Positions 1 to 64,000 of a stretch of DNA of 64,000 nt are shown one piece after another. Source of the DNA: Bacteroidota bacterium (GTDB taxonomy: Bacteria; Bacteroidota; Bacteroidia; Flavobacteriales; Flavobacteriaceae); NCBI GenBank assembly GCA_024279425.1, contig JAJRRO010000059.1, forward strand, positions 1 through 64,000, read 5' to 3'. The position numbers and the translations under genes were made by a program. Each line of letters opens with the position of its first letter. The first letter of the stretch is position 1. A model generated the notes under the pieces. The model had not been told where the DNA came from and did no database searches. It worked only from the letters and a program-made list of their open reading frames with translations.

Positions 1-90
1 AATAAAGTCAATAAAAGATTGAGATGAACGCTCTGTATTTCCTAATCATCGAAATGGGGCCAAGTCCGTATTGGGACTCCAACCAAAAGC

Positions 91-159
91 TGAAACAAGC
101 GTCCTACCAAAATAGTTGAAAGGGTAAAAACTGTTATACATAAAATGTCCGTAGTATGT
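91..159. repeat. Degenerate direct repeat, copy 1
   Basis: This noncoding stretch at the left edge shares a block with 1763-1836. Both begin TGAAACAAGYGTCCT, and both continue to AAAGGGTAAAAA with about the same spacing. Weaker similarity reaches leftwards: 1-20 resembles 1687-1706 (AATAAAG-CAAT-AAAGATT). Copy 2 lies directly upstream of the propeller/barrel gene at 1901, so this could be a duplicated promoter-proximal segment. The alignment was made by eye. Confidence 0.5.
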
Positions 160-174
160 GCGGTGCCTTGGCAT

Positions 175-540
175 TTATTTAATTACTATCGTTCCGTTTT
201 TGTATACATCCAAGGCTTCTTTCAGTATCAAATTGATATCGGAGATTGGCAAATCGGTGTTGGGGTCTACCCTGAAAATCTTCATTCTGGCTCGGGTACC
301 TGTTTCCAATTGAGGATGGTGCAGATGTTTACCCTCCACCATAAGAAAATAGGGTTCACTACTTTTTTTATCTACCCATAAGTAACAGAACATTTTTCCT
401 TTGTAACAAAAGCAGGGCATTCCATATTTCCGCGTCTCGGTAATATCGGCATCAAAGCCCAATACCATATTTCGCATGGCCAACAAACAACCTTTGTTTG
501 GTTCTTGCTTGTCTAAATAGAAATTGTCTTTGTTTATCAT
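175..540 (-). CDS. DUF1801-like small protein
   Basis: The protein has 121 residues, no signal peptide and no membrane segment, so it is probably cytoplasmic. The pattern of a short N-terminal helical stretch, then KYGMPCFCYKGKMFCYLWVD and a C-terminal part with basic residues resembles the DUF1801 (YdhG-like) fold, known from small proteins of unclear function, some linked to iron handling. No catalytic residues are recognisable. It is transcribed alone on the minus strand, with no partner overlapping it. The start at 540 is the only ATG that keeps the full domain. Function is not established, and the family call rests on pattern recognition alone. Confidence 0.6.
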   Translation of the reverse strand: MINKDNFYLDKQEPNKGCLLAMRNMVLGFDADITETRKYGMPCFCYKGKMFCYLWVDKKSSEPYFLMVEGKHLHHPQLETGTRARMKIFRVDPNTDLPISDINLILKEALDVYKNGTIVIK

Positions 541-890
541 TATTTTTTCTGCTTGTGACCAACATGCCGTTACTCGCTGTAACGCTCTAGATTCAAAGTA
601 TTGAATCGAAGATACATATAAGATTTAATTGTAAAAAGGACGCATTTAGCGGTTTGTTATTCTCCTTCTGTATTTTTCATTAGTTCAAGAGATAATCCAA
701 ATAAAATACTCGCGGTTTATGGTCAGGGTCGATTGGATTTTATTTCTCCGCAATTTGACAAAAGGATACCACAATAATTGAGACCGTAGGAAGTAACTTA
801 ATATCATATGCTAAGTGGTGGGCAGTGGTGAAGCTTTAGTGAGCCATTGAGGATAGTTTGTGTTATGCTGGGCTTCCTTTCTTATCCTTA
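541..890. other. Intergenic stretch without a gene
   Basis: No reading frame here looks real. A perfect palindrome, CGTTAC-5 nt-GTAACG, lies at 568-584, 28 bp upstream of the DUF1801-like gene's start, and could be an operator or the stem of a short transcript. At 861-868 the octamer TGTTATGC occurs, whose inverse (GCATAACA) is found on the other side of the nitrilase-family gene at 1637-1644. Confidence 0.5.
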
Positions 891-1622
891 CTAATAATCT
901 TCTCTACTTTCAAGATTCTCAATAACTTGATTTAAATCAATTTCAACTTTAAGCGATTGTTCTTTTTGTTTTACAGTCTCTGCTAATATTTCGCCTCTTG
1001 GATTGATGACATAAGATGTTAATTGCTGAGGAGAATCAGCATTATTTACACTCACTACAAATACTGAATTTTCAATTGCTCTTGTTATCAGCATGTGCTT
1101 CCATAATGCATCTTGAGGCTGAATGGCATTATTTAGATGAAAAATAATTTGTGAGCCTGCCATTTTTAACGCTAACCATTGATTGGGGAAGATCAATTCT
1201 CGACATGCCAGCATACCATAATTTATACCATTTAGATTGTGGTTCATCAGGTTTTCTCCTGCTACAAAATGTTTTTTGTCAAGTTTTGATAGTTGAATTT
1301 TATCATGACATACAAAATTATTTAAATAGCTAAAAGTGAACACCGAATTTCTCCAAACATTATTAATCAAAATAGCTGAACCAAGCAAACAATGACATTT
1401 TTTTTCTTTCACAAAATTCTCAATTTCATCTAAATAATTTTGAATGAGCTTCCAATTAAGTCTCTTCGTGTATATTTCTTCAGCAGGGTAATAGCCACTC
1501 AGAATTGCTTCTGGAAAAACAATCCATTCGTCTTTCTCAACTTTAGCTATTTCGTTAAGAATCTTCTCCTTATTTGATTCTATATCTCTCCGTACAATTA
1601 GTTGGGCAATTTTTATTTTCAT
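891..1622 (-). CDS. Carbon-nitrogen hydrolase (nitrilase superfamily)
   Basis: This 243-residue cytoplasmic protein has the Glu-Lys-Cys triad of the nitrilase superfamily: Glu38 in the FPEAILSGYY strand, Lys108 in CHDKIQLSK and Cys140 in GMLACRELIFP. Such enzymes hydrolyse amides or nitriles through a cysteine thioester. The C-terminal YVINPRGEILAE strand is also typical. The length fits the single-domain amidase branch. The sequence does not reveal the substrate. The gene stands alone on the minus strand, flanked by inverted TGTTATGC/GCATAACA octamers (861-868 and 1637-1644), which may mark a transferred cassette. The start at 1622 is the first in-frame ATG before the MKIKIAQL strand. Confidence 0.85.
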   Translation of the reverse strand: MKIKIAQLIVRRDIESNKEKILNEIAKVEKDEWIVFPEAILSGYYPAEEIYTKRLNWKLIQNYLDEIENFVKEKKCHCLLGSAILINNVWRNSVFTFSYLNNFVCHDKIQLSKLDKKHFVAGENLMNHNLNGINYGMLACRELIFPNQWLALKMAGSQIIFHLNNAIQPQDALWKHMLITRAIENSVFVVSVNNADSPQQLTSYVINPRGEILAETVKQKEQSLKVEIDLNQVIENLESREDY

Positions 1623-1762
1623 TATTTAGTAATTCGGCATAACATAGGCCTAAAGGAAATATGTCCTTTATCTCTAAATATAAAGAAATAAAGACAATTC
1701 AAAGATTCAAAGGAATACCTCGTAATAGTAACGTCAAAATCGGATGGGCGTACGCCAATAAT

Positions 1763-1836
1763 TGAAACAAGTGTCCTGACAATTGTTGCAAAGGGTAAAA
1801 AATGATATAAATCTAATAAAATACCTGCAATGTATC
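1763..1836. repeat. Degenerate direct repeat, copy 2, in the upstream region of the 1901 gene
   Basis: This is the counterpart of the repeat at 91-159. It lies 65-138 bp upstream of the ATG of the propeller/barrel gene, where a promoter is expected. Two minus-strand genes (DUF1801-like and nitrilase-family) sit between the copies. I see no clean TAnnTTTG box inside it. Confidence 0.45.
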
Positions 1837-1900
1837 ACAGCACCATCTTTTACCTTTATATCCTTCTTTTAGAACTCATTTAAACTTTTAAAAATTGACT

Positions 1901-4054
1901 ATGAAAAAAGAGTTTTATTTATTTGTATCCATAGGTCTAATCTCCATGAACCTGATAGCCCAGGCTATCGATGCACCATTCAAACAAGCAGTCTCGGTTA
2001 AGTATACCCTACCAGACGAGCTAAAAGATGCCCAACTTAAAAAAGTGGTCGTCGATTATAACGAAATCGTTTATGTCTTGACCGATAAAGGACTGTATAG
2101 GGATTATAATGAAAATGAACTTTCAAAGGACCTCTTCTATCGTTTGTTGGCCAAGAAAATCCCTGTAGATATAACGGTACAAGAAAGATCGGGCTATCTC
2201 TATTACCTGTATGCCGATGAATTTTTGACCAACGCCCATGCGGGAACCATTTATAAATACTTCCCTAAAAATGAATACCAGCGCATTTTGGTCAACAAAG
2301 AAGACCAAGTGCTATTATTAGGAAATAAAAAAGCTACGCTCTACCTACGAACCCAAAAATTATCGGACCACAAAGTACCAAAGGGGGATTTTGTTAACGC
2401 CTATGTATATAACAAAAAATTCTATTATTTGACTTCCGATGCTATTTACAGATTGGAAAATGAGGATTGGAAAGCCGTTCACAAAAGCAAAGACCTTACT
2501 GCAATCACCTTTAGACACAATGAAATTCTTGTCGGAACCAAAGATGGATTCTATGCGGTTGATATGTACAAAGGCCAAGTCGTCTTGGAGAAAAACAACA
2601 AACTGCCAGCACCCCAAATCACAGAAATAAGACAGGTTGGCAAGCAGCTCTGGTTTGGGTCCGAAAATGGAGCCTTTTTACAAGAGCCAGACAGATACCG
2701 CTATTTTTCGGGTAGACGGTGGTTGGATCAAAATAAGGTGATTGACATCGCTAATGACGGTAAGGGAGACATCTATTTGCTAACGCCTACTGGTTTGAAC
2801 AAGGTGAAATACATCACCCAGACCCTAGCGAAAAAAACAAAAAAGATAGAGGATGATATCCGCAAATACCATATGCGTTTTGGTTGGGTAAATGAGATAC
2901 GATATACCCGGCCAGGAGATATGACATCGGCCCATTCCAAGGATAATGACAATGATGGATTATGGACCTCCCTGTATTTGGGAAGTCAGGCTTTTAAATA
3001 TGCCACGACTGGCGAAGAATTGGCCAAAAGATACGTCTGGGAGTCCTTCGAATCCTTTGAAAGACTGTTGACCGTAAACCCGTTAAAAGGCTTTCCTGCA
3101 CGGACTTTTGAAAGAAGGGGTATCGTTTTCAATCATGAGGCCTGGAGACCTTCCAAAGAGAAAGAATGGGATTGGAAAGGCACTACAAGTACCGATGAAT
3201 ATATCGCCTATCTCTTCGTTGCCTCGGTAATGGATGAATTCATTGTACAGACCACTGAGGAGAAAAAGCGAATCGCTGATTTTATAGATGCGATAATGAC
3301 ACACATCATTGAAAACGATTACTATTTTGTTGATGTTGATGGAAAAACTACCCGTTGGGGTCGATGGAATCCAGAATATGTGAATTGGTATGCAGATCAT
3401 GTTTCGGATAAAAAACTGAACAGTGCCCATTTGATTGCCGGACTTCAGTTGGCCTATCACTTGACCGAAAAGAAAATATACAAAATCGAGGCTTTTAAGA
3501 TGATGGAAAAACATGGGTATCTCGACAACATCATGATTCCCATGAAAACCATGCGTAAAACCATGGAGTTTGTCCATATGGGCGATATTATGGGGGATAA
3601 TTGGAATCATTCCGATGATGAGATGTCATTTTTAACCTATTGGATATTGCACAAATACGCTTTCAACGACGAGCTAAAACAAAAATATGAAACCGTTACA
3701 CGTGACCATTGGGAAATAGAACGGCCCGAAAAGGATGGACTATGGGAACTGTGTACCTATGGGGTCAGTGGGGATATCGATATAGCTTCCACCCTATTCT
3801 TTCTAAGGGAATTTAATATTGATCTCGACCGGTATTCCACTAAAAACTCACACAGAAAAGATTTGGAGTTCCTCCCAGATAATTTTAGGGGGCAAACCAC
3901 CAAAAAATTACTATACCCTGGAGAACGGGAAATGCACAGACACAATACCAACCCCTTTGCATTAGATCAAGGAGGCGGACAAATGAGTAGATTGGCCGGT
4001 GACGAATATTTGTTACCTTACTGGATGGCCAGATATTATAAGATAATCGAATAG
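1901..4054 (+). CDS. Secreted propeller plus helical-barrel protein, paralogue 1
   Basis: The protein has about 717 residues and a signal peptide (to about residue 22). The N-terminal 310 residues carry short beta-propeller repeats ([39 protein letters not shown]) like the Reg_prop repeats of two-component sensors, but there is no kinase or membrane anchor. The C-terminal 400 residues look all-helical and carry the signatures NDNDGLWTS (about 347), [11 protein letters not shown] (about 422), [14 protein letters not shown] (about 480) and WNHSDDEM (about 567), rich in Asp, Glu and Trp, as in (alpha/alpha)6-barrel glycan-active enzymes. Two paralogues follow, at 42157 and 51985. nagB lies 32 bp downstream. 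ATG 1901 is chosen over the upstream codon at 1895 because it starts the signal peptide. Enzymatic function is unknown. Confidence 0.85.
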
Positions 4055-4086
4055 CCAAGGACGTAGAATATAAAGAAAGAAAAGGT

Positions 4087-4899
4087 ATGCGAATATTAAT
4101 TTATGATGAGGTTTCGAAACTAAACAGTTGGCTAGCCAACCATGTAATCGAGAAGATCAACAAAGCCAATCCAACACCCGAAAAGCCCTTTGTATTGGGA
4201 TTGCCTACAGGTTCATCCCCCAAAGGCGTTTATGGGGAGTTGGTAAAACTGCACAAAAAAGGGAAAGTGTCTTTTAAGAATGTGGTTACCTTCAATATGG
4301 ATGAATACGTGGGTATTCCTGAAGATCATCCCCAGAGTTATCACTATTATATGCGCAAAAATCTTTTTGACCATATTGACATTCCCGAGGAAAACATCAA
4401 TATCCTGGATGGAAATGCCGAGGACCTACAAAAAGAGTGTGACCTATTTGAAGAGAAAATAAAGACAGTACATGGGATAGATCTTTTCTTGGGCGGGATA
4501 GGCCCTGATGGGCATATCGCCTTTAACGAACCGGCATCATCACTTTCATCACGAACCAGGGTCAAAACACTTACGTACGATACCATTCTGGCCAATTCCC
4601 GTTTTTTTGACAATGATATCAAAAAAGTCCCGAAAACAGCCTTGACTGTTGGGGTCGGGACCGTAATGGATGCCCAAGAATTGATTATTATTATCACGGG
4701 CTATACTAAGGCCAGGGCCTTACAAAAGGTAGTCGAAGAAGGGGTGAACCATATGTGGACCGTATCAATGCTACAACTGCATCAACATGGGATGATTTGT
4801 TGTGATGATGATTCTACCATGGAACTAAAAGTAGGCACGGTCAAGTATTTTAAGGATATTGAAAACGTAGCTATAAATAATTTGGCAGCATTGAAATAA
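4087..4899 (+). CDS. nagB: Glucosamine-6-phosphate deaminase
   Basis: NagB converts glucosamine-6-phosphate to fructose-6-phosphate and ammonia, the last step that brings amino sugars into glycolysis. The protein has 270 residues, close to the 266 of the E. coli enzyme. The catalytic residues fall at the same numbers as in E. coli: Asp72 in NMDEYVG, and Asp141, His143 and Glu148 in [20 protein letters not shown]. The phosphate loop LPTGSSPKG is near residue 39. The gene follows a secreted glycan-binding or glycan-active protein by 32 bp and precedes a secreted phosphoesterase, so amino-sugar release outside the cell and deamination inside may be coupled. Confidence 0.96.
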
Positions 4900-4956
4900 A
4901 ATAAGTTGTTTAAACCTTCATAACATCCTATCTTAATACATTTAAACAATTCCACT

Positions 4957-6906
4957 ATGAAATCTAAAAGTCCGGTTCAGAACATACTACTAATCTTCTT
5001 GTCCATATTCAGCTGTGTAGTACATGCACAAGATAAAAATCTCTTCAAAACCGATGTGGACCAAGCTCGAAAGCCTTGGACAAATACTGATTTCTATAAT
5101 GACCCTTCTAATTTTCAATTTGCATTGGTGAGTGACAATACCGGTGGATCCCGTGAAGGTGTCTTTGATTTGGCCATGGACAAATTGAATCTGATGATGC
5201 CGGAATTCGTGCTCAGCATAGGAGATCTGATCGAAGGGTATACAGAGAACAGGGAACAGATCAACAAAGAATGGGAAGAATTCAATCTAATGGTAGAAAA
5301 GCTCAAAATGCCCTTTTTTTATCTTCCAGGAAATCACGACATAACCAATACGGTCATGCAGGAAGAATGGGAAAAACGATACGGAAGGCGCTACTATAAC
5401 TTCACCTATAAAGACGTTCTGTTTATCATTCTGGATTCCAATGACGACGATGACCATAATATCACAGAAGCCCAAACCAGCTATGCCCTAAAGGCAATCG
5501 AGGAAAACCAAAATGTAAAATGGACTTTTGTTTTGGTACACCATCCCATTTGGAAATATGATACTGGTAGAAGGTTCGAAAAAATAGAGGAAGCTTTGAG
5601 TACTAGAAAGCATACAGTCCTTGCCGGGCATGAACATCATTATCAGCATATTGAACGAAAAAAATCTAATTATTATGTCCTGGGAACCACTGGTGGTGGT
5701 AGCCGATTGAGGGGGAATAAATTTGGGGAATTCGACCATATTGTATGGATGACCATGACGGATAATGGACCAATCATGGCCAATTTAAGATTGGATGGCA
5801 TCTTAACCCATGATATTTCCAACGAAGAAACACAGGGCATGGCAAAGGCATTGCTTGAAAATACCGCCTTCGAAAACCTGGTATTGACCAATTCAGGTGA
5901 AAAGTTCATTAATGGTACCGTTTATTTTAGGTTCCAGAATACCTCTGATGTTCCTTTAGAATTGGATCTGTCATTTCTTCACCATCATCAAGTCGATATC
6001 ATTCCCTCCAAGGAAAAAATAAGATTGATTCCAGGTGAGGAAAGAATCGTCGAAATAACATTGGAATCCAAAGAACCTCTGGCTTACGAAGATCTTGGTT
6101 TTTTGCAGTACTATTGGAAAATAGGCTATGAGGGTGAAGCAAATACCGATTTTTATTTGGACGGAAACGCTGATTTTTCCATTCTTCCGAGCAGTCCCGA
6201 GTACTTTAAACCCAGCATCCCCAAATTTATAAAAAACACCCAGGTTACTGTCGACCAGCCTTTTCCAGTACTGATGTCAAATTTAAGTGTCAACGGTACT
6301 TATGTTGATCCGGAATCCCTTTCGGATGCCATACCTATTGCAGAGACCTCAAACTTGGAGCTGGTTTTGACCAATGCCAAGGGCCAGAGCACAACGGTTG
6401 CAACAAAATATTATGAAAAAACATCCTTTTTAAAAGGAATACGTATTAAAAATATAGTGCCTGGATTATCGTACACCTATCATGAAGGGGCATGGTCAGG
6501 AGCTTCTTTTTTTGCGAATCAACCCGCTTTAAAAAAGGGGTTGACCCATGATTTTCTTGTCAGCGATATCGCCGATAACGAGGATAATTTTGGGATACGG
6601 TACAAGGGATACATCCAAATTCCTGAAAATGGGCTCTACTATTTCAGATGCAGGGCAGATGATGTGGGCACATTAAAAATCCATGATACGCTTATTTGCG
6701 CAGATGGCACTCAGGAGAACCGTGATAACGATATATCAGGGGTTGGTCCTGTGGGTGCTGTAGCATTAAAAAAAGGAATGCATCCGGTTGAAATCGATTT
6801 TTATGAAAATCAGGGGGGAGAGCGATTACGTTTTTATTACAAAAAAAGTGAGGAAACCGAATGGAACTTTATGGAACTGGACGATTTCTTTAGAACTGAA
6901 AAATAG
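4957..6906 (+). CDS. Secreted calcineurin-like metallophosphoesterase with C-terminal PA14 domain
   Basis: The protein has 649 residues and a signal peptide ending near HAQDK. A metallophosphoesterase core spans about residues 45-290: FALVSDNTGG (normally DxH, here Asp-Asn), SIGDLIEG, PGNHD, VHHPIW and AGHEHHYQH supply the two-metal site. A middle beta-sandwich region follows, and the last 140 residues form a PA14-like carbohydrate-binding module (YKGYIQIPENGLYYFRCRAD, ENQGGERLRFYY). This architecture suggests dephosphorylation of a glycan or another sugar-linked substrate in the periplasm or at the surface. It lies 57 bp after nagB and probably shares its transcript. The substrate is unknown. 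Confidence 0.88.
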   Translation: MKSKSPVQNILLIFLSIFSCVVHAQDKNLFKTDVDQARKPWTNTDFYNDPSNFQFALVSDNTGGSREGVFDLAMDKLNLMMPEFVLSIGDLIEGYTENREQINKEWEEFNLMVEKLKMPFFYLPGNHDITNTVMQEEWEKRYGRRYYNFTYKDVLFIILDSNDDDDHNITEAQTSYALKAIEENQNVKWTFVLVHHPIWKYDTGRRFEKIEEALSTRKHTVLAGHEHHYQHIERKKSNYYVLGTTGGGSRLRGNKFGEFDHIVWMTMTDNGPIMANLRLDGILTHDISNEETQGMAKALLENTAFENLVLTNSGEKFINGTVYFRFQNTSDVPLELDLSFLHHHQVDIIPSKEKIRLIPGEERIVEITLESKEPLAYEDLGFLQYYWKIGYEGEANTDFYLDGNADFSILPSSPEYFKPSIPKFIKNTQVTVDQPFPVLMSNLSVNGTYVDPESLSDAIPIAETSNLELVLTNAKGQSTTVATKYYEKTSFLKGIRIKNIVPGLSYTYHEGAWSGASFFANQPALKKGLTHDFLVSDIADNEDNFGIRYKGYIQIPENGLYYFRCRADDVGTLKIHDTLICADGTQENRDNDISGVGPVGAVALKKGMHPVEIDFYENQGGERLRFYYKKSEETEWNFMELDDFFRTEK

Positions 6907-7260
6907 AGGCGGTACAGCTTTATGAAAATAGTATATGTAGTTGTACCCGTAACACTATGTTCGGTCACATCGAGCGGAGACGAGATTCTTTTGATGGCAT
7001 TTCGATTTCTTCCAAGGAAGACAATACTTTGATTTTACTCCATTTTTTACACAGCTGCCAATACAACGGATAATTAAATTCAAGAAGGTATTTGTGCGGT
7101 CAAAAGAAGTCCACAGGAAAAGTGTTCTACTCGAGACTATTTTTTAGCCCAAAAATCCAAAATATGCTTAATTGATTATTGAATAACTAGGAAATCCATC
7201 ATTTTTTTTGTTTTGAAAATCATTTAGAATATACAATTGTTGTGAGCAAAAGTCAGTCTC

Positions 7261-7278
7261 ATAAAACGTTCGTTTTAT
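7261..7278. terminator. Short palindrome between convergent genes, possible bidirectional terminator
   Basis: The arms ATAAAACG and CGTTTTAT are separated by two bases in the 393-bp gap between the phosphoesterase (plus) and the reductase (minus) that converge here. The T-rich arms in both directions would suit a weak bidirectional terminator. The rest of 6907-7299 holds nothing I recognise. Confidence 0.35.
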
Positions 7279-7299
7279 AGGACTCTTAAAATCAAAAGC

Positions 7300-8034
7300 T
7301 TATTGCTGCGATAACGCCTTATTATATATAACAGGCATTTGCCCTTTCCACTTTTGCCATTGATTATCATCAATAATCAAATCCGTCATAAAATGACCAA
7401 CGTTGATTCTACTGGTTTTACCCGCATCAAAAATTGCACTTCTAGTAGGTGAGAGATGCACATCATATTCCGACACATTTGTCTCATTGACCAAATTATC
7501 CGGACGAACAGCGGCCCATTCGATCGTTTCATCATTTTGACCAATTTTTGTTCGTAAATAATCTGCGGCCTTTTCATTATCAACATGCGGAGGAAGTAAC
7601 AAACGAAGGAGTGCAATAACACATCTTTGGGCTAATGAAATAGGTTCTTTTAAATCACGATTGCGGTTGCCCGAAGTATTCATTAATACATATTTAACGG
7701 CGTTTTTGGGATTATTAGCTTTAATCGCATTTGTGAGGCGTATAACAGTATCTGTGACAAGTCTTCGAGGTTGTCCGTATATACCCTTCCAAGTAAGGTT
7801 ATGACCAAGACAGGAAGCTACCGCCTTACAATCCCGTACATGCTCGTACATCTCTGCATCGCTAAGTTCCAGAACACTGGCACAGATAATGGACAAGCGG
7901 TTATTATTTCTAAGGGATTCCGGTATTTTTTCGGCCGATCTTACAATCACTTTAACGTTTTGGTCTAACTTGAGAAGCTGCTCCACCAATAATTGTCCAG
8001 TTGCTCCACTTGCACCAACTACTAAAATTGCCAT
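7300..8034 (-). CDS. NAD(P)-binding atypical SDR family protein
   Basis: This 244-residue cytoplasmic Rossmann-fold protein begins with MAILVVGASGATGQLL, a GxxGxxG dinucleotide-binding loop, and carries VRPDNLVNE in the second half, as in the NmrA-like/atypical SDR group (YwnB, NAD(P)H-binding). The tyrosine/lysine pair of classical SDRs is not evident, so it may act as a redox sensor, an epimerase-like enzyme or a quinone reductase-like protein. It is transcribed alone, convergent with the phosphoesterase, and not obviously linked to sugar metabolism. The start codon is the ATG directly before the first strand. Confidence 0.85.
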   Translation of the reverse strand: MAILVVGASGATGQLLVEQLLKLDQNVKVIVRSAEKIPESLRNNNRLSIICASVLELSDAEMYEHVRDCKAVASCLGHNLTWKGIYGQPRRLVTDTVIRLTNAIKANNPKNAVKYVLMNTSGNRNRDLKEPISLAQRCVIALLRLLLPPHVDNEKAADYLRTKIGQNDETIEWAAVRPDNLVNETNVSEYDVHLSPTRSAIFDAGKTSRINVGHFMTDLIIDDNQWQKWKGQMPVIYNKALSQQ

Positions 8035-8114
8035 TATTTTGTTTTTGAGTTATAGTAATACTAATTCGGGTATCAATCGCGATTCTTACTAAAGGTTTTT
8101 AATAGTTATGCTAT

Positions 8115-8774
8115 TTAACTTTCAAATTCCTCAATATCATTTAAAAATTCTAGGGCCTTCATTGTTTTTGTTCCCACAAACAACCCTATTGTTTTTTTGA
8201 CCCAATTTATATGCAAGTTTTTGTAGTTTAATTTGTTCAAAAACCAAACAAGTGGAATAATCAATAAGGAATTAATTATTAAATATCTTACTACAAAATC
8301 AGGGTCCAAGTGAACATATAAATCAATATTAAGGAAAAGATCAATAGCTACAATTGCATATGACCACCATATTGGGGCTGAAAGAAAAATCAATTTTATA
8401 AACAATAATCCGTGGATGTTCACTAATTCTATCTTTTTTCTAATGTCTACAATTGGTTTTGAAAAATCAATTCGTTGTAATAATACCACTTGCCCAATAC
8501 TGCCGACTAGTGCAATTAGTGTAAAAACATGAACGATGATTCCACTTATTGCTAAATGAGTATGACTCCAATTATTTGCAATATACTGGCCTAAATATAG
8601 AGACAATAATCCAAAACATACAATTTCTATAACTCTGTAGATAAGAATTGTTTGTGTTTTTTGCTTGGATTTCCCTAGGTTTATATTTTTTAAAGACGAT
8701 ACATTTAAACTTAGTTTTTTGTCTAATTTATTATCGTATGCTTCCAATATTTTTTTTAATTCACTTGCTTCCAT
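8115..8774 (-). CDS. Four-pass membrane protein, candidate partner of the ECF sigma factor
   Basis: This 219-residue protein has about 45 cytoplasmic N-terminal residues rich in Lys and Leu, then four hydrophobic segments near 45-66, 72-96, 122-147 and 163-180, and a charged C-terminal tail. It starts 4 bp after the sigma factor stop codon, so the two are co-translated. Membrane proteins in this position often act as anti-sigma factors, and the soluble N-terminal helix could be the sigma-binding part. That role is inferred from position. There is no recognisable anti-sigma zinc motif. Confidence 0.7.
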   Translation of the reverse strand: MEASELKKILEAYDNKLDKKLSLNVSSLKNINLGKSKQKTQTILIYRVIEIVCFGLLSLYLGQYIANNWSHTHLAISGIIVHVFTLIALVGSIGQVVLLQRIDFSKPIVDIRKKIELVNIHGLLFIKLIFLSAPIWWSYAIVAIDLFLNIDLYVHLDPDFVVRYLIINSLLIIPLVWFLNKLNYKNLHINWVKKTIGLFVGTKTMKALEFLNDIEEFES

Positions 8775-8778
8775 CGTT

Positions 8779-9288
8779 CTATATTTTCTGAAATTCTTTT
8801 TTTAATTTTAATTTTACCCTACTAATTTTTGTTGCTACATTGGATTTTGTAATCCCCAAAATTTCTGCAATTTCTTCATGACTTTTTTCTTCTAAATACA
8901 ACAACATCAATGCTTTATTTAATTCATTTAAATTATTAACGAACTCTTGTAGCAACTTCATATGATAATCTAATTCTGTTTCGTCTTCACCATCTTCATC
9001 CTCAATACTAAAAATAGAGGCTTCATTATAAAAATCATTTTTAACGGACCATTTCTTTTCTTTTCTATAAAAGGAGATGGCAACATTAAGCGCAATGCGA
9101 TACATCCAAGTTGAGTACTTGTATTTGTCTTTATAATTATCAAAAGAGTTCCATAACTGAATAATAATCTCTTGCTCTAAGTCTTTTCTTTCTTCTCTAT
9201 TGGGACAATAAGAATTTACTATTTTGTAGATGATTTTTTTGTGTTCATCTATAGCTGTTATGAATTTTTCTTTTTTATTGACCTTCAT
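8779..9288 (-). CDS. ECF-type RNA polymerase sigma factor
   Basis: The protein has 169 residues. Region 2 (about residues 25-85: LEQEIIIQLWNSFDNYK, STWMYRIALNVAISFYRK) binds the -10 element, and region 4 (about 115-165: ALMLLYLEEKSHEEIAEILG, a helix-turn-helix) binds the -35 element. An acidic linker (SIEDEDGEDETELD) lies between them. The gene follows a secreted hydrolase by 15 bp and precedes a membrane protein by 4 bp, so it is the middle gene of a minus-strand operon. The signal it answers to and its target promoters cannot be read from this window. Confidence 0.92.
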   Translation of the reverse strand: MKVNKKEKFITAIDEHKKIIYKIVNSYCPNREERKDLEQEIIIQLWNSFDNYKDKYKYSTWMYRIALNVAISFYRKEKKWSVKNDFYNEASIFSIEDEDGEDETELDYHMKLLQEFVNNLNELNKALMLLYLEEKSHEEIAEILGITKSNVATKISRVKLKLKKEFQKI

Positions 9289-9303
9289 TAGTTTGCTCTT
9301 GCA

Positions 9304-10347
9304 TTATTGTAATTTATGATTATTTACCCATTGCGAAATTATTTGCATGGTTTTCTTGTTGTGACGTATGCCATTATGTGTTTCATTATCAATAATATAC
9401 ACGTCTCCTTTACTATTTTCTGTTACCGTTGAAGTAAATTTACTGGCATCAAACGCTTCATCATTACTACCAACTAGCACTAGTAATGGTTTATGTATTG
9501 CGTTTAACCCTTTTTTATAATCCAGAGGAGACATGCTTTCATTGGCACGATAGCTATATTTAGTAATTGGCATCGTTTCAGGAAGGTTGAAAAACAATAC
9601 TGGGAGGTTATTGTATTTAGTTTCTCCTATGGCATTCATCATTTTTAAGCCAATGACCCGATCGATATGAATTTTAATAAATGGCTTTTCTCCGAGTTCT
9701 AATTTTTCTTTCTTTATGGTTGGGGCGTTTGCGCCTAAATGTGGTGCAAATAAAACATAACCGTCAACAGTGGGAGCATGTTTCTCCATGGCGTAACGCA
9801 AAATAATTCCGCCTCCCATGGAATGTCCGGCAAGTAGTATTTTTTGGTTTGGTTTATCCTTTTTTATAGCCAAGACCATATCTTCCAAATCATCTACATA
9901 TTGGTTGATATAATCTACATCTCCAGGAACGCCCTCTGACTGGCCATGACCTCTAAAATCCAAAGCTATAACCTCACTATGGGTAGCCTCTTTTAATAAT
10001 CCTGATGTTTTATTCATCATGTAGGCACTTGAAAGTACCCCGTGAAGTAGAATAATTGTTGTATTGCCGTCATGTTGATATTTATAAGAAAATAATTGCT
10101 TTCCGTCCCTCATTAAGAATTTTTGAGGTACATTCTTATAGATTTGTTCAAATCCTAAATCTGCAATTGCACCCGCACTCATAGGCTCTTGAACAACATC
10201 TGGATTAAACGTTGGATTCGATGAGTTAATTAGGTTGATAATCTCCGCTTGTGTCTTCTCAAATTGATTCGTTTCATTCTGAGCTATAACAGATAGACTC
10301 GTTATAAAGAGTGTAGCAAGAATGATATTGAATAATGCTGGTTTCAT
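9304..10347 (-). CDS. Exported alpha/beta hydrolase
   Basis: The protein has 347 residues and a signal peptide cut near SVIAQNE. The alpha/beta-hydrolase fold is clear: oxyanion loop LLHGVLSSA, nucleophile elbow AGHSMGGG, acid in GSNDEAFD and catalytic His in ETHNGI. The lid region resembles monoacylglycerol lipases and lysophospholipases. Its place directly before an ECF sigma factor and its membrane partner suggests that it belongs to the same envelope-related response. The substrate is unknown; a lipid or ester is likely from the fold. Confidence 0.88.
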   Translation of the reverse strand: MKPALFNIILATLFITSLSVIAQNETNQFEKTQAEIINLINSSNPTFNPDVVQEPMSAGAIADLGFEQIYKNVPQKFLMRDGKQLFSYKYQHDGNTTIILLHGVLSSAYMMNKTSGLLKEATHSEVIALDFRGHGQSEGVPGDVDYINQYVDDLEDMVLAIKKDKPNQKILLAGHSMGGGIILRYAMEKHAPTVDGYVLFAPHLGANAPTIKKEKLELGEKPFIKIHIDRVIGLKMMNAIGETKYNNLPVLFFNLPETMPITKYSYRANESMSPLDYKKGLNAIHKPLLVLVGSNDEAFDASKFTSTVTENSKGDVYIIDNETHNGIRHNKKTMQIISQWVNNHKLQ

Positions 10348-10417
10348 GATTTTATTGTTTTATATATTATTCGCAAAGAGTAATAAAAAATCACACATTC
10401 TCTTAGAAAATTTATAA

Positions 10418-10873
10418 CTAGTAAGAAGATAGATTGATTAAAATTCCAAGAATTAAGCTAGAAGCACCTTCATTAAAAGATAGGCGTTTTAAGTTAATCT
10501 TATTTGAGTAGGCAGTCCATAGAGCGAGTATTGCGCAACAAAAAAATACTGTAATAACATGGTTAGAGAGATTAATGGTAATCACGTCGAACCAACTAAA
10601 TATGACTTCCTCAAATACTGTGAATCCAAAAAGCGCTAAAACCGGATTTGACTTTGAGGGTTTGTAAATTAAAAGAATACCTCCATATAAAAGGATTAAA
10701 CAAATAATTAGAGGTGTTATTTGCCATAAATAGTCTAGACTGAAATAGCTTTTAAGCGAAAAATCGAAGTACTCTTTGAAATCAAAGCTCAAGTTTGATT
10801 GCATTACAAAAATTACGCTAAATAGGGTGGCTATCATTGAAAATGTAATACCGATAATCTTTCGTGCTGCCAT
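10418..10873 (-). CDS. Small multi-pass membrane protein
   Basis: This 151-residue protein has hydrophobic segments near residues 5-24, 51-72, 79-98 and 105-122. I do not recognise the family. It lies 70 bp upstream of the alpha/beta hydrolase on the same strand and may be the first gene of the hydrolase-sigma operon. A long acidic/aromatic loop (FDFKEYFDFSLKSYFSLDY) lies between the first two membrane segments. No function is assigned. Confidence 0.6.
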   Translation of the reverse strand: MAARKIIGITFSMIATLFSVIFVMQSNLSFDFKEYFDFSLKSYFSLDYLWQITPLIICLILLYGGILLIYKPSKSNPVLALFGFTVFEEVIFSWFDVITINLSNHVITVFFCCAILALWTAYSNKINLKRLSFNEGASSLILGILINLSSY

Positions 10874-11095
10874 GGTTCTATTATTTAGAGTTTACCTTAT
10901 TATTCGCAAGACTTTAAAAAAATCACACTTTTACACATAACATCATTAAATTTTTTCAATTTTTTTACTTATCGTTGACCGGAGAAATTAGTCTTGAACG
11001 AAATGTGGGGAATTACAGCCAACGTAGAAGTGTAACTATTGACCATATGCCTGATGGGTGAAGGTAAAAACCATATGCTTCCGGCACACAGTGGT

Positions 11096-13006
11096 TTAGT
11101 GCATTGAAAGCCGGGTCAACCTGATTTCATGGGACTCATTTTCATTGGCCACCTCGGCATAGACCCAAATCTCACCATCGACCCACATCCAATGGGAATA
11201 TCGGTAGGTATAGAATTCCTTTGGAGTGGTACTTAGTAAAAGTGGTGATATTGACGTTAAATCAGTTATGTTATGAAGGTCAAAGGTAAATCCAAATCCG
11301 GTTCCTATGTTATACACTGGATCATACCACTGCGTGCTTGACCCCTCATACACAAAAAGATATCCAATGCCCATAGGTAAGACAGATGCAGGTCTTATAA
11401 AGAAATTGTACCAGCCATTTAAATCCATTATAGGCTGGTTTACATCACCAACTGGGGCCCAATTTTCCCCATCATCACTAGTAAAGTGAAATAATCGTTC
11501 ATTTCTTCGAATATAGCCGATGACATAGCAGTGATACTTCCCATTGGCATAAAGTATCACAGGGTCTTTATATTCTTTGACCGAGACATCCCTATCGTAT
11601 TTCGGCTTTGGGGCCACAATTACGGGACGGGCAGATTTTGGATCGATATCCTTAAGATTATGGACATCATTGAATTTAATAATGGACCAAGGACCTTTTT
11701 TCCACGGACCGCATGCATATAATTTAAACTTTTTTGATAAGGGGTCTATAAGCAACGCTGGCCTCTCAAAACCAGGAATGGGTACCTGCTCTCTATAAAT
11801 GGAATGATACTTTTTGAAATTTACACCATCCTTGCTCCTCAAAATACGAATTTCGTACCCCCTTAATCCCCTAGGATGTTCAGGAGAACGCATCCGGGCG
11901 GCCATCCAAAATATTCCCTGATCATCCCTAACCACCGAAGGGGCACCGGCCCAGTATTCGGCAAGGTCTTTATCCGGTTTCAGAACAACATCATAGTTTT
12001 TGAACTTACCGGCAATATTCTTCAATTGTTCGGCGACTTGGGGAATAGGCCCATCCCAATTTAGAACTTCAGTTTCAAAAGATGACCAATCGATTTCCTT
12101 TATTTCTCCATTAATGATCTTTTCATAGGCGAATCCACCCCCTTTCAATTCCCTCTTGTCATTGTTTGTAGTTTGATACTGAATGACCATTCTTGTAGGG
12201 TGTTTCAGAACATGGACTTGAAGAAATCCATTCTCCCCACTATTGCCTACTGCACCCGTATTAAAGGCTATCGCTCCCCTTTCATTATCATTTTCGGCAA
12301 TTAAATACCGCTGATAATGGTGGGTAGTGGCGCCTAATATTAAATCTGCCTTTGCCAAAATTTTGGACTTCCTTTCTTCTTTGAGCTGTTCGACCCAATT
12401 ACCGTTATGGGCAAGAACAACAATAATATCGTTATCGGTCTTATGAATACCCTCCAAGATGTCTATAGCATACTGCCGTGTATCTTCGGTCAATGCAATG
12501 CCGGGGTCAGGTGGGTCATCTGAATAATGTAACTGGATAATGTGTACCCGGATGCCATTGTGTTCTTCAATAGCATAATACTCGCATTTGTTATTCCTTA
12601 TCCTTACATTTTTTCTTTTTGCAAGGTCCACATAGTCCAAAATCGGAGCCCCTGCACCCCAATCCTCTTGGCCTTTGCCCCAATATTCATTTTCACCATC
12701 AGCTACATTGGGATAAAAATGATTATGCCATAAGCTGTCCGTCTTCATTAAATCCAAAAAAGGATTGGCTCTATTTCCTTTGACATGGTCCCCCAAACCT
12801 AGAATAAACTGATTGCCCGCTTCACGTATCCATTGGTCACATTTATACATATGGGGATTCTCTACAGAATACCCCTTATTATCACTCATAATGGAGAAGC
12901 TCAAAGCAGCTGCATTACCCAACTTCTTTATACTCATTTGAGCCACCAATGAGCTGAAAAAAGTAAAGAAAATTAAAACCGCTATTTTGTTTTTCGTAAG
13001 CGACAT
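11096..13006 (-). CDS. Secreted fusion of a metallophosphoesterase-like domain and a GH43/GH32-like propeller
   Basis: The protein has 636 residues with a signal peptide. Residues about 32-290 look like a calcineurin-type phosphoesterase: SIMSDNKG, LGLGDHV, ADGENEYWG (in place of GNHD), VVLAHNGNW and GATTHHYQRY. Several metal ligands differ from the usual set, so activity is uncertain. Residues about 350-636 form a separate five-bladed-propeller-like domain (AGAPSVVRDDQGIFWMAAR, KDPVILYANGKYHCYV, LFVYEGSS, SHWMWVDGEIWVY), as in GH43/GH32/GH130-type enzymes. It follows the sugar permease by 24 bp in the same operon, under the conserved promoter at 14320. A substrate carrying both phosphate and sugar would explain the fusion. 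That is inference. Confidence 0.75.
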   Translation of the reverse strand: MSLTKNKIAVLIFFTFFSSLVAQMSIKKLGNAAALSFSIMSDNKGYSVENPHMYKCDQWIREAGNQFILGLGDHVKGNRANPFLDLMKTDSLWHNHFYPNVADGENEYWGKGQEDWGAGAPILDYVDLAKRKNVRIRNNKCEYYAIEEHNGIRVHIIQLHYSDDPPDPGIALTEDTRQYAIDILEGIHKTDNDIIVVLAHNGNWVEQLKEERKSKILAKADLILGATTHHYQRYLIAENDNERGAIAFNTGAVGNSGENGFLQVHVLKHPTRMVIQYQTTNNDKRELKGGGFAYEKIINGEIKEIDWSSFETEVLNWDGPIPQVAEQLKNIAGKFKNYDVVLKPDKDLAEYWAGAPSVVRDDQGIFWMAARMRSPEHPRGLRGYEIRILRSKDGVNFKKYHSIYREQVPIPGFERPALLIDPLSKKFKLYACGPWKKGPWSIIKFNDVHNLKDIDPKSARPVIVAPKPKYDRDVSVKEYKDPVILYANGKYHCYVIGYIRRNERLFHFTSDDGENWAPVGDVNQPIMDLNGWYNFFIRPASVLPMGIGYLFVYEGSSTQWYDPVYNIGTGFGFTFDLHNITDLTSISPLLLSTTPKEFYTYRYSHWMWVDGEIWVYAEVANENESHEIRLTRLSMH

Positions 13007-13030
13007 AATCTATTGCTATTAAATAAGCGT

Positions 13031-14257
13031 TTAGGCCTCTACCAACTCCAATTCACCCGGTTTTGACTTATAACCGTTAACAGCGTAATAGATAATAAAG
13101 GCATAACATAAAAGGGGCAGTATATACGATAAATGCAAGCCTATTGCTGGCATATCTGCCAATACGCCCTGCAAAAGTGGAAATATTGCTCCACCTACTG
13201 GGGCCATTACCAAAATGCCCGAAGCTTTGTTGGTGTATTTCCCCAAACCATCGATGGACAGCGTAAAAATATTGGACCACATGATTGAATTAAACAAACC
13301 AACGGCCAACATGGACCACATAGAGACATAACCATTGGTCAGTATAGTGATTGCCAATAACACTACAGACGCCACAGCAGCGATAAGAAGTACTTTCTGT
13401 GCACTGACTCTTTGCAGGATAGCAGATCCTAAAAACCGACCTATCATCAATCCTCCCCAATACAGCGGAATGTATGTTGCAGCTGTTTTCTCAGAAAACC
13501 CGGCAATATTAGGTTCTGCCAAAAAGTTTATAATAAAGCTTCCGATGGCCACTTCGGCCCCAACATATAGCATTAATGCAATAACACCAAGGCGTAATTG
13601 TCTAAATTTCAAAACATTTCCCTTTACTTTTTCTCCACCGGTCTCAATAACTTGTGGCAGTTTTAGAAAGGAGAAAATTGCCGCTACCGCAAAAGCAAAG
13701 ATGGCTAAGCCTATATACGGCCCTTCAACTGCTGCCGCCGCTTCTTTCGGACTGGCGTAATGTCCTAAGATGATCAGCCCACCGGCCAAAGGCGCTATGG
13801 TGGTGGCCAATGAATTAATTCCCTGTGCCAAATTCAAACGACTGGAAGCTGTTTTCGAAGGGCCTAATACTATAATATATGGGTTGGCCACCACCTGTAA
13901 AATCACACTACCAGTCGCCATCATAAAAAGTCCAAATAAAAACAAGGGATAGGAGATTAGCCAAGATGCCGGCAAAAAAATCAGGGCTCCTGCCCCAATG
14001 GTTACCAATCCTGCAGAAATACCTTTTTTATACCCTATTCTCTCAATAATCATGCTTGCTGGAATCGCCATTAAAAAATAAGCGCCGAAAAAACAAAACT
14101 GAATCAACATGGTTTCCGTGTAATTCATGTCGAACAACCCCTTAAAATGGGGAATCAATATATCATTCAGCGATACAATCGCACCCCAAATAAAAAATAG
14201 TGAGGTCATCATTGCAAATGCACCCGTGTATTTGTTTTTCTTTACGGTATTTCCCAT
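13031..14257 (-). CDS. FucP-type sugar:proton symporter (MFS)
   Basis: This 408-residue inner-membrane protein has about 12 hydrophobic segments. The opening SLFFIWGAIVSLNDILIPH and the NPYIIVLGP segment are typical of the FucP/GluP group, which imports fucose, glucose, galactose or other monosaccharides by proton symport. The sequence alone cannot give the sugar. It is the first gene of a two-gene operon with the phosphoesterase-propeller fusion. It starts about 77 bp after the transcription start predicted from the promoter block at 14320-14398, which is shared with the GH92 operon, so induction together with mannosidase is likely. Confidence 0.88.
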   Translation of the reverse strand: MGNTVKKNKYTGAFAMMTSLFFIWGAIVSLNDILIPHFKGLFDMNYTETMLIQFCFFGAYFLMAIPASMIIERIGYKKGISAGLVTIGAGALIFLPASWLISYPLFLFGLFMMATGSVILQVVANPYIIVLGPSKTASSRLNLAQGINSLATTIAPLAGGLIILGHYASPKEAAAAVEGPYIGLAIFAFAVAAIFSFLKLPQVIETGGEKVKGNVLKFRQLRLGVIALMLYVGAEVAIGSFIINFLAEPNIAGFSEKTAATYIPLYWGGLMIGRFLGSAILQRVSAQKVLLIAAVASVVLLAITILTNGYVSMWSMLAVGLFNSIMWSNIFTLSIDGLGKYTNKASGILVMAPVGGAIFPLLQGVLADMPAIGLHLSYILPLLCYAFIIYYAVNGYKSKPGELELVEA

Positions 14258-14319
14258 TTTTTGTATTGGTTTACGTGTTCGGTTTTGGTTTGGACTGTTT
14301 ATCAGAAATCATTCTTCTT

Positions 14320-14398
14320 AAAGAATATTGACAACGCTAACAAAACTAGGGTTAATAAATTAATCCAAAGGTCAACATATCATATGAATTGGTTAAAA
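14320..14398 (-). promoter_or_regulatory. Conserved promoter and operator block, copy 1 (FucP operon)
   Basis: This block aligns without gaps to 56739-56817; the inner 47 bp (14352-14398) match at about 40 positions. On the minus strand a TAGTTTTG box (14341-14348) fits the Bacteroidota -7 consensus TAnnTTTG, with TTTG 17 bp upstream as the -33 box. The operator half-sites AATCCAAA and TATGAATT lie 13 bp apart upstream of and over the -33 box; in copy 2 they form a perfect palindrome. It probably drives the permease operon. The divergent NagX-like operon could share it. Confidence 0.7.
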
Positions 14399-14568
14399 AG
14401 CTTGAATCATTTCAATTTTCGAAAGTCTACATTTAAATGCTATAAAACACCAATTTAGTAGTGTAACAACCGGCATCCCATAACTTAAAAAAAGGGACTA
14501 TCTTGCTGGTTGATGAACCCAAGATTGGAAACCGCACTGACCATGCATTTTTCAATTGTCTAAAAACT

Positions 14569-15690
14569 ATGATTATGGAACCAAAAATCAATGCTGAACC
14601 CAAAGAAAGATTATTCTCATTAGATACACTTAGAGGCTTCGATATGCTCTGGATTATCGGTGGTGGATCTTTGATCGGAGCGCTTGCAAAAGCTACAGAA
14701 TGGAGTTGGGTCGAAGCTCTGGAAAAACAGATGCATCATGTACCCTGGGAAGGATTTCATTTTGAAGATTTGATATTCCCATTATTTATGTTCATCTCTG
14801 GAGTTGCCATTCCATTTGCACTAACCAGCAAATTGGAAAAAGGTGTTGAGAAATCGGTATTGCTCAAAAAAGTTTTTAAAAGAATGGTCCTATTGGTCCT
14901 TTTCGGACTCATTTATAATGGCGTCCTTAAAAATGGCTTCTCAGATGCTCGTTATCTCAGTGTTTTGTCCCAAATAGGAATAGGTTATTTCTTTGCTTCC
15001 GTTATAGTAATAAACACCAAGACTATAAGAACTCGAATATTTTGGCTTATCGGTATTATGGCCGGTATAACGATTTTACAGCTTTTTACCCCAGTCCCCG
15101 GATTTGGGCCTGGCGTAATTACACCGGAAGGCAGTATCAATGCATGGATAGACCAACAGTTTTTACCGGGTAGATTAATCTATGGCACCTATGATCCAGA
15201 AGGAATTCTATCCATAGTATCTGCAACGGCAATAACATTGTTTGGTTCTTTTGCCGGGTTTATTCTTCGTAACAAAACCAGTACACAACAGAAAAAAACC
15301 GGACTACTGGTTGGCATAGGAATTCCACTAATACTTCTTGCCCTGTTACTTTCACCGGTTTATCCTATTATAAAAAATATTTGGACCGTACCCTTTAATA
15401 TGCTGACCGCAGGTATAAGTTTTCTTCTTATGGCTCTGTTCTATTTTATTATTGATGTAAAAAAATGGAGAAAGTGGACATTTTTCTTTAGAGTGATCGG
15501 ATTGAACTCAATTACTATCTACTTGGGAGCAAGAATTATAGACTTTTGGCATTCATCTGAGTTTACACTTGGCTTTCTTGCAAATGCCACGGGCGATTAT
15601 GGTGACGCAATTTTAGCCATTGGGGTTATCGCTTTGGAATGGTTGTTTCTTTACTATCTGTATAAAAACAAAATCTTTTTAAGGGTGTAA
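14569..15690 (+). CDS. NagX-like membrane acyltransferase (heparan-glucosaminide N-acetyltransferase family)
   Basis: This integral membrane protein of about 373 residues has 9-11 hydrophobic segments. It opens with RLFSLDTLRGFDML and continues with FHFEDLIFPLFMFISGVAIPFA, the hallmark of the DUF5009/HGSNAT family, whose eukaryotic member transfers acetyl groups across a membrane to glucosamine. In Bacteroidota such genes (NagX) sit in amino-sugar and glycan loci. The conserved His of the FHFEDL motif is present. I start it at ATG 14569; the upstream TTG at 14503 would add 22 residues without family character. It heads a plus-strand operon with the RraA-like gene. The precise acceptor is unknown. 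Confidence 0.82.
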   Translation: MIMEPKINAEPKERLFSLDTLRGFDMLWIIGGGSLIGALAKATEWSWVEALEKQMHHVPWEGFHFEDLIFPLFMFISGVAIPFALTSKLEKGVEKSVLLKKVFKRMVLLVLFGLIYNGVLKNGFSDARYLSVLSQIGIGYFFASVIVINTKTIRTRIFWLIGIMAGITILQLFTPVPGFGPGVITPEGSINAWIDQQFLPGRLIYGTYDPEGILSIVSATAITLFGSFAGFILRNKTSTQQKKTGLLVGIGIPLILLALLLSPVYPIIKNIWTVPFNMLTAGISFLLMALFYFIIDVKKWRKWTFFFRVIGLNSITIYLGARIIDFWHSSEFTLGFLANATGDYGDAILAIGVIALEWLFLYYLYKNKIFLRV

Positions 15691-15741
15691 CCTAAGTTCA
15701 TATAGGGTATTAGGAAGATATATTGAATTAAATAGATTAAT

Positions 15742-16485
15742 ATGATAGAACATGCTGATTTATTACAGTTAAAAAGGTGGAACACCCCGACCATCTATAA
15801 CGGTTGGGAGCAAATTACGAAATATGATGCCGGACATGATGGTTTTAATCCGGAAGAAACCACTGATTTTATGCCTCAAATGGGGTCTATGGTCGGGTAT
15901 GCCATTACGGTGGTCATTGAACCCGGTAACCCAAAACATGTTAAGGGCAACCCAAATGCCTGGAAAGATTACAGGGCATATGTGGCTTCCATGCCAGGGC
16001 CTAAAATAGTGGTTATCCAAGATTTGGATAAGCCCACCAATTATGGCTCTTTTTGGGGTGAAGTAAATAGTAATATACACAGAGCCGTAGGCTGTGTTGG
16101 GACCATTACCGATGGAAGTATTCGCGACGTGGACGAAATGTGCAATGCAGGATTCAAGGCCCTTGCACGACGTCTCTCGGTCGGTCATGCCTATAGTACC
16201 CCTGTTAAATGGAATTGTGAGGTGGAAGTCTTTGGAAGAAAAATAAAACCAGGTCAGCTTATTCATGCGGACAAGCACGGCTTTTTGGCGATTCCCGATG
16301 AAGATGTGAAAAATCTTCTTGAGGCTTCGCGCTTTATGGACTCCAATGAATGTAATACTGTAATAGCAGCTGCCAGAAGTGCTGCCGGGAAAGATACCGA
16401 CCAAATATTGAAAGAACTGAATGAAGCTTCTGCACAATTTAGCAAAGCCACAAAAGAAAAATTTGGAAAACAGGGGGAATGGTGA
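15742..16485 (+). CDS. RraA-family protein (aldolase/decarboxylase-like)
   Basis: The protein has 247 residues. The RraA fold is visible in CVGTITDGSIRDVDEM (substrate and metal loop, Arg and Asp present) and GQLIHADKHGFLAIP. The family includes the RNase E inhibitor RraA, but most members are 4-hydroxy-4-methyl-2-oxoglutarate or 4-carboxy-4-hydroxy-2-oxoadipate aldolases and oxaloacetate decarboxylases. In sugar-acid loci such proteins probably cleave keto-acids. Its N-terminus (MIEHADLLQLKRWNTPTIYN) also fits. It lies 51 bp after the NagX-like gene and about 170 bp before an oxidoreductase, so a role in oxidative sugar breakdown is more likely than RNase control. Confidence 0.83.
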   Translation: MIEHADLLQLKRWNTPTIYNGWEQITKYDAGHDGFNPEETTDFMPQMGSMVGYAITVVIEPGNPKHVKGNPNAWKDYRAYVASMPGPKIVVIQDLDKPTNYGSFWGEVNSNIHRAVGCVGTITDGSIRDVDEMCNAGFKALARRLSVGHAYSTPVKWNCEVEVFGRKIKPGQLIHADKHGFLAIPDEDVKNLLEASRFMDSNECNTVIAAARSAAGKDTDQILKELNEASAQFSKATKEKFGKQGEW

Positions 16486-16658
16486 ACTATGCTTACTGAA
16501 AAGGTTTGGATTCAAGCCAATTATAAAAGCGATACTATAAAATCAACTTGATTAACATAATCCTTAAACACTTAGGGTAATGATTGTTTTGATCATCAAA
16601 CCTGCCATCGGTGGGCAGAGGTTACATCTGACCATTGAAACACAATAAAATTAGACAG

Positions 16659-17894
16659 ATGAAAAAATCACCAACAAAGAAAAATCAAACAAAAAGTGAA
16701 CGACGTGACTTTATAAAACAAGGGAGCATTGCAGCACTCGGGTTATCGCTATCATCCAATCCGATTTTCGGATTTTCGGGCCATTCCAGAAAGCTCAGTA
16801 TTGGGATTGTCGGTGGCAGGTTTGGCTGTTCCTTTCAATTTCATGAACATCCAGATTGCACTGTTGAAGCAGTCAGTGATCTTCGACCTGAACGCCGTGA
16901 ACGATTGATGAAAGTTTATAAGTGTTCTAAGTCTTATCCATCCTTGGAGCTATTGGTCAAAGACAAGAACATAGATGCTGTTGGAGTCTTTACCGAAGGG
17001 CCGAACCATGTAAAACATGTCTTGGAATGCTTAAAGCACGGCAAACATGTTCTTTGTGCAGTACCAGCCTGCTGGGCGTCGGTAGAGGAAGCCGAAATGC
17101 TTCTCGAAGCCGTAAAAAAATCCAGATTGATCTATATGATGGCGGAAACAAGTTATTATCAGCAATTTACAATATCGGCACGGAAATTTTATCAAGAAGG
17201 AAAATTTGGTAATCTCTATTACTGTGAATCCGAATACCAGCATGATGGACTTGAAAGTCTTTATCATGAAAACGGCAAGCGAACCTGGCGATACGGGGTT
17301 GCTCCAATGCACTACCCTACCCATTGTACAGCACATTTGATTGGGGTAACCGGAGAGCGATTGGTGAATGTAAGTTGTAATGGTTGGGGCAATGATAACC
17401 CAGTTCTAAAAGATAATGCTTATAACAATCCCTTTTGGAATGAATCCGCGATGTTCACGTCGAACAAAGGAAAAGCATTTCGAGTAAATGTATGGTGGAA
17501 AGGAGCTCACCTGGGATGTGAAAGAGCACAATGGATCGGTGATAAAATGAGCTTTTATGCCTCAAATCCCATAGGAACGGGTCCTATCATTGTTAATTCA
17601 ACAAATCAATTGGGTAAGGATGACGCAGGGTTCGTAAGGACTGAAGGGAAGAAACAGGAATACCAGCAACCCAATTGGTGGGAAACAGATATGTTACCAG
17701 AACCTTTAAGGCATAACAGTGGCCATCATGGATCCCATTGCTTTATAACCCATGAATTTGTGACTGCTTGTATGCAGGAAAGAAAACCAACGGTAGATGT
17801 TCACGAAGCGCTGGCATACACCGTCCCTGGAATTATCGCGCATGAATCGGCCTTAAAAGGAGGGGAACGATTGGCAATCCCTCAATTTGATTAG
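16659..17894 (+). CDS. Tat-exported Gfo/Idh/MocA-type oxidoreductase
   Basis: The protein has about 411 residues. A twin-arginine signal (SERRDFIKQGSIAALGLSL) is followed by a Rossmann domain starting LSIGIVGGRFGCSFQF and a C-terminal substrate domain. The NAD-binding GxGxxG is altered (GGRFGC), and the usual EKP motif is replaced by HVLCAVPACW, so cofactor use differs from the textbook family. Exported members carry tightly bound NAD(P) and act on glycans in the periplasm. ATG 16659 is chosen over TTG 16635. It sits 29 bp before a sialidase-like lipoprotein and is probably co-transcribed with it. The substrate is unknown. Confidence 0.85.
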   Translation: MKKSPTKKNQTKSERRDFIKQGSIAALGLSLSSNPIFGFSGHSRKLSIGIVGGRFGCSFQFHEHPDCTVEAVSDLRPERRERLMKVYKCSKSYPSLELLVKDKNIDAVGVFTEGPNHVKHVLECLKHGKHVLCAVPACWASVEEAEMLLEAVKKSRLIYMMAETSYYQQFTISARKFYQEGKFGNLYYCESEYQHDGLESLYHENGKRTWRYGVAPMHYPTHCTAHLIGVTGERLVNVSCNGWGNDNPVLKDNAYNNPFWNESAMFTSNKGKAFRVNVWWKGAHLGCERAQWIGDKMSFYASNPIGTGPIIVNSTNQLGKDDAGFVRTEGKKQEYQQPNWWETDMLPEPLRHNSGHHGSHCFITHEFVTACMQERKPTVDVHEALAYTVPGIIAHESALKGGERLAIPQFD

Positions 17895-17923
17895 AAATAG
17901 AAAAGCTCAAGAAAAAAAATAGA

Positions 17924-19114
17924 ATGAGGTTTTTACGACCTTTTATAGTTGTATTCTTAAGTACATTCTTGATGCTGTCTTGTAAAGAACATCACGAAGA
18001 ATCCATAAGACATAGTACGGTCTATTATGAGGCTGGAAGATTCGGTGGCTGGCCGGCCAATCATGGCATCTGGAGCTGGGGTGATGAGATTTTGGTAGGG
18101 TTTGCCAAAGGCTATCATAAAAACCTGGGAACGGAACGACATAATATTGATCGTGAAAAACCACAGGAGGAAATGTTTGCCCGCTCTTTGGATGGAGGGG
18201 AAACATGGCAAATCGAAGACCCTTTTAAAGATGGGGTCATCATAGCACGGGGAGCAGCCCTTCATGGTACTGAGCCGGATCCGGAAAACATGTCTCCGAT
18301 TACGAAACTAGTGGAGTCCATGGATTTCTCAAAACCAGGTTTTGCCTTGAAATTTTGGATGCTTAGTTCTGGTTCAGGTCCCTCTATTTTTTACTATTCC
18401 TACGATAAAGGACATACTTGGAAAGGACCTCATAGCCTTGAAGTCGATGGAAATGAAAAGATTGCTGCGCGAATCGATTATATGATCGAGGACAATAATA
18501 GCTGTATGGCTTTTTTGACGGCCGCTAAAAAAAATGGCCGTGAGGGGCGCGTATTTGCTACTCGAACCGATGATGGAGGTATTACCTGGCAATTGGTTTC
18601 CATGGTCGGCGAAGAACCCGAAAATGGATTTCGCATTATGCCTTCCACGGTACGCACTTCCGATACCGAACTTGTACTTACCTCACGGGTACGGGAAGAT
18701 TTAGCCGATGAGAAACTAAGCCCTTCAGAAAGAAAAAATAGTCGCTATATCGATGCTTGGCTAAGTACAGACAATGCCAAAAGTTGGGAATATCTGGGCA
18801 GACCCGTGAAAGAATTAGGAGAAGGTAATCCGCCAAGCTTAATAAAATTACAGGATGGACGATTGTGTCTAACCTATGGGTATCGCGCTGAACCCTATAG
18901 CATCCGGGCAAAAATAAGCGAGGACAATGGTAGGACATGGGAGAAGGAAATCATGCTCAGGGATGATGGCTCAGGTCGGGATGTCGGGTATGTGCGAAGT
19001 GTACAACGCCCAGATGGGAAAGTGGTTACGCTCTATTATTTTCAGGAAGGGAAAAACCCGGAAAGGTTTATAGGGTGTACGATTTGGGATCCAAATATTG
19101 AATTCAATAACTAA
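17924..19114 (+). CDS. Sialidase-fold (BNR/Asp-box) lipoprotein
   Basis: The protein has 396 residues with a lipoprotein signal ending at Cys20 (LMLSC). Five Asp-box repeats mark a six-bladed sialidase-type propeller: SLDGGETWQIE, SYDKGHTWKG, TDDGGITWQL, STDNAKSWEY and SEDNGRTWEK. The propeller starts with RFGGWPANHGIWSWGDEILVGF, where an Arg may belong to the arginine triad. Many Bacteroidota proteins of this type are not true sialidases and act on other acidic or neutral sugars. It is anchored in the envelope beside the exported oxidoreductase and is 9 bp before a hydroxyacid dehydrogenase gene, consistent with one operon. Confidence 0.82.
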   Translation: MRFLRPFIVVFLSTFLMLSCKEHHEESIRHSTVYYEAGRFGGWPANHGIWSWGDEILVGFAKGYHKNLGTERHNIDREKPQEEMFARSLDGGETWQIEDPFKDGVIIARGAALHGTEPDPENMSPITKLVESMDFSKPGFALKFWMLSSGSGPSIFYYSYDKGHTWKGPHSLEVDGNEKIAARIDYMIEDNNSCMAFLTAAKKNGREGRVFATRTDDGGITWQLVSMVGEEPENGFRIMPSTVRTSDTELVLTSRVREDLADEKLSPSERKNSRYIDAWLSTDNAKSWEYLGRPVKELGEGNPPSLIKLQDGRLCLTYGYRAEPYSIRAKISEDNGRTWEKEIMLRDDGSGRDVGYVRSVQRPDGKVVTLYYFQEGKNPERFIGCTIWDPNIEFNN

Positions 19115-19123
19115 AACTAAAAA

Positions 19124-20089
19124 ATGAAAATCGTTATTCTTGACGCATTTACACTAAACCCGGGTGACCTTAGTTGGGAAAGGTTAGAGGCTTTGGGCAA
19201 TCTTACCGTGTATGATCGCGTTGCAAACGACCATAAAAAAATTATAGAGGCCATAGGTGATGCCGAAATAGTCTTCACCAACAAAACTGCCATACCTAAA
19301 GAGGTGTTGAAACAGGCGCCAACTATAAAATTTATTGGGGTTTTGGCAACAGGATATAATATTGTTGATGTCAGCACTGCCAAAAATTTGGGTATTACCG
19401 TATCCAACGTCCCAACATACGGAACAATGGCCGTGGCTCAAATGACCCTCGCCCTACTCTTGGAAATATGCCATCATGTGGGAGACCACAATATCGCTGT
19501 TAAGCAAGGGGAATGGACGAAGAGCAAGGATTTTTGTTTCTGGAATTACCCTTTGGTCGAATTGGAAGGCAAAACCATGGGAATTATAGGGTTTGGTCGC
19601 ATAGGCCAGGTAACTGCTAAAATGGCCCAGGCATTTGGAATGCAAATTTTGGCCTTAGGCAGTCGCAAAAGACCAGAACTGGAAACCAGTACTTGTAAAT
19701 ATGTTGATTTGGACGAGCTTTTTAGAAAGTCCGATGTAATTAGCCTGCACTGTCCTTTAACGGACGATACTGAGGGAATCATTAACACAGCGAACATTTC
19801 AAAAATGAAAGATGGAGTGATGATCATCAATACTTCACGGGGGCAATTAGTTGTTGAAAAAGATTTAAAAGAGGCATTGAGCAATGGTAAAGTAGCCGCC
19901 GCTGCCGTCGACGTGGTTTCCAAAGAGCCCATAGATAAAGACAATGAATTGTTAAAAGCAAAAGACTGTATTATCACACCTCATATCTCCTGGGCCCCTA
20001 AAGAATCAAGGGAACGGTTGATGAATACTGCAATCGGAAATCTTGAGGCCTTTTTGAAAGGTAGTCCAAAGAATGTCGTAAACGGTTGA
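19124..20089 (+). CDS. D-isomer-specific 2-hydroxyacid dehydrogenase
   Basis: This 321-residue cytoplasmic enzyme has the Rossmann loop GKTMGIIGFGRIGQVTAK at about residue 147 and the catalytic set typical of the family: Arg in NTSRGQLV, Glu in VSKEP and His in ITPHISWAP. It reduces 2-keto acids to D-2-hydroxyacids, or the reverse. The closest known groups are hydroxypyruvate/glycerate dehydrogenases. In this operon it may reduce or oxidise the keto-acid released by the RraA-like enzyme. A link to the nickel-pincer genes at 28.7 kb (D/L-hydroxyacid racemisation) is possible but only positional. Confidence 0.92.
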   Translation: MKIVILDAFTLNPGDLSWERLEALGNLTVYDRVANDHKKIIEAIGDAEIVFTNKTAIPKEVLKQAPTIKFIGVLATGYNIVDVSTAKNLGITVSNVPTYGTMAVAQMTLALLLEICHHVGDHNIAVKQGEWTKSKDFCFWNYPLVELEGKTMGIIGFGRIGQVTAKMAQAFGMQILALGSRKRPELETSTCKYVDLDELFRKSDVISLHCPLTDDTEGIINTANISKMKDGVMIINTSRGQLVVEKDLKEALSNGKVAAAAVDVVSKEPIDKDNELLKAKDCIITPHISWAPKESRERLMNTAIGNLEAFLKGSPKNVVNG

Positions 20090-20232
20090 TCAAAATACAC
20101 AACAATTGTTTTATGGTGAAGCCCAGAAAATGAAAAAGGAGTAGAGGGTAGGATAAATGAATGCAGGAGGCATACTTTTGGGTTTGTTGTCATCAACTTT
20201 TAGGAAAGACGACAGTTTTCATAACATTATCA

Positions 20233-20406
20233 GAGGCTGTTTTGAAATATGTGATTAGTCCCGATGGCTCTATCGGGATTACAGGCTATTTTTGAGGAAA
20301 AACGAGGCTGAATTTTTAAGCATAGCAGGGCTACGGTTCAAAATTTTAACGAAGTTGTGTGCAAAAAGGGACATAATAAAATAATCGACATATTCAAAAC
20401 AGCCTC
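20233..20406. mobile_element. MITE-like element, 174 bp
   Basis: The ends are inverted repeats starting GAGGCTGTTTTGA and continuing for 19-20 bases with one indel; the right end is read from 20406 leftwards. The element is bounded by a TCA trinucleotide on both sides (20230-20232 and 20407-20409), which fits a short target duplication. Inside, TCCCGAT-6-ATCGGGA (20259-20278) forms a hairpin. GAGGCTGT ends are known from IS1182-like elements of Bacteroidota, so this is probably a non-autonomous derivative. It ends 20 bp before the next start codon. There is no coding capacity. Confidence 0.65.
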
Positions 20407-20425
20407 TCAATTGAGAATTTTTTTT

Positions 20426-21994
20426 ATGAAGAATTTGGCTCTATTATTCTTAGGTATATGTTTGTTTATTTCATGTTCAGAAAAAAGGAAATACAACAAA
20501 ACAGAACATGACGAAATACCTGCTTCAGACCTTTCTGGAAATGAGCTGGCCGCTGTACATTGTGCAAGATGCCACATCTTTGTGAGCCCTAATATGTTGC
20601 CAAAATCGATTTGGAAGAACGATGTGCTTCCCTCCATGGGGCATCGATTGGGTATATTCGAGGAGAATCACCTGCCAGATAGTCTATTTATTGGAGGTGC
20701 TTCAATTATCAAAGCCGCAAATATCTATCCTGAGAAGCCTGTTTTAGCTTTAGCGGATTGGACCAAAATAGTGGATTATTATGTTAAGAATGCACCTGAT
20801 TCCATAGTATCACCTCAGCGGGGTGAAAAAATAAATGCTGGCCTAAAACATTTTAGATATAGAAAACCCTTTTTTTCAGAGGGGCTTCCACTTACCACGA
20901 TGATTAAAATACTACCGGACAATCGGGGTATTGTTTATAGTGACGCAAAACGCAATGTCAACAATTTGACTTTCCTTACCCCAGAACTAAAAAAGAACTA
21001 CCAACTACGATTAGAAACAACCCCGATCCATTATTATGAGAAATCGGATACCATCTATTTAACAACAATTGGGGCAAGTACATTTCCACATGATACCTCG
21101 GACGGAATACTCCACAAAGTATTTAAAAAAGGAGTTGGGAAAATCCCCAATACCGCAAATGCAAGTATTCCAGGTCTTCAAAGACCAGCATTTATGGCCT
21201 ATGGCGATTTAAGTAATGATGGGCTTGAAGACATAGTTGCCTGCGAATATGGAAATCTTACCGGTCAACTGGTAGTGTATAACAATACGGGGGGGAATAC
21301 CTATTCCAAAAAAATATTGCGCAGCAAACCAGGGGCTATAACAGCCATAATAAAGGATTTCAATGCTGATGGTTTTAAGGATATCCTCGCACTAATGGCC
21401 CAAGGTGATGAGGGTATTTTCTTGTATGAAAATAACGATGGCTACTTCACTGAGAGAAAACTACTGGCCTTTTCACCCTTGAACGGGTCTCAATATATAG
21501 AACTGGCCGATTTTAATGGAGATGGTTTTGAGGATATCATATATGTCTGTGGGGACAATGCAGATCGAACCCCAATACTAAAGGATTATCATGGTGTTTA
21601 TATTTACCTGAATGATGGTAAATTCAACTTTGAGCAATCCTATTTTTATCAACTCAATGGAGCCTATAAGGCTATACCTCGGGATTATGACCTGGACGGG
21701 GATTTGGATATAGCGGCCATTTCATTTTTCCCTGATTATTATAATAATCCCGGAGAAAGCTTTGTTTATTTGGAAAATAAGGGGAATTTGGAATTTGTTG
21801 ATTATTCATTTCCTGAAGCAACAGATGGAAGGTGGATGGTAATGGACGCCGGTGATATGGATGCCGATGGTGATATTGATTTAGCACTGGGTTCTTTTGT
21901 TTACTTTAAGGCAAAAGGAGATACAACAGGCTTAGGAAAAAGATGGTTATCGACCGGGCCATCACTTATCGTACTTGAAAATACCATTCGCTAA
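20426..21994 (+). CDS. Lipoprotein with cytochrome c-like motif and FG-GAP/VCBS repeats
   Basis: The protein has about 522 residues. The lipoprotein signal ends at Cys17 (LFISC). A single CARCH haem-binding motif (about residue 47) is followed by a short cytochrome c-like helix region. The rest is an FG-GAP/VCBS propeller with calcium-type loops (DLSNDGLEDIV, DFNADGFKDIL, DFNGDGFEDII, DYDLDGDLDIA, DMDADGDIDLA). Such fusions are common in marine Bacteroidota and Planctomycetota and may pass electrons from exported Gfo/Idh oxidoreductases, which flank this gene. ATG 20426 is the only start giving a signal peptide; a longer frame would begin inside the MITE-like element. Confidence 0.83.
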   Translation: MKNLALLFLGICLFISCSEKRKYNKTEHDEIPASDLSGNELAAVHCARCHIFVSPNMLPKSIWKNDVLPSMGHRLGIFEENHLPDSLFIGGASIIKAANIYPEKPVLALADWTKIVDYYVKNAPDSIVSPQRGEKINAGLKHFRYRKPFFSEGLPLTTMIKILPDNRGIVYSDAKRNVNNLTFLTPELKKNYQLRLETTPIHYYEKSDTIYLTTIGASTFPHDTSDGILHKVFKKGVGKIPNTANASIPGLQRPAFMAYGDLSNDGLEDIVACEYGNLTGQLVVYNNTGGNTYSKKILRSKPGAITAIIKDFNADGFKDILALMAQGDEGIFLYENNDGYFTERKLLAFSPLNGSQYIELADFNGDGFEDIIYVCGDNADRTPILKDYHGVYIYLNDGKFNFEQSYFYQLNGAYKAIPRDYDLDGDLDIAAISFFPDYYNNPGESFVYLENKGNLEFVDYSFPEATDGRWMVMDAGDMDADGDIDLALGSFVYFKAKGDTTGLGKRWLSTGPSLIVLENTIR

Positions 21995-22129
21995 TGAATG
22001 GCGCCAAAAAGGAAATTGCCAAAAATAAAGGCACATTTTTCATACGTCCGTGAACGGGCTTTATTTAAAAAAATGAACTAAATGCATAAAAGCAAAGGAG
22101 CGGATGGCTATAAGTATTAACTTTAGAAA

Positions 22130-22157
22130 TTAGAGCCGATTTTAAAACAGGCTCTAA
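22130..22157. repeat. Perfect inverted repeat TTAGAGCC/GGCTCTAA
   Basis: Eight-base arms (22130-22137 and 22150-22157) enclose 12 bases, 33 bp before the start of the next gene. Read on the minus strand, AGAGCCTGTTTTAAAA resembles the end of the MITE-like element at 20233 and the AGAGCCTGTTTAAA string near 39792, so it may be a residual element end. A transcription terminator or operator are alternatives. Confidence 0.4.
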
Positions 22158-22190
22158 AATCACCATAGAAAACAATTAAACTTTATACAC

Positions 22191-23543
22191 ATGAAAAATG
22201 TATCACGTAGAACATTCTTAAAATCAACTTCAACAGTCGCGGCAGGAACGTTGATACTTCCTAACCTGCTCAGTTTCTCCCCAAACAACAAACTCAATAT
22301 TGCCGTTATTGGGGTAGGCGGGCGAGGAAGGGCCAACTGGAGCAGGGTTCCCGAAGAGAATATTGTGGCCATGTGCGATGTAGACGATAAACGAGCCGCA
22401 GATGGATACAACCAATATCCGAAAGCAAAAAAATATAAGGATTTTAGGAAAATGTTCGATGAGATGGCCAATCAAATTGATGCGGTCATAATCTCAACCC
22501 CAGATCATACACACTTTGCAGCTACCATGGCAGCAATGCAATTGGGAAAACATGTTTACGTTGAAAAACCTTTAGCACATAATATCTGGCAATTACGAAC
22601 TTTAAAAAAAGCCGCCAAACACTATGGTATCGTCTCCCAAATGGGTAATCAAGGGCATACCACCAACGGCATCCGACTGATAAAAGAATGGTACGATGCC
22701 GGAGTATTGGGGCAAGTAAAAGAAGTACATGCATGGGGTGGTAAAATTAATTTTAAACCCGGGGGGTATTTTACAAAACCTAATAGTTTCCCTCCCGAAG
22801 CACATAAGGTTCCGGAACACTTAGACTGGGACTTATGGCTAGGTTCTGCCACTAATAGACCTTTCAACACTGCCTATGCTCCCAAATCATGGAGAGGATT
22901 CTACGATTTTGGAAACGGAATGCTGGGCGATTGGGCCTGTCATACCCTTGATGGGCCATTCTGGGCCTTGGACCTGGGCATGCCCCATACCGTTGAAGGG
23001 ATAGTGCCAAACCCCGTATCTGACCACAGTTTTATGTCCGCTGAATCTGTTATTACATACAAATTTGGCAAACGTGGCACTAAATCATCTGTAAAATTAG
23101 TGTGGCACGAAGGTGGTTCAAAACCAAAAATCAGACCTGAATGGGGAATCAAAGAGTTACCCAATTCTGGTATGGTCATGGTCGGGAAAAAGAAGACCTT
23201 AATCACAGGAGGAAGACCAAACAACCCTAAATTGATGGTCTCCGATGAAGAATGGCAGGAATTTTTAAAAAATGCCCCTGAAAAAACCATAAAAAGAGTT
23301 GGGGAAGAGCAACCGCAACAAGAATGGATACAAGCCATAAAGAACAATACCCTCCCAGGATCTAATTTTGACTATGCCGCGGATTTGACCGAAATGGCAC
23401 TGATCGGTGTAATGGCACAAAGGTTTGGAGCAAAACTCAAATACAATGCTAAAAAAATGAAAGTAACCAATCGACCTGACCTGGATGCGTATATCAAGGA
23501 GCCTGTTCGAGAAGGATGGTCCTATGGCGAAGAGCTATGGTAG
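22191..23543 (+). CDS. Tat-exported Gfo/Idh/MocA-type oxidoreductase
   Basis: The protein has 450 residues. It has a Tat-like signal (SRRTFLKSTSTVAAG), an N-terminal Rossmann domain with a full NAD loop (AVIGVGGRGRANW), the HVYVEKPLAHN motif (Lys as the usual catalytic or substrate-binding residue) and a long C-terminal half with GMLGDWACHTLDGPFWALDLG, typical of the exported Bacteroidota group. It probably oxidises or rearranges sugar residues (for example retaining hydrolysis by an oxidation-reduction cycle) with bound NAD. Its C-terminal codons lie about 45 bp before the next start, so read-through transcription is likely. Confidence 0.9.
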   Translation: MKNVSRRTFLKSTSTVAAGTLILPNLLSFSPNNKLNIAVIGVGGRGRANWSRVPEENIVAMCDVDDKRAADGYNQYPKAKKYKDFRKMFDEMANQIDAVIISTPDHTHFAATMAAMQLGKHVYVEKPLAHNIWQLRTLKKAAKHYGIVSQMGNQGHTTNGIRLIKEWYDAGVLGQVKEVHAWGGKINFKPGGYFTKPNSFPPEAHKVPEHLDWDLWLGSATNRPFNTAYAPKSWRGFYDFGNGMLGDWACHTLDGPFWALDLGMPHTVEGIVPNPVSDHSFMSAESVITYKFGKRGTKSSVKLVWHEGGSKPKIRPEWGIKELPNSGMVMVGKKKTLITGGRPNNPKLMVSDEEWQEFLKNAPEKTIKRVGEEQPQQEWIQAIKNNTLPGSNFDYAADLTEMALIGVMAQRFGAKLKYNAKKMKVTNRPDLDAYIKEPVREGWSYGEELW

Positions 23544-23587
23544 GGAATTGTGTTCATAGGGTAAGCTCGTATTTCCATAGGAGAAAA

Positions 23588-24544
23588 ATGTATTTTATTC
23601 TCATCGGTCTAACGTGTTTACCCCATTTGTTTTTTGCCCAGAACAATACCTCTTATGATAATCAAATTATCAATTTACTGGATAAAACGAACGCTTCGCC
23701 AATCTCAATTGATTTTCAAAACGATTTGGAAGTCAATAACAGTGGTGGACACCTACAGGGTGTCCAATATTACAATTACGGCCAGAGCGATTATTACGTT
23801 CTCTCAGGAAGCTCTAATTCCCACTCCTATTTTTCCGTCTTAAAAGCCGCAGAAAAAAACAGGGTTATTTCTGTCAATAAAATACTTGACAAGCCTTTCA
23901 AACATGCTGGTGGTTTTCAGATTTACAAAAATTTAATGGCCATTGGTATTGAAGACAACGATACAAAAGACAAATCAAAGGTGATTATTTATGCTTTGGG
24001 AAATATCGAAAAAGAAATTCCCGAGCCTCTCATGATCATAGAGAGGTCTGGACCCATAAAAAGGGCTACAGCAGGATGTGTTGCTATAACACAGATTGAG
24101 GATTATGTTTTGGTAGTCGTTGGAGATTGGGATACCAAGAACCTGGATTTTTATAGAATCGAGAAGAAAAAATTAGGTAAATATGGAGAAGCCTTTGAAT
24201 TGATATTTTCAACGGAAACAAAAAACATGGATACGTCTAAATGGGTAGATAATTCATGGTTATCCTATCAAAACCTAAATTTCATTAAGGATTCTTCGGG
24301 TAACCTATACCTTGCTGGAATGACGTCTAATTCAAAAAAAAATATCCTAGATCTTTTTAAAGTTCAAACGGACGACCTCAATGAGTTTGAATTGATAAAG
24401 GTTTATTCAAAGAAATTAGCTCTAGATAAATACTCAAATTTTCGATGGGGTTCTGGGGTATATCTTTCCAATGACCACGGAATTCAAATTATTTCCAGCG
24501 GGTCACATATTCAAAAAGAATTTGGGATTTATAAGTATCAATGA
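23588..24544 (+). CDS. Secreted protein of unknown function, propeller-like
   Basis: The protein has about 318 residues with a signal peptide ending near LFFAQNN. It is rich in beta-strands with repeated blocks (QYYNYGQSDYYVLSG, GGFQIYKNLMAIG, YVLVVVGDWD, YLAGMTSNS), which suggests a small propeller. I recognise no catalytic motif or family. The start at 23588 is chosen because it opens the signal peptide; the frame is open back to 23516 but overlaps the oxidoreductase. It follows the oxidoreductase closely and may bind the same glycan. The next 220 bp (24545-24765) hold no convincing gene. Confidence 0.6.
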   Translation: MYFILIGLTCLPHLFFAQNNTSYDNQIINLLDKTNASPISIDFQNDLEVNNSGGHLQGVQYYNYGQSDYYVLSGSSNSHSYFSVLKAAEKNRVISVNKILDKPFKHAGGFQIYKNLMAIGIEDNDTKDKSKVIIYALGNIEKEIPEPLMIIERSGPIKRATAGCVAITQIEDYVLVVVGDWDTKNLDFYRIEKKKLGKYGEAFELIFSTETKNMDTSKWVDNSWLSYQNLNFIKDSSGNLYLAGMTSNSKKNILDLFKVQTDDLNEFELIKVYSKKLALDKYSNFRWGSGVYLSNDHGIQIISSGSHIQKEFGIYKYQ

Positions 24545-24765
24545 ACGTGTTCAAATAATTACACAGACTCTTGCTAAGAAGCGCCTTAAAAAAGGTTTTT
24601 TGAGTTATAATCGATTATCAAAAAATAGTTTTGACCAGGTAGACCTTTATCGAAGATCTCAGGCTTTATTTCCCAATTTCAAAGGGGTCTATTCGTATAT
24701 TTTTGTTTAAATTTATCCTTTATAACTTCAATGACCAAGAACGCACCCTCATTAAATAAATCATC

Positions 24766-25842
24766 ATGAAATTAAAAGTATGTGTTGCCCTATTATTCCT
24801 AATAACATTAAATTCTTGCTTTTCCTCAAAGACAATCTCGGATCAACCGAAAACGGAAAATATGGTCACCGAAATAAGTTCAATTACGAATAAGGCCCCA
24901 TACGACCCAAGACCTGGAATGACTGAGCTTCGTAAAGAAAATGAACAAAAAAGATCCAATGGGAAAGTAAAATTGAAAAAGCCAATGCATTTTTTAGTGT
25001 TTGGTGATTCAAAAGGCAGTGACCGTTTACCTGATGTATTGAAAAGGGCTGATGTATTAACACCTCAATTTTGTTTGACTACTGCCGATTTGGTAAATAA
25101 GGGTGCGGGAGCGCCAGGTGAAGAACTGTATAAAGATCTTGATACGGATGCAGGTTGGTTTTTTAGAAAATATCCGACATGGCCCACCCTGGGCAACCAT
25201 GAAGTCTCTGGTCCCAAGGAAAATTCAGGCAAAGAGAATTATGCCTCAGGGGTTAGGAATTTTGGCGATTTCTTTGGATTAAAAGACCCTCTTTATAGTT
25301 TCTCGTATGGCAATGCACACTTTATCGCGTTGGATTGGATAAAAGCTTCGGAAAGTCCAGAACGTTTGGCTTGGCTCGAAAAAGAACTAAAATCAGCCCA
25401 AGGCAAACACATCTTTGTATTTAAGCACAGGCCATATTATACGGTAGGAAATAAAAGCTATAATGATGTCGAAGGTAAAAGTACCGTAATCACCAGATTA
25501 TTTACAAAATATAAAGTCACTGCTGTATTCTCAGGTCATGACCATCTATATTACAGAACGCTTAGGGATGGTGTCAACTACATCGTTTCAGCCGGCGCAG
25601 GTGCGAGTATTTATCAGTTGAAAAGACAAGGGGATGCTATCGAGGGCGATTCCTATTATGGCCGCAAAGTTGGAGATAAGTATGAATATTTGTTCCATCC
25701 CGCTAAAGGGGAAGAGGTAAGCTTTGATGAAGCTATGTATTTTGTCCTTTCTGTTACGGTTGATAACGAAAAAGTCTCTTTTGAAATGATTGATACAGAG
25801 GGAAAGACCTGGGACAAGTTTACGTTTAAATCAGACCTATAG
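24766..25842 (+). CDS. Metallophosphoesterase lipoprotein
   Basis: The protein has 358 residues with a lipoprotein signal ending at Cys18 (LNSC). The calcineurin-like core is complete apart from the first His: FLVFGDSKGS, TTADLVNKG, LGNHEVSG (GNHE type), FKHRPYY and FSGHDHLYYR. The GNHE variant is shared with purple acid phosphatase-like and nucleotidase-like members. It should act in the envelope on a phosphoester or nucleotide-like substrate. It is the third protein of this superfamily in the window (with 4957 and 11096), all predicted to be exported. It ends the 14.6-25.8 kb series. Confidence 0.87.
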   Translation: MKLKVCVALLFLITLNSCFSSKTISDQPKTENMVTEISSITNKAPYDPRPGMTELRKENEQKRSNGKVKLKKPMHFLVFGDSKGSDRLPDVLKRADVLTPQFCLTTADLVNKGAGAPGEELYKDLDTDAGWFFRKYPTWPTLGNHEVSGPKENSGKENYASGVRNFGDFFGLKDPLYSFSYGNAHFIALDWIKASESPERLAWLEKELKSAQGKHIFVFKHRPYYTVGNKSYNDVEGKSTVITRLFTKYKVTAVFSGHDHLYYRTLRDGVNYIVSAGAGASIYQLKRQGDAIEGDSYYGRKVGDKYEYLFHPAKGEEVSFDEAMYFVLSVTVDNEKVSFEMIDTEGKTWDKFTFKSDL

Positions 25843-25981
25843 CCTGCTTTCGGTTTTTGGAAATCGATTGCCATGCTATATGTTGATTGATTGTATTCTT
25901 CTTATGATACACTCTTATTTAACTTGAGTTCGACATAGTAAATGTTGTCTTGTACTGAATATCAATTGATTATTAATTTGT

Positions 25982-26055
25982 TGTCAGGTTGAGCGCAGTC
26001 GAAACCTATTAAAGTGTCGTAATTTAAGGACCTTTCGACTGCGCTCAAGGTGACA
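25982..26055. repeat. Long imperfect palindrome, flavobacterial intergenic repeat
   Basis: Arms 25982-26006 and 26031-26055 pair over about 21 of 25 positions around the core TTGAGCGCAGTCGAAA, with a 24-base loop. I know this GAGCGCAGTCGAA core as a frequent intergenic repeat in genomes of Flavobacteriia. It probably folds as a hairpin in RNA or DNA. It lies in the 380-bp gap between the lipoprotein and the ceramidase remnant, which otherwise holds nothing coding. Confidence 0.65.
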
Positions 26056-26221
26056 GATGCCTATTTTATTGACAAAGAGGTGTTTGAAATCGATTAACTT
26101 ATATCGAACTCACGTTATCTAAGGAAAGGCATAGTTTTGTTCAGTCTTGTGCAACCTTTCAAAAACCTGTGACAACCGAACTTCTTATCCTAGGTAAATG
26201 TAATAGTTTGCTAGATGGTAA

Positions 26222-27035
26222 TTAATCGGTTAAAGGCAGGGAAGTATTTAACATTCCGTCAACAATGACTTTTCCCAATCCGTCTCCATAAAAACTTACG
26301 CTAGACTCGTATCCTTCGCCATTGTTATATTGATCAGCGCTCAGAATATAGCTGATCCATTCGTTGGCGAGCCCACCAATGGTAGGGTGTTCAATTCCCT
26401 TTGCTTTTAGTTGTTTTTTAATTTTTAAACCCAATCCTGCTGCCAATTCGCCAGGTGCCCCGACCATTAGAAGATCTCCGAGCCTCAAGGCACAAATATG
26501 TATTTTCCGGACTCATAACACCCAAAACAACATCCAAAACTTCTGGTGTAAGCTTGTATTCCTCACCTCCAGTTTCCATAAAGGAGGGATGCACTTTACG
26601 CTTTGGTAAATCCACTACAAAATGATTATATTCAAATTTCACTTTTGATCTGGTCCTTGTGTTTTGATAAATCCTTAAAGCTTTTATGGCCACTTCCCTT
26701 CCATAGACCTCAGCTTTTTCATAATGGCTGGAACCACCGCCCTGCCCTATTGGGGATTGATCTCCTTCAGCACCATTGTAATACATAACCGTTATTCCAT
26801 TCCCAATCCATTGCTCAAGTTCCCGTTGCATAAAACCAGGCCACCCTCCTGACACCATCATATCTTCTCCGCTCATAAATGTCGGATGGGCTGTCCAATT
26901 CACAAGAACGGTCATTGGTGCACCGTTTTCATAATCAATGCGGGTAAGGGTAAGTTCATTATCCACCTCTGGATCTCCACGTCTATTTCGATTCATATTA
27001 GGGATTAGAATACTGGGTCTGGACCCCTGCACCAC
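26222..27035 (-). pseudogene. Neutral/alkaline ceramidase-like pseudogene (N-terminus lost, frameshifted)
   Basis: Two frames together give about 270 residues of a neutral ceramidase-like protein. The first (27035 to about 26490) has LVNWTAHPTFMSGEDMMVSGG and YYNGAEGDQSP. The second (about 26488 to 26222) has RLGDLLMVGAPGELAAGLG and ends normally (NTSLPLTD). The frame change falls at 26488-26500, where a single missing base would restore LCALRLGDLL. The N-terminal half is absent: the reading frame runs at 27000-27035 into the 5' end of the opposite, also truncated, gene. Ceramidase-like proteins hydrolyse N-acyl links of sphingolipids and related amides. This copy should be inactive unless the frameshift is a sequencing error. 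Confidence 0.7.
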
Positions 27036-28639
27036 ATGACCTGACCGTCAAAAATGCACATGAGGAAGGGCTTAAAGAACAAGAAGCTTTCTATGCAAGT
27101 TGCCCTAGACTTGATGGTGTCTTTGTTCCTGGCGGCGATCCAGGGGAAAATCACCCTTCCAATTTAATTCTTTATTTAAAGGATTTGTCGATACTGCTTC
27201 AAAAACACCATCCCGATGCTGGTCTTTGGGTATCCTTACAAGGTTTTAACGAAGAAAAAGTGAAGTATTTTTTTAAATACCTTGAGGACCAAAACCCAGA
27301 TTGGCTTAAAGGTGTTGTTTATGGGCCAAGTAGCCCTCCCATTGAGTGGGAACGGGAACATTTGCCAAAGAAATACCAACATCGCTTTTATCCGGATATA
27401 ACGCATACAGTAAGATGTCATTATCCCGCTGAAAATTGGGACCAGGCCTTTGCACTAACCTTGGGCAGGGAGCCTTGCAACCCACAGCCATTGCTTTATA
27501 CTAAACTTTTTAATAAGGATGCCAAGCATACTGATGGATTCATAACGTATTCCGATGGTTCCCATGATGATGTGAATAAAGTACTATGGAGCCAGTTGGG
27601 GTGGGATTCCAAAGGTGATGTAAGGGCTGTTATCGTTGAATATTGCCGGTCTTTCTTTGGTGCAAAAGTTGCTGAAGAGTGTGCCGATGGCATATTTGCC
27701 TTGGAACAAAATTGGGTAGGCCCGGCCTTGGGAAACAAGGTGATTGGAGAGACTCTGGCGTTATGGAAAAAACTTGAAATCGACAATCCTGGGCTGGCAG
27801 ATAATTGGAGATGGCAACAATTGATAATGCGTGCCTATTACGACGCCTATATACAAGCCCGTCTTACGTATGAGAAAGGTCTTGAAGTTGAAGCTTACCA
27901 AATACTTGGCAATGCAAAAACAATTGGTGCCGATAAGGCTATGACAAAAGCATTGGATCATATTCAAAGGGCAGATCGAAAACTTGTTTCCCAAGAATTA
28001 AAGCGGAAAGTTTTTCAATATGCCGATGATTTGTTTCATTCCATTGGGGCTCAGACCAGTGTATCAAAATACAATGCCCGTAGCGCCGAACGGGGAGCTG
28101 TATTGGATCTTATAGATTATCCATTGAATAATAGATGGTGGTTGGAAGATGAATTTAAGAAAATACGGGAGTTTACAACTGAAGATGCGAAATTGGCCAG
28201 ACTTGAGTTTATTAGAAACTATGAATTTCCAGGAAAAGGAAGTTTCTATGACAATATTTCAAGCGCTGATGCAAAACACGTAACCTCTGAAACCGATGAT
28301 GCCATTGACTATTTATGGGAGAATAACGGCCTAAGTAGAAAGCGGCTTTCCACCCAATTATTTCAGTTTACGCCAACATTGGAGTATGATGATCTAGACC
28401 CAAACTCAAATTATATCATTCGTGTTTCTGGCTATGGGGAAGCCTTATTAAGAGCCAATGGTGAGCGATTAAAATCCACCAAATACGAAAAAGGGTTTGA
28501 GCAATTTAAAGAATTTCCATTACCCAAAAATCTAATTAAAGAGGGAAAGCTTAAAATTGCATTCGACAAACCAGACGAAGAACACCTGAACTGGAGAAAA
28601 CAATCGAGAGTAACGGATGTGTGGGTATTGAAACAATAA
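27002..28639 (+). pseudogene. N-terminally truncated glycoside-hydrolase-like protein
   Basis: The reading frame opens after a stop at 26999 and shows family-like sequence at once (YWVWTPAPHDL, GVFVPGGDPGENHP), before any good start codon, so the N-terminus is missing. The remaining 545 residues include a TIM-barrel-like portion (GLWVSLQGF, DGFITYSDGSHDDVNKVLW), a helical region (about 235-330) and a C-terminal galactose-binding-like beta-sandwich. The layout resembles GH67/GH115-like or GH20-like enzymes, but I cannot assign a family. A TTG or GTG start (for example near 27185) might still yield a shortened product. It is head-to-head with the broken ceramidase gene and looks like the other side of one deletion or inversion. 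Confidence 0.6.
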
Positions 28640-28713
28640 TTAATTATACTCTGATTATTTGTGTGGAGCTTACGTTTCTTATACTTAAATTTAGGTTTTT
28701 ATAATAATCAGCG

Positions 28714-29535
28714 ATGAATATCATGAATCAAAAACTAATTCATGAAATAGAAAATTGGTTTCGACAATATCAGGGGACGATCACCGCCTTTTCAGGGGGA
28801 ATTGACTCGGCCCTGGTTCTTTTTCTTTCCAGAAAATATTTGGGGCGAAAAAGAACCCTTGGCGTAATATCCAATAGCGAAAGCCTAAAAGACAAGGACT
28901 ATCGATTGGCATTGGATTTTGCTTGTAAAAATGATATTCAATTAGAAACCGTTTATACAAAAGAGTTGTCAGATCCAAATTACAGTACCAATCCTGCTAA
29001 CCGCTGTTACTTTTGTAAAACGCATTTGTATGATGCTTTAGACAAGATTAAGACGAAGTATCCTGAATATACCATATTAAACGGCACAAATAAGGACGAC
29101 TTTTCAGATTATAGGCCCGGAATGAAGGCCGCCGATGAAAATGGGGTAAAATCTCCATTGGCAGATCTTGGATTGGGCAAGGTGGAGATTCGGGAGCTTG
29201 CGAAACACTTTGGCATTCCATTTTGGGATAAGCCGGCCAGTCCCTGCTTAAGTTCAAGAATACCCTATGGCAATAAGGTTACTGCCAATAAATTAGAGCA
29301 AATAGAAAAAGTTGAAGGGATTTTGAACGACTTTGGATTTAATAACGTAAGGGCTAGGCACTATGATAAATCCTGTGTTATTGAAGTCCCCTTGTCAGAA
29401 CTTGGTGCATTAAAAAACTATTCCGCCGAAATTTTTCCAAAAATAGAAAATATCGGTTTTGAGAAATGTATAATAGAGGAAGATGGGTTAATCTCAGGAA
29501 AACTAAATCAAGCATTAAGGGTAAATAATGGATAA
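28714..29535 (+). CDS. larE: Nickel-pincer cofactor sulfur transferase LarE
   Basis: LarE adds two sulfur atoms to the dicarboxylated, nicotinic-acid-derived nucleotide made by LarB. The protein has 273 residues, the PP-loop SGGIDSALVLF near residue 27 for adenylation, and conserved blocks NRCYFCKTHLYDAL and WDKPASPCLSSRIPYG. Cys98, Cys101 and Cys178 give the three-cysteine pattern of LarE proteins that hold a [4Fe-4S] cluster and can turn over, unlike the single-Cys sacrificial enzyme of Lactobacillus. It overlaps larB by 8 bp. The intergenic gap upstream (28640-28713) must contain the promoter, or transcription reads through from the truncated gene. Confidence 0.94.
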   Translation: MNIMNQKLIHEIENWFRQYQGTITAFSGGIDSALVLFLSRKYLGRKRTLGVISNSESLKDKDYRLALDFACKNDIQLETVYTKELSDPNYSTNPANRCYFCKTHLYDALDKIKTKYPEYTILNGTNKDDFSDYRPGMKAADENGVKSPLADLGLGKVEIRELAKHFGIPFWDKPASPCLSSRIPYGNKVTANKLEQIEKVEGILNDFGFNNVRARHYDKSCVIEVPLSELGALKNYSAEIFPKIENIGFEKCIIEEDGLISGKLNQALRVNNG

Positions 29536-30181
29536 CTTTAATATTGATCATGATAGAGAAAACCGAATTGGTTTCCCAGAGGTGGTTTATGGTGTAAATA
29601 AATCCATTGAAGATTTATCCCAAATATTGGAAAACTATAATACACGAGGAAAAAATGCCATGGTCACAAAACTGCAACCCGAAAAGGCAGCAATTTTAAT
29701 GGCGGAATACCCCAATGCATTCTATGATAAACTGTCGAATATCTTTATGGCGCAACCATTGAAAGAAATCCATGGCGAAGGTGAAGTAGCTATCATTTCG
29801 GCTGGGACATCGGACATCCATATTGTCAATGAAGCCTATTATACCTTGCAGTTTATGGGTATAAAGGCCCAAAGAGTGAACGATGTGGGAGTAGCAGGTA
29901 TACATAGGATAATGGACCTAGTTGAAGAATTACGGTCTTACAAAATCTTGATTGTAATTGCCGGTTTTGAAGGTGCTTTGCCGACGGTGGTAGGCGGACT
30001 TTTACACCAACCCATTATCGCAGTACCTGCCGATGTCGGCTATGGTGTTGCCGAAGGTGGACATGTAGCATTGAACGCCATGCTTTCCAGTTGTGCCAAT
30101 GGTATAACTGTAGTGAATATTAATAATGGATACGGTGCTGCCATGTCGGCCTTGCGTATACTAAATATAATTAAAAAGTAA
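29528..30181 (+). CDS. larB: Nickel-pincer cofactor biosynthesis carboxylase LarB
   Basis: LarB carboxylates the pyridinium ring of nicotinic acid adenine dinucleotide and hydrolyses the phosphoanhydride, the first step to the pincer cofactor. The protein has 217 residues; the C-terminal domain is PurE-like with AIISAGTSDIHIVNEA, VGVAGIHRI, IAGFEGALPTVVGGL and VPADVGYGVAEGG. It is slightly shorter at the N-terminus than the Lactobacillus enzyme (about 246). It overlaps larE by 8 bp, and its stop abuts the larC start, so all three are translationally coupled. Confidence 0.95.
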   Translation: MDNFNIDHDRENRIGFPEVVYGVNKSIEDLSQILENYNTRGKNAMVTKLQPEKAAILMAEYPNAFYDKLSNIFMAQPLKEIHGEGEVAIISAGTSDIHIVNEAYYTLQFMGIKAQRVNDVGVAGIHRIMDLVEELRSYKILIVIAGFEGALPTVVGGLLHQPIIAVPADVGYGVAEGGHVALNAMLSSCANGITVVNINNGYGAAMSALRILNIIKK

Positions 30182-31435
30182 ATGAACACCCTTTATATTG
30201 AAGCTTTTTCGGGCTTATCCGGTGACATGTTTTTGGGAGCTTTGGCGGGATTGGCCGATGCTTATGATGAGTTGGAAAAACTTCCCGAATTGCTTGCCTT
30301 AAGTGATGGTAAAATAGAGATTACCGAAGTTGATAAAAATGGTATTATCTGTAAGCATGTCAAGGTCATCGACTTAAATGAACAGCACAGCCATTCCCCT
30401 AGTAATGAACACGAGCACCATCATGAGCATGGGCATGATCACCATCATGACGACAATCACAACCATGGTCATCACCATCATCATCGGCATTTAAGCGATA
30501 TCAATACAATTATTGAAAACGCGTCCATTCCAGATAACGCAAAAAAAATTGCAAAAGCTATTTTCTTGATTATTGGAGAATCGGAAAGTAAGATCCATAA
30601 CATCCCTCTGAAAAAAATTCATTTTCATGAGGTAAGTGGTGTCGATTCAATTATAGATATTGTTGGATGCGCTCTATTGTTAGATAAGCTTAAGATAAAT
30701 AAAACCTATGCCACACCCATTTGCACAGGGTTTGGCTTTGTAAACACCCAACACGGCAAACTACCTGTCCCCGCCCCTGCAACCGCTGATATACTAGCAG
30801 GTATACCCAGTTATGCCGGTGATGAACAAGGAGAAAGGGTCACCCCCACAGGGGCGGCGATTTTAAAGTATTTGAATTCAGATTTTGACATCCCCGTTTT
30901 GACTGCCACAAAAACAGTATATGGGCCGGGATCTAAAGATTTTATTGCCCCGAATGTTGTACGATTATCCCTATGCGAACAACAAAACAGCTCAGAGGAC
31001 ATTTATGTTTTAGAGACCAATATCGATGATATGTCCAATGAATTTCTGGGTAATGACTTCCAAGAAGGTCTGTTCAAGCATGGAGCGAACGATTTCCATT
31101 ACAATTCCATTCATATGAAAAAAGGTCGTCAAGGGGTTTTATTGTCCTGTTCAGTACCAGCCAATAGAATTCAACAACTATCTGACTATATTTTTGAACA
31201 TACTTCGACGATCGGAGTTCGATATTATCCTGTAAAAGGGAATAAATTGGAGCGCGAAATCAGGTCGTTTGAAACGCCATATGGTATGGTAAACGTTAAA
31301 ATCGTCAAGACTCCATCTGGGAGAAAAAAAACGAAAATTGAATATGATGATCTAAAGAAAATCAGTGACAAAATAGATCAACCTATATATTTTTTAGAAA
31401 AAGAAATTATGAACCTTATAAATGAACAATTATGA
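30182..31435 (+). CDS. larC: Nickel-pincer cofactor nickel insertase LarC, His-rich
   Basis: LarC inserts nickel into the dithiolated mononucleotide using CTP. The protein has 417 residues in one frame, with both parts (LarC1- and LarC2-like) joined, whereas Lactobacillus needs a ribosomal frameshift. The start MNTLYIEAFSGLSGDMFLGA is diagnostic; KIHFHEVSGVDSIID, GERVTPTGAAIL and ETNIDDMSNEF also fit. Residues 69-103 carry 19 His in 35 positions, probably a nickel store or entry site. The stop overlaps the start of a 72-residue HupE-like membrane peptide by 4 bp (ATGA). Confidence 0.95.
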   Translation: MNTLYIEAFSGLSGDMFLGALAGLADAYDELEKLPELLALSDGKIEITEVDKNGIICKHVKVIDLNEQHSHSPSNEHEHHHEHGHDHHHDDNHNHGHHHHHRHLSDINTIIENASIPDNAKKIAKAIFLIIGESESKIHNIPLKKIHFHEVSGVDSIIDIVGCALLLDKLKINKTYATPICTGFGFVNTQHGKLPVPAPATADILAGIPSYAGDEQGERVTPTGAAILKYLNSDFDIPVLTATKTVYGPGSKDFIAPNVVRLSLCEQQNSSEDIYVLETNIDDMSNEFLGNDFQEGLFKHGANDFHYNSIHMKKGRQGVLLSCSVPANRIQQLSDYIFEHTSTIGVRYYPVKGNKLEREIRSFETPYGMVNVKIVKTPSGRKKTKIEYDDLKKISDKIDQPIYFLEKEIMNLINEQL

Positions 31436-31650
31436 AAACTAAATTGCTAATGACTTTGATGCTTATTCCTATGATCGGTATGGCCCATTCGGGACATGAA
31501 CACAACGTAACCGATATCCTATTAAATCCATTGTCTTGGGCTGATCATGGACTGGTAATAACTCTTTTGGGCATTTTATCCCTAGTGGTAATCCGAAAAA
31601 TAGTATTAAAGTATTTCCCCAACACTTTTAAAAGTCTTGCAAAAAAGTAA
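31432..31650 (+). CDS. Tiny HupE/UreJ-like membrane peptide coupled to larC
   Basis: The protein has 72 residues. A signal peptide (to Ala18) would leave a mature N-terminus with His-Ser-Gly-His-Glu-His, then LLNPLSWADHGLVITLLGIL and one membrane helix with a basic tail. The histidine-rich N-terminus followed by a NPLS-x-x-DH motif resembles the first helix of HupE/UreJ nickel permeases, which are about 200 residues with six helices. This is thus a one-helix relative. It overlaps the larC stop by 4 bp, so translation is coupled and a role in nickel handling for cofactor synthesis is likely. The function is inferred. The next 163 bp are noncoding. Confidence 0.75.
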   Translation: MKTKLLMTLMLIPMIGMAHSGHEHNVTDILLNPLSWADHGLVITLLGILSLVVIRKIVLKYFPNTFKSLAKK

Positions 31651-31813
31651 TAGTCTTAACTTCCTGATAAGCCAATATTAAGGAGTCAAGGTGCGGTTAT
31701 GCTTCAATAAGGGTTAGCAAAATTACTGTCATAGAGTCAAAAACTTTTTGTCTCAATCCACTGAATGTGCCCCAAACTGATTAAACATCAAATTATTACC
31801 AAAATTTAAACGT

Positions 31814-32845
31814 GTGAAATACGAAGGAAAATACAAGGTTTTCGATCCCAATAGGATAAATACATATCCTGTCTCCGGTCGTACTAATAAAGTAAAATTC
31901 AATGATCTTGTTTTTCCAGATCAAATCGACAAGATGGAATTTAATATTTCGGAAGATGTCGATAAAAGGATTACAGAACTTGCAAAAAATATAATTACCG
32001 CCAAAGAAAAGGGTAATCCCGTATTATTTTTTACTGGAGGACATCTGGTTAAAAATGGATTGAGCTTGCTACTGGGAGAACTGATAAAGAAGGATGCTTT
32101 TACCATTGTTGCAGGAAATGGTTCAACTTCCATTCACGATTTCGAATTGGGTCTTATAGGTGAGACCAGTGAATATGTGCCGCAAGCCTTGGAAAAAGGT
32201 GAATTCGGAATGGCTTATGAATTCAATTATATCAATGCCGCCCTGATTATAGGGGATACATACAATCTTGGTTACGGGGAGTCAGTGGGCAAAATGATTT
32301 GTGACCTCTCATTTAGAAAAGAGGTAGAAATACTTCTTGATCTAGAAGAAAATGCAATTCAATTTTCATATCCCGAATTAAGTGTTCAGGCCATATGCTA
32401 TGACCATAATATACCTTTTACGGTACACGCAGGGATTGGAACCGATGTTATAGATCAACACCCCTATTTCGATGGGCGGGCCAAAGGCGGATGTTCCGGA
32501 AGGGATTTTTTGATTTACACCAATGAAATTGCCCAACTCGAAAACGGTGGCGTAATACTTAACGTAGGAAGTGCCGTCACAGGGCCGGAGGTGTTTTTGA
32601 AAGCTGCCTCCATGGCCGGAAATATCGGTCAAGTTCCTGATAAGATCATCACCGCGAATTTTGACCTAAGAGCCTATAATCCTGAAGATTTCACAAAAGA
32701 AGATCGCGTGGGTTATTATTACCGTGATCAGAAAAGTATTGTCACAAGGGTTCCTGATGCTTATAATGGAAAAGGGTATTATATCGGTGGAAATCAAATT
32801 CATACGATACCGGTGCTTTATAAAAAATTGATGGCAATGTTGTAA
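31814..32845 (+). CDS. Deoxyhypusine synthase-like Rossmann protein of unknown function
   Basis: The protein has 343 residues and no signal. The blocks VLFFTGGHLVKNGLSLLLG, GNGSTSIHDFELGLIGETSE, AGIGTDVIDQHPYFDGRAKG and LNVGSAVTGPEVFLKA fit my memory of a bacterial family with a deoxyhypusine-synthase-like NAD-binding fold, found in environmental Bacteroidota and Planctomycetota, often beside sugar-phosphate genes. It lacks the family signature of LarA, so it is not an obvious pincer-cofactor enzyme. The start is GTG at 31814; the next ATG would remove about 40 conserved-looking residues. It heads the seven-gene series after larC. An NAD-dependent sugar or sugar-phosphate step is possible but unproven. 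Confidence 0.6.
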   Translation: MKYEGKYKVFDPNRINTYPVSGRTNKVKFNDLVFPDQIDKMEFNISEDVDKRITELAKNIITAKEKGNPVLFFTGGHLVKNGLSLLLGELIKKDAFTIVAGNGSTSIHDFELGLIGETSEYVPQALEKGEFGMAYEFNYINAALIIGDTYNLGYGESVGKMICDLSFRKEVEILLDLEENAIQFSYPELSVQAICYDHNIPFTVHAGIGTDVIDQHPYFDGRAKGGCSGRDFLIYTNEIAQLENGGVILNVGSAVTGPEVFLKAASMAGNIGQVPDKIITANFDLRAYNPEDFTKEDRVGYYYRDQKSIVTRVPDAYNGKGYYIGGNQIHTIPVLYKKLMAML

Positions 32846-32912
32846 ACCAATCGCTTCATTGAAAAAGGTATAGGGTTCATCCAGTTATTATAGTGGTTAA
32901 GTATTGACAAAA

Positions 32913-34829
32913 ATGAAACAAGAAAGAATAAAGGAAATTCTCAAGAAATTCGAAAACGTGAAAGTCGCGGTCTATGGTGATTTTTGCTTAGATGTCTATT
33001 GGGATATGGATCCTGAAGGGTCAGAGGTTTCTGTGGAAACAGGACTAAAGGCAGAATCAGTGGCAAAACATACCTATTCACCCGGAGGAGCTGGAAATAT
33101 TGTGGCAAATATTGCCGCATTACATCCTAAATCCATCAAAGTAATCGGAGTTGTGGGAGCCGATATCTATGGGAATGAATTGCAATCAAAATTAGAAGGG
33201 CTGGGTGCTGATATCAGCCCATTAACAATTCAAAAAGACAACTTCAATACCTATACCTATATCAAAAAAATGTATGGGGAAAAAGAAGACCCTAGGATAG
33301 ATTTCGGTTTAAAAAATAAGAGGTCAAAGGAGACTGATCAAGCCATACTCCAGAATATCAAGGCTGCCCTAGAAGACCAAGATGTTTTGATTTTCAATCA
33401 ACAAGTGGTTGGTAGCATTCCCAATGAAGAATTCATTGATGCTGTAAATATACTATTCGAAGAATTTGATGATAAGGTCGTTATTTTGGATTCAAGACAT
33501 TACAATGATAAGTTCAAAAGTGTATACCGCAAATCAAATGAGATAGAAACCGCTGTTTTAAATGGCAAAGATGCACAGCCACAGGATTTTATTTCCTTTT
33601 CAGAGATTAAGAAACACGGGGCCAAGGTGTATGAACGATACAATAAACCTCTTTTCGTAACCTGCGGGAATCGAGGTATTATTACGTTTGATGCCAATGG
33701 AATCAATGAAATTCCCGGAATACTGATAAACAGCACCATAGATACGGTAGGAGCAGGTGATACATCCTTGAGTGCCATTTCTTTGTGCTTGGCTGCTGGT
33801 ATTCAACCCGCTGAAGCCGCAAGGTTTGCCAATTTTGCCTCCGCCATAACCATACAAAAGCTTTTTACGACCGGTACGGCAACCGGTGAAGAGGTTCTGG
33901 CCATTAGCAAGGATGCCGACTATAATTTTAGGCCAGAACTGGCCAATGACCTGCGATCGGCCAGTTATTATAAAGACTCCGAAATAGAAATTTGTGATGC
34001 CGAGGTAACTTCAGTATTGGGTCATATAAAACATGTAGTTTTTGATCATGACGGTACCATAAGTACCCAACGCGAAGGTTGGGAAGCTATTATGGAGCCC
34101 GTAATGATCAAGGCCGTATTGGGAGATTTATATGAAACGGCTGATAAAGCACTTTACGATCAAGTACAGAATCGTGTTCTTGACTTTATCGACACTTCTA
34201 CAGGTATTCAAACCATCGTTCAGATGGAAGGCCTAGTAAAAATGGTAGAAGAATTTGGCTTGGTTCCACAAGAAGACGTTTTGGACAAGTTTGGATATAA
34301 AGAAATTTACAATGACGCTTTAATGGAAATGGTCAATAAGCGGATACTTAAATTCAGCAGTGGACAGTTGGTAGTATCCGATTTCACGCTAAAAGGTGCT
34401 GTAGATTTCCTTAAAACCCTTAAAGCGCGTGGAGTAATAGTGTATTTGGCCAGTGGAACTGATGAAGAAGATGTAGTTAATGAGGCCAAATCTTTGCGGT
34501 ATGACCATCTTTTCGATGGAGGTATTTACGGCTCTGTCGGCGACATTAGCAAGTATTCCAAAAAAATGGTCATTGAAAAAATTATCCGTAGCAATAAACT
34601 AAAAGGAAACGAATTAGTAGTCATAGGTGATGGTCCCGTCGAAATAAAGGAATGTATTAAAGCGGGGGGAATCGCCATTGGAATTGCAAGTGATGAAGTT
34701 CGTAGATATGGACTAAATCCACAAAAACGGTCACGATTGATTAAAGCTGGGGCCCAGATAATCATTTCTGATTTTTCCCAAAGTAGTACACTACTGGATT
34801 TAATATTCAATACACAGAAAAATGCCTAA
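32913..34829 (+). CDS. PfkB-family sugar kinase fused to a HAD phosphatase
   Basis: The protein has about 638 residues. Residues 1-330 form a ribokinase/PfkB domain, close to heptose-7-phosphate kinase (HldE/RfaE N-terminus): VAVYGDFCLDVYWD, YSPGGAGNIVANIAAL and DTVGAGDTSLSAI, with the catalytic Asp. Residues about 370-620 form a capped HAD hydrolase: VVFDHDGTIST (nucleophile Asp), ASGTDEEDV and VIGDGPVEIKECIKAGG. A kinase and a phosphatase in one chain would phosphorylate one position and release another, as in the heptose route (HldA then GmhB), although this HAD is not of the cap-less GmhB type. The ATG at 32913 is preferred to the TTG at 32904. The stop overlaps the ROK gene by 8 bp. Confidence 0.85.
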   Translation: MKQERIKEILKKFENVKVAVYGDFCLDVYWDMDPEGSEVSVETGLKAESVAKHTYSPGGAGNIVANIAALHPKSIKVIGVVGADIYGNELQSKLEGLGADISPLTIQKDNFNTYTYIKKMYGEKEDPRIDFGLKNKRSKETDQAILQNIKAALEDQDVLIFNQQVVGSIPNEEFIDAVNILFEEFDDKVVILDSRHYNDKFKSVYRKSNEIETAVLNGKDAQPQDFISFSEIKKHGAKVYERYNKPLFVTCGNRGIITFDANGINEIPGILINSTIDTVGAGDTSLSAISLCLAAGIQPAEAARFANFASAITIQKLFTTGTATGEEVLAISKDADYNFRPELANDLRSASYYKDSEIEICDAEVTSVLGHIKHVVFDHDGTISTQREGWEAIMEPVMIKAVLGDLYETADKALYDQVQNRVLDFIDTSTGIQTIVQMEGLVKMVEEFGLVPQEDVLDKFGYKEIYNDALMEMVNKRILKFSSGQLVVSDFTLKGAVDFLKTLKARGVIVYLASGTDEEDVVNEAKSLRYDHLFDGGIYGSVGDISKYSKKMVIEKIIRSNKLKGNELVVIGDGPVEIKECIKAGGIAIGIASDEVRRYGLNPQKRSRLIKAGAQIIISDFSQSSTLLDLIFNTQKNA

Positions 34830-35796
34830 GAATTTACAACCGGAGGCCTATTATTTGGGATTTGATATTGGTGGCACCAAATGCAGTATTGTATTGGGGG
34901 ATAAGGACTTTAACATCTATGAGAAGATTTTTTTTGAAACCAAAGTCGAAAGGGGATACAAAGCCATTTTAGAAGAATTCAAAGACCATGTCCAAAAACT
35001 TTTTGAAACCTATGACCAAAAAAAAATGCTTAAAATCGGGATTAGTTGTGGAGGACCATTAGATTCAAAGAAAGGAATCATAAAATCGCCCCCAAATCTA
35101 CCGGGATGGGACGAGGTCCCGATTGTTGACCTATTTAAAAATGAATTTCAAGTGCCCGTTGAAATTCAAAATGATGCCAATGCTTGTGCTATTGCCGAAT
35201 GGATGATGGGTGCGGGCAAGGGTTCACAAAATATGATATTTCTGACTTTCGGAACTGGAATGGGCGCTGGACTCATTTTAAACGGAAGGATTTATTCAGG
35301 CACTAATGACCTCGGCGGCGAAATTGGCCATATACGAATGGCCGATAAGGGCCCAATAGGTTTTGGAAAAGCAGGCTCCTTCGAAGGATTTTGTAGTGGA
35401 GGCGGAATTGCCCAATTGGCAAAAGCCCATGTATTGAAAAAACTGGATGCCAAAGCGCATGTTGGATTTTGTACATCCAAGGAAAATGTTGATAAAATAA
35501 CGGCCAAGACCGTTTTTGAGGCGGCAAATTTGGGAGATGAAGTGGCGCATGAAATTGTCAGGATATCAGCGGAACATCTGGGAAAAGGGATTGCGATATT
35601 GATCGATATCCTCAATCCTGAACGTATCGTAATCGGGAGTATCTACGCTCGCAATGAAAAATTATTAAAGCCAATGGTTGAAACGGTCTTAAGGAAGGAA
35701 GCAATCGCGGATGCCCTTGATGTTTGCAAAATTTTACCTGCAAAATTGGGTGATAAGATAGGAGACTATGCAGCATTGGGTGTGGCTTTGCAATAA
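34822..35796 (+). CDS. ROK-family sugar kinase, zinc motif lost
   Basis: The protein has 324 residues. The ATP-binding loop YYLGFDIGGTKCSIV, the catalytic Asp in IQNDANACAIAEW and the second nucleotide loop FLTFGTGMGAGLI are present, as is GEIGHIR. The usual CxCGxxGCxE zinc-binding site is replaced by PIGFGKAGSFEGFCSG: the three Cys positions carry Ile, Phe and Ser, while Gly and Glu are kept. This is therefore a zinc-free ROK enzyme or a divergent sugar specificity. No DNA-binding domain precedes it, so it is a kinase and not a repressor. It is co-translated with the kinase-phosphatase fusion (8-bp overlap). Confidence 0.9.
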   Translation: MPKNLQPEAYYLGFDIGGTKCSIVLGDKDFNIYEKIFFETKVERGYKAILEEFKDHVQKLFETYDQKKMLKIGISCGGPLDSKKGIIKSPPNLPGWDEVPIVDLFKNEFQVPVEIQNDANACAIAEWMMGAGKGSQNMIFLTFGTGMGAGLILNGRIYSGTNDLGGEIGHIRMADKGPIGFGKAGSFEGFCSGGGIAQLAKAHVLKKLDAKAHVGFCTSKENVDKITAKTVFEAANLGDEVAHEIVRISAEHLGKGIAILIDILNPERIVIGSIYARNEKLLKPMVETVLRKEAIADALDVCKILPAKLGDKIGDYAALGVALQ

Positions 35797-35830
35797 ACTA
35801 GAAACGAGTTCAATTGGTAAATAGCATAGT

Positions 35831-36544
35831 ATGCAAATATTGAAAAATCTATTTCAGGTAGGTGGTGATTTAAACGGAATAACCTTTGACCTTCCTGGTG
35901 CTCTCTGGAATGATGGAAACTCCTATATTCTAAAAACTCCCAAAGGGTTGATTATGTTTGATTGTGGATGTGGGGATACAATGAATCAAATTTTTAAGAA
36001 TATGGAATATTGGGGAATGGCCCCAAAAGACATTCTATATTGTTTGTTGACCCACCCTCATTTTGACCATGCCGGAGGGGCCCATATTTTAAAGGAACAG
36101 GGCGTTGAATTGATTGCGATTAAGGAAACCGCCAATGCTATTTTAGAAGGTGACGAACGTTGCTGCGGGTATCTTTATCACAAGAAATTTAAGCCTTGCA
36201 AGGTAGACCAGGTTGTTAAAGATGGTGAGATTCTCCAGTTACTGGACATAACGTTTAAAGTAATGCACTTTCCAGGACATTCTATGGGATGTACTGCCTT
36301 TGGTTTTGAACATGAGCAAAAACGCATAGTGGTTAGTGGTGATATCATTGGCACTATATTAGGAGGGGATTTCGGATGGGACGGATCTATTGACTTCAAT
36401 AAAAAAGTCTATATAGATTCGCTAAGACGATTTGCAAAAGTTGAAATGGATATGATGTTACCCGGTCATGGCCTCATCCATTTTCATAAACCTCAATATC
36501 GTATTGAGGAATCTCTCAATAGTGCCTTGATGCAATGGCGATAA
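35831..36544 (+). CDS. Metallo-beta-lactamase-fold hydrolase
   Basis: This 237-residue cytoplasmic protein has the metal site THPHFDHAGGAHIL (HxHxDH), HFPGHSMGCTAF, VVSGDIIG and LPGHGLIHFH. The family includes lactonases, glyoxalase II and phosphodiesterases. In this operon, beside kinases and an isomerase, a lactone or thioester hydrolase acting on a sugar-derived substrate is plausible. It starts 34 bp after the ROK gene and ends 35 bp before the isomerase gene. Confidence 0.88.
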   Translation: MQILKNLFQVGGDLNGITFDLPGALWNDGNSYILKTPKGLIMFDCGCGDTMNQIFKNMEYWGMAPKDILYCLLTHPHFDHAGGAHILKEQGVELIAIKETANAILEGDERCCGYLYHKKFKPCKVDQVVKDGEILQLLDITFKVMHFPGHSMGCTAFGFEHEQKRIVVSGDIIGTILGGDFGWDGSIDFNKKVYIDSLRRFAKVEMDMMLPGHGLIHFHKPQYRIEESLNSALMQWR

Positions 36545-36579
36545 AAAATATATTAAAAAATGATACTTAAGTTGTAGCT

Positions 36580-37215
36580 ATGGAAACAAACAAAATATTG
36601 GAAGAATTGCTAGACCGATATCCTCCCCTCGAAATCTGCAAGGATCAAATACAGAAAGGGGGAGAAATACTAATTGAATCCTATAAAAATGACGGTAAAT
36701 TATTGGTCTGTGGAAATGGGGGCAGCTCTTCGGATTCCGATCACATTGTTGGGGAGTTAATGAAGAGTTTTTCCAAAAAACGCCCCATATCCAGTAATCT
36801 TTCAGCAAATCTGACAGAAATATCCAGTGATAGAGGACAGTTGCTCTCAGCTAAACTGGAAAGTGGTTTGTCCGCCATTTCTCTGAGTGCACATAGCGGA
36901 TTGGTGTCGGCAATTTCAAACGATATCGGAGGTGATTTTGTTTTTGCACAGCAAGTAGCGGGTTACGGAAGAAAAAATGATGTTTTGTTAGGAATCAGTA
37001 CTTCGGGTAATTCCCAAAACGTTGTGGATGCCTGCATTACGGCCAAGGCAAAAGGGATGAAGGTAATCGGATTAATTGGGGAAAATGGAGGTGCAATGAA
37101 AGCATACTGTGACATAGCTATCTGTGTGCCTTCAACCTTGACCGCTCATATACAGGAATTCCATTTACCCATATATCATGTGCTGTGCATCATGGTAGAA
37201 GAAACCTTTTTTTAG
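36580..37215 (+). CDS. SIS-domain isomerase, GmhA-like
   Basis: This 211-residue protein is close to sedoheptulose-7-phosphate isomerase GmhA. The phosphate-binding loops VCGNGGSSSDSDHIVGELM and ISTSGNSQNVV are present, as are a Glu (in GELM) and the C-terminal helix with AHIQEFHLPIYH, supplying Glu and His catalytic candidates. GmhA turns a ketose-7-phosphate into the aldose-7-phosphate that a PfkB-type kinase then phosphorylates. Exactly such a kinase lies three genes upstream. No nucleotidyltransferase for ADP- or GDP-heptose is visible, so a catabolic or non-heptose use is equally possible. Confidence 0.87.
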   Translation: METNKILEELLDRYPPLEICKDQIQKGGEILIESYKNDGKLLVCGNGGSSSDSDHIVGELMKSFSKKRPISSNLSANLTEISSDRGQLLSAKLESGLSAISLSAHSGLVSAISNDIGGDFVFAQQVAGYGRKNDVLLGISTSGNSQNVVDACITAKAKGMKVIGLIGENGGAMKAYCDIAICVPSTLTAHIQEFHLPIYHVLCIMVEETFF

Positions 37216-37247
37216 CATAAATCGTCGGCATTTATAATAAAATCAAC

Positions 37248-38645
37248 ATGAATAGGTCCAATACTAAAACTTTGTCTTTTTTACTTGCCTTAGGGCTTTG
37301 TACCATCAACAGTTGTAAAGAAGATAACAAAACCAGCGATACTCCATTGACAGAAAAACAGATCACCTTTACTCCAAAAACACATTCCCTAGACAATAAC
37401 GACAACTTTTCCCCAGATGGAAAATACCTATGCTATGATACACGGGGCATGGTGTTCAATACGAATTTGGCAAATAGTAAGTCTATCGAAAAGGTGGAGA
37501 TAGCCACAGGCAAGGAAACCGTATTGTGGGAGCCCGAATCGGTATCCGGTGAAAATGGTGCACCCGGAGTAGCTGCGGTTTCATACCATCCAACAGAGAA
37601 CAAAGTCATATTCATTCACGGACCATTACTGGAAGAAGTGGACGAAAGAGGATATTATGACATTAGAAACCGCACAGGTGTCATCGTAAGTGCTGACGGA
37701 TCTGGTGTCGTTACAAAAGTAGATATGCGGGATGCTTCCGCTGATGGGCCAACAATTTTTGGCGCCCAAAGAGGAGGAACACATCGGCATGAATTTTCCC
37801 GTGATGGAAAACGGATTGGTTTCACCTACGATGATTTCCTTCAACAGGATTATGATCGAACCATCGGATATATGGAACCCCATGAAAATGCCCCCAAAGG
37901 CTATACCAATTATTTTACGGTATTGCTAAAGCCGGTTAAAAAGGGAAGCTCGAAACCCGGTGAGATTGAAAAGGCCTATGGTGATTCCTGGGTGGATCAT
38001 AAAGGAACCAAACGTGCTTTTATAGGCAAGGTTAGGGCCGCAAATGGTGTTGATTACGAAACCTCTCTTTTTGTTGCAGAGATTCCCGATACCACTGACA
38101 TAACAACAGCAGATTCAGGAGATAAGGATACCTATCCCCTACCCCCAAAAGGAATTAAAATTAGAAGACTTACACACAGCACATCGGATGAAGGTATAGT
38201 TCGAGGTTCGTATGACGGGAAAAGGATAGCCTATCTATCAAATGATAAAAACGGAATACAGCAGGTTTATGTTATTCCGACTGACGGTTCCGATACTCAT
38301 GAAAATATAGAAAAGCGACCCAAAAAAGTAACCAATTACAAATCGGATGCTTCCAACATAAGATGGCATGTTTCCGATGATTGGGTGTTTTCCATAAGCC
38401 ATGGTAAAGTATATGCCAGTACTATTGGGAACCTTACCGATTTTGGAAAAACATTCCTTTTGACACCTGAGGATTTAGAGAGAGGGAATTTGGTTGCAGC
38501 CCCAAAAGGTGATATGCTGGCGTATAAAGTAAACCTTATCGATAAAAATTCTGAACGAGTAATTGATGGAGCAGTTCAAAATGAAGTTGCACAAATATTT
38601 ATTCTAGAAATAAATGATGACTATTTGAAGGGGCTACTAAATTGA
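37248..38645 (+). CDS. DUF3748/TolB-like propeller lipoprotein (YidR-related)
   Basis: The protein has 465 residues with a lipoprotein signal ending at Cys23 (INSC). PD40-type strands (NFSPDGKYLCYDTRG, YHPTENKVIFIHGP, FSRDGKRIGFTYDD, GSYDGKRIAYLSND) indicate a six- to seven-bladed TolB-like propeller. The pattern (IFIHGPLLEE, RRG/NRTGVIVSADG, RGGTHRHEFS) matches the DUF3748 family that includes E. coli YidR, of unknown function. It may bind or process a pectin- or uronate-like ligand, as related oligogalacturonide lyases do. It is the only exported member of this operon. Confidence 0.75.
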   Translation: MNRSNTKTLSFLLALGLCTINSCKEDNKTSDTPLTEKQITFTPKTHSLDNNDNFSPDGKYLCYDTRGMVFNTNLANSKSIEKVEIATGKETVLWEPESVSGENGAPGVAAVSYHPTENKVIFIHGPLLEEVDERGYYDIRNRTGVIVSADGSGVVTKVDMRDASADGPTIFGAQRGGTHRHEFSRDGKRIGFTYDDFLQQDYDRTIGYMEPHENAPKGYTNYFTVLLKPVKKGSSKPGEIEKAYGDSWVDHKGTKRAFIGKVRAANGVDYETSLFVAEIPDTTDITTADSGDKDTYPLPPKGIKIRRLTHSTSDEGIVRGSYDGKRIAYLSNDKNGIQQVYVIPTDGSDTHENIEKRPKKVTNYKSDASNIRWHVSDDWVFSISHGKVYASTIGNLTDFGKTFLLTPEDLERGNLVAAPKGDMLAYKVNLIDKNSERVIDGAVQNEVAQIFILEINDDYLKGLLN

Positions 38646-38649
38646 GTTG

Positions 38650-39642
38650 ATGGGGGAAAAAGTACAATGGGGAGTATTGGGTGCTGCAACCATAGCTATG
38701 GAACAGGTTATCCCAGCATTGAAGAAAAGTAAACATTCAGAGCTTTTGGCCATTGCTTCAAGAAACATTGAAAAAGCTAGGGAAGCAGCAAAATCTTCAC
38801 AGATTCCAAAATATTATGGCAGCTATCAGGAATTACTTGATGATAAGGAAATTGAAGCTGTTTACATTCCCCTACCCAATCACCTTCATGTAAAATGGGC
38901 CATCAATGCCTTAAAAGCCAGAAAGCATGTACTGGTTGAAAAACCGATAGCCATGAGTAGCTCTGAAGCCAGAAAGTTAATGGACGAGGCCAATAAACAT
39001 CCAGACCTCAAAATAGCTGAGGCATTTATGTATAAATATCATCCCCAGTGGGTAAGGGTAAAAGAAATGATTACCAATGGAGCGATAGGGCAATTAAAAA
39101 CCATCCAATCTTCGTTTTCGTTCTTTGATGATGACCCCAAAAGCATCGTGAACAACAAGGAATTTGGTGGTGGTAGTCTTATGGACATCGGTTGTTATCC
39201 TATTTCCATCTCTCGATTTTTATTTGATACCGAACCTACATCGGTTTTGGCCACAATAGATTACCATCCTGAATTTGAGGTAGATATTTTAGCCACCGGA
39301 ATACTTGAATTTGAATCGGGAAATTCCTCATTCTTTAGTGGCATCCAATTGACGGAAAACCAACAAGTGCATATTTTTGGAACAGAAGGCAGCATTGAAT
39401 TTGAATTGCCTTTTAATCCGCCCAATGATAAATCCGCAAGAATTTGGTGGACCAAAGGTGGCCACAAAAAGGAAATATCGTTTGAAATATGCAATCAATA
39501 TACCTTACAGGCCGATTCTTTTTCATTGGCCATCTTGGAAAACAAAGAAGTGACTACTGATCTGGAAGATGCATGCAAGAATATGGTCATTATTGAAAAA
39601 TTAAAAGAAAGTGATAGAAGCGGTAAGCGAATTAGTCTATAG
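38650..39642 (+). CDS. Cytoplasmic Gfo/Idh/MocA oxidoreductase
   Basis: The protein has 330 residues and no signal. The NAD(P) loop WGVLGAATIA, the motif HVLVEKPIAM and GGGSLMDIGCYPISISRFLF are those of the dihydrodiol/D-xylose dehydrogenase-like branch. It should oxidise a sugar hydroxyl in the cytoplasm. The ATG at 38650 is used; a TTG one codon earlier overlaps the stop of the previous gene. It closes the larE-to-dehydrogenase series. The 168 bp that follow (39643-39810) are noncoding and hold GAGGCTGT and AGAGCCTGTTTAAA strings, similar to the MITE-like ends near 20.2 kb. Confidence 0.9.
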   Translation: MGEKVQWGVLGAATIAMEQVIPALKKSKHSELLAIASRNIEKAREAAKSSQIPKYYGSYQELLDDKEIEAVYIPLPNHLHVKWAINALKARKHVLVEKPIAMSSSEARKLMDEANKHPDLKIAEAFMYKYHPQWVRVKEMITNGAIGQLKTIQSSFSFFDDDPKSIVNNKEFGGGSLMDIGCYPISISRFLFDTEPTSVLATIDYHPEFEVDILATGILEFESGNSSFFSGIQLTENQQVHIFGTEGSIEFELPFNPPNDKSARIWWTKGGHKKEISFEICNQYTLQADSFSLAILENKEVTTDLEDACKNMVIIEKLKESDRSGKRISL

Positions 39643-39810
39643 GGTCATTCCATTAAGCATAGCAATGTCCTTATTTTTACTCTTTTACGCAGTAGAACAG
39701 GCATTGAAATCAGTCTTAATGCCAAGTTAAGATAGAGGCTGTGATGATACTTTTTTGATTGTGGATGTTATGCTTTTTTACGTAACACGTTTAGAGCCTG
39801 TTTAAATTTA

Positions 39811-41778
39811 TCAATCGTTTTTCCAATAGTAGAAATACCCGTCCTCTGCACCTAAAAGCAAATCAGGTTTTCCCTTTTTATCCCAGTTCACAAAGGTTGG
39901 ACTGGTTGAATGGCCCGCAATCTTTTTATCTGAAAAATTACCCTTAAAATTAAAATTAACTTTTTGGCCATCTTGACCTGTATTTTCCCATAGCGCGGCA
40001 TTTAGCCCATTTATTACAATATCGGTATCACCATCATTGTCCCAATCCCCAAACGCCAATTTTCTTCTTCCGCTACTTCCGTATTTAGCCTCACTCAACC
40101 TTAATTCTCCACCTAGGCTATCGATAATTTCATTTTTGCGACTATACGTTTTGTCCGAATAAAAAATACGCTTTCCAGGTCTCAATAAAAGTTCATTTTC
40201 ATCTTTATAGCGCTCAAAATAGGACAAGTACCCTTCAGAATCCAGCATAATCAAATCCGTAAGATTGTCTTTGTTCCAGTCTATGGCTGTCGGGGTTGTT
40301 CGCCATTGCGTAGCAAGCGTTTTGGGCTCTGGATCCCACCAAAACCAATCCGGTTTTGGGGTTGTGCCTGTCCATTCTACATACATAGGCTTTTCTTTAC
40401 TAAGTTTGGGGTTTCCCGGAGAACCTATATTTTCATACCAAACGACTTTACCCCAAATGGAATTTACAATAATGTCTTTTAATCCATCGTTGTTCCAATC
40501 TTCTACTGATAAGGTGGTATAGCCCCATTTGGCCTCACAGGGACCTTGAATAGAACCGTTCTCCCCGGCTTGTATTCGGATAACCTCACCTTCAGCTTCC
40601 AATAATTTGGGTGCTGCCCATTTGGGAGCTTCTCCCCCATCAAGATTCTCTATAAACCCTATATATCCAGCTGAATTTCCGCAAATCAAATCCTCATCGC
40701 CGTCATCATCCCAATCTATACTAAATGGAGTGACTAGAGCGCCAAATTTTACGTGCTCCGCTTTTTGCTGAAAATATTTTGGAGTTTCGAAAATGGGCAT
40801 CCGATCTTCCACCCTTCCAGTATTTTCCATAAAAGCTACTCTCCCGTCCTCATCACCAACGATCAGATCAATATCCCCATCGGTATCCCAATCCAAGGAG
40901 ACTGGCAGGATCATTTCCAATTCCATGGTGATAATACCAGTATTATTTTTTAGGTATTTCCCCTCGGCATATTTTGGCTTTTCCCTTGTTCCAATATTCT
41001 CAAACCAAGTAAATTTGTCAACAAACTCACCACAAATAATATCAAGATCGCCGTCATTATCAAAATCATCAAAATTGGGCGATGGAGCTCCATAAACATC
41101 AATGGGTGAATCACCGCCCATAATTTTATCCCTTAGCTCATACGTTCCGTTCACATTTTCAATCAGATATACAAAACCATGAAGAGGGCCATTGGTCCAA
41201 ACACCATCATCATTGAAGGCGTCGTCCCATCCATAATCTTCGCCGTCTTGGATGCCAACTACTATATCTAAATCTCCATCATTCTCATAATCAACATACT
41301 TCCATTGGTTAAATCTGATTTTATTATGAAGTTCACTAAAAGCATCTTCAGGAAACAATGGTTTGGGATTATGGGTAAAAGAAGTACCAAAATCAAGCAG
41401 TTCTTCCCCAGGCCGTAAAAATCTTGGTTGGCCCTTAACATAGGAAACTTGAATGTGCCTTATAGGGTCACTTATTTTTACCGGGGGCTCAAAAACAGGA
41501 AAGGCCCCTCCTTCTTTATTCTCGAAGAAAAATAGTCCGTTAAAAGGTACATCACTACAGGACACCAATAGATCCAAATCGCCATCATTATCATAATCCA
41601 TTGGCAAGGGTGAGGCCCAAAGTCCAACCCCTAGATCAACGACCAAACCTGGATTATTATAGGATAACCTTTCAAATTTAGGTGTTGGGGCCACGGCCGT
41701 ATCAGAGGGTTTTTCTTCCTGCTTACAGGACATAAATACCATCAGAAATACTATAAAAATTGATTTGTTCAAGTTCAT
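39811..41778 (-). CDS. FG-GAP/VCBS repeat lipoprotein
   Basis: The protein has 655 residues with a lipoprotein signal ending at Cys18 (VFMSC). Nine or so FG-GAP repeats with calcium-type loops are visible (DYDNDGDLDLL, DYENDGDLDIV, DFDNDGDLDII, DWDTDGDIDLI, DWDDDGDEDLI, DWNNDGLKDII, DWNKDNLTDLI, DWDNDGDTDIV), forming a large propeller. There is no catalytic domain. It is probably a surface lipoprotein that binds glycan. It is transcribed towards the dehydrogenase at 39642 and away from the propeller/barrel gene at 42157. Confidence 0.85.
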   Translation of the reverse strand: MNLNKSIFIVFLMVFMSCKQEEKPSDTAVAPTPKFERLSYNNPGLVVDLGVGLWASPLPMDYDNDGDLDLLVSCSDVPFNGLFFFENKEGGAFPVFEPPVKISDPIRHIQVSYVKGQPRFLRPGEELLDFGTSFTHNPKPLFPEDAFSELHNKIRFNQWKYVDYENDGDLDIVVGIQDGEDYGWDDAFNDDGVWTNGPLHGFVYLIENVNGTYELRDKIMGGDSPIDVYGAPSPNFDDFDNDGDLDIICGEFVDKFTWFENIGTREKPKYAEGKYLKNNTGIITMELEMILPVSLDWDTDGDIDLIVGDEDGRVAFMENTGRVEDRMPIFETPKYFQQKAEHVKFGALVTPFSIDWDDDGDEDLICGNSAGYIGFIENLDGGEAPKWAAPKLLEAEGEVIRIQAGENGSIQGPCEAKWGYTTLSVEDWNNDGLKDIIVNSIWGKVVWYENIGSPGNPKLSKEKPMYVEWTGTTPKPDWFWWDPEPKTLATQWRTTPTAIDWNKDNLTDLIMLDSEGYLSYFERYKDENELLLRPGKRIFYSDKTYSRKNEIIDSLGGELRLSEAKYGSSGRRKLAFGDWDNDGDTDIVINGLNAALWENTGQDGQKVNFNFKGNFSDKKIAGHSTSPTFVNWDKKGKPDLLLGAEDGYFYYWKND

Positions 41779-41796
41779 TGTGATAGAAAATCTAAA

Positions 41797-41822
41797 GTAA
41801 ATACTGGTTTACGGTAAATATA
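41797..41822. promoter_or_regulatory. Overlapping GTAAA/TTTAC repeats upstream of the FG-GAP gene
   Basis: GTAAA-TACTGG-TTTAC (41797-41812) is directly followed by another GTAAA, so TTTAC pairs with both neighbours. The cluster is 19-40 bp upstream of the FG-GAP lipoprotein start (41778), a position suited to a dimeric regulator. The rest of the 41779-42156 gap contains no gene. Confidence 0.35.
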
Positions 41823-42039
41823 CATATTGAAACGCCCGGACAATGCACCATTGTTGATGAGTTTACATAGAAAATTAACCCTCAAAAGATATTAAACATT
41901 TAAAAAAGGAAAGTGATTTTAAAAGTTCCCTTGGGTACTTTTCCCAACGTGAACCATAAGGCATAGTAGAATACTCTAAAGGACATCGCCATAATTGACT
42001 TGATACTGCAATTAACAACCCTTGACAAAAGTTTGGGAA

Positions 42040-42070
42040 ACCTATCAATCTACCAAAGTAGTAGATAGGT
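42040..42070 (+). promoter_or_regulatory. Hairpin upstream of the propeller/barrel gene
   Basis: Nested arms ACCTATC/GATAGGT and CTAC/GTAG enclose a CAAA loop, with short bulges. It lies about 87 bp before the ATG at 42157 and could be part of the 5' leader or an operator. No poly-T tract follows, so it is not a standard terminator. Confidence 0.4.
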
Positions 42071-42156
42071 CAATTTTCCATGTATTTTAATCAAAAATAA
42101 CGAAACTATTGGCACAAGATAGTTGTAGTTTTATTCGCTTAATAATTAATGAAAAC

Positions 42157-44361
42157 ATGAAAAAAACACTCTTTCTTCCCTCTTTGATTTTATCCATATC
42201 ATTAACCGCACAACAATATTCAGACACCCCTTTTACTCAGGATTATTCAGATACATTTGAATTGGATAGTTCGCTTGAAAATGTGGCTCTATCGCAGGTA
42301 AGAAGTGATAGAAACGGAGCTGTCAAAATAATATCTTCCGATGGTTTGTTGCAGGCATGGGATGAAGAATTGACCAAAGATGTTCGGTATAGACCCTTAG
42401 CTGATATGCAACTGATCGCCATGGAAAGCTATCAGGATCAATTCATCTATCTTACCGACAAGGCGGTTCTTAGCAATGCTTGGGGAGGAAAAATTTATAT
42501 AGAACATGGTATAAAAAATCCATTACAATTTGCAATCGGCAAAGAGTTTATGACCTTAATCGCCTCACAAAACGAATTGGTGCTGCTTAAGGATGGAAAA
42601 AAAATATGGAGCAAGACCGAAAGCGCCCTCAATCCTATTGCTGCCTTCTTTGACGAAAAAGGGGAACGTTTTCTAATCTTGACAAAAAATGCCGTCTTTG
42701 AGCTGAAGACCGGCTCTCCAAAATTATCCAAAGTATACAACGGGCAAGACCTAGTGGACATAACCGTATATAAAGGCAATATTGTTCTTGGTACATCCAA
42801 TGGAATATTAACCTTGTCTGGCGCCTCTTTTAGTCCCGGTACCATCGATCGAAAATTGCCTGGAACGGCTATCACATCCATTACATCCATTAATGATGAA
42901 ATCTGGTTCGGCTCTACCAAAGGAGCATTTAAATTACGTAAGGACGGGAAATATGATTATTACGCTTCAAAAAGGTGGCTGGTTGATGATGAGGTTGTGG
43001 ATATTGCAAAAGGACCCAATAAGAGTGTCCTTGTACTTACCAAAAAAGGATTGGGAAAAATCAACTTCGTGAAAATGACCTTGGCCGAAAAGGCCGAATA
43101 TTTCCAGAAAATTCAGGGCTTACGTCATGTTCGTTACGGACTTACGGTAAATACGGGTCTATCCACTCCTGGAGATGTTTCTACTGGCACCTATTCGGAT
43201 ACCGATAATGACGGACTTTGGACCTCTATGTACTTGGCCGGGGAGTTGTTCAGGTATGCCGTGACCAAATCGGAAGACGCCAAACTAAATGCCTATGAAG
43301 CCTTTGAGGGAATGGAACGTCTTACCAATATTACAGGAATTGACGGTTTCCCTTCCAGGTCCTACGAAAGGGATGGTTATGAGCAAGGGTTGGGTTCTAA
43401 CGGTTTCTCGGAGGAATGGCGAAAAAAGTTTATTGCTGAAAATGGTAGAATCTGGCGTTTGACGGAAGACAAAAGGTGGCGCTGGAAATCAAGTACCAGT
43501 AGTGATGAAACTTGTGGTCACTTTTTTGTATATGCCTTGTTTGCTGAGTTGGCCCCTGATAAGGAATGGAGAGATAGGGCCATTCATCAAATAAAGATTC
43601 AAATGGACCATATCATCGATAATGACTGGTATTTGGTGGACTGGAACGGTAAACCAACAGCCTGGGGCAAGTGGCACCCTGATTATGTAAATAGCTTTCC
43701 CATCAACGTTGGGGACCGTAGATTGAATTCGACTCTAATATTGTCGTTTTTACAAACCACCTATCATTTCACTGGGGATGAAAAATACAAGAAAGCAGCT
43801 AAAAAATTAATCAAGAGACATGGATATGATGAAAATGCCAATAGACCTGCATCTGTAATTGGATTTGAGGAAGGGGAATCTTTGAGTGATAGATGGAACC
43901 ATTCGGATGATGAAATGTACTTTTTGACGATTCCAGGCTTTGTAAATTATTCCTTTGATGCTGAACAAAAGGAGAAGCATTTTGGCGCAGTCAAAAGCCA
44001 TTGGGAAGTAGAACGATCCGAGAAAAATCCATTATGGAACTACCTTTTTGCACTTACAGGAGGAAAAAATATAGATAGTGAGGAATCGGCCTGGTGGCTC
44101 AGGGAATTTCCGATGGATCTCGTTGACTGGAAGATAGACAATAGCGAAAGAATGGATTTAACTAAAATTAAGCCCAATTTTAGAAGTCAAACCTATTCGG
44201 AAGTTTTACCACCGGATGAACGTGTATTAAGCTTACATAACGGCGCATACAGAAACGATGGCGGTAGCGGTGGCAAAAGGGAATATTCACCATATATCTA
44301 TCTAATGCCGTATTGGGCAGGAAGATATGTTGAGGCAATCAGTGCGCCAAAATCCGAATAA
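42157..44361 (+). CDS. Secreted propeller plus helical-barrel protein, paralogue 2
   Basis: The protein has about 734 residues with a signal peptide ending near LTAQQ. It has the same architecture as the 1901 gene: an N-terminal propeller of short repeats (FGSTKGAFKLRKDGKYDYYA, GTSNGILTL), then a helical domain with [43 protein letters not shown] and [11 protein letters not shown]. The tail ends LMPYWAGRYVEA, as in paralogue 1 ([10 protein letters not shown]). The conserved Asp and Glu in the barrel signatures are candidate acid/base residues. ATG 42157 is selected because the signal peptide starts there; 42109 adds 16 unrelated residues. The substrate is unknown. Confidence 0.85.
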   Translation: MKKTLFLPSLILSISLTAQQYSDTPFTQDYSDTFELDSSLENVALSQVRSDRNGAVKIISSDGLLQAWDEELTKDVRYRPLADMQLIAMESYQDQFIYLTDKAVLSNAWGGKIYIEHGIKNPLQFAIGKEFMTLIASQNELVLLKDGKKIWSKTESALNPIAAFFDEKGERFLILTKNAVFELKTGSPKLSKVYNGQDLVDITVYKGNIVLGTSNGILTLSGASFSPGTIDRKLPGTAITSITSINDEIWFGSTKGAFKLRKDGKYDYYASKRWLVDDEVVDIAKGPNKSVLVLTKKGLGKINFVKMTLAEKAEYFQKIQGLRHVRYGLTVNTGLSTPGDVSTGTYSDTDNDGLWTSMYLAGELFRYAVTKSEDAKLNAYEAFEGMERLTNITGIDGFPSRSYERDGYEQGLGSNGFSEEWRKKFIAENGRIWRLTEDKRWRWKSSTSSDETCGHFFVYALFAELAPDKEWRDRAIHQIKIQMDHIIDNDWYLVDWNGKPTAWGKWHPDYVNSFPINVGDRRLNSTLILSFLQTTYHFTGDEKYKKAAKKLIKRHGYDENANRPASVIGFEEGESLSDRWNHSDDEMYFLTIPGFVNYSFDAEQKEKHFGAVKSHWEVERSEKNPLWNYLFALTGGKNIDSEESAWWLREFPMDLVDWKIDNSERMDLTKIKPNFRSQTYSEVLPPDERVLSLHNGAYRNDGGSGGKREYSPYIYLMPYWAGRYVEAISAPKSE

Positions 44362-44365
44362 TTGG

Positions 44366-44553
44366 GCCTTTAAAATTGAGGCCGATACCTATTTTCATTC
44401 CTTTAACTATGTGAATACCCATGTGTTTTGCAATACCTTAAGTGCGAGGGATATCAAAGAAAATTGGTAGCTGGCCATGCCTTTATAGCCTTTGAAAATT
44501 TGGCTAACGCCAAGGGGTTTCAATTTTTTGCCACCGATAAGGACAATGCCTAA
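44366..44553 (+). pseudogene. C-terminal remnant of a PHP/CehA-type gene
   Basis: Two frames give family-like sequence: KIEADTYFHSFNYVNTHVF (44372-44428, ended by TAG at 44468) and GHAFIAFENLANAKGF (from about 44473), ending DNA-stop at 44553. Together they resemble the C-terminal part of exported PHP-domain (CehA/McbA-like) phosphoesterases. The frame change and stop show that it is decayed. Its end coincides with the end of the toxin gene on the other strand (44550). Confidence 0.45.
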
Positions 44554-45515
44554 TTCGAGAAAAGCTGCACAAAATTCTTCTCAATAGTTTCCAAATACTT
44601 TTTCTTGGCCTTGTCTGAAAGAAAGGATTTGTTTATCATTTCTTTGGCTTTATCCTCTGTGCCTTCAAATTCCTTTACAATTTTTTTAAGTAGCCTTTCA
44701 CTTAATCCAAAACGTTTGCCTAATTCGATAAAATCATCAATTGTATATAAATAAGCTTGACCTCTCGGCAAACTGGTTCTTTCAAGTTCTCTGAACAGAT
44801 TTAATGCAATAGGCGGGTCATTAACATGTAACTTCGTGTTCATTAAATCATATGTAGGAGAAAGTTGCATATCACCATCAGGTGTTTCTAATAAAGAGAA
44901 GTTTTTTAGGTGCGCATCTCCATTACCCGTGAGGAAGTTAAAAATTAGAATTCTAATGAACTCTACCTTATTCAAAGGGGAAAGAACATCTCCAAAATCT
45001 TCATAAGTTTTGGCAATGTACTTGTATCTTCCATTATTGTCCTTCATCGCTTGAAGTACTGAAGCGAAATCTTCTTGATTTAACTTTTCTTCATCTGTGT
45101 TATAATCAAATCTTCTTGTTACATAAACAGGTGTTCCATTAGCAAATTTCATAAAACAACATTCTGCAGTTCTTATACCATATAGTTGTTTCGCTATTTG
45201 CATAGTAACGTGCTCATTGGCAGGAGAATCTGAAGGCAAATCGAATCTCGAAAGTAGTGGTTTAGTTATATATATTGAGTTCTCATTATCAGCAAGGTTC
45301 GGTGATAATTCGGTACCTGTTGCTTTTCCAATAAACCCTTTTGTTTGCACACCTGATATACTGAATCCTGCAGGATAACCATCAATAACTTTCGAAATAT
45401 CCTCCCAATTAAAATTGAGTTGTGGATTGATTTTAGATCTATCAAACAATCTTTTTTCACAAGAGGAACAGAACCCTTTAACATCGTCTTTTAAACAGCC
45501 AAAGCAGTGTCTCAT
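44550..45515 (-). CDS. hipT: HipT-like serine/threonine kinase toxin (HipA C-terminal family)
   Basis: The protein has 321 residues and carries only the kinase part of HipA. The gly-rich loop FSISGVQTKG has Ser52-Ile-Ser54, the SxS autophosphorylation motif known for HipT. Lys85 (YITKPLL), Asp200 and Asn205 (GNGDAHLKNFSLL) and Asp223 (TYDLMNT) are the ATP, catalytic and magnesium residues. An N-terminal four-cysteine knuckle (CFGC, CSSC at 4-19) is an extra, probably a zinc site. HipT-type toxins phosphorylate aminoacyl-tRNA synthetases and stop translation. It is the last gene of a three-gene operon with HipS- and HipB-like genes and overlaps hipS by 1 bp. Confidence 0.88.
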   Translation of the reverse strand: MRHCFGCLKDDVKGFCSSCEKRLFDRSKINPQLNFNWEDISKVIDGYPAGFSISGVQTKGFIGKATGTELSPNLADNENSIYITKPLLSRFDLPSDSPANEHVTMQIAKQLYGIRTAECCFMKFANGTPVYVTRRFDYNTDEEKLNQEDFASVLQAMKDNNGRYKYIAKTYEDFGDVLSPLNKVEFIRILIFNFLTGNGDAHLKNFSLLETPDGDMQLSPTYDLMNTKLHVNDPPIALNLFRELERTSLPRGQAYLYTIDDFIELGKRFGLSERLLKKIVKEFEGTEDKAKEMINKSFLSDKAKKKYLETIEKNFVQLFSN

Positions 45516-45838
45516 TATTCATCAATTTTTTTTACTGTTATTGCTCCTATTGTGTCTTCACCGCACGAGTATACTAATAGTCCCCAATCATCACTGACAT
45601 CAATTCCTAAAGCTTTGGATATTTTTTTTCTGTTTTCTCCTTCACTTAATATTGACTGAAAATAATGGAAGAGTTCTTTTGAATGATATTCCTTTTGACT
45701 TTTCGGCATATTAACGGAAATTGGTCTAGTATTGTCGTCATTTAGAAACGTATCTTCATAAATAAAATGGTACCCTTTATCATCTCTCCAGAGTTCCCCA
45801 GCTTTCTGCTTTCCTTTGTATATGACTTCCAACTTCAT
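45515..45838 (-). CDS. hipS: HipS-like protein (HipA N-terminal subdomain)
   Basis: The protein has 107 residues, equivalent to the small N-terminal subdomain of HipA (WGLLVYSCGEDTIGAITV; MPKSQKEYHSKELFHYFQSI). In HipBST systems this separate protein is the antitoxin that keeps HipT inactive, while HipB augments it. It overlaps hipB by 4 bp and hipT by 1 bp, which ensures that antitoxin is translated first. Confidence 0.85.
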   Translation of the reverse strand: MKLEVIYKGKQKAGELWRDDKGYHFIYEDTFLNDDNTRPISVNMPKSQKEYHSKELFHYFQSILSEGENRKKISKALGIDVSDDWGLLVYSCGEDTIGAITVKKIDE

Positions 45839-46050
45839 TTAACCTGTTTTACTTCGATTTTCATTTCTAAATTAAGGAAGCGAAATATTTCGCTTATTAT
45901 ATCTAATCTTGGATTCGTTTTTCCCAACTCTATATCTGAAATGGTGGTCCTTGAAAGACCTGTATATTCAGATAATTCACCGATAGTTAAGTTTAATACT
46001 TTCCTTCTTGCTCTTATAATTTTTCCTAATTCCACCTTATTCATAACCAT
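45835..46050 (-). CDS. hipB: HipB-like XRE-family regulator
   Basis: The protein has 71 residues, almost all helix-turn-helix: ELGKIIRARRKVLNLTIGEL, SEYTGLSRTTISDIELGKT and a short C-terminal strand (MKIEVKQVK) for dimerisation. It should bind the AACCA/TGGTT operators directly upstream and repress the operon. It is the first gene. ATG 46050 lies inside operator 1, so repressor binding covers the translation start region of the DNA. Confidence 0.88.
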   Translation of the reverse strand: MVMNKVELGKIIRARRKVLNLTIGELSEYTGLSRTTISDIELGKTNPRLDIISEIFRFLNLEMKIEVKQVK

Positions 46051-46185
46051 TTATCTGGTTCTTATTTGACAAATATAAGGTTTTTAAAAATAAATGTTAA
46101 CTAATAACCAGTTGTCTTTTCAAAAAGAAACAAAACAATGCTTTTTATCTAGATTGACAGATAATAACCAGAATACTGGTTATTA
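46045..46185 (-). promoter_or_regulatory. HipBST promoter with three operator sites
   Basis: Operator 1 is AACCA-6-TGGTT (46045-46060), overlapping the hipB start codon. A single half-site TAATAACCAG is at 46102-46111. Operator 3 is perfect: TAATAACCAG-AATA-CTGGTTATTA (46162-46185). On the minus strand TATATTTG (46070-46077) fits the TAnnTTTG -7 box. The first site follows the start of transcription and the second lies just upstream of the promoter, so the repressor could bridge them. Confidence 0.75.
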
Positions 46186-46218
46186 AAAACAATGCTCGTA
46201 CTGAAATTAAAGTATATT

Positions 46219-46341
46219 TCAGATGAAACCTATCAGAAGAGTTTCTAACTCAATTTTTCCTTCTTTCCCTTTTTCAGATTCGAGTTTTTCAATTACTCGA
46301 TTGAATAATGTTTTCAGTTCTGAAATTCTTATCTCACTCAT
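46219..46341 (-). pseudogene. Short fragment or 40-residue peptide upstream of hipB
   Basis: The frame encodes 40 residues beginning MSEIRISELKTLFNRVIEKL, charged and helical, and stops after LETLLIGFI. It looks like the N-terminus of a larger protein that has been cut off. It lies between operator 3 and the attC-like palindrome. Real expression is doubtful. Confidence 0.35.
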
Positions 46342-46354
46342 ATCTTAAATTGTA

Positions 46355-46407
46355 GCCAACAGTTCGTGTAAAATGCTTTTTAATGCAATTTTACATAGTG
46401 TTAGGTT
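46355..46407. repeat. attC-like imperfect palindrome
   Basis: The outer ends CCAAC (46355-46359) and GTTAGG (46401-46406) and the inner arms TGTAAAATGC (46367-46376) and GCAATTTTACA (46385-46395) make a long imperfect stem with small bulges and a short loop. The right end GTTAGGT fits the integron core GTTRRRY; the left end AGCCAAC fits RYYYAAC only partly. Such sites mark gene cassettes, and toxin-antitoxin modules are frequent cassette cargo. An ordinary hairpin terminator is the alternative. Confidence 0.4.
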
Positions 46408-46414
46408 ATCGTTA

Positions 46415-46785
46415 TTACTTTATAACGTGTTCCATAAAATACGTTCCATTGAACCTGCAATCTTCCCACTTCTCAGGAGTGTTACTTGCACTAACATAAA
46501 TCGGTGTTTGCAAATTGATTGTTAGAGAATCCCTTGAGAAGCCAATAGCTCCTTTTAAATTACTCTGCTTCCAAGGTGAATTGGTTTTGTCGCGTTCATA
46601 TGTTAATACAATATCCGAGGCATTAATTTCCCCAGTTATCTTGTCCACATATATCCAATGTTGGCTGTCAAATTCATATTTGGAAACATCAAAAGTATGA
46701 ACGTTACCTCTCCCTTCGTTGTGTATTGGAATTTCAATCTCAAAGTTGAATTCATCCGACGTTCTGACTATTACCTCTTCCTTCC
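46415..46785 (-). pseudogene. C-terminal gene fragment of unknown family
   Basis: About 120 residues of family-like sequence (FDVSKYEFDSQHWIYVDKIT, GAIGFSRDSLTINLQTPIYV) end at 46415. The frame can be extended to 46822, but the added residues come from the neighbouring broken propeller gene read in another frame. It therefore appears to be a C-terminal fragment fused to foreign sequence. I do not recognise the family. Confidence 0.4.
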
Positions 46786-46789
46786 CACC

Positions 46790-47612
46790 CTGCCCGTGCA
46801 AAAAAGTAAAGACGGGTGGCATATCTATTCAAAAGGGTGTGGTTAATACAGAGACCGGTATTCTTAAAATCCTTATCGTTTTTTCGTATCTCATCTTCCA
46901 TCTGGCGATAGGATACCAATACATCTTTTTTTCCTGTTTTAATATCTATTTTAAATATCCCATCATTCTGGGGTGTTGGTTCATCTTTTGACCAGTCCAT
47001 TGCGCCTGGGTAACCGGTAACCGCTCGAAGACGGGCAAGTCTTCCGTAATTGATACCCATGAAAAAAGAGCCGTCCCAGGCGACCCCACCATTACCGATA
47101 GGCGTGTCATCATAACGGTATTCCTTGATTCGTTTTTTCTTTTCTATATCATAGAGGACCGTATAGACTTTTCCTGTTTCAACATCTAAATCGTTGAAAA
47201 AGAATTGGGTTTCGGCCGCATTTGGGTTCCAAAAGAACATGGTTCCCTGCTGCGGATTCCATGCATTCGTTTGGTCCAAATAGATAGTTTTATGGTCTCG
47301 CTCAGTATCTAGGATAAATATTCTGGCGGCATCCTTGGGTTCGGGCATACGGTCGATTCGGTCAATTTCAAGACCCAGAATATACCTTCCGCTCTCATTC
47401 CAGGGTATTATACGACATTGGCCTATATAACCAAAGAAGTGGTGTTTCTCACCAAAAGTCAGCTGTTCGATTTCCAAATCAAAGGTTGGTGTTTCTTTGC
47501 GGACACCCGATGAGCATGCCGTCAACAAAATAGCGCACACCGCAATGCTGAAAAAAATCAAGATCGGGATTACTTCGAGTCTTTTGGAGGTATTATTCAA
47601 TTTAATATTCAT
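46790..47612 (-). pseudogene. Truncated TolB/oligogalacturonide-lyase-like propeller lipoprotein
   Basis: A lipoprotein signal (LLTAC, Cys33) is followed by 250 residues of propeller (IIPWNESGRYILGLEI, FWNPNAAETQFFFND, YDIEKKKRIKEY, FKIDIKTGKKDVL), as in oligogalacturonide-lyase-like proteins. The chain reads normally to NRYATRLYFFARAGW and then leaves the family pattern within a few codons (stop at 46752-46754), so perhaps a third is missing. The break adjoins the fragment at 46415-46785 and marks the right border of the toxin-antitoxin region. Confidence 0.6.
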
Positions 47613-47798
47613 TCATCACTTTTTTAATGGTCAATGGCGGTAGTCTGCATATTAACTATATTTCAAGCTCAGAAAATCCCGCATTTGAATTTTCTCTCGG
47701 ATACCTCCCCGAATACATCCCTTTTCAAAATAGGTTATTACACAGTCTGGTGTTTTGCCTATATACGGTAGTATCTTTTAATTATTACATGACTTCTT

Positions 47799-48887
47799 TT
47801 ATACCTTCTTCCTCCTGAACCACCAGATATAAAAACCGGTAAAGGGAAGCGAAGCACCAATTAGAGAAGCAAAAAAGACCAATAGTCTACCGGTCAAGCC
47901 CAATATCGAACCAAAATGCACATCATAAACCAAGCCATTTAATTTGGTAAAAACACTAGCCTCTGCTTGGAGCCCATATTCAAAATTCCCAGTCAACCTT
48001 TCACCAGTGTATCGATCAAAGTATAGATGATCCACACTGTACACTAACTGATTTTTATCAATGATCACCACTTGAATGGGATCATTACTTTTATGCGGAT
48101 TACTGACACGAATATTTCTATCCGGAAATTCTTTGCGAAATCTTGATCCTAATTGCTCCATCAATTGATAATGATTCTTATTGCCCGTTATTTTATTTTC
48201 CGTTGACATTGGAATATCATAGGTTATTGAGTTTTCATCGCCTAATAATCTAAAAGAATTTTTTACCATTTCAAATCCCCAGAAAAGTCCGGTAGCTATT
48301 ATGAATAGCAATATCCAGCTAGCATAAAACCCAATAACATTGTGAAACTTATAATTGAGCACTTTCAGTCTTGCGCTCAAATTGATTCTAAAATGTTCTT
48401 TTATATGGGAATGGTTTAAAGGCCACCATAGCACAATACCTGATAATACCATTACAAGAAACAAAAGGGTACCCCAATGAACGATTTCTCGACCTGTCTC
48501 ACCCAATAATAAATTTCGATGCAAAAATCTCAACGTATTTAACCATCCTTTTTTCATATCCTGAAAGTGGATCAGTTCACCCGTATATGGATTGATGTTG
48601 GCATGATAATAAGTTCCGGGCACATATAGCAGCACTTGAATTGCACGAGACGGACCTCGGTAATAGACGGTCCTAAAGTCAGCATTTGGCAATTCTCGCT
48701 CAATTGTTTCTGTCAACTTTTCTACAGAAACAAAGGGTATATCCTGCGATATCACATTTTCTTTATATATGATGGTAGCTATCTCAGGTGCCCAAGAGTA
48801 AAGTGCCCCACTAAGTGAGGTAACAAAAAACAATATCCCTAGTGGAAGTCCGATCCAAAGATGTATTTTTCTTATCCAATGTTTCAT
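47799..48887 (-). CDS. PepSY-associated TM protein
   Basis: The protein has 362 residues with four membrane segments (residues about 10-33, 133-155, 182-207 and 330-352). The opening RKIHLWIGLPLGILFFVTSLSGALYSW is the PepSY_TM (DUF337) signature, with conserved His residues (H9, H118, H137) that may hold haem. Two periplasmic PepSY regions lie between the segments. Family members reduce or process ferric siderophores and often sit in Fur-controlled loci. A 21-bp palindrome lies 24 bp upstream of the start. There are no siderophore genes in the window. Confidence 0.88.
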   Translation of the reverse strand: MKHWIRKIHLWIGLPLGILFFVTSLSGALYSWAPEIATIIYKENVISQDIPFVSVEKLTETIERELPNADFRTVYYRGPSRAIQVLLYVPGTYYHANINPYTGELIHFQDMKKGWLNTLRFLHRNLLLGETGREIVHWGTLLFLVMVLSGIVLWWPLNHSHIKEHFRINLSARLKVLNYKFHNVIGFYASWILLFIIATGLFWGFEMVKNSFRLLGDENSITYDIPMSTENKITGNKNHYQLMEQLGSRFRKEFPDRNIRVSNPHKSNDPIQVVIIDKNQLVYSVDHLYFDRYTGERLTGNFEYGLQAEASVFTKLNGLVYDVHFGSILGLTGRLLVFFASLIGASLPFTGFYIWWFRRKKV

Positions 48888-48910
48888 ATTTCAAATTGTC
48901 GCTACATAGG

Positions 48911-48931
48911 AATATAATCATTGATTATATT
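48911..48931. promoter_or_regulatory. Perfect 21-bp palindrome upstream of the PepSY gene
   Basis: AATATAATC-ATT-GATTATATT lies 24-44 bp upstream of the PepSY start codon. Length, symmetry and AT-richness resemble metal-regulator boxes of the Fur type, which would suit a siderophore-reductase-like gene. The exact regulator is unknown. Confidence 0.5.
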
Positions 48932-49087
48932 CTCTTTATTGGTCTAAAATAAAGAATTTCTTAAAACCAACTATCCCCGAGGCAACCTATAAGGATATTT
49001 CGCTGGTTTCATACCCAATCGAGTTGAGTACAAGCTTTGCCTAAAAGTCAAAAACTGATCCCGAAGGCTTTCGAGACTATTATTGAG

Positions 49088-49182
49088 ATTCCCGTTCCTG
49101 TATGCCAATAGGCAGGTTCACGGGAATGACATTTTATCGGAAACCCTGCCCGAGGCAGGTGGGCCCGACGCAAGGCATCGGG
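49088..49182. repeat. Cluster of intergenic hairpin repeats
   Basis: There are three stems: ATTCCCGT...ACGGGAAT (49088-49095/49120-49127), CCTGCC-CGA-GGCAGG (49145-49159) and CCCGA...TCGGG (49164-49182). Such CCTGCC/CCCGAT hairpins are common between genes in Flavobacteriia, and a TCCCGAT/ATCGGGA stem also lies in the element at 20233. They fill part of the 800-bp gap between the PepSY gene and the glycosyltransferase. Confidence 0.6.
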
Positions 49183-49234
49183 GAATTCTTTTCAATTAAG
49201 CAATCGTTTTACTTTACTAAAACCTTGGGGCCTT

Positions 49235-49343
49235 AAATAGCTGATGGCGTTTTATCCTTTTATACTTTTCAATATAGCTTAGGTCTTTTAGGACCATCAA
49301 AGGGTTTTGATTTCATTTTTTTCAGAATTGTTTTATTGAACTT
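49235..49343 (-). pseudogene. 3' remnant of a propeller/barrel gene, with flanking direct repeat
   Basis: On the minus strand the last codons read KSKPFDGPKRPKLY-stop, the same ending as the protein at 51985. The 75 bp from 49235 to 49309 match 51951-52025 at about 64 positions, coding tail and downstream DNA alike. Only a few dozen residues survive (SIKTILKKMKSKPF upstream). This is therefore the end of a lost fourth paralogue or a partial duplication. The rest of 49344-49701 is noncoding. Confidence 0.65.
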
Positions 49344-49583
49344 TCAAGAACTGGACTAATGCTTTTCATAGGAGCTAATGGTCACATACCAAAAAGCTAC
49401 CTTTAGGTTTAGTTCAAATAGAGCATACAAGGCACAAGAGTTTTGACAACTTCTTGACAAACCTGATTTCAGGGCTTATTGCATACTCCTTCTATCCCAC
49501 AAAACCCAAAATCACCATTCACGACTTTAGAAGAATAGCATAATCCTTATATTGAACTCACGTCGGGTTAAGTTCTATATCCA

Positions 49584-49639
49584 TTTCCAGTCAATTATAT
49601 CTTGTATGGGTAAATCTTTTTCCCGGCTACAAATGATTT
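49584..49639. repeat. Repeat B, left copy
   Basis: TTTCCAGTCAATT...AATCTTTTT...CCGG...AATGATTT matches 51535-51591 over about three quarters of 57 positions, in the same orientation. The two copies enclose the glycosyltransferase gene, inside the outer pair 49235/51951. Confidence 0.5.
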
Positions 49640-49701
49640 CAAAATAGATGAAATTTACCTGATAAACTGTGTGTTAACTATGCTTCATAGCAACAACCTG
49701 C

Positions 49702-51333
49702 TTACGAAAGTGCCTGCAAGTCGGTTGATAATTTTTTACTTATGTTGTTCCAATCGTACTTTTCGATAGCCACCTTGCGTAATTTATCCTTGTAGGTTTC
49801 ATCAACATAAAGGGCACTTTTTACATGAGTAACAATATCCCTAACTGTTTGGCCGGCATTGGGACTGAGTTTCATTAAATCTACAATTTCAGGTGGAATA
49901 GCGTATGAAACAGAATCAATACTTGCCCCCATCCCCGCAAAATAGGTGCCTATTGGGAAGCAGCCCGAAGCCATTGCCTCTAAAAACACCAATGGCCCGG
50001 CTTCTGCAACAACCGATGGGAAGATGGCCACATCACATGCCGGAAACAGGTAGCGTAGTTCACGGTGTGTAAGGTAACCGGTAAATACAACTCGGTCTTT
50101 ATTTATGTGTTTTTGAGCCTTGTCAAAATAGTTGTCAAGCTCGCCAGTCTTTTCAAGATGGTCGAAATATAGCTGAAACTCTTCTAAGTGTGTGTCACCG
50201 TGTTCTTCCAGCTCCCTGCCCCATTTGATTATATTTTTAACCAGGCCGATATGGTTGTTTTCAAAAGCCCAGATCATAGCTTCAAGCGTCTCTCGCTGTG
50301 GTCCGTGCCCTACTACAATCAGGCGGACATTAGGCTCTACATCCAAAATCTCCGGCATTGCGGCAACGATTGAATGTAATCCCTTATTTGCAATAAGACG
50401 ACCAACAAACAGGATGATTTTCTCATTCTCCCAGTCGATCATTTGAAGCTTTTCTTCTGCATTCTTGTCTGTGAGTTTTGCATTATAAGCTGATGAAGCT
50501 TTTATTGATTCTATCAGTTCGTTCTTTGATATGCCTGTGCTCAACCCTTTTACCAGTCGTTGCGACTGACCCTCAGTTTTCCCCCGTTGTACATCTTTCA
50601 GCAGACTACAAAGTTTGCTGATATTTTCACTTCTGTCGCTGACTTTTACCAGGTTGAAAAGGGAGGTGTTGACTCCCAAATTCAAATCGATCATTTTAGG
50701 GTCAATATCCGGAATCAATGGAAACAAGTTGTTTACCCTGCTCCTGATCTCTTTGCCAATAACGTAAATGCGTTGTGCATCGTTAAAAGCGCTTTCGGCA
50801 TAGTTAAAAAATCGCTTATCTTTTTTCACAGCATATTCAATCGCGCTGCCGTGGGGCATTATTGCATAATGTATATTTTGCAGTTTGGCCACCTGTTGCG
50901 CAACAACCGACATCAATACGGCATGATTGGCTAGAAGGGCATTTATATTGTTCTCAACCACAACCTGTTGCAATGTCTTAACGTTAATCTGTAAATAGTT
51001 ATCAAGTTCTTCGTTGCTAAGGTCAATCATAGGCCGAACATCCGTAAACTCTTCGTATTTGTCGGTAACATATACGGGCAATGTTTTGCCTAACTCCGGC
51101 TTATGCATTATACATCTGCCTGAATAAGGCGATTTACGTTTTAATATTGTTCCCCGATCTCCATTTAAACGATATAGTATTGCTTCGGAGATGAATTCGT
51201 AAATCTCCGGATAGTTTTCCTGGCATACCAAATGGACGGTTTCGCCGTTGTCGCACAAAGATTCAATAATAGAGCGTGTCCATAAATTACTTCCCGAACC
51301 TTCAAGTAGGTAGCCATGTAATATTGCAATCAT
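49702..51333 (-). CDS. GT4-type glycosyltransferase
   Basis: This 543-residue GT-B fold protein has no signal. The N-terminal domain opens AILHGYLLEGSGSNLWTRSI (Gly-rich acceptor loop). The C-terminal domain has ILFVGRLIANKGLHSIVAAM, VVGHGPQRE, VFTGYLTHRELRYLFPACD and VVAEAGPLVFLEAMASG (EX7E-type donor site). GT4 enzymes use nucleotide sugars to extend glycans or glycolipids, or make sucrose- or trehalose-like sugars. A long insert (about residues 225-285) is unusual. The gene is unlike its catabolic neighbours, lies between mirrored repeats, and the DNA around it is noncoding for several hundred bases on each side, so it may have been inserted. Confidence 0.87.
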   Translation of the reverse strand: MIAILHGYLLEGSGSNLWTRSIIESLCDNGETVHLVCQENYPEIYEFISEAILYRLNGDRGTILKRKSPYSGRCIMHKPELGKTLPVYVTDKYEEFTDVRPMIDLSNEELDNYLQINVKTLQQVVVENNINALLANHAVLMSVVAQQVAKLQNIHYAIMPHGSAIEYAVKKDKRFFNYAESAFNDAQRIYVIGKEIRSRVNNLFPLIPDIDPKMIDLNLGVNTSLFNLVKVSDRSENISKLCSLLKDVQRGKTEGQSQRLVKGLSTGISKNELIESIKASSAYNAKLTDKNAEEKLQMIDWENEKIILFVGRLIANKGLHSIVAAMPEILDVEPNVRLIVVGHGPQRETLEAMIWAFENNHIGLVKNIIKWGRELEEHGDTHLEEFQLYFDHLEKTGELDNYFDKAQKHINKDRVVFTGYLTHRELRYLFPACDVAIFPSVVAEAGPLVFLEAMASGCFPIGTYFAGMGASIDSVSYAIPPEIVDLMKLSPNAGQTVRDIVTHVKSALYVDETYKDKLRKVAIEKYDWNNISKKLSTDLQALS

Positions 51334-51534
51334 AGTATTATATTTAAATAAGTAATTAAGTAAGATAACCCTACAAATCCCATTAATTTTTATGGCTGTT
51401 GTCTGGTCAAAAAGTAATTTTTCATGAATGTCCTCTCCTGATGAACCGGGATTACTTTTGTTTGAGTTCTAAAAAGTAATCAAAAAAACTCTCGAACAAA
51501 TTTGAGACTGATACTAAATGACTAAAACTTAATC

Positions 51535-51591
51535 TTTCCAGTCAATTCATTTCTCTCATGGTCCAATCTTTTTGCCGGACACTAATGATTT
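51535..51591. repeat. Repeat B, right copy
   Basis: This is the partner of 49584-49639, 202 bp upstream of the glycosyltransferase start. The rest of the 51334-51984 gap has no gene that I can support; direct repeat A (51951-52025) begins at its right end. Confidence 0.5.
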
Positions 51592-51984
51592 TATATAAAC
51601 ATTCATCTTAATAGCACAAAATGGATTACGCTTGTAGAGCCAATCCCTCTTTTGTCAGGAAGTTGTTAAAATAGTGATTATTGGAACTCACAGTCATTTA
51701 CTTACAAACAAATATCATAAAATAAAGATACCTGGCCATTAATATTAATAGAAGTTTTGGGGAAAAATTTCATTAAGTTCAAATGCCTGTTTAAATGCAT
51801 CCAAATGTCTGGTCGAACATCTCAGTTTACCTCGTCGAGACCTTGTTTTATTACCGTTGTGTTTACATAACCTCTCGACTTTAGCCTATCTTGAGGGTGC
51901 CGAAAGGCTTGAGGAGACAGAATAATTGCCTATCCAAAAATTGGCTTTTAAAATAGGGAATGGCGTTTTAACATCTTATGCTTT

Positions 51985-54300
51985 TCAATACAATTTAGGT
52001 CTTTTAGGGCCATCAAAGGGTTTTGCTCCCAATTTCTCTGCTGCATTCGATTTGACAGAAATCAATTCGGGATCATTGGTCGAGGGGGCTTCAATCATAT
52101 TATGATACCGCCCGGTCCAATAATCCAAAATAAAGCCGTTGGGTTCCTGTACAACAGTTCCACTACCACCATCCAATACCATGGTATATCTACTATTTCG
52201 GTTAACCTGAGTTTCCCTCGGTGACATGGCCTTGGTGCCATTTTCATAGGCTCTATACCCCTTTGGCGTATCCAAATCCGCGCGATACGAATTGGTGTAC
52301 CTATGGTTTATACAATCCAATTGCCATTCCCGCATGTGCTTCAACGATTGTTCCTGTTCACAATCGTTCCCCGTAATGGCCCCATAGGCAAAATTGTATC
52401 TTGGGACCAATTCTATCCTTTTTACTTCCCAGGTACGGGCAAGACTCCGTTGATACATGGATCTGTCCACAGGGTCATCTACATATCGTAGTAAGGTATA
52501 ATACGACCTAAAGGCCAAATTATCGTCCCAAGGCGCTATATCAGCAGGCGGAAAGACATTTTTTTGCCGGATGGTATTGGTTCGATAGCCCCATTGTATT
52601 AATTGTTGGTAGCCATCCTCAAATTTTTGGTCACCAGAAAGTGCATAGGCTGTTTTCATAAAGGTAAGCGCTTCAAGGCCATTGACCCCTCTATCCATAT
52701 ACCCGTAAGGTCTTAATAAATACTCGGGATTCCATCTGCCCCAGCGGGTAGGTTTGCCATCCATACCGATCAAAACAAAGCCATTGTCCAGAATATAGGA
52801 GGCAATCTTGATCAAATGCTGTTTGGCCATCTCCTTTTCTTTTCCTTGGGCCACAAGGTCATGAAAAATGGAAACGGAATAAAAATGCCCTATAATCTCA
52901 TCACTGGAGGTATCCCCTTTCCAATACCAATCCCCTTTTGAAGCTTTGTGCCATTTGGCCGGGAGTCCGCCTGACCCATGTTTTGCCAGTTCATCCTGAT
53001 CACCTGATTCTGACCAGATAGCCCGGGCGACATAACCGTCAATTGGAGTGATTTTCTCCAACCAAAGCATGGCCTTAAAAGCTTCAACAGCCTCGGCTCT
53101 CGCTTTCTTATCACCGGTCACGGCATATTTAAAACTCATGGCCGTAAGATAGGGTGTTGTATGTCCGCCATCATTATCACTGATTTCACGAATCCATTCC
53201 CCATTTTTCTTATGCAGTGTGTGAATAAAACCAAGTCGCTTATGGCCCCATTCCTCCATATGCTTTTCGTAATGATCCACCTTTTTGCGCAAGGTATACG
53301 CTTCATATTTTATAATGCCTATGCCCTTGTCTGTTGCGATATAAACGATATTATCGCCCACTGCGATATCATTTACATGGTCTCCGGGCAACCAATGGTC
53401 TGCTGCAAAATAATGCCAATCGTCCTTAAGCATGCGAACGGCCCCTTTGGTGGTGCCTATCCAGACATCTTGGTCAAAACCTTTTTCAAGACAGGTTGTA
53501 TTCTCATAAGGGAGTCCATCTTCTCCTTGAATCGTGAAAACAGAAGCACCACGTAAAACGCCCAGCCCACGATCCGTACTTACGATCAATTTGCTACCTA
53601 CACTCAACATATCCCGGGTGTCTTTAGAAGGGATACTGCCCCAATCGATATGGTCGGTATCCACAATATTCCCGTTCAGGAGTACCAATTTACCGGGACG
53701 CAAAATGTATAGCGTATTGTGGTAGGATTGAATTCTATGAATGGGCCCGATGCGTACGGGGTCGACATGCAATTGGGTACCATCTTCCATTAGATTGGTG
53801 ATATCACTCGAATTATAGCCGCCTTCCGGTTTAATATCAACAAACTTTCCTTTTTCAAGTTTGTAAATACCTTCCCTTGTGGCGGCATACACCTCCTTCT
53901 GATGAAGGCAAACATCCACATACTCCTGATCATCGATTAAATTCCATTGATTGCTTTTAAGCTGATAGATCCCCTTTTTTGCCAATGCCCATACATTGCC
54001 TTGCAAGCCTATTAGCCTCTGAACATCTGATGGGCCATTCTCGACTTCCTGAAATTGATCATTGTGCAATTTATGTACCTGGCCCTCGATCAGCACAAAA
54101 CAGTCATCATTGTACAGGGCGATACCTTGAACAGGTCTTTCTGTTTTGACTTTTTTGGAAACTTCCTGTAGGTACACCTCATCCTTCATGGGCTTCCATA
54201 AACGTTCGCTAGGCTCATAAAGGTTCTGCGCAAACAGCAGGGAAGTAGAATAAAAAAATAGGGCGAAAAAAATAAATTTCGATACAGCACATGCTTTCAT
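51985..54300 (-). CDS. Secreted propeller plus helical-barrel protein, paralogue 3
   Basis: The protein has 771 residues with a signal peptide ending near LLFAQNLY. Propeller repeats are clear (ALAKKGIYQLKSNQW, AATREGIYKLEKG, STDRGLGVLRG, GTTKGAVRML, ATDKGIGIIKY). The helical domain has ISDNDGGHTTPYL (in place of DNDGLWTS), WYWKGDTSSDE and [16 protein letters not shown]; the NHSDDEM block has changed to PWDDNLAF. A C-terminal extension of 35 residues ends PFDGPKRPKLY, which is duplicated at 49270. It lies 12 bp after the GH92 gene in one operon and so probably acts on the same mannose-containing glycan. Function is otherwise unknown. Confidence 0.86.
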   Translation of the reverse strand: MKACAVSKFIFFALFFYSTSLLFAQNLYEPSERLWKPMKDEVYLQEVSKKVKTERPVQGIALYNDDCFVLIEGQVHKLHNDQFQEVENGPSDVQRLIGLQGNVWALAKKGIYQLKSNQWNLIDDQEYVDVCLHQKEVYAATREGIYKLEKGKFVDIKPEGGYNSSDITNLMEDGTQLHVDPVRIGPIHRIQSYHNTLYILRPGKLVLLNGNIVDTDHIDWGSIPSKDTRDMLSVGSKLIVSTDRGLGVLRGASVFTIQGEDGLPYENTTCLEKGFDQDVWIGTTKGAVRMLKDDWHYFAADHWLPGDHVNDIAVGDNIVYIATDKGIGIIKYEAYTLRKKVDHYEKHMEEWGHKRLGFIHTLHKKNGEWIREISDNDGGHTTPYLTAMSFKYAVTGDKKARAEAVEAFKAMLWLEKITPIDGYVARAIWSESGDQDELAKHGSGGLPAKWHKASKGDWYWKGDTSSDEIIGHFYSVSIFHDLVAQGKEKEMAKQHLIKIASYILDNGFVLIGMDGKPTRWGRWNPEYLLRPYGYMDRGVNGLEALTFMKTAYALSGDQKFEDGYQQLIQWGYRTNTIRQKNVFPPADIAPWDDNLAFRSYYTLLRYVDDPVDRSMYQRSLARTWEVKRIELVPRYNFAYGAITGNDCEQEQSLKHMREWQLDCINHRYTNSYRADLDTPKGYRAYENGTKAMSPRETQVNRNSRYTMVLDGGSGTVVQEPNGFILDYWTGRYHNMIEAPSTNDPELISVKSNAAEKLGAKPFDGPKRPKLY

Positions 54301-54312
54301 AATAGGGGCAGT

Positions 54313-56691
54313 TTATTTTGTTTTTTGAGTCATAGAGGGGGGAATGCTTCCAACACCCCATCTTTTATTGGGCTGATCACCCATCTTAAAAATCAAGGTT
54401 CCTCCTTTGGTAATCTCTTCATGGGTAATCCAAGTTCTATTGAATGTTTTTCCGTTCAAGGTGGCCGATTGGATGTATTTATTCTCCTTGGAATTATTTT
54501 TAGCCTGTATGGTAAATGTCTTTCCCTTGTCTAGCGTCATGGTGATTTTCCCCAAAGAAGGGCTTCCGATGGCATAGGTAGTGCTTCCTGGGGCTACGGG
54601 ATAGATGCCCATGGCACTTAAAATGTACCAAGAAGATAGCGAGCCCATGTCCTCATTGCCGCACAACCCGCCAGGGCCGGTTCTATACATTTCCTCTGTA
54701 ATTTGCCTAGCCCTAAACTGTGTTTTCCAGGGCTGACCGGCATAGTTGTACATATAGGCTACATGATGTGAGGGCTGATTACCTTGTACATACTGACCAA
54801 TGGTACCCACAACCCCCACGTATTTTGGTGGGCTGATCAAGGGACTCATCTCAAAAAAGGTATCCAACTTATCGATGAATTTCTTATTGCTTCCAAAAAG
54901 GTCAATAAGTCCTTGTACATCATGCTGCACAGACCAAATGTATTGCCACGCATTGGATTCGGTATAATGGCGATTAGGCCGCCGACCCACTAACAACGGA
55001 TCAAAGTATTTGTAATAGGAATGATCTCCATTGCTAACAATTTCCTGTTCGTTATCTTCCAAGGCCTCTAACCAAGAACCGTCATATTTTTTGGGACGCA
55101 TAAATTGGGTTTTGGAATCCCACACATTTTTATAGTTATAGGCTCTTTTCATAAAAAGCTCATAGTCCTTATTCTTGCCCAGTTCTTTGGCTATCTGTGC
55201 AATACACCAATCGTCATAGGCCAATTCAAGAGTGTTGGGGACGGCTTCGGTAACCTTATCAATTGGGGCATACCCTACCTCTTTATAAAATTCCAATCCA
55301 GACCTTCCTGCTTCATGGGGCACTGGAGCTTTGGGAAGTTCCAAGGCTTTTTTGCGCATGGCCTTATACAGAAGGTCAATATCAAAATCTCTGTACCCTT
55401 TTAAATAGGCATCGGCAATAATCGGAATCAAATGATCCCCGACCATGGCCTCTCCATATACATTTAAAAAATGCTGGGCAGGAAGCCAGCCGTAGTTCTC
55501 GACTTTCGAGGCGATAGATTTCACATAATCATTCACATGTTCGGGAGCAATCAAGGTCATTAGCGGATGTTGGGTACGATAGGTATCCCAACACGAGAAA
55601 GACCCATAAAAATCGTAATCCTCTGCCACATGGATTTTTCCATCGGATCCAAAATACTTTCCATCAACATCCTGGGAAATATATTGTGCCAGCAGCGAAT
55701 GGTAGAGCGCAGTCGTAAAGATCTTTTTTTGATCTTCGGTAGCTTCCTCAACTTTTATTTTGGACAGTTCTTTGTTCCAAATCTTCCGTGCATTGTCTTT
55801 TACCCCATCAAAATCCCAATTCGGGATTTCCTTATGGAGGTTCTTTCGCGCCCCTTCTACACTGGTATACGAAATACCAACTTTTACCAGTACCTGTTCA
55901 TTCTCCTCGGTGTTATATTGTACAAAAGCACCGATTTTATCTCCGGCCTCCGCATTTTTATAGGGAAAGATGCTGCCGTTGGATTCAGGGGTCTTATAGC
56001 TGGCGTCAAATGTCCCATAATAGGCAAAAGGTTTGCTGAATTCTGCCACGAAATATACCTTACCAAGCCCTGCGCCCTTAGCCCCTTCAATACGATTATT
56101 ATCTACAATCTTAAACTCAGATATTTCTCCTTGGGTCATATCACCAATCTGATGGCCAACATCCAAAATAATACGGGCGTTCTCCGCTTTGGGAAACGTA
56201 TAGCGATGGAATCCCGCTCGCTGTGTTGCTGTCAGTTCGGCCTTTACATTGTAGTCCTTCAAAACCACCGAATAGTATCCCGGGGAAGCGGTCTCATCGG
56301 CATGGTCAAATCGAGAACGATAGCCCTCATCCGGATTCTCCAGAGACCCAGGAACAATTTGGAGTTTATCCCCAACCGTAGGCATCAACAAAATCTCACC
56401 ACCATTCACCATTCCAACTCCACTCCAGTGGGTATGGCTAAATCCCATAAGCGAGCTTTCGGAATAAATGTAACCTGCACAATACGTCCAGCCTTCGGTA
56501 TAAATATCAGGGCTCAAATGAACTAGGGAATTCGGTAAGGCCGCCCCAGGAAACGTATGACCAAAGAAATCGGTACCAATAAAGGGGTCAACATAATCGA
56601 CAGGTTCTGTAGATTGGGAATATGTAATTCCATAAAAACTAAAGGCCAAAATGCCAGCCAGTCTGCATTGTGATTTAATAGTGTATCGCAT
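54313..56691 (-). CDS. GH92 alpha-mannosidase
   Basis: The protein has 792 residues with a signal peptide. The GH92 start VDYVDPFIGTDFFGHTFPGA and the blocks GFSHTHWSGVGM, SCWDTYRTQHPLM and GGLCGNEDMGSLSSWYILS (catalytic Glu and calcium ligands) are unmistakable. GH92 enzymes are calcium-dependent, inverting exo-alpha-mannosidases that trim high-mannose N-glycans. The linkage cannot be read. The signal is not a lipoprotein type, so the enzyme is probably periplasmic. It is the first gene of the operon with paralogue 3 and is driven by the promoter block at 56739-56817. Confidence 0.96.
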   Translation of the reverse strand: MRYTIKSQCRLAGILAFSFYGITYSQSTEPVDYVDPFIGTDFFGHTFPGAALPNSLVHLSPDIYTEGWTYCAGYIYSESSLMGFSHTHWSGVGMVNGGEILLMPTVGDKLQIVPGSLENPDEGYRSRFDHADETASPGYYSVVLKDYNVKAELTATQRAGFHRYTFPKAENARIILDVGHQIGDMTQGEISEFKIVDNNRIEGAKGAGLGKVYFVAEFSKPFAYYGTFDASYKTPESNGSIFPYKNAEAGDKIGAFVQYNTEENEQVLVKVGISYTSVEGARKNLHKEIPNWDFDGVKDNARKIWNKELSKIKVEEATEDQKKIFTTALYHSLLAQYISQDVDGKYFGSDGKIHVAEDYDFYGSFSCWDTYRTQHPLMTLIAPEHVNDYVKSIASKVENYGWLPAQHFLNVYGEAMVGDHLIPIIADAYLKGYRDFDIDLLYKAMRKKALELPKAPVPHEAGRSGLEFYKEVGYAPIDKVTEAVPNTLELAYDDWCIAQIAKELGKNKDYELFMKRAYNYKNVWDSKTQFMRPKKYDGSWLEALEDNEQEIVSNGDHSYYKYFDPLLVGRRPNRHYTESNAWQYIWSVQHDVQGLIDLFGSNKKFIDKLDTFFEMSPLISPPKYVGVVGTIGQYVQGNQPSHHVAYMYNYAGQPWKTQFRARQITEEMYRTGPGGLCGNEDMGSLSSWYILSAMGIYPVAPGSTTYAIGSPSLGKITMTLDKGKTFTIQAKNNSKENKYIQSATLNGKTFNRTWITHEEITKGGTLIFKMGDQPNKRWGVGSIPPSMTQKTK

Positions 56692-56738
56692 TGGTTATTG
56701 ATTTTTGGTAACCGGATAAAAAAAAGAGTATTCCATAT

Positions 56739-56817
56739 AAAGAATATTACCTAATCTTACAAAATTATGATTAATAATCTAATTCACAGGTTAATATATC
56801 ATGTGAATTGGTTAAAA
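56739..56817 (-). promoter_or_regulatory. Conserved promoter and operator block, copy 2 (GH92 operon)
   Basis: This is the partner of 14320-14398. On the minus strand TAATTTTG (56760-56767) is the -7 box, with TGTG 17 bp upstream. The operator is a perfect palindrome, AATTCACA-13-TGTGAATT (56781-56809), overlapping the -33 region. The gene start is 69 bp from the -7 box. The divergent esterase-like gene at 56938 may share the site. Confidence 0.72.
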
Positions 56818-56937
56818 TAGCGGAAACGAAATATGTACAATAAAACCTATATTTGTAAGGATGCCTTCATAGGGAACAGAATTGCTTCCATTGATGCAAA
56901 ATACTGCTTTGAAGAAATACCATTAAAATCTTGACAT

Positions 56938-58095
56938 ATGAAAAAAGGACTATTATTGTTTATAATGCTTATTGGAATCATAGCAAATGCTCAAGAAGAT
57001 ATGCTATGTATGGGAAGGCATTGGACCGAGGATGAGGCCAACTTGGTCATGAAAAAGTTTTCCAGCGAATGGAATGATCTACAATCTTGGGAACAACGTG
57101 CCGACATCATCAGATCGGGTATTATTTCAGGGATGAAATTGGATAAAATGCCCGATATCAAAGGGAATTTCAATCCTATAATCAGAAATAAGCGTATAAT
57201 GGACGGCTATACCGTAGAAAATGTGGCCATCGAGAGTTTTCCGGGGTTTTATATAACGGGGAATATTTATCGTCCCATAAAGCCGGATACAAAGAATGCA
57301 GCCATTCTCTCCCCCCACGGCCATATGTTAGACAAGAGGCTCAAGGAAGACGTACAGACACGTTGCGCTGTTCTAGCACGTATGGGAGCCATTGTCTTTG
57401 CCTATGATATGATCGGCCATGCGGAATCTAAGCAGGTTACCCATAAAATGCCCTTCGCCTTATTGCTGCAAACATGGAATAGTAAAAGAGTCTTGGAGTA
57501 CCTTTTATCACGGCCCGATGTGGATGCAGAAAGAATAGGTATGACCGGAGGGTCTGGTGGTGGCACACAGACCTTTGTATTGACCGCCATCGACGATCGG
57601 ATAAAAGTAGCAGTGCCAGCTGTTCAAGTGTCCGCACATTTTTTTGGAGGTTGCGTATGTGAAAGTGGGATGCCCATACATAAAAGCAAAGCACACCAGA
57701 CCAATAATGTGGAGATTGCTGCTCTATGTGCCCCAAGACCCCTATTGCTGATTTCCAATGGTGCAGATTGGACCCGAAACACGCCTCGAATTGAATACCC
57801 GTATATCCAAAAAGTATATGCACAATACAATGCTGAACATAAAGTTGAGAATGTACACTTACCCAACGAAAAACATGATTATGGATACTCAAAGCGGGCT
57901 GCGACCTATATGTTTTTTGGGTATCATCTAGACTTGGATGTGGGTAACGTAACCGTTACAAATGGAGTACAGGAGGATTTTGTCATTATTTTACCGCATG
58001 ACGACCTAAAGGTTTTTACAGAGGCCAATCCAAGACCAGCCGATGCCATTATGGGCGATGAGGCCATTATTGCCTATTTGCATTTAGATGATTAA
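56938..58095 (+). CDS. Exported alpha/beta hydrolase, carbohydrate-esterase-like
   Basis: The protein has 385 residues with a signal peptide ending near IANAQED. The nucleophile elbow is GMTGGSGGGTQTF (Ser near 207), the acid is probably in ISNGADWTR and the His in NEKHDYGYS. The N-terminal LSPHGHMLDK is the oxyanion strand. The fold and the CAPRPLL block match acetyl-xylan-esterase-like and related deacetylases. It starts a plus-strand operon with the AGE epimerase (61 bp) and the sialidase-like protein, divergent from the GH92 operon. It may remove acyl groups from the glycan. Confidence 0.82.
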   Translation: MKKGLLLFIMLIGIIANAQEDMLCMGRHWTEDEANLVMKKFSSEWNDLQSWEQRADIIRSGIISGMKLDKMPDIKGNFNPIIRNKRIMDGYTVENVAIESFPGFYITGNIYRPIKPDTKNAAILSPHGHMLDKRLKEDVQTRCAVLARMGAIVFAYDMIGHAESKQVTHKMPFALLLQTWNSKRVLEYLLSRPDVDAERIGMTGGSGGGTQTFVLTAIDDRIKVAVPAVQVSAHFFGGCVCESGMPIHKSKAHQTNNVEIAALCAPRPLLLISNGADWTRNTPRIEYPYIQKVYAQYNAEHKVENVHLPNEKHDYGYSKRAATYMFFGYHLDLDVGNVTVTNGVQEDFVIILPHDDLKVFTEANPRPADAIMGDEAIIAYLHLDD

Positions 58096-58155
58096 GTAAA
58101 AACCCCACCATCTACTTTTGAGCATTTCTATTGCACCAATTAAACTCGATAATAT

Positions 58156-59427
58156 ATGTCCGATTACATAAATCAACTGATTCAATTTAAAAAAGAAACC
58201 GATCAACATTTAAAAGAAGAATTACTGCCCTTTTGGTTAGACCGATGTAAAGATGAAACCAACGGCGGATTTATCACACATTTTGACAAGGATGGCAAGG
58301 ATACAGGAGAGGATGAAAAATCCACTTTGGGACAGGCACGATGTGTGTACAGCTTTTCGGCTGCACATAGAGCGGGTCATGGAGGTGGTAAGTGTCTTGA
58401 ATATGCGAAGCACGGTGTGGATTTTCTTCTAGAGAAAATGTGGGACAAAGAGCACCAAGGCTTCTTTTGGACTACCAATAGAGCAGGTGATGTGGCCATT
58501 GATGAGAAAATAATGTATGGCCATAGTTTTGCCATCTATAGCTTGAGTGAATACACCCTGGCATCAGGTGACCCAAGGGGTCTGGAGTATGCCGAAAAAT
58601 GTTTTGACCTACTTCAAAAATATGCAGCGGACACCATGTATGGCGGCTATTATGAAATGTTTCATAGAGACTGGAGATTAAAGGGTCCAGGCGCAGCTGG
58701 TGGAGATCGTAAAACATTGGATGTACATATGCACTTGATGGAGGCCTTTACCACGCTTTATGAATGTAGTGGCAAAGAGGTGCACAGGCGAAAGTTGCTT
58801 GAAGTCATTGATATTTTAATTAAAAAAATAATCCATCCCAAGTACTTGACGGGAGTTCCACAGTTTACCATTGATTGGAAAGTTGCTCCGCAAATAAAAT
58901 TTGATATCATCTGGGGATGGGACAGGTTTTCGGATGATGGCGTCAAGGCTGAAGCCGAAGACAATACCAGTTATGGTCATAACGTTGAATTTGCCTGGCT
59001 ACTCATGCATGCGATGGAGATAGCCAAAATTCCCTTTGAAACGTATAGGAACGTAATCCAACAACAATTCGACCATGCGTTGGCAGATGGGATTGATTGG
59101 GAGTTTGGAGGTGTATATGTTGAAGGTTCCCATGCTGGGGACGTATATGACCGTGAAAAGGAATTCTGGCAAAATGGCGAAATGCTCATTGCCCTATTGC
59201 AAGCTTGTATCGTATTTGGCCCTGAAAAGTACCTTCCCGTTTATGAAAATGTACATCGATTTGTATTTGATAAAATGATCAATCATTCCATCGGGGAATG
59301 GACACCATTACTAACAAGACAAGGAGAACCGATATGGGAACACATGAGCCATAGTTGGAAAATAAATTACCATTCGATCAGGGCCATGGTTCAATCCCTG
59401 GAACGTATGAAAACGCTTATAGGTTAA
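58156..59427 (+). CDS. AGE-family 2-epimerase (mannose or N-acylglucosamine epimerase)
   Basis: This 423-residue (alpha/alpha)6-barrel protein has no signal. Conserved histidines and acids of the family are seen in GQARCVYSFSAAHR, YGHSFAIYSLSEY, DVHMHLMEAF, YGHNVEFAWLL and HSWKINYHSI. Members interconvert N-acetylglucosamine and N-acetylmannosamine, or mannose and glucose/fructose. Given the neighbouring alpha-mannosidase, isomerisation of released mannose is the best guess. A TACTTTTG string (58113-58120), 36 bp before the ATG, could be an internal promoter. Confidence 0.93.
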   Translation: MSDYINQLIQFKKETDQHLKEELLPFWLDRCKDETNGGFITHFDKDGKDTGEDEKSTLGQARCVYSFSAAHRAGHGGGKCLEYAKHGVDFLLEKMWDKEHQGFFWTTNRAGDVAIDEKIMYGHSFAIYSLSEYTLASGDPRGLEYAEKCFDLLQKYAADTMYGGYYEMFHRDWRLKGPGAAGGDRKTLDVHMHLMEAFTTLYECSGKEVHRRKLLEVIDILIKKIIHPKYLTGVPQFTIDWKVAPQIKFDIIWGWDRFSDDGVKAEAEDNTSYGHNVEFAWLLMHAMEIAKIPFETYRNVIQQQFDHALADGIDWEFGGVYVEGSHAGDVYDREKEFWQNGEMLIALLQACIVFGPEKYLPVYENVHRFVFDKMINHSIGEWTPLLTRQGEPIWEHMSHSWKINYHSIRAMVQSLERMKTLIG

Positions 59428-59455
59428 ATCAACCACCAATAACACCCTGATAAAT

Positions 59456-61183
59456 ATGCTTTTCAAGTCTCATAAAGTATTCCTTAACTGTGCGCTATGC
59501 TTGCTCTTATTCCAACTACAGGGCATATCCCAAAATACTCCTGAACACGATGCCATTATATCTGTGGAACGCATTTGGGATAGGGCTGCCCATAATGCAT
59601 TTACAAGTCTGATCGAGTTTGATGGCACCATGTACTGTGCCTTTCGTGAGAGTAATGGCCATGTATCGGACATTAATGGAACTATCAGGGTAATCGCTTC
59701 GGATGATGCCCAAAATTGGTATTCCGTAGCCCATATATTTGAAGTGGGTGTAGATTTGAGAGATCCTCAATTATCCATTAGTCCTGACAATAGAATCATG
59801 CTCAATATTGCAGGATCTGTGTATACCGCCGGTAAACTGGAAGCAATGACGCCAAAGGTCAGTTTTTCCGACACCCATGGAAAGTCCTTTTCCTCTCCCC
59901 AAAATATTCTTTTGGATACTAAGATCAAGACTGGAATGGACTGGCTTTGGCGGGCGACTTGGCACAAGGGAAAAGCCTATGCAGGCGTATATCAACCCTC
60001 AAAGCAAAAATCGGTTCAGCTTGTTACAAGTGAAGACGGAATCAACTACAAATACATGACCACTTTTGATGTTATCGCAGGGAATGAGACGACCTTGCGG
60101 TTCAAAGAGAATGATGAAATGGTAGCCCTTGTACGGCGCGAAGGGAATGAAAATGGGTCAATTGGAGTAAGTGCTCCACCCTATGAAAAATGGCAATGGA
60201 AGGCCCTTGAAACCCGTCTGGGAGGGCCTGATTTGATCATCCTTGAAAATGACCTAATGCTCTGTGCCACGAGGGAATATCGGCCTGATTCAGAAACACG
60301 TACAATCATTTCAAAAGTTGCAACCAATGGGGAAACCACTAAACTGCTCACTCTACCAAGTGGCGGCGATTGTAGTTACGCAGGCTTGTTATGGAAGGAC
60401 AATAGCCTATATGCCTCTTACTATTCTTCCCATGAAGAAAAAACAGCTATCTATCTAGCAAGGATAGCGGATTTAAAAAATGCCTATACAAGTTTTGAGA
60501 AGGTATCAGAACCCTATGTTTCCTTTGATAAAAAAGGTACGGTAAAGTTGGCATGTACCGATACTTCGGCAAAGATTAAATACACCTTGGATGGTAGAGT
60601 CCCATCACACTTTACAGGCCAATTATATGAACGTCCATTTGAGGTTGCAAGCACTACAATGCTCAGAGCTGTTGCCCTAAAAAGCAAAACGCCTTCAAGC
60701 AAACTAGTCTCACAACACATCGGTTCAGATATTTTTCAAAAAGCATTAAAGCTGGATAAAAACCCACAAAATGGATTGGTGTTCGAACAATATAGGGGAA
60801 AAGTCAAAAGCACCTCGGAAATTTCCGGACTTCCAAAAATCAAGACTGGTAAAATACCCAAAGTACGTATTCCCGTTAAGGACCTTAATCCGAATCAGGG
60901 TTTTATCTTCAAGGGCTTTATATACATCCAAAAAGATGGAACGTACACCTTCTATTTAAGTTCCAATGACGGCAGTCGGCTTTATTTAGACGATAATCTC
61001 GCTATTAATAATGATGGAGCACATGGCACTAAGGAAGAATCGGTAAAGTTATCCTTGGAAAAAGGGTTCCATAAACTAAGCCTGTCTTATTTTCAATTGG
61101 GTGGTAAAAGTAATTTAATACTGTCGTGGAGTGGTGATGGTTTTCAGAAAACCGAAATTCCGACAACCCTATATTTCCACTAA
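59456..61183 (+). CDS. Secreted sialidase-like protein with chitobiase C-terminal and PA14 domains
   Basis: The protein has 575 residues with a signal peptide ending near QGISQ. Residues about 35-340 form a sialidase-type propeller (AHNAFTSLIEFDGTMYCAFR, RVIASDDAQNWYS, VSFSDTHGKSFSSP, LVTSEDGINYKY). Residues about 350-420 resemble the chitobiase/hexosaminidase C-terminal module (SAKIKYTLDGRVPSHFTG). The last 130 are a PA14 carbohydrate-binding domain (GFIYIQKDGTYTFYLSSND, LILSWSGDG). It probably cleaves or binds terminal sugars of the same glycan. It is not anchored, so it is periplasmic or secreted. The signature Arg triad is only partly identifiable. Confidence 0.85.
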   Translation: MLFKSHKVFLNCALCLLLFQLQGISQNTPEHDAIISVERIWDRAAHNAFTSLIEFDGTMYCAFRESNGHVSDINGTIRVIASDDAQNWYSVAHIFEVGVDLRDPQLSISPDNRIMLNIAGSVYTAGKLEAMTPKVSFSDTHGKSFSSPQNILLDTKIKTGMDWLWRATWHKGKAYAGVYQPSKQKSVQLVTSEDGINYKYMTTFDVIAGNETTLRFKENDEMVALVRREGNENGSIGVSAPPYEKWQWKALETRLGGPDLIILENDLMLCATREYRPDSETRTIISKVATNGETTKLLTLPSGGDCSYAGLLWKDNSLYASYYSSHEEKTAIYLARIADLKNAYTSFEKVSEPYVSFDKKGTVKLACTDTSAKIKYTLDGRVPSHFTGQLYERPFEVASTTMLRAVALKSKTPSSKLVSQHIGSDIFQKALKLDKNPQNGLVFEQYRGKVKSTSEISGLPKIKTGKIPKVRIPVKDLNPNQGFIFKGFIYIQKDGTYTFYLSSNDGSRLYLDDNLAINNDGAHGTKEESVKLSLEKGFHKLSLSYFQLGGKSNLILSWSGDGFQKTEIPTTLYFH

Positions 61184-61221
61184 AACCAAGATGCAACAAT
61201 ACACATCAAAAAACAGATAAA

Positions 61222-61320
61222 ATGCCCCTATTAAGGCCCAAGATTCTAAAAATAATATTCCTCTTGTTGGCACCCTTTTGTTTTTCCTTTGCCCAAATAA
61301 GCTTTGGACGGCTTATTTGA
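61222..61320 (+). pseudogene. 32-residue signal-peptide-only frame
   Basis: It begins MPLLRPKILKIIFLLLAPFC and ends after FSFAQISFGRLI. The first 25 residues are a perfect export signal, but the frame stops right behind the cleavage site. It lies 38 bp after the sialidase-like gene and 58 bp before the phosphodiesterase gene, so it is probably the 5' stump of a lost secreted gene. Confidence 0.5.
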
Positions 61321-61378
61321 ATTGGGAAAAGGAAATGCTGAGTATAGTACATCAAAAGAAAAAAATAATTTATGAACT

Positions 61379-62215
61379 ATGAGATTGACCCATTCATCAA
61401 TAACAATGGTATTGATTATGTTGGTTATTTCAGTAAAAATCATAGCGCAGGAAGGGTCTAGTGATTTTCCAAAACCAAAAAATGGCAACACCTATGTTGT
61501 AGCCCATCGTGGTGCACACAATGGTATTCCCGAAAACTCATTGGACGCCTATCAAAAAGCTATTGATCTGGGTTGTGATTTTGTTGAAATAGATGTCCGA
61601 TCTACCAAGGATGGTCGTATGGTCAGCATCCATAATTCAACGGTAGATGCCTATGTAAAAAGTGTGTCAGGAAAAATCAATGATTTTACCTTGGCCGAAC
61701 TAAAAGCTTTGGATATTGGTGAGCGCCTCGGCCCTGAATGGAAAAACACGCGAATCCCGACCATCGAAGAGATTTTACAATTATGCCAAGGACGAATTGG
61801 CATCTACCTTGACCTGAAAGAGCCTCTGGTTGAGGAATTGGTCAAGATTATAAAGGAATATACAATGGAACGCAATGTACTTTGGTGTATTCCCGTATCA
61901 CATATGGATGCTATTTTAGCAATAAAAGAACTGTGTCCTACTTGTGTTCCAATGCCAGATCCCGGTGAAGAAACCAATCTCAAGTCTACCTTGAAAAAGC
62001 TACGCCCACAAGTGGTTGCTCCTGTTATGGGAGACTTCAGCGCGACCTATACGAAAACTGCCCATGACTATGGATCTAAAGTCATTGTCGATGAAGGAAA
62101 AGGTGATGAAAGAGAGTGGGAATGGATATTGAGCCTAGGTACGGACGGTATTCAAACCGACCATCCTGAAAAGCTGATCAACTTTTTGAAAGCAACAGAT
62201 GGAGTGGAGGAGTAA
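61379..62215 (+). CDS. Exported glycerophosphodiester phosphodiesterase
   Basis: The protein has 278 residues with a signal peptide ending near KIIAQEG. The GDPD TIM barrel has the diagnostic VVAHRGAHNGIPENSLDAYQ (catalytic His-Arg, Glu-Asn), FVEIDVRSTKDGRMVSIHN (Glu, Asp and second catalytic His), YLDLKEP and GIQTDHPEKL. It hydrolyses glycerophosphodiesters to glycerol-3-phosphate and an alcohol and would act in the periplasm. It ends the 56.9-62.2 kb operon and is convergent with pntB. Confidence 0.92.
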   Translation: MRLTHSSITMVLIMLVISVKIIAQEGSSDFPKPKNGNTYVVAHRGAHNGIPENSLDAYQKAIDLGCDFVEIDVRSTKDGRMVSIHNSTVDAYVKSVSGKINDFTLAELKALDIGERLGPEWKNTRIPTIEEILQLCQGRIGIYLDLKEPLVEELVKIIKEYTMERNVLWCIPVSHMDAILAIKELCPTCVPMPDPGEETNLKSTLKKLRPQVVAPVMGDFSATYTKTAHDYGSKVIVDEGKGDEREWEWILSLGTDGIQTDHPEKLINFLKATDGVEE

Positions 62216-62286
62216 TTCAAGAAGATGAAGGAACTCAAAAGGTTCAATCTATGCCACATGGCACATCTTAACTTTCCAAATTCTAA

Positions 62287-63666
62287 CTACATATTCTTTA
62301 ATTCTGCCACCAAGTCCGTCAATGCTGCCTTGGCATCCCCAAAAAGCATAGACGTTTTGGAGTTGTAAAACAATTCATTTTCGATACCGGCATAACCTGC
62401 ACTCATTCCTCTTTTGTTTACGATGATATGTTTTGCTTTTTCAACATCCAAAATGGGCATACCATAAATGGGACTTGCGGGATCGTTATGTGCAGCGGGG
62501 TTTACAACATCATTGGCCCCTACCACTAAAACAACATCTGCATTGTTGAACTGGGGATTGATATCATCCATTTCAACCAACATATTATACTCCACATTAG
62601 ACTCGGCCAACAATACGTTCATATGTCCTGGCATGCGACCTGCGACGGGGTGGATAGCATATTTGACGTTTACCCCTTTTTTAGACAACAATTCTTCCAG
62701 CTCATGAATTACATGTTGTGCTTGCGCAACCGCCAAACCATATCCTGGAACGATAATAACGTTGGTTGCATAATTCATCATAACCGCTGCATCGCTAGGA
62801 TTGGTACTTTTAATGGACCCTAAAGCCTTGTTCTCACCAGTAACGGTATTGTCTCCTCCAAAAGCCCCAAATATTACAGATCCCAAAGTCCTGTTCATGG
62901 CCTTACACATGGCCACAGTGAGTATAATACCAGCTGAACCTACAAGAATACCACCTACGAGCATCACCATATTGCTATATAGGATTCCAGTAATGGCAGC
63001 AGCAATACCCGTCAAAGAGTTCAGCAAAGAAATAACAACAGGCATATCTGCTCCCCCAATGGGCAGGACAAATAGAATTCCATAGATTAATCCTGCGGCT
63101 AAAAGCCCATATATGGCAATTTGACTACCTACCCCAGTGGCAATCATAAAAATGGCAAAAGCTATAATTCCTATAAAGAATATATTGTTGACGGCATTGT
63201 ATTGCGGAATCTTTACCACACTTTTTAAGGAACCATTCAATTTCCCCCAAGCGATCAAACTCCCTGAAAAGGTGATGGCCCCGATGATAATTCCCGAGAC
63301 AATAGTAATGACCTGCATTGAATCGTCAACATTCTTACTAAATTCGACCAACCCGATCAAGGCAGCACTTGCCCCGCCAAAACCATTGAACAAGGAAACC
63401 AATTCGGGCATTTTGGTCATTTCAATCTTGATGGCTATCAACCAACCCATAATAGAACCCATAAGGATAGCCAACCCAATGAGTATATAAATCACTGGTG
63501 ATATACTCAGGTCATGGATAAAAATAGTCCCTACAATGGCCAACCCCATTCCCGCTGCCGCTATTAAATTTCCATTTTTAGCGGTTTCAGGATGGCCTAA
63601 TTTTTTTAGGCCAACAATAAAGGTTATGGTTGCAATTAGATATATAATATTCAAGACTATGCCCAT
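62287..63666 (-). CDS. pntB: NAD(P) transhydrogenase subunit beta
   Basis: The protein has 459 residues, similar to the 462 of E. coli PntB. About nine membrane helices (residues 1-270) form the proton channel. The C-terminal NADP-binding domain has VIIVPGYGLAVAQAQH, HPVAGRMPGHMNVLLAE, NNADVVLVVGANDVVNPAA and MSAGYAGIENELFY. The complex uses the proton gradient to reduce NADP with NADH. It follows the second alpha subunit directly (the start and stop codons share a base). Confidence 0.97.
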   Translation of the reverse strand: MGIVLNIIYLIATITFIVGLKKLGHPETAKNGNLIAAAGMGLAIVGTIFIHDLSISPVIYILIGLAILMGSIMGWLIAIKIEMTKMPELVSLFNGFGGASAALIGLVEFSKNVDDSMQVITIVSGIIIGAITFSGSLIAWGKLNGSLKSVVKIPQYNAVNNIFFIGIIAFAIFMIATGVGSQIAIYGLLAAGLIYGILFVLPIGGADMPVVISLLNSLTGIAAAITGILYSNMVMLVGGILVGSAGIILTVAMCKAMNRTLGSVIFGAFGGDNTVTGENKALGSIKSTNPSDAAVMMNYATNVIIVPGYGLAVAQAQHVIHELEELLSKKGVNVKYAIHPVAGRMPGHMNVLLAESNVEYNMLVEMDDINPQFNNADVVLVVGANDVVNPAAHNDPASPIYGMPILDVEKAKHIIVNKRGMSAGYAGIENELFYNSKTSMLFGDAKAALTDLVAELKNM

Positions 63667-63974
63667 TATTTTTTCTTTTTAAACATTTGTAACATTCTGT
63701 TGGTAACCGCAAAACCGCCTACTACATTTAAAATACCCAACACAACGGCAATAAACCCTAGCGACAGCGCCAAATAATCTTCAGGCGCCGAATGCAGCAT
63801 CACCAAAATGGCCCCTACAATAACAACGCCACTTAAAGCATTTGCACCTGACATTAGTGGGGTATGCAAAACAGCCGGAATGCTTTTGATGACCTCAATA
63901 CCCACGAATATTGAAAGAATAAGGATGTAGGTAATCTGGAGGTTGTTATTTACAAATTCCAAAAATTCATTCAT
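63666..63974 (-). CDS. pntAB: NAD(P) transhydrogenase alpha subunit 2
   Basis: This 102-residue membrane protein has three hydrophobic segments (residues about 11-27, 44-61 and 68-89). It corresponds to the membrane part of PntA in species with a split alpha subunit (VFVGIEVIKSIPAVLHTPLMS). The third subunit, the NAD-binding PntAA, should lie just beyond the right edge of the window on the same strand. Confidence 0.94.
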   Translation of the reverse strand: MNEFLEFVNNNLQITYILILSIFVGIEVIKSIPAVLHTPLMSGANALSGVVIVGAILVMLHSAPEDYLALSLGFIAVVLGILNVVGGFAVTNRMLQMFKKKK

Positions 63975-64000
63975 GATTTTCTTATTTAGTTTTTTCTAAT

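What the first reader, a model, noticed from the sequence alone, without database searches (positions are those of the whole stretch)
28714..39642. Nickel-pincer cofactor genes (larE-larB-larC) heading a sugar-phosphate operon, without larA
larE, larB and larC overlap or abut and run into a seven-gene, same-strand series of two sugar kinases, a phosphatase, an SIS isomerase, an MBL hydrolase and an oxidoreductase. The known user of this cofactor, LarA (lactate racemase) or its epimerase relatives, is absent here. Either the apoenzyme lies elsewhere or a gene in this series is a new cofactor user. The LarA superfamily includes hydroxyacid and sugar-acid epimerases, so a sugar-acid epimerase route is a reasonable hypothesis.
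Basis: partly seen in the sequence, partly recalled or inferred. Interest (0 to 1): 0.78.

Follow-up and report, generated by a model that had tools for sequence, protein, structure and literature searches.

The report
Nickel cofactor genes lacking known client
A relative of the flavobacteria carries the genes for making a rare nickel cofactor but no recognisable gene for the enzyme family known to use it; the genes run into a conserved sugar-phosphate operon whose first large gene, a protein of NAD-enzyme fold and unknown function, is the leading candidate for a new kind of user.

Summary
In detail: larE, larB and larC (28714-31435) overlap or abut and lead a same-strand series to 39642. The whole 5.27 Mb genome has no LarA (Lar_N) and no DUF362, a relative in LarA's Pfam clan. 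Synteny recurs: larEBC precede the same sugar module in five other loci of the order, overlapping it or within about 25 bp in four.

The gene that matters was not named. The first full-size gene after larC (31814-32845) is a GSU2086-family protein with the deoxyhypusine-synthase/ornithine-cyclodeaminase (NAD-type) fold, not LarA's. Across phyla it travels with PfkB kinase, HAD phosphatase and phosphoheptose-isomerase-like SIS proteins. GSU2086 genomes have LarC in 13 of 14 (own-phylum panel) and 110 of 121 (phylum of a Geobacter).

Against GSU2086 as cofactor user: only 29 of 50 GSU2086 genomes sampled across phyla have LarC, no residue separates the two sets, and two sister larEBC operons sit beside an aldo/keto reductase in genomes without GSU2086. 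So the cofactor probably serves a non-LarA client; GSU2086 is the best single candidate, roughly one in three. LarA-less larBCE is a published open question; this gives it testable candidates.

The parts
28714..29535 (+). larE, sulfur insertase with the three-cysteine ([4Fe-4S]-type) pattern, C98/C101/C178
   Evidence: TIGR00268 272.5 bits, cut-off 150; cysteines listed; T. maritima LarE needs Cys92, Cys96, Cys172 (PMC9283937, passages)
29528..30181 (+). larB, carboxylase/hydrolase
   Evidence: NF033503 264.6 bits, cut-off 175; overlaps larE by 8 bp
30182..31435 (+). larC, nickel insertase (LarC1+LarC2) with a His-rich insert
   Evidence: PF01969 399 bits; TIGR00299 and NF052512 over cut-off
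31432..31650 (+). 72-aa peptide: signal-like start, AHSGHEHN motif, one hydrophobic stretch (by reading); possible nickel-handling membrane peptide (inference)
   Evidence: ATG overlaps larC stop; relative after larC in L078 (E 1.9e-16), similar-looking ORFs after larC in L012 and L013 and near larC in L043; no Pfam hit
31814..32845 (+). GSU2086-family protein, DHS/OCD-type (NAD-type) fold; leading candidate cofactor client
   Evidence: NF052581 304 bits, cut-off 250; AF2 model pLDDT 95.5; Foldseek best 3c2q, ArgZ/AgrE, DHS
32904..34829 (+). PfkB-type kinase fused to HAD phosphatase (HldE-kinase-like, no nucleotidyltransferase match)
   Evidence: PF00294 and PF00702; rfaE_dom_I 123 bits, below cut-off 345
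34822..35796 (+). ROK-family sugar kinase
   Evidence: PF00480 203 bits
35831..36544 (+). MBL-fold hydrolase
   Evidence: PF00753 89 bits
36580..37215 (+). SIS isomerase, phosphoheptose-isomerase (GmhA)-like
   Evidence: gmhA TIGR00441 166 bits, below cut-off 209; best solved relatives are phosphoheptose isomerases, 1tk9 E 2.7e-39
37248..38645 (+). DUF3748/TolB-like lipoprotein
   Evidence: PF12566 77 bits; lipoprotein by reading of the N terminus
38647..39642 (+). Gfo/Idh/MocA oxidoreductase; no counterpart after DUF3748 in L011 and L075, the other three linked loci end too soon to tell
   Evidence: PF01408 and PF22725; locus comparison

Best explanation
[quoted passage not shown] The operon joins NPN synthesis to a conserved module handling a heptose-like sugar phosphate (SIS isomerase, PfkB kinase, HAD phosphatase, ROK kinase). 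The most likely single client is the GSU2086-family protein at 31814-32845: a hydride-transfer (NAD-type, DHS/OCD) fold in which NPN, itself made from a nicotinate nucleotide, would sit where the nicotinamide half of NAD sits in relatives and take and return a hydride on a sugar-phosphate carbinol, giving an epimerisation. Shown here: the genes, no Lar_N or DUF362 match, the recurrent linkage, the fold class. Inferred: that NPN is made, that it binds GSU2086, the substrate and the reaction.
For: LarE, LarB and LarC over curated cut-offs. No Lar_N or DUF362 in the genome. larEBC upstream of GSU2086 in the window, L011, L075, L076, L077 and L078; in L011, L075, L076 and L077 larC overlaps GSU2086 or lies within about 25 bp of it. 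Their LarC proteins need one change on the tree (92/73), with a deep split between G037 and the Flavobacteriaceae, so the link has been kept. Of five LarC genomes found without LarA and DUF362, three (G000, G037, G185) carry GSU2086; the other two (G025, G176) do not. GSU2086 genomes with LarC: 13 of 14 in the own-phylum panel against 7 of 282 without GSU2086 (own genome included); 110 of 121 against 59 of 77 in the phylum of a Geobacter. A divergent LarC lies inside a GSU2086 operon of Ornatilinea. GSU2086 is, as I read them, the only oxidoreductase-type fold among the genes shared by the linked operons. His77, His108 and Lys263 in 82 of 82 sequences; Lys (74) or Arg (8) at 80.
Against: Only 29 of 50 GSU2086 genomes sampled over many phyla have LarC. 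No residue separates GSU2086 of LarC+ from LarC- genomes, and the lar-linked sequences have no residue of their own at a conserved position. Of the 50 fold matches listed, those whose titles name a cofactor name NAD. Sister larEBC operons in G006 and G025 lie beside an aldo/keto reductase, in genomes without GSU2086, and G176 is alike. Linkage was not seen outside the order, apart from the Ornatilinea case: larEBC near GSU2086 in 4 of 79 loci, many with short flanks. In the phylum of a Geobacter LarC is so common (169 of 198) that the association is weak (P 0.006). Panel counts are not corrected for shared ancestry.
Confidence: 0.36

Rival explanations
1. The NPN client is an unlinked, unrecognised enzyme (for example a lar-type aldo/keto reductase), GSU2086 is an ordinary NAD enzyme, and lar sits in the operon only because both are wanted under the same conditions.
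For: AKR genes flank larEBC in G006, G025 and G176, none of which has GSU2086 or LarA; G006 does have a DUF362 protein elsewhere. GSU2086 occurs without LarC in 21 of 50 genomes with no residue change.
Against: Tight operon linkage to the GSU2086 module in six loci of two families. No AKR hit in the window; the rest of the window genome was not searched for AKRs.
Confidence: 0.33
2. Another protein of the same operon (MBL, DUF3748 lipoprotein, Gfo/Idh/MocA or SIS) is the NPN client.
For: Same operon; SIS and DUF3748 recur in L011, L075, L076 and L077.
Against: Their families have known non-NPN chemistry (recalled). MBL is missing between ROK/PfkB and SIS in L011, L076 and L077, and Gfo after DUF3748 in L011 and L075.
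Confidence: 0.1
3. A LarA gene exists but was missed (assembly gap or extreme divergence).
For: The assembly is in 140 contigs.
Against: Listed completeness 100; the same search finds LarA in 31 of 296 phylum genomes but in none of 60 relatives, four of which (own genome included) have LarC; DUF362 also absent.
Confidence: 0.06
4. The lar genes make NPN for export or cross-feeding, or the pathway is no longer used.
For: No known client found in the genome.
Against: All three genes are over cut-off and kept together in relatives.
Confidence: 0.08

Closest known systems
larABCDE lactate racemase systems (L. plantarum) and LarA-superfamily operons
   Same: LarE, LarB, LarC over curated cut-offs
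   Different: No LarA found in the genome; linked to a sugar-phosphate module instead
LarA-less larBCE genomes, such as many cyanobacteria (PMC11796402: passages, section 17)
   Same: Cofactor genes without LarA; that paper puts such genomes at about 15% and expects an unidentified client with another fold
   Different: Here the genes sit in an operon with a candidate client; no such link is named in the passages read
DUF362 proteins (same Pfam clan CL0471 as LarA, PMC11770544 methods passage) next to lar genes in other genomes of the phylum
   Same: lar genes without LarA; DUF362 lies near larC in G124, G197 and G201, look-alikes in L156, L162 and L171 (by reading)
   Different: DUF362 absent from the window genome and from G037
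GSU2085-GSU2087 of Geobacter sulfurreducens (hldE, GSU2086, gmhA; PMC5585712, one passage)
   Same: GSU2086 family beside heptose kinase and phosphoheptose isomerase
   Different: lar genes are not among the neighbours listed there; here the kinase is fused to a phosphatase instead
Deoxyhypusine synthase and AgrE/ArgZ of cyanobacteria
   Same: Fold class of the GSU2086 model (best Foldseek E 1.9e-8; sequence profile E 5e-5)
   Different: 8-16% identity in the listed matches and TM-scores about 0.5 to the query; different operon

Membership tests
NPN cofactor biosynthesis (LarE, LarB, LarC) | All three proteins over curated equivalog cut-offs | tested here: met
NPN cofactor biosynthesis (LarE, LarB, LarC) | LarE carries the three cluster cysteines of the [4Fe-4S] type | tested here: met
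   C98, C101, C178, matched by eye to T. maritima Cys92, Cys96, Cys172
NPN cofactor biosynthesis (LarE, LarB, LarC) | Produces NPN | not testable with these tools
   needs biochemistry
LarA superfamily (client) | Lar_N (PF09861) protein in the genome | tested here: not met
   0 in G000
LarA superfamily (client) | GSU2086 protein is a distant LarA | tested here: not met
   hhalign probability 0.3% against 7 LarA-like sequences; no LarA among the 50 fold matches shown of 730
DUF362 (LarA clan relative) | PF04015 protein in the genome | tested here: not met
   0 in G000 and G037
GSU2086 family (NF052581) | Score over curated cut-off | tested here: met
   304 vs 250 bits
Deoxyhypusine synthase / ornithine cyclodeaminase | Fold | tested here: met
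   TM-scores about 0.5, so a distant match
Deoxyhypusine synthase / ornithine cyclodeaminase | Catalytic and NAD-binding residues | not tested
   no coordinates at hand
ADP-heptose pathway (GmhA, HldE) | Isomerase and kinase over curated cut-offs, plus nucleotidyltransferase domain | tested here: not met
   GmhA 166 vs 209, HldE kinase domain 123 vs 345, no nucleotidyltransferase match in the fused protein

The most novel reading that the evidence does not exclude
GSU2086-family proteins are the sought non-LarA users of the nickel-pincer nucleotide, at least where larEBC is in their operon: a second, unrelated fold (DHS/OCD, NAD-type) that has taken NPN in place of NAD to epimerise a heptose-like sugar phosphate by hydride transfer.
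Probability: 0.3. Interest if true: 0.9.

Novelty: new variant of a known kind. Interest (0 to 1): 0.62.

Why it matters
Genomes with larB, larC and larE but no larA are a published puzzle: about 15% of genomes analysed, with a client of unknown sequence and fold expected (PMC11796402). Here such a genome has no protein matching LarA's family or DUF362, and its cofactor genes are held in an operon with a named protein whose fold is predicted well. That turns a genome-wide search into one co-expression experiment. A positive result would, as far as the papers seen tell, be the first NPN enzyme outside the LarA fold and would assign a function to a widespread family; a negative one would narrow the hunt to the AKR-type and unlinked candidates.

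Tried and rejected
A LarA or DUF362 gene elsewhere in the genome: searched, none.

GSU2086 as a hidden LarA: rejected by profile comparison and by fold.

A residue signature of NPN use in GSU2086: none convincing between 35 sequences of LarC+ and 21 of LarC- genomes (the columns that differ are variable ones) or in the six lar-linked ones (only position 52, itself variable).

Are the LarC-less genomes merely incomplete? I asked for LarE in 33 LarC-less GSU2086 genomes with 10 LarC+ ones as control. LarE passes its cut-off in 15 of 33 and 10 of 10. Seven of the 15 places were fetched with about 1.5 kb on either side at most (L207, L208, L209, L211-L214); my script recognised LarE in six of them (not in L211, where it kept an overlapping frame) and no larB or larC in any; by reading, neighbours include MnmA-, cysteine-desulfurase- and thiazole-type genes. 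So these LarEs look like loners, but a lar gene farther off, or larB, was not searched. Not settled.

Trees: G037's GSU2086 lies outside the Flavobacteriaceae clade while its LarC joins theirs with moderate support, so whole-operon transfer versus repeated assembly is not settled. LarC status needs 11 changes on the GSU2086 tree.

Promoter and terminator scan: promoters at the shuffle mean, terminators below it; nothing concluded. Structure library pdb_via was not on the machine. Literature on GSU2086: one paper, one table row; on a DHS-like protein with heptose: none; on DUF362 with nickel: the LarA-superfamily paper and an unrelated one; on nickel-pincer since 2025: four listed, none whose title or abstract start names a non-LarA client. 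A search for AgrE papers gave no structural paper to compare NAD-binding residues with.
Full report
What is there. The window is the first 64 kb of contig C78 of a 5.27 Mb, 140-contig genome with listed completeness 100. larE (28714-29535), larB (29528-30181) and larC (30182-31435) pass their curated equivalog cut-offs. LarE has Cys98, Cys101 and Cys178, the pattern of the non-sacrificial [4Fe-4S] LarE of Thermotoga maritima (Cys92, Cys96, Cys172; PMC9283937, passages). LarC has a His-rich insert. A 72-aa peptide with a signal-like start, an AHSGHEHN motif and one hydrophobic stretch begins on an ATG overlapping the larC stop. Then come, on the same strand, a GSU2086-family protein, a PfkB-HAD fusion, a ROK kinase, an MBL protein, a SIS isomerase, a DUF3748 lipoprotein and a Gfo/Idh/MocA oxidoreductase.

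No LarA-type client. Lar_N finds nothing in the genome, while 2 of 14 control genomes ring. DUF362, which shares Pfam clan CL0471 with LarA (PMC11770544, methods passage), is absent too. Among 60 relatives, own genome included, LarC passes its cut-off in four (G000, G037, G025, G006) and Lar_N in none.

Conserved linkage. The order larE-larB-larC, GSU2086, PfkB-HAD, (ROK), (MBL), SIS, DUF3748 is found in G037, of another family of the same order (L011), and in Flavobacteriaceae loci L075, L076 and L077; L078 (Cerina litoralis) ends just after GSU2086. larC and GSU2086 overlap or lie within about 25 bp in L011, L075, L076 and L077; in the window and in L078 the peptide gene lies between them. 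In L075 and L076 a gene lies between larB and larC, which Pfam names alkaline phosphatase in L075; L077 has a gap of similar length there. On a tree of 49 LarC proteins the six linked ones need one change (92/73), and the AKR-linked LarCs of G006 and G025 fall beside them. Linkage is not general: of the 79 GSU2086 loci fetched, 4 have larEBC within the DNA held, and one more (L108, Ornatilinea) has a divergent LarC inside a HAD-GSU2086-PfkB-LarC-ROK operon. That LarC matches PF01969 at 206 bits, but its N-terminal part looks degenerate (my reading).

What GSU2086 is. It has no Pfam family and passes NCBIfam GSU2086. A 46-sequence alignment gives an AlphaFold2 model of mean pLDDT 95.5. Foldseek's best matches are a LOR/SDH protein (3c2q), cyanobacterial ArgZ/AgrE, one entry of which is a complex with ornithine and NAD+, and deoxyhypusine synthases, at TM-scores near 0.5; a sequence profile finds the same proteins (best E 5e-5; deoxyhypusine synthase only at E 0.28 and 1.2). 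There is no profile similarity to LarA. Over phyla GSU2086 keeps company with PfkB, HAD and SIS proteins, and in seven loci from Chloroflexota and archaea (L103-L106, L108, L110, L113) the GSU2086 frame continues into a SIS-like domain (domain recognised by reading). In Geobacter sulfurreducens GSU2086 is listed between hldE and gmhA (PMC5585712, one passage). The SIS protein's best solved relatives are phosphoheptose isomerases, and heptose 7-phosphate kinase is one of five solved relatives of the kinase, after pseudouridine kinases. A heptose-like sugar phosphate is therefore the likely substrate (inference).

Co-occurrence. In a 296-genome panel of the own phylum (own genome included), GSU2086 passes its cut-off in 14 and LarC in 20; 13 genomes have both, and G310 has GSU2086 alone (Fisher 6e-17). 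Eighty genomes with weak, partial GSU2086 matches were left out of the 14. Lar_N is in 31, of which 11 have LarC. In 198 genomes from the phylum of a Geobacter, GSU2086 passes in 121 (6 sub-threshold genomes left out) and LarC in 169; 110 of 121 GSU2086 genomes have LarC against 59 of 77 others (P 0.006). Over many phyla the tie is weaker: 29 of 50 GSU2086 genomes have LarC (50 of the 79 loci given, the four lar-linked ones and 25 others not). The 21 misses include 10 of the 15 genomes whose titles name Planctomycetota or a group within it, and all three from Brockarchaeota or Crenarchaeota. None of these counts is corrected for ancestry.

Weighing. Long-kept operon structure argues that lar and the GSU2086 module work together, and GSU2086 is the only hydride-transfer-type fold shared by the linked operons. 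But GSU2086 appears to live without LarC in several lineages, with the same conserved residues, and sister lar operons lack it. If GSU2086 uses NPN here, either those lineages use NAD in the same pocket or their cofactor genes were missed; a LarE search did not settle which. I put GSU2086 at about one in three, an unlinked client at about the same, and give LarA-by-oversight little weight.

Other clients in view. Of 12 LarC+ LarA- genomes of the phylum, 7 have DUF362; of 21 LarC- LarA- relatives, none has (P 2e-4; the controls are all from one order, so ancestry is a confounder). Of the five without DUF362, three have GSU2086 (G000, G037, G185) and two (G025, G176) have aldo/keto reductases beside lar instead.

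Novelty. LarA-less larBCE is known and posed as an open question in print (PMC11796402, passages and section 17). In the searches I saw no report of the GSU2086 link; the library holds only open-licence papers, of which I read abstracts, passages or single sections.

Noticed in passing
G124:C115, G197:C1, G201:C25; L156, L162, L171: DUF362 proteins lie near larC in LarA-less genomes of the phylum (three by search; three by reading), and DUF362 occurs in 7 of 12 LarC+ LarA- genomes but 0 of 21 LarC- LarA- ones: likely NPN clients of the LarA clan.
   Followed up: partly
L012 4635-6095, L013 15-941, L201 4671-5621: Aldo/keto reductase genes flank larEBC in three genomes that lack LarA (G025, G006, G176); G006 also has a DUF362 protein elsewhere.
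   Followed up: partly
window 31432-31650; L078, L012, L013, L043: A short peptide with an AHPGHxHH-type motif and a hydrophobic stretch follows larC or lies near it; it may help bind or import nickel. No Pfam family.
   Followed up: partly
phylum panel: 20 of 31 genomes with a Lar_N protein have no LarC over the cut-off, including a family (f51) whose seven listed genomes have two Lar_N matches each: possible LarA relatives that do not need NPN.
   Followed up: no
L207, L211, L212, L213; LarE-family proteins over cut-off occur in genomes without LarC, on stretches with MnmA-, cysteine-desulfurase- or thiazole-type genes (by reading): LarE relatives may have another sulfur-transfer role.
   Followed up: partly
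window 27008-28636: The gene upstream of larE matches residues 240-782 of a 782-aa protein that also precedes larE in Cerina (L078); no match to the first 239 residues was found in the window, so this copy looks truncated.
   Followed up: partly
L103-L106, L108, L110, L113: GSU2086 fused to a phosphoheptose-isomerase-like SIS domain in Chloroflexota and archaea.
   Followed up: partly
NZ_CP026539.1 83521-84465: A GSU2086 relative lies on a Solidesulfovibrio plasmid, with a gene annotated as SIS domain protein under the same match.
   Followed up: no
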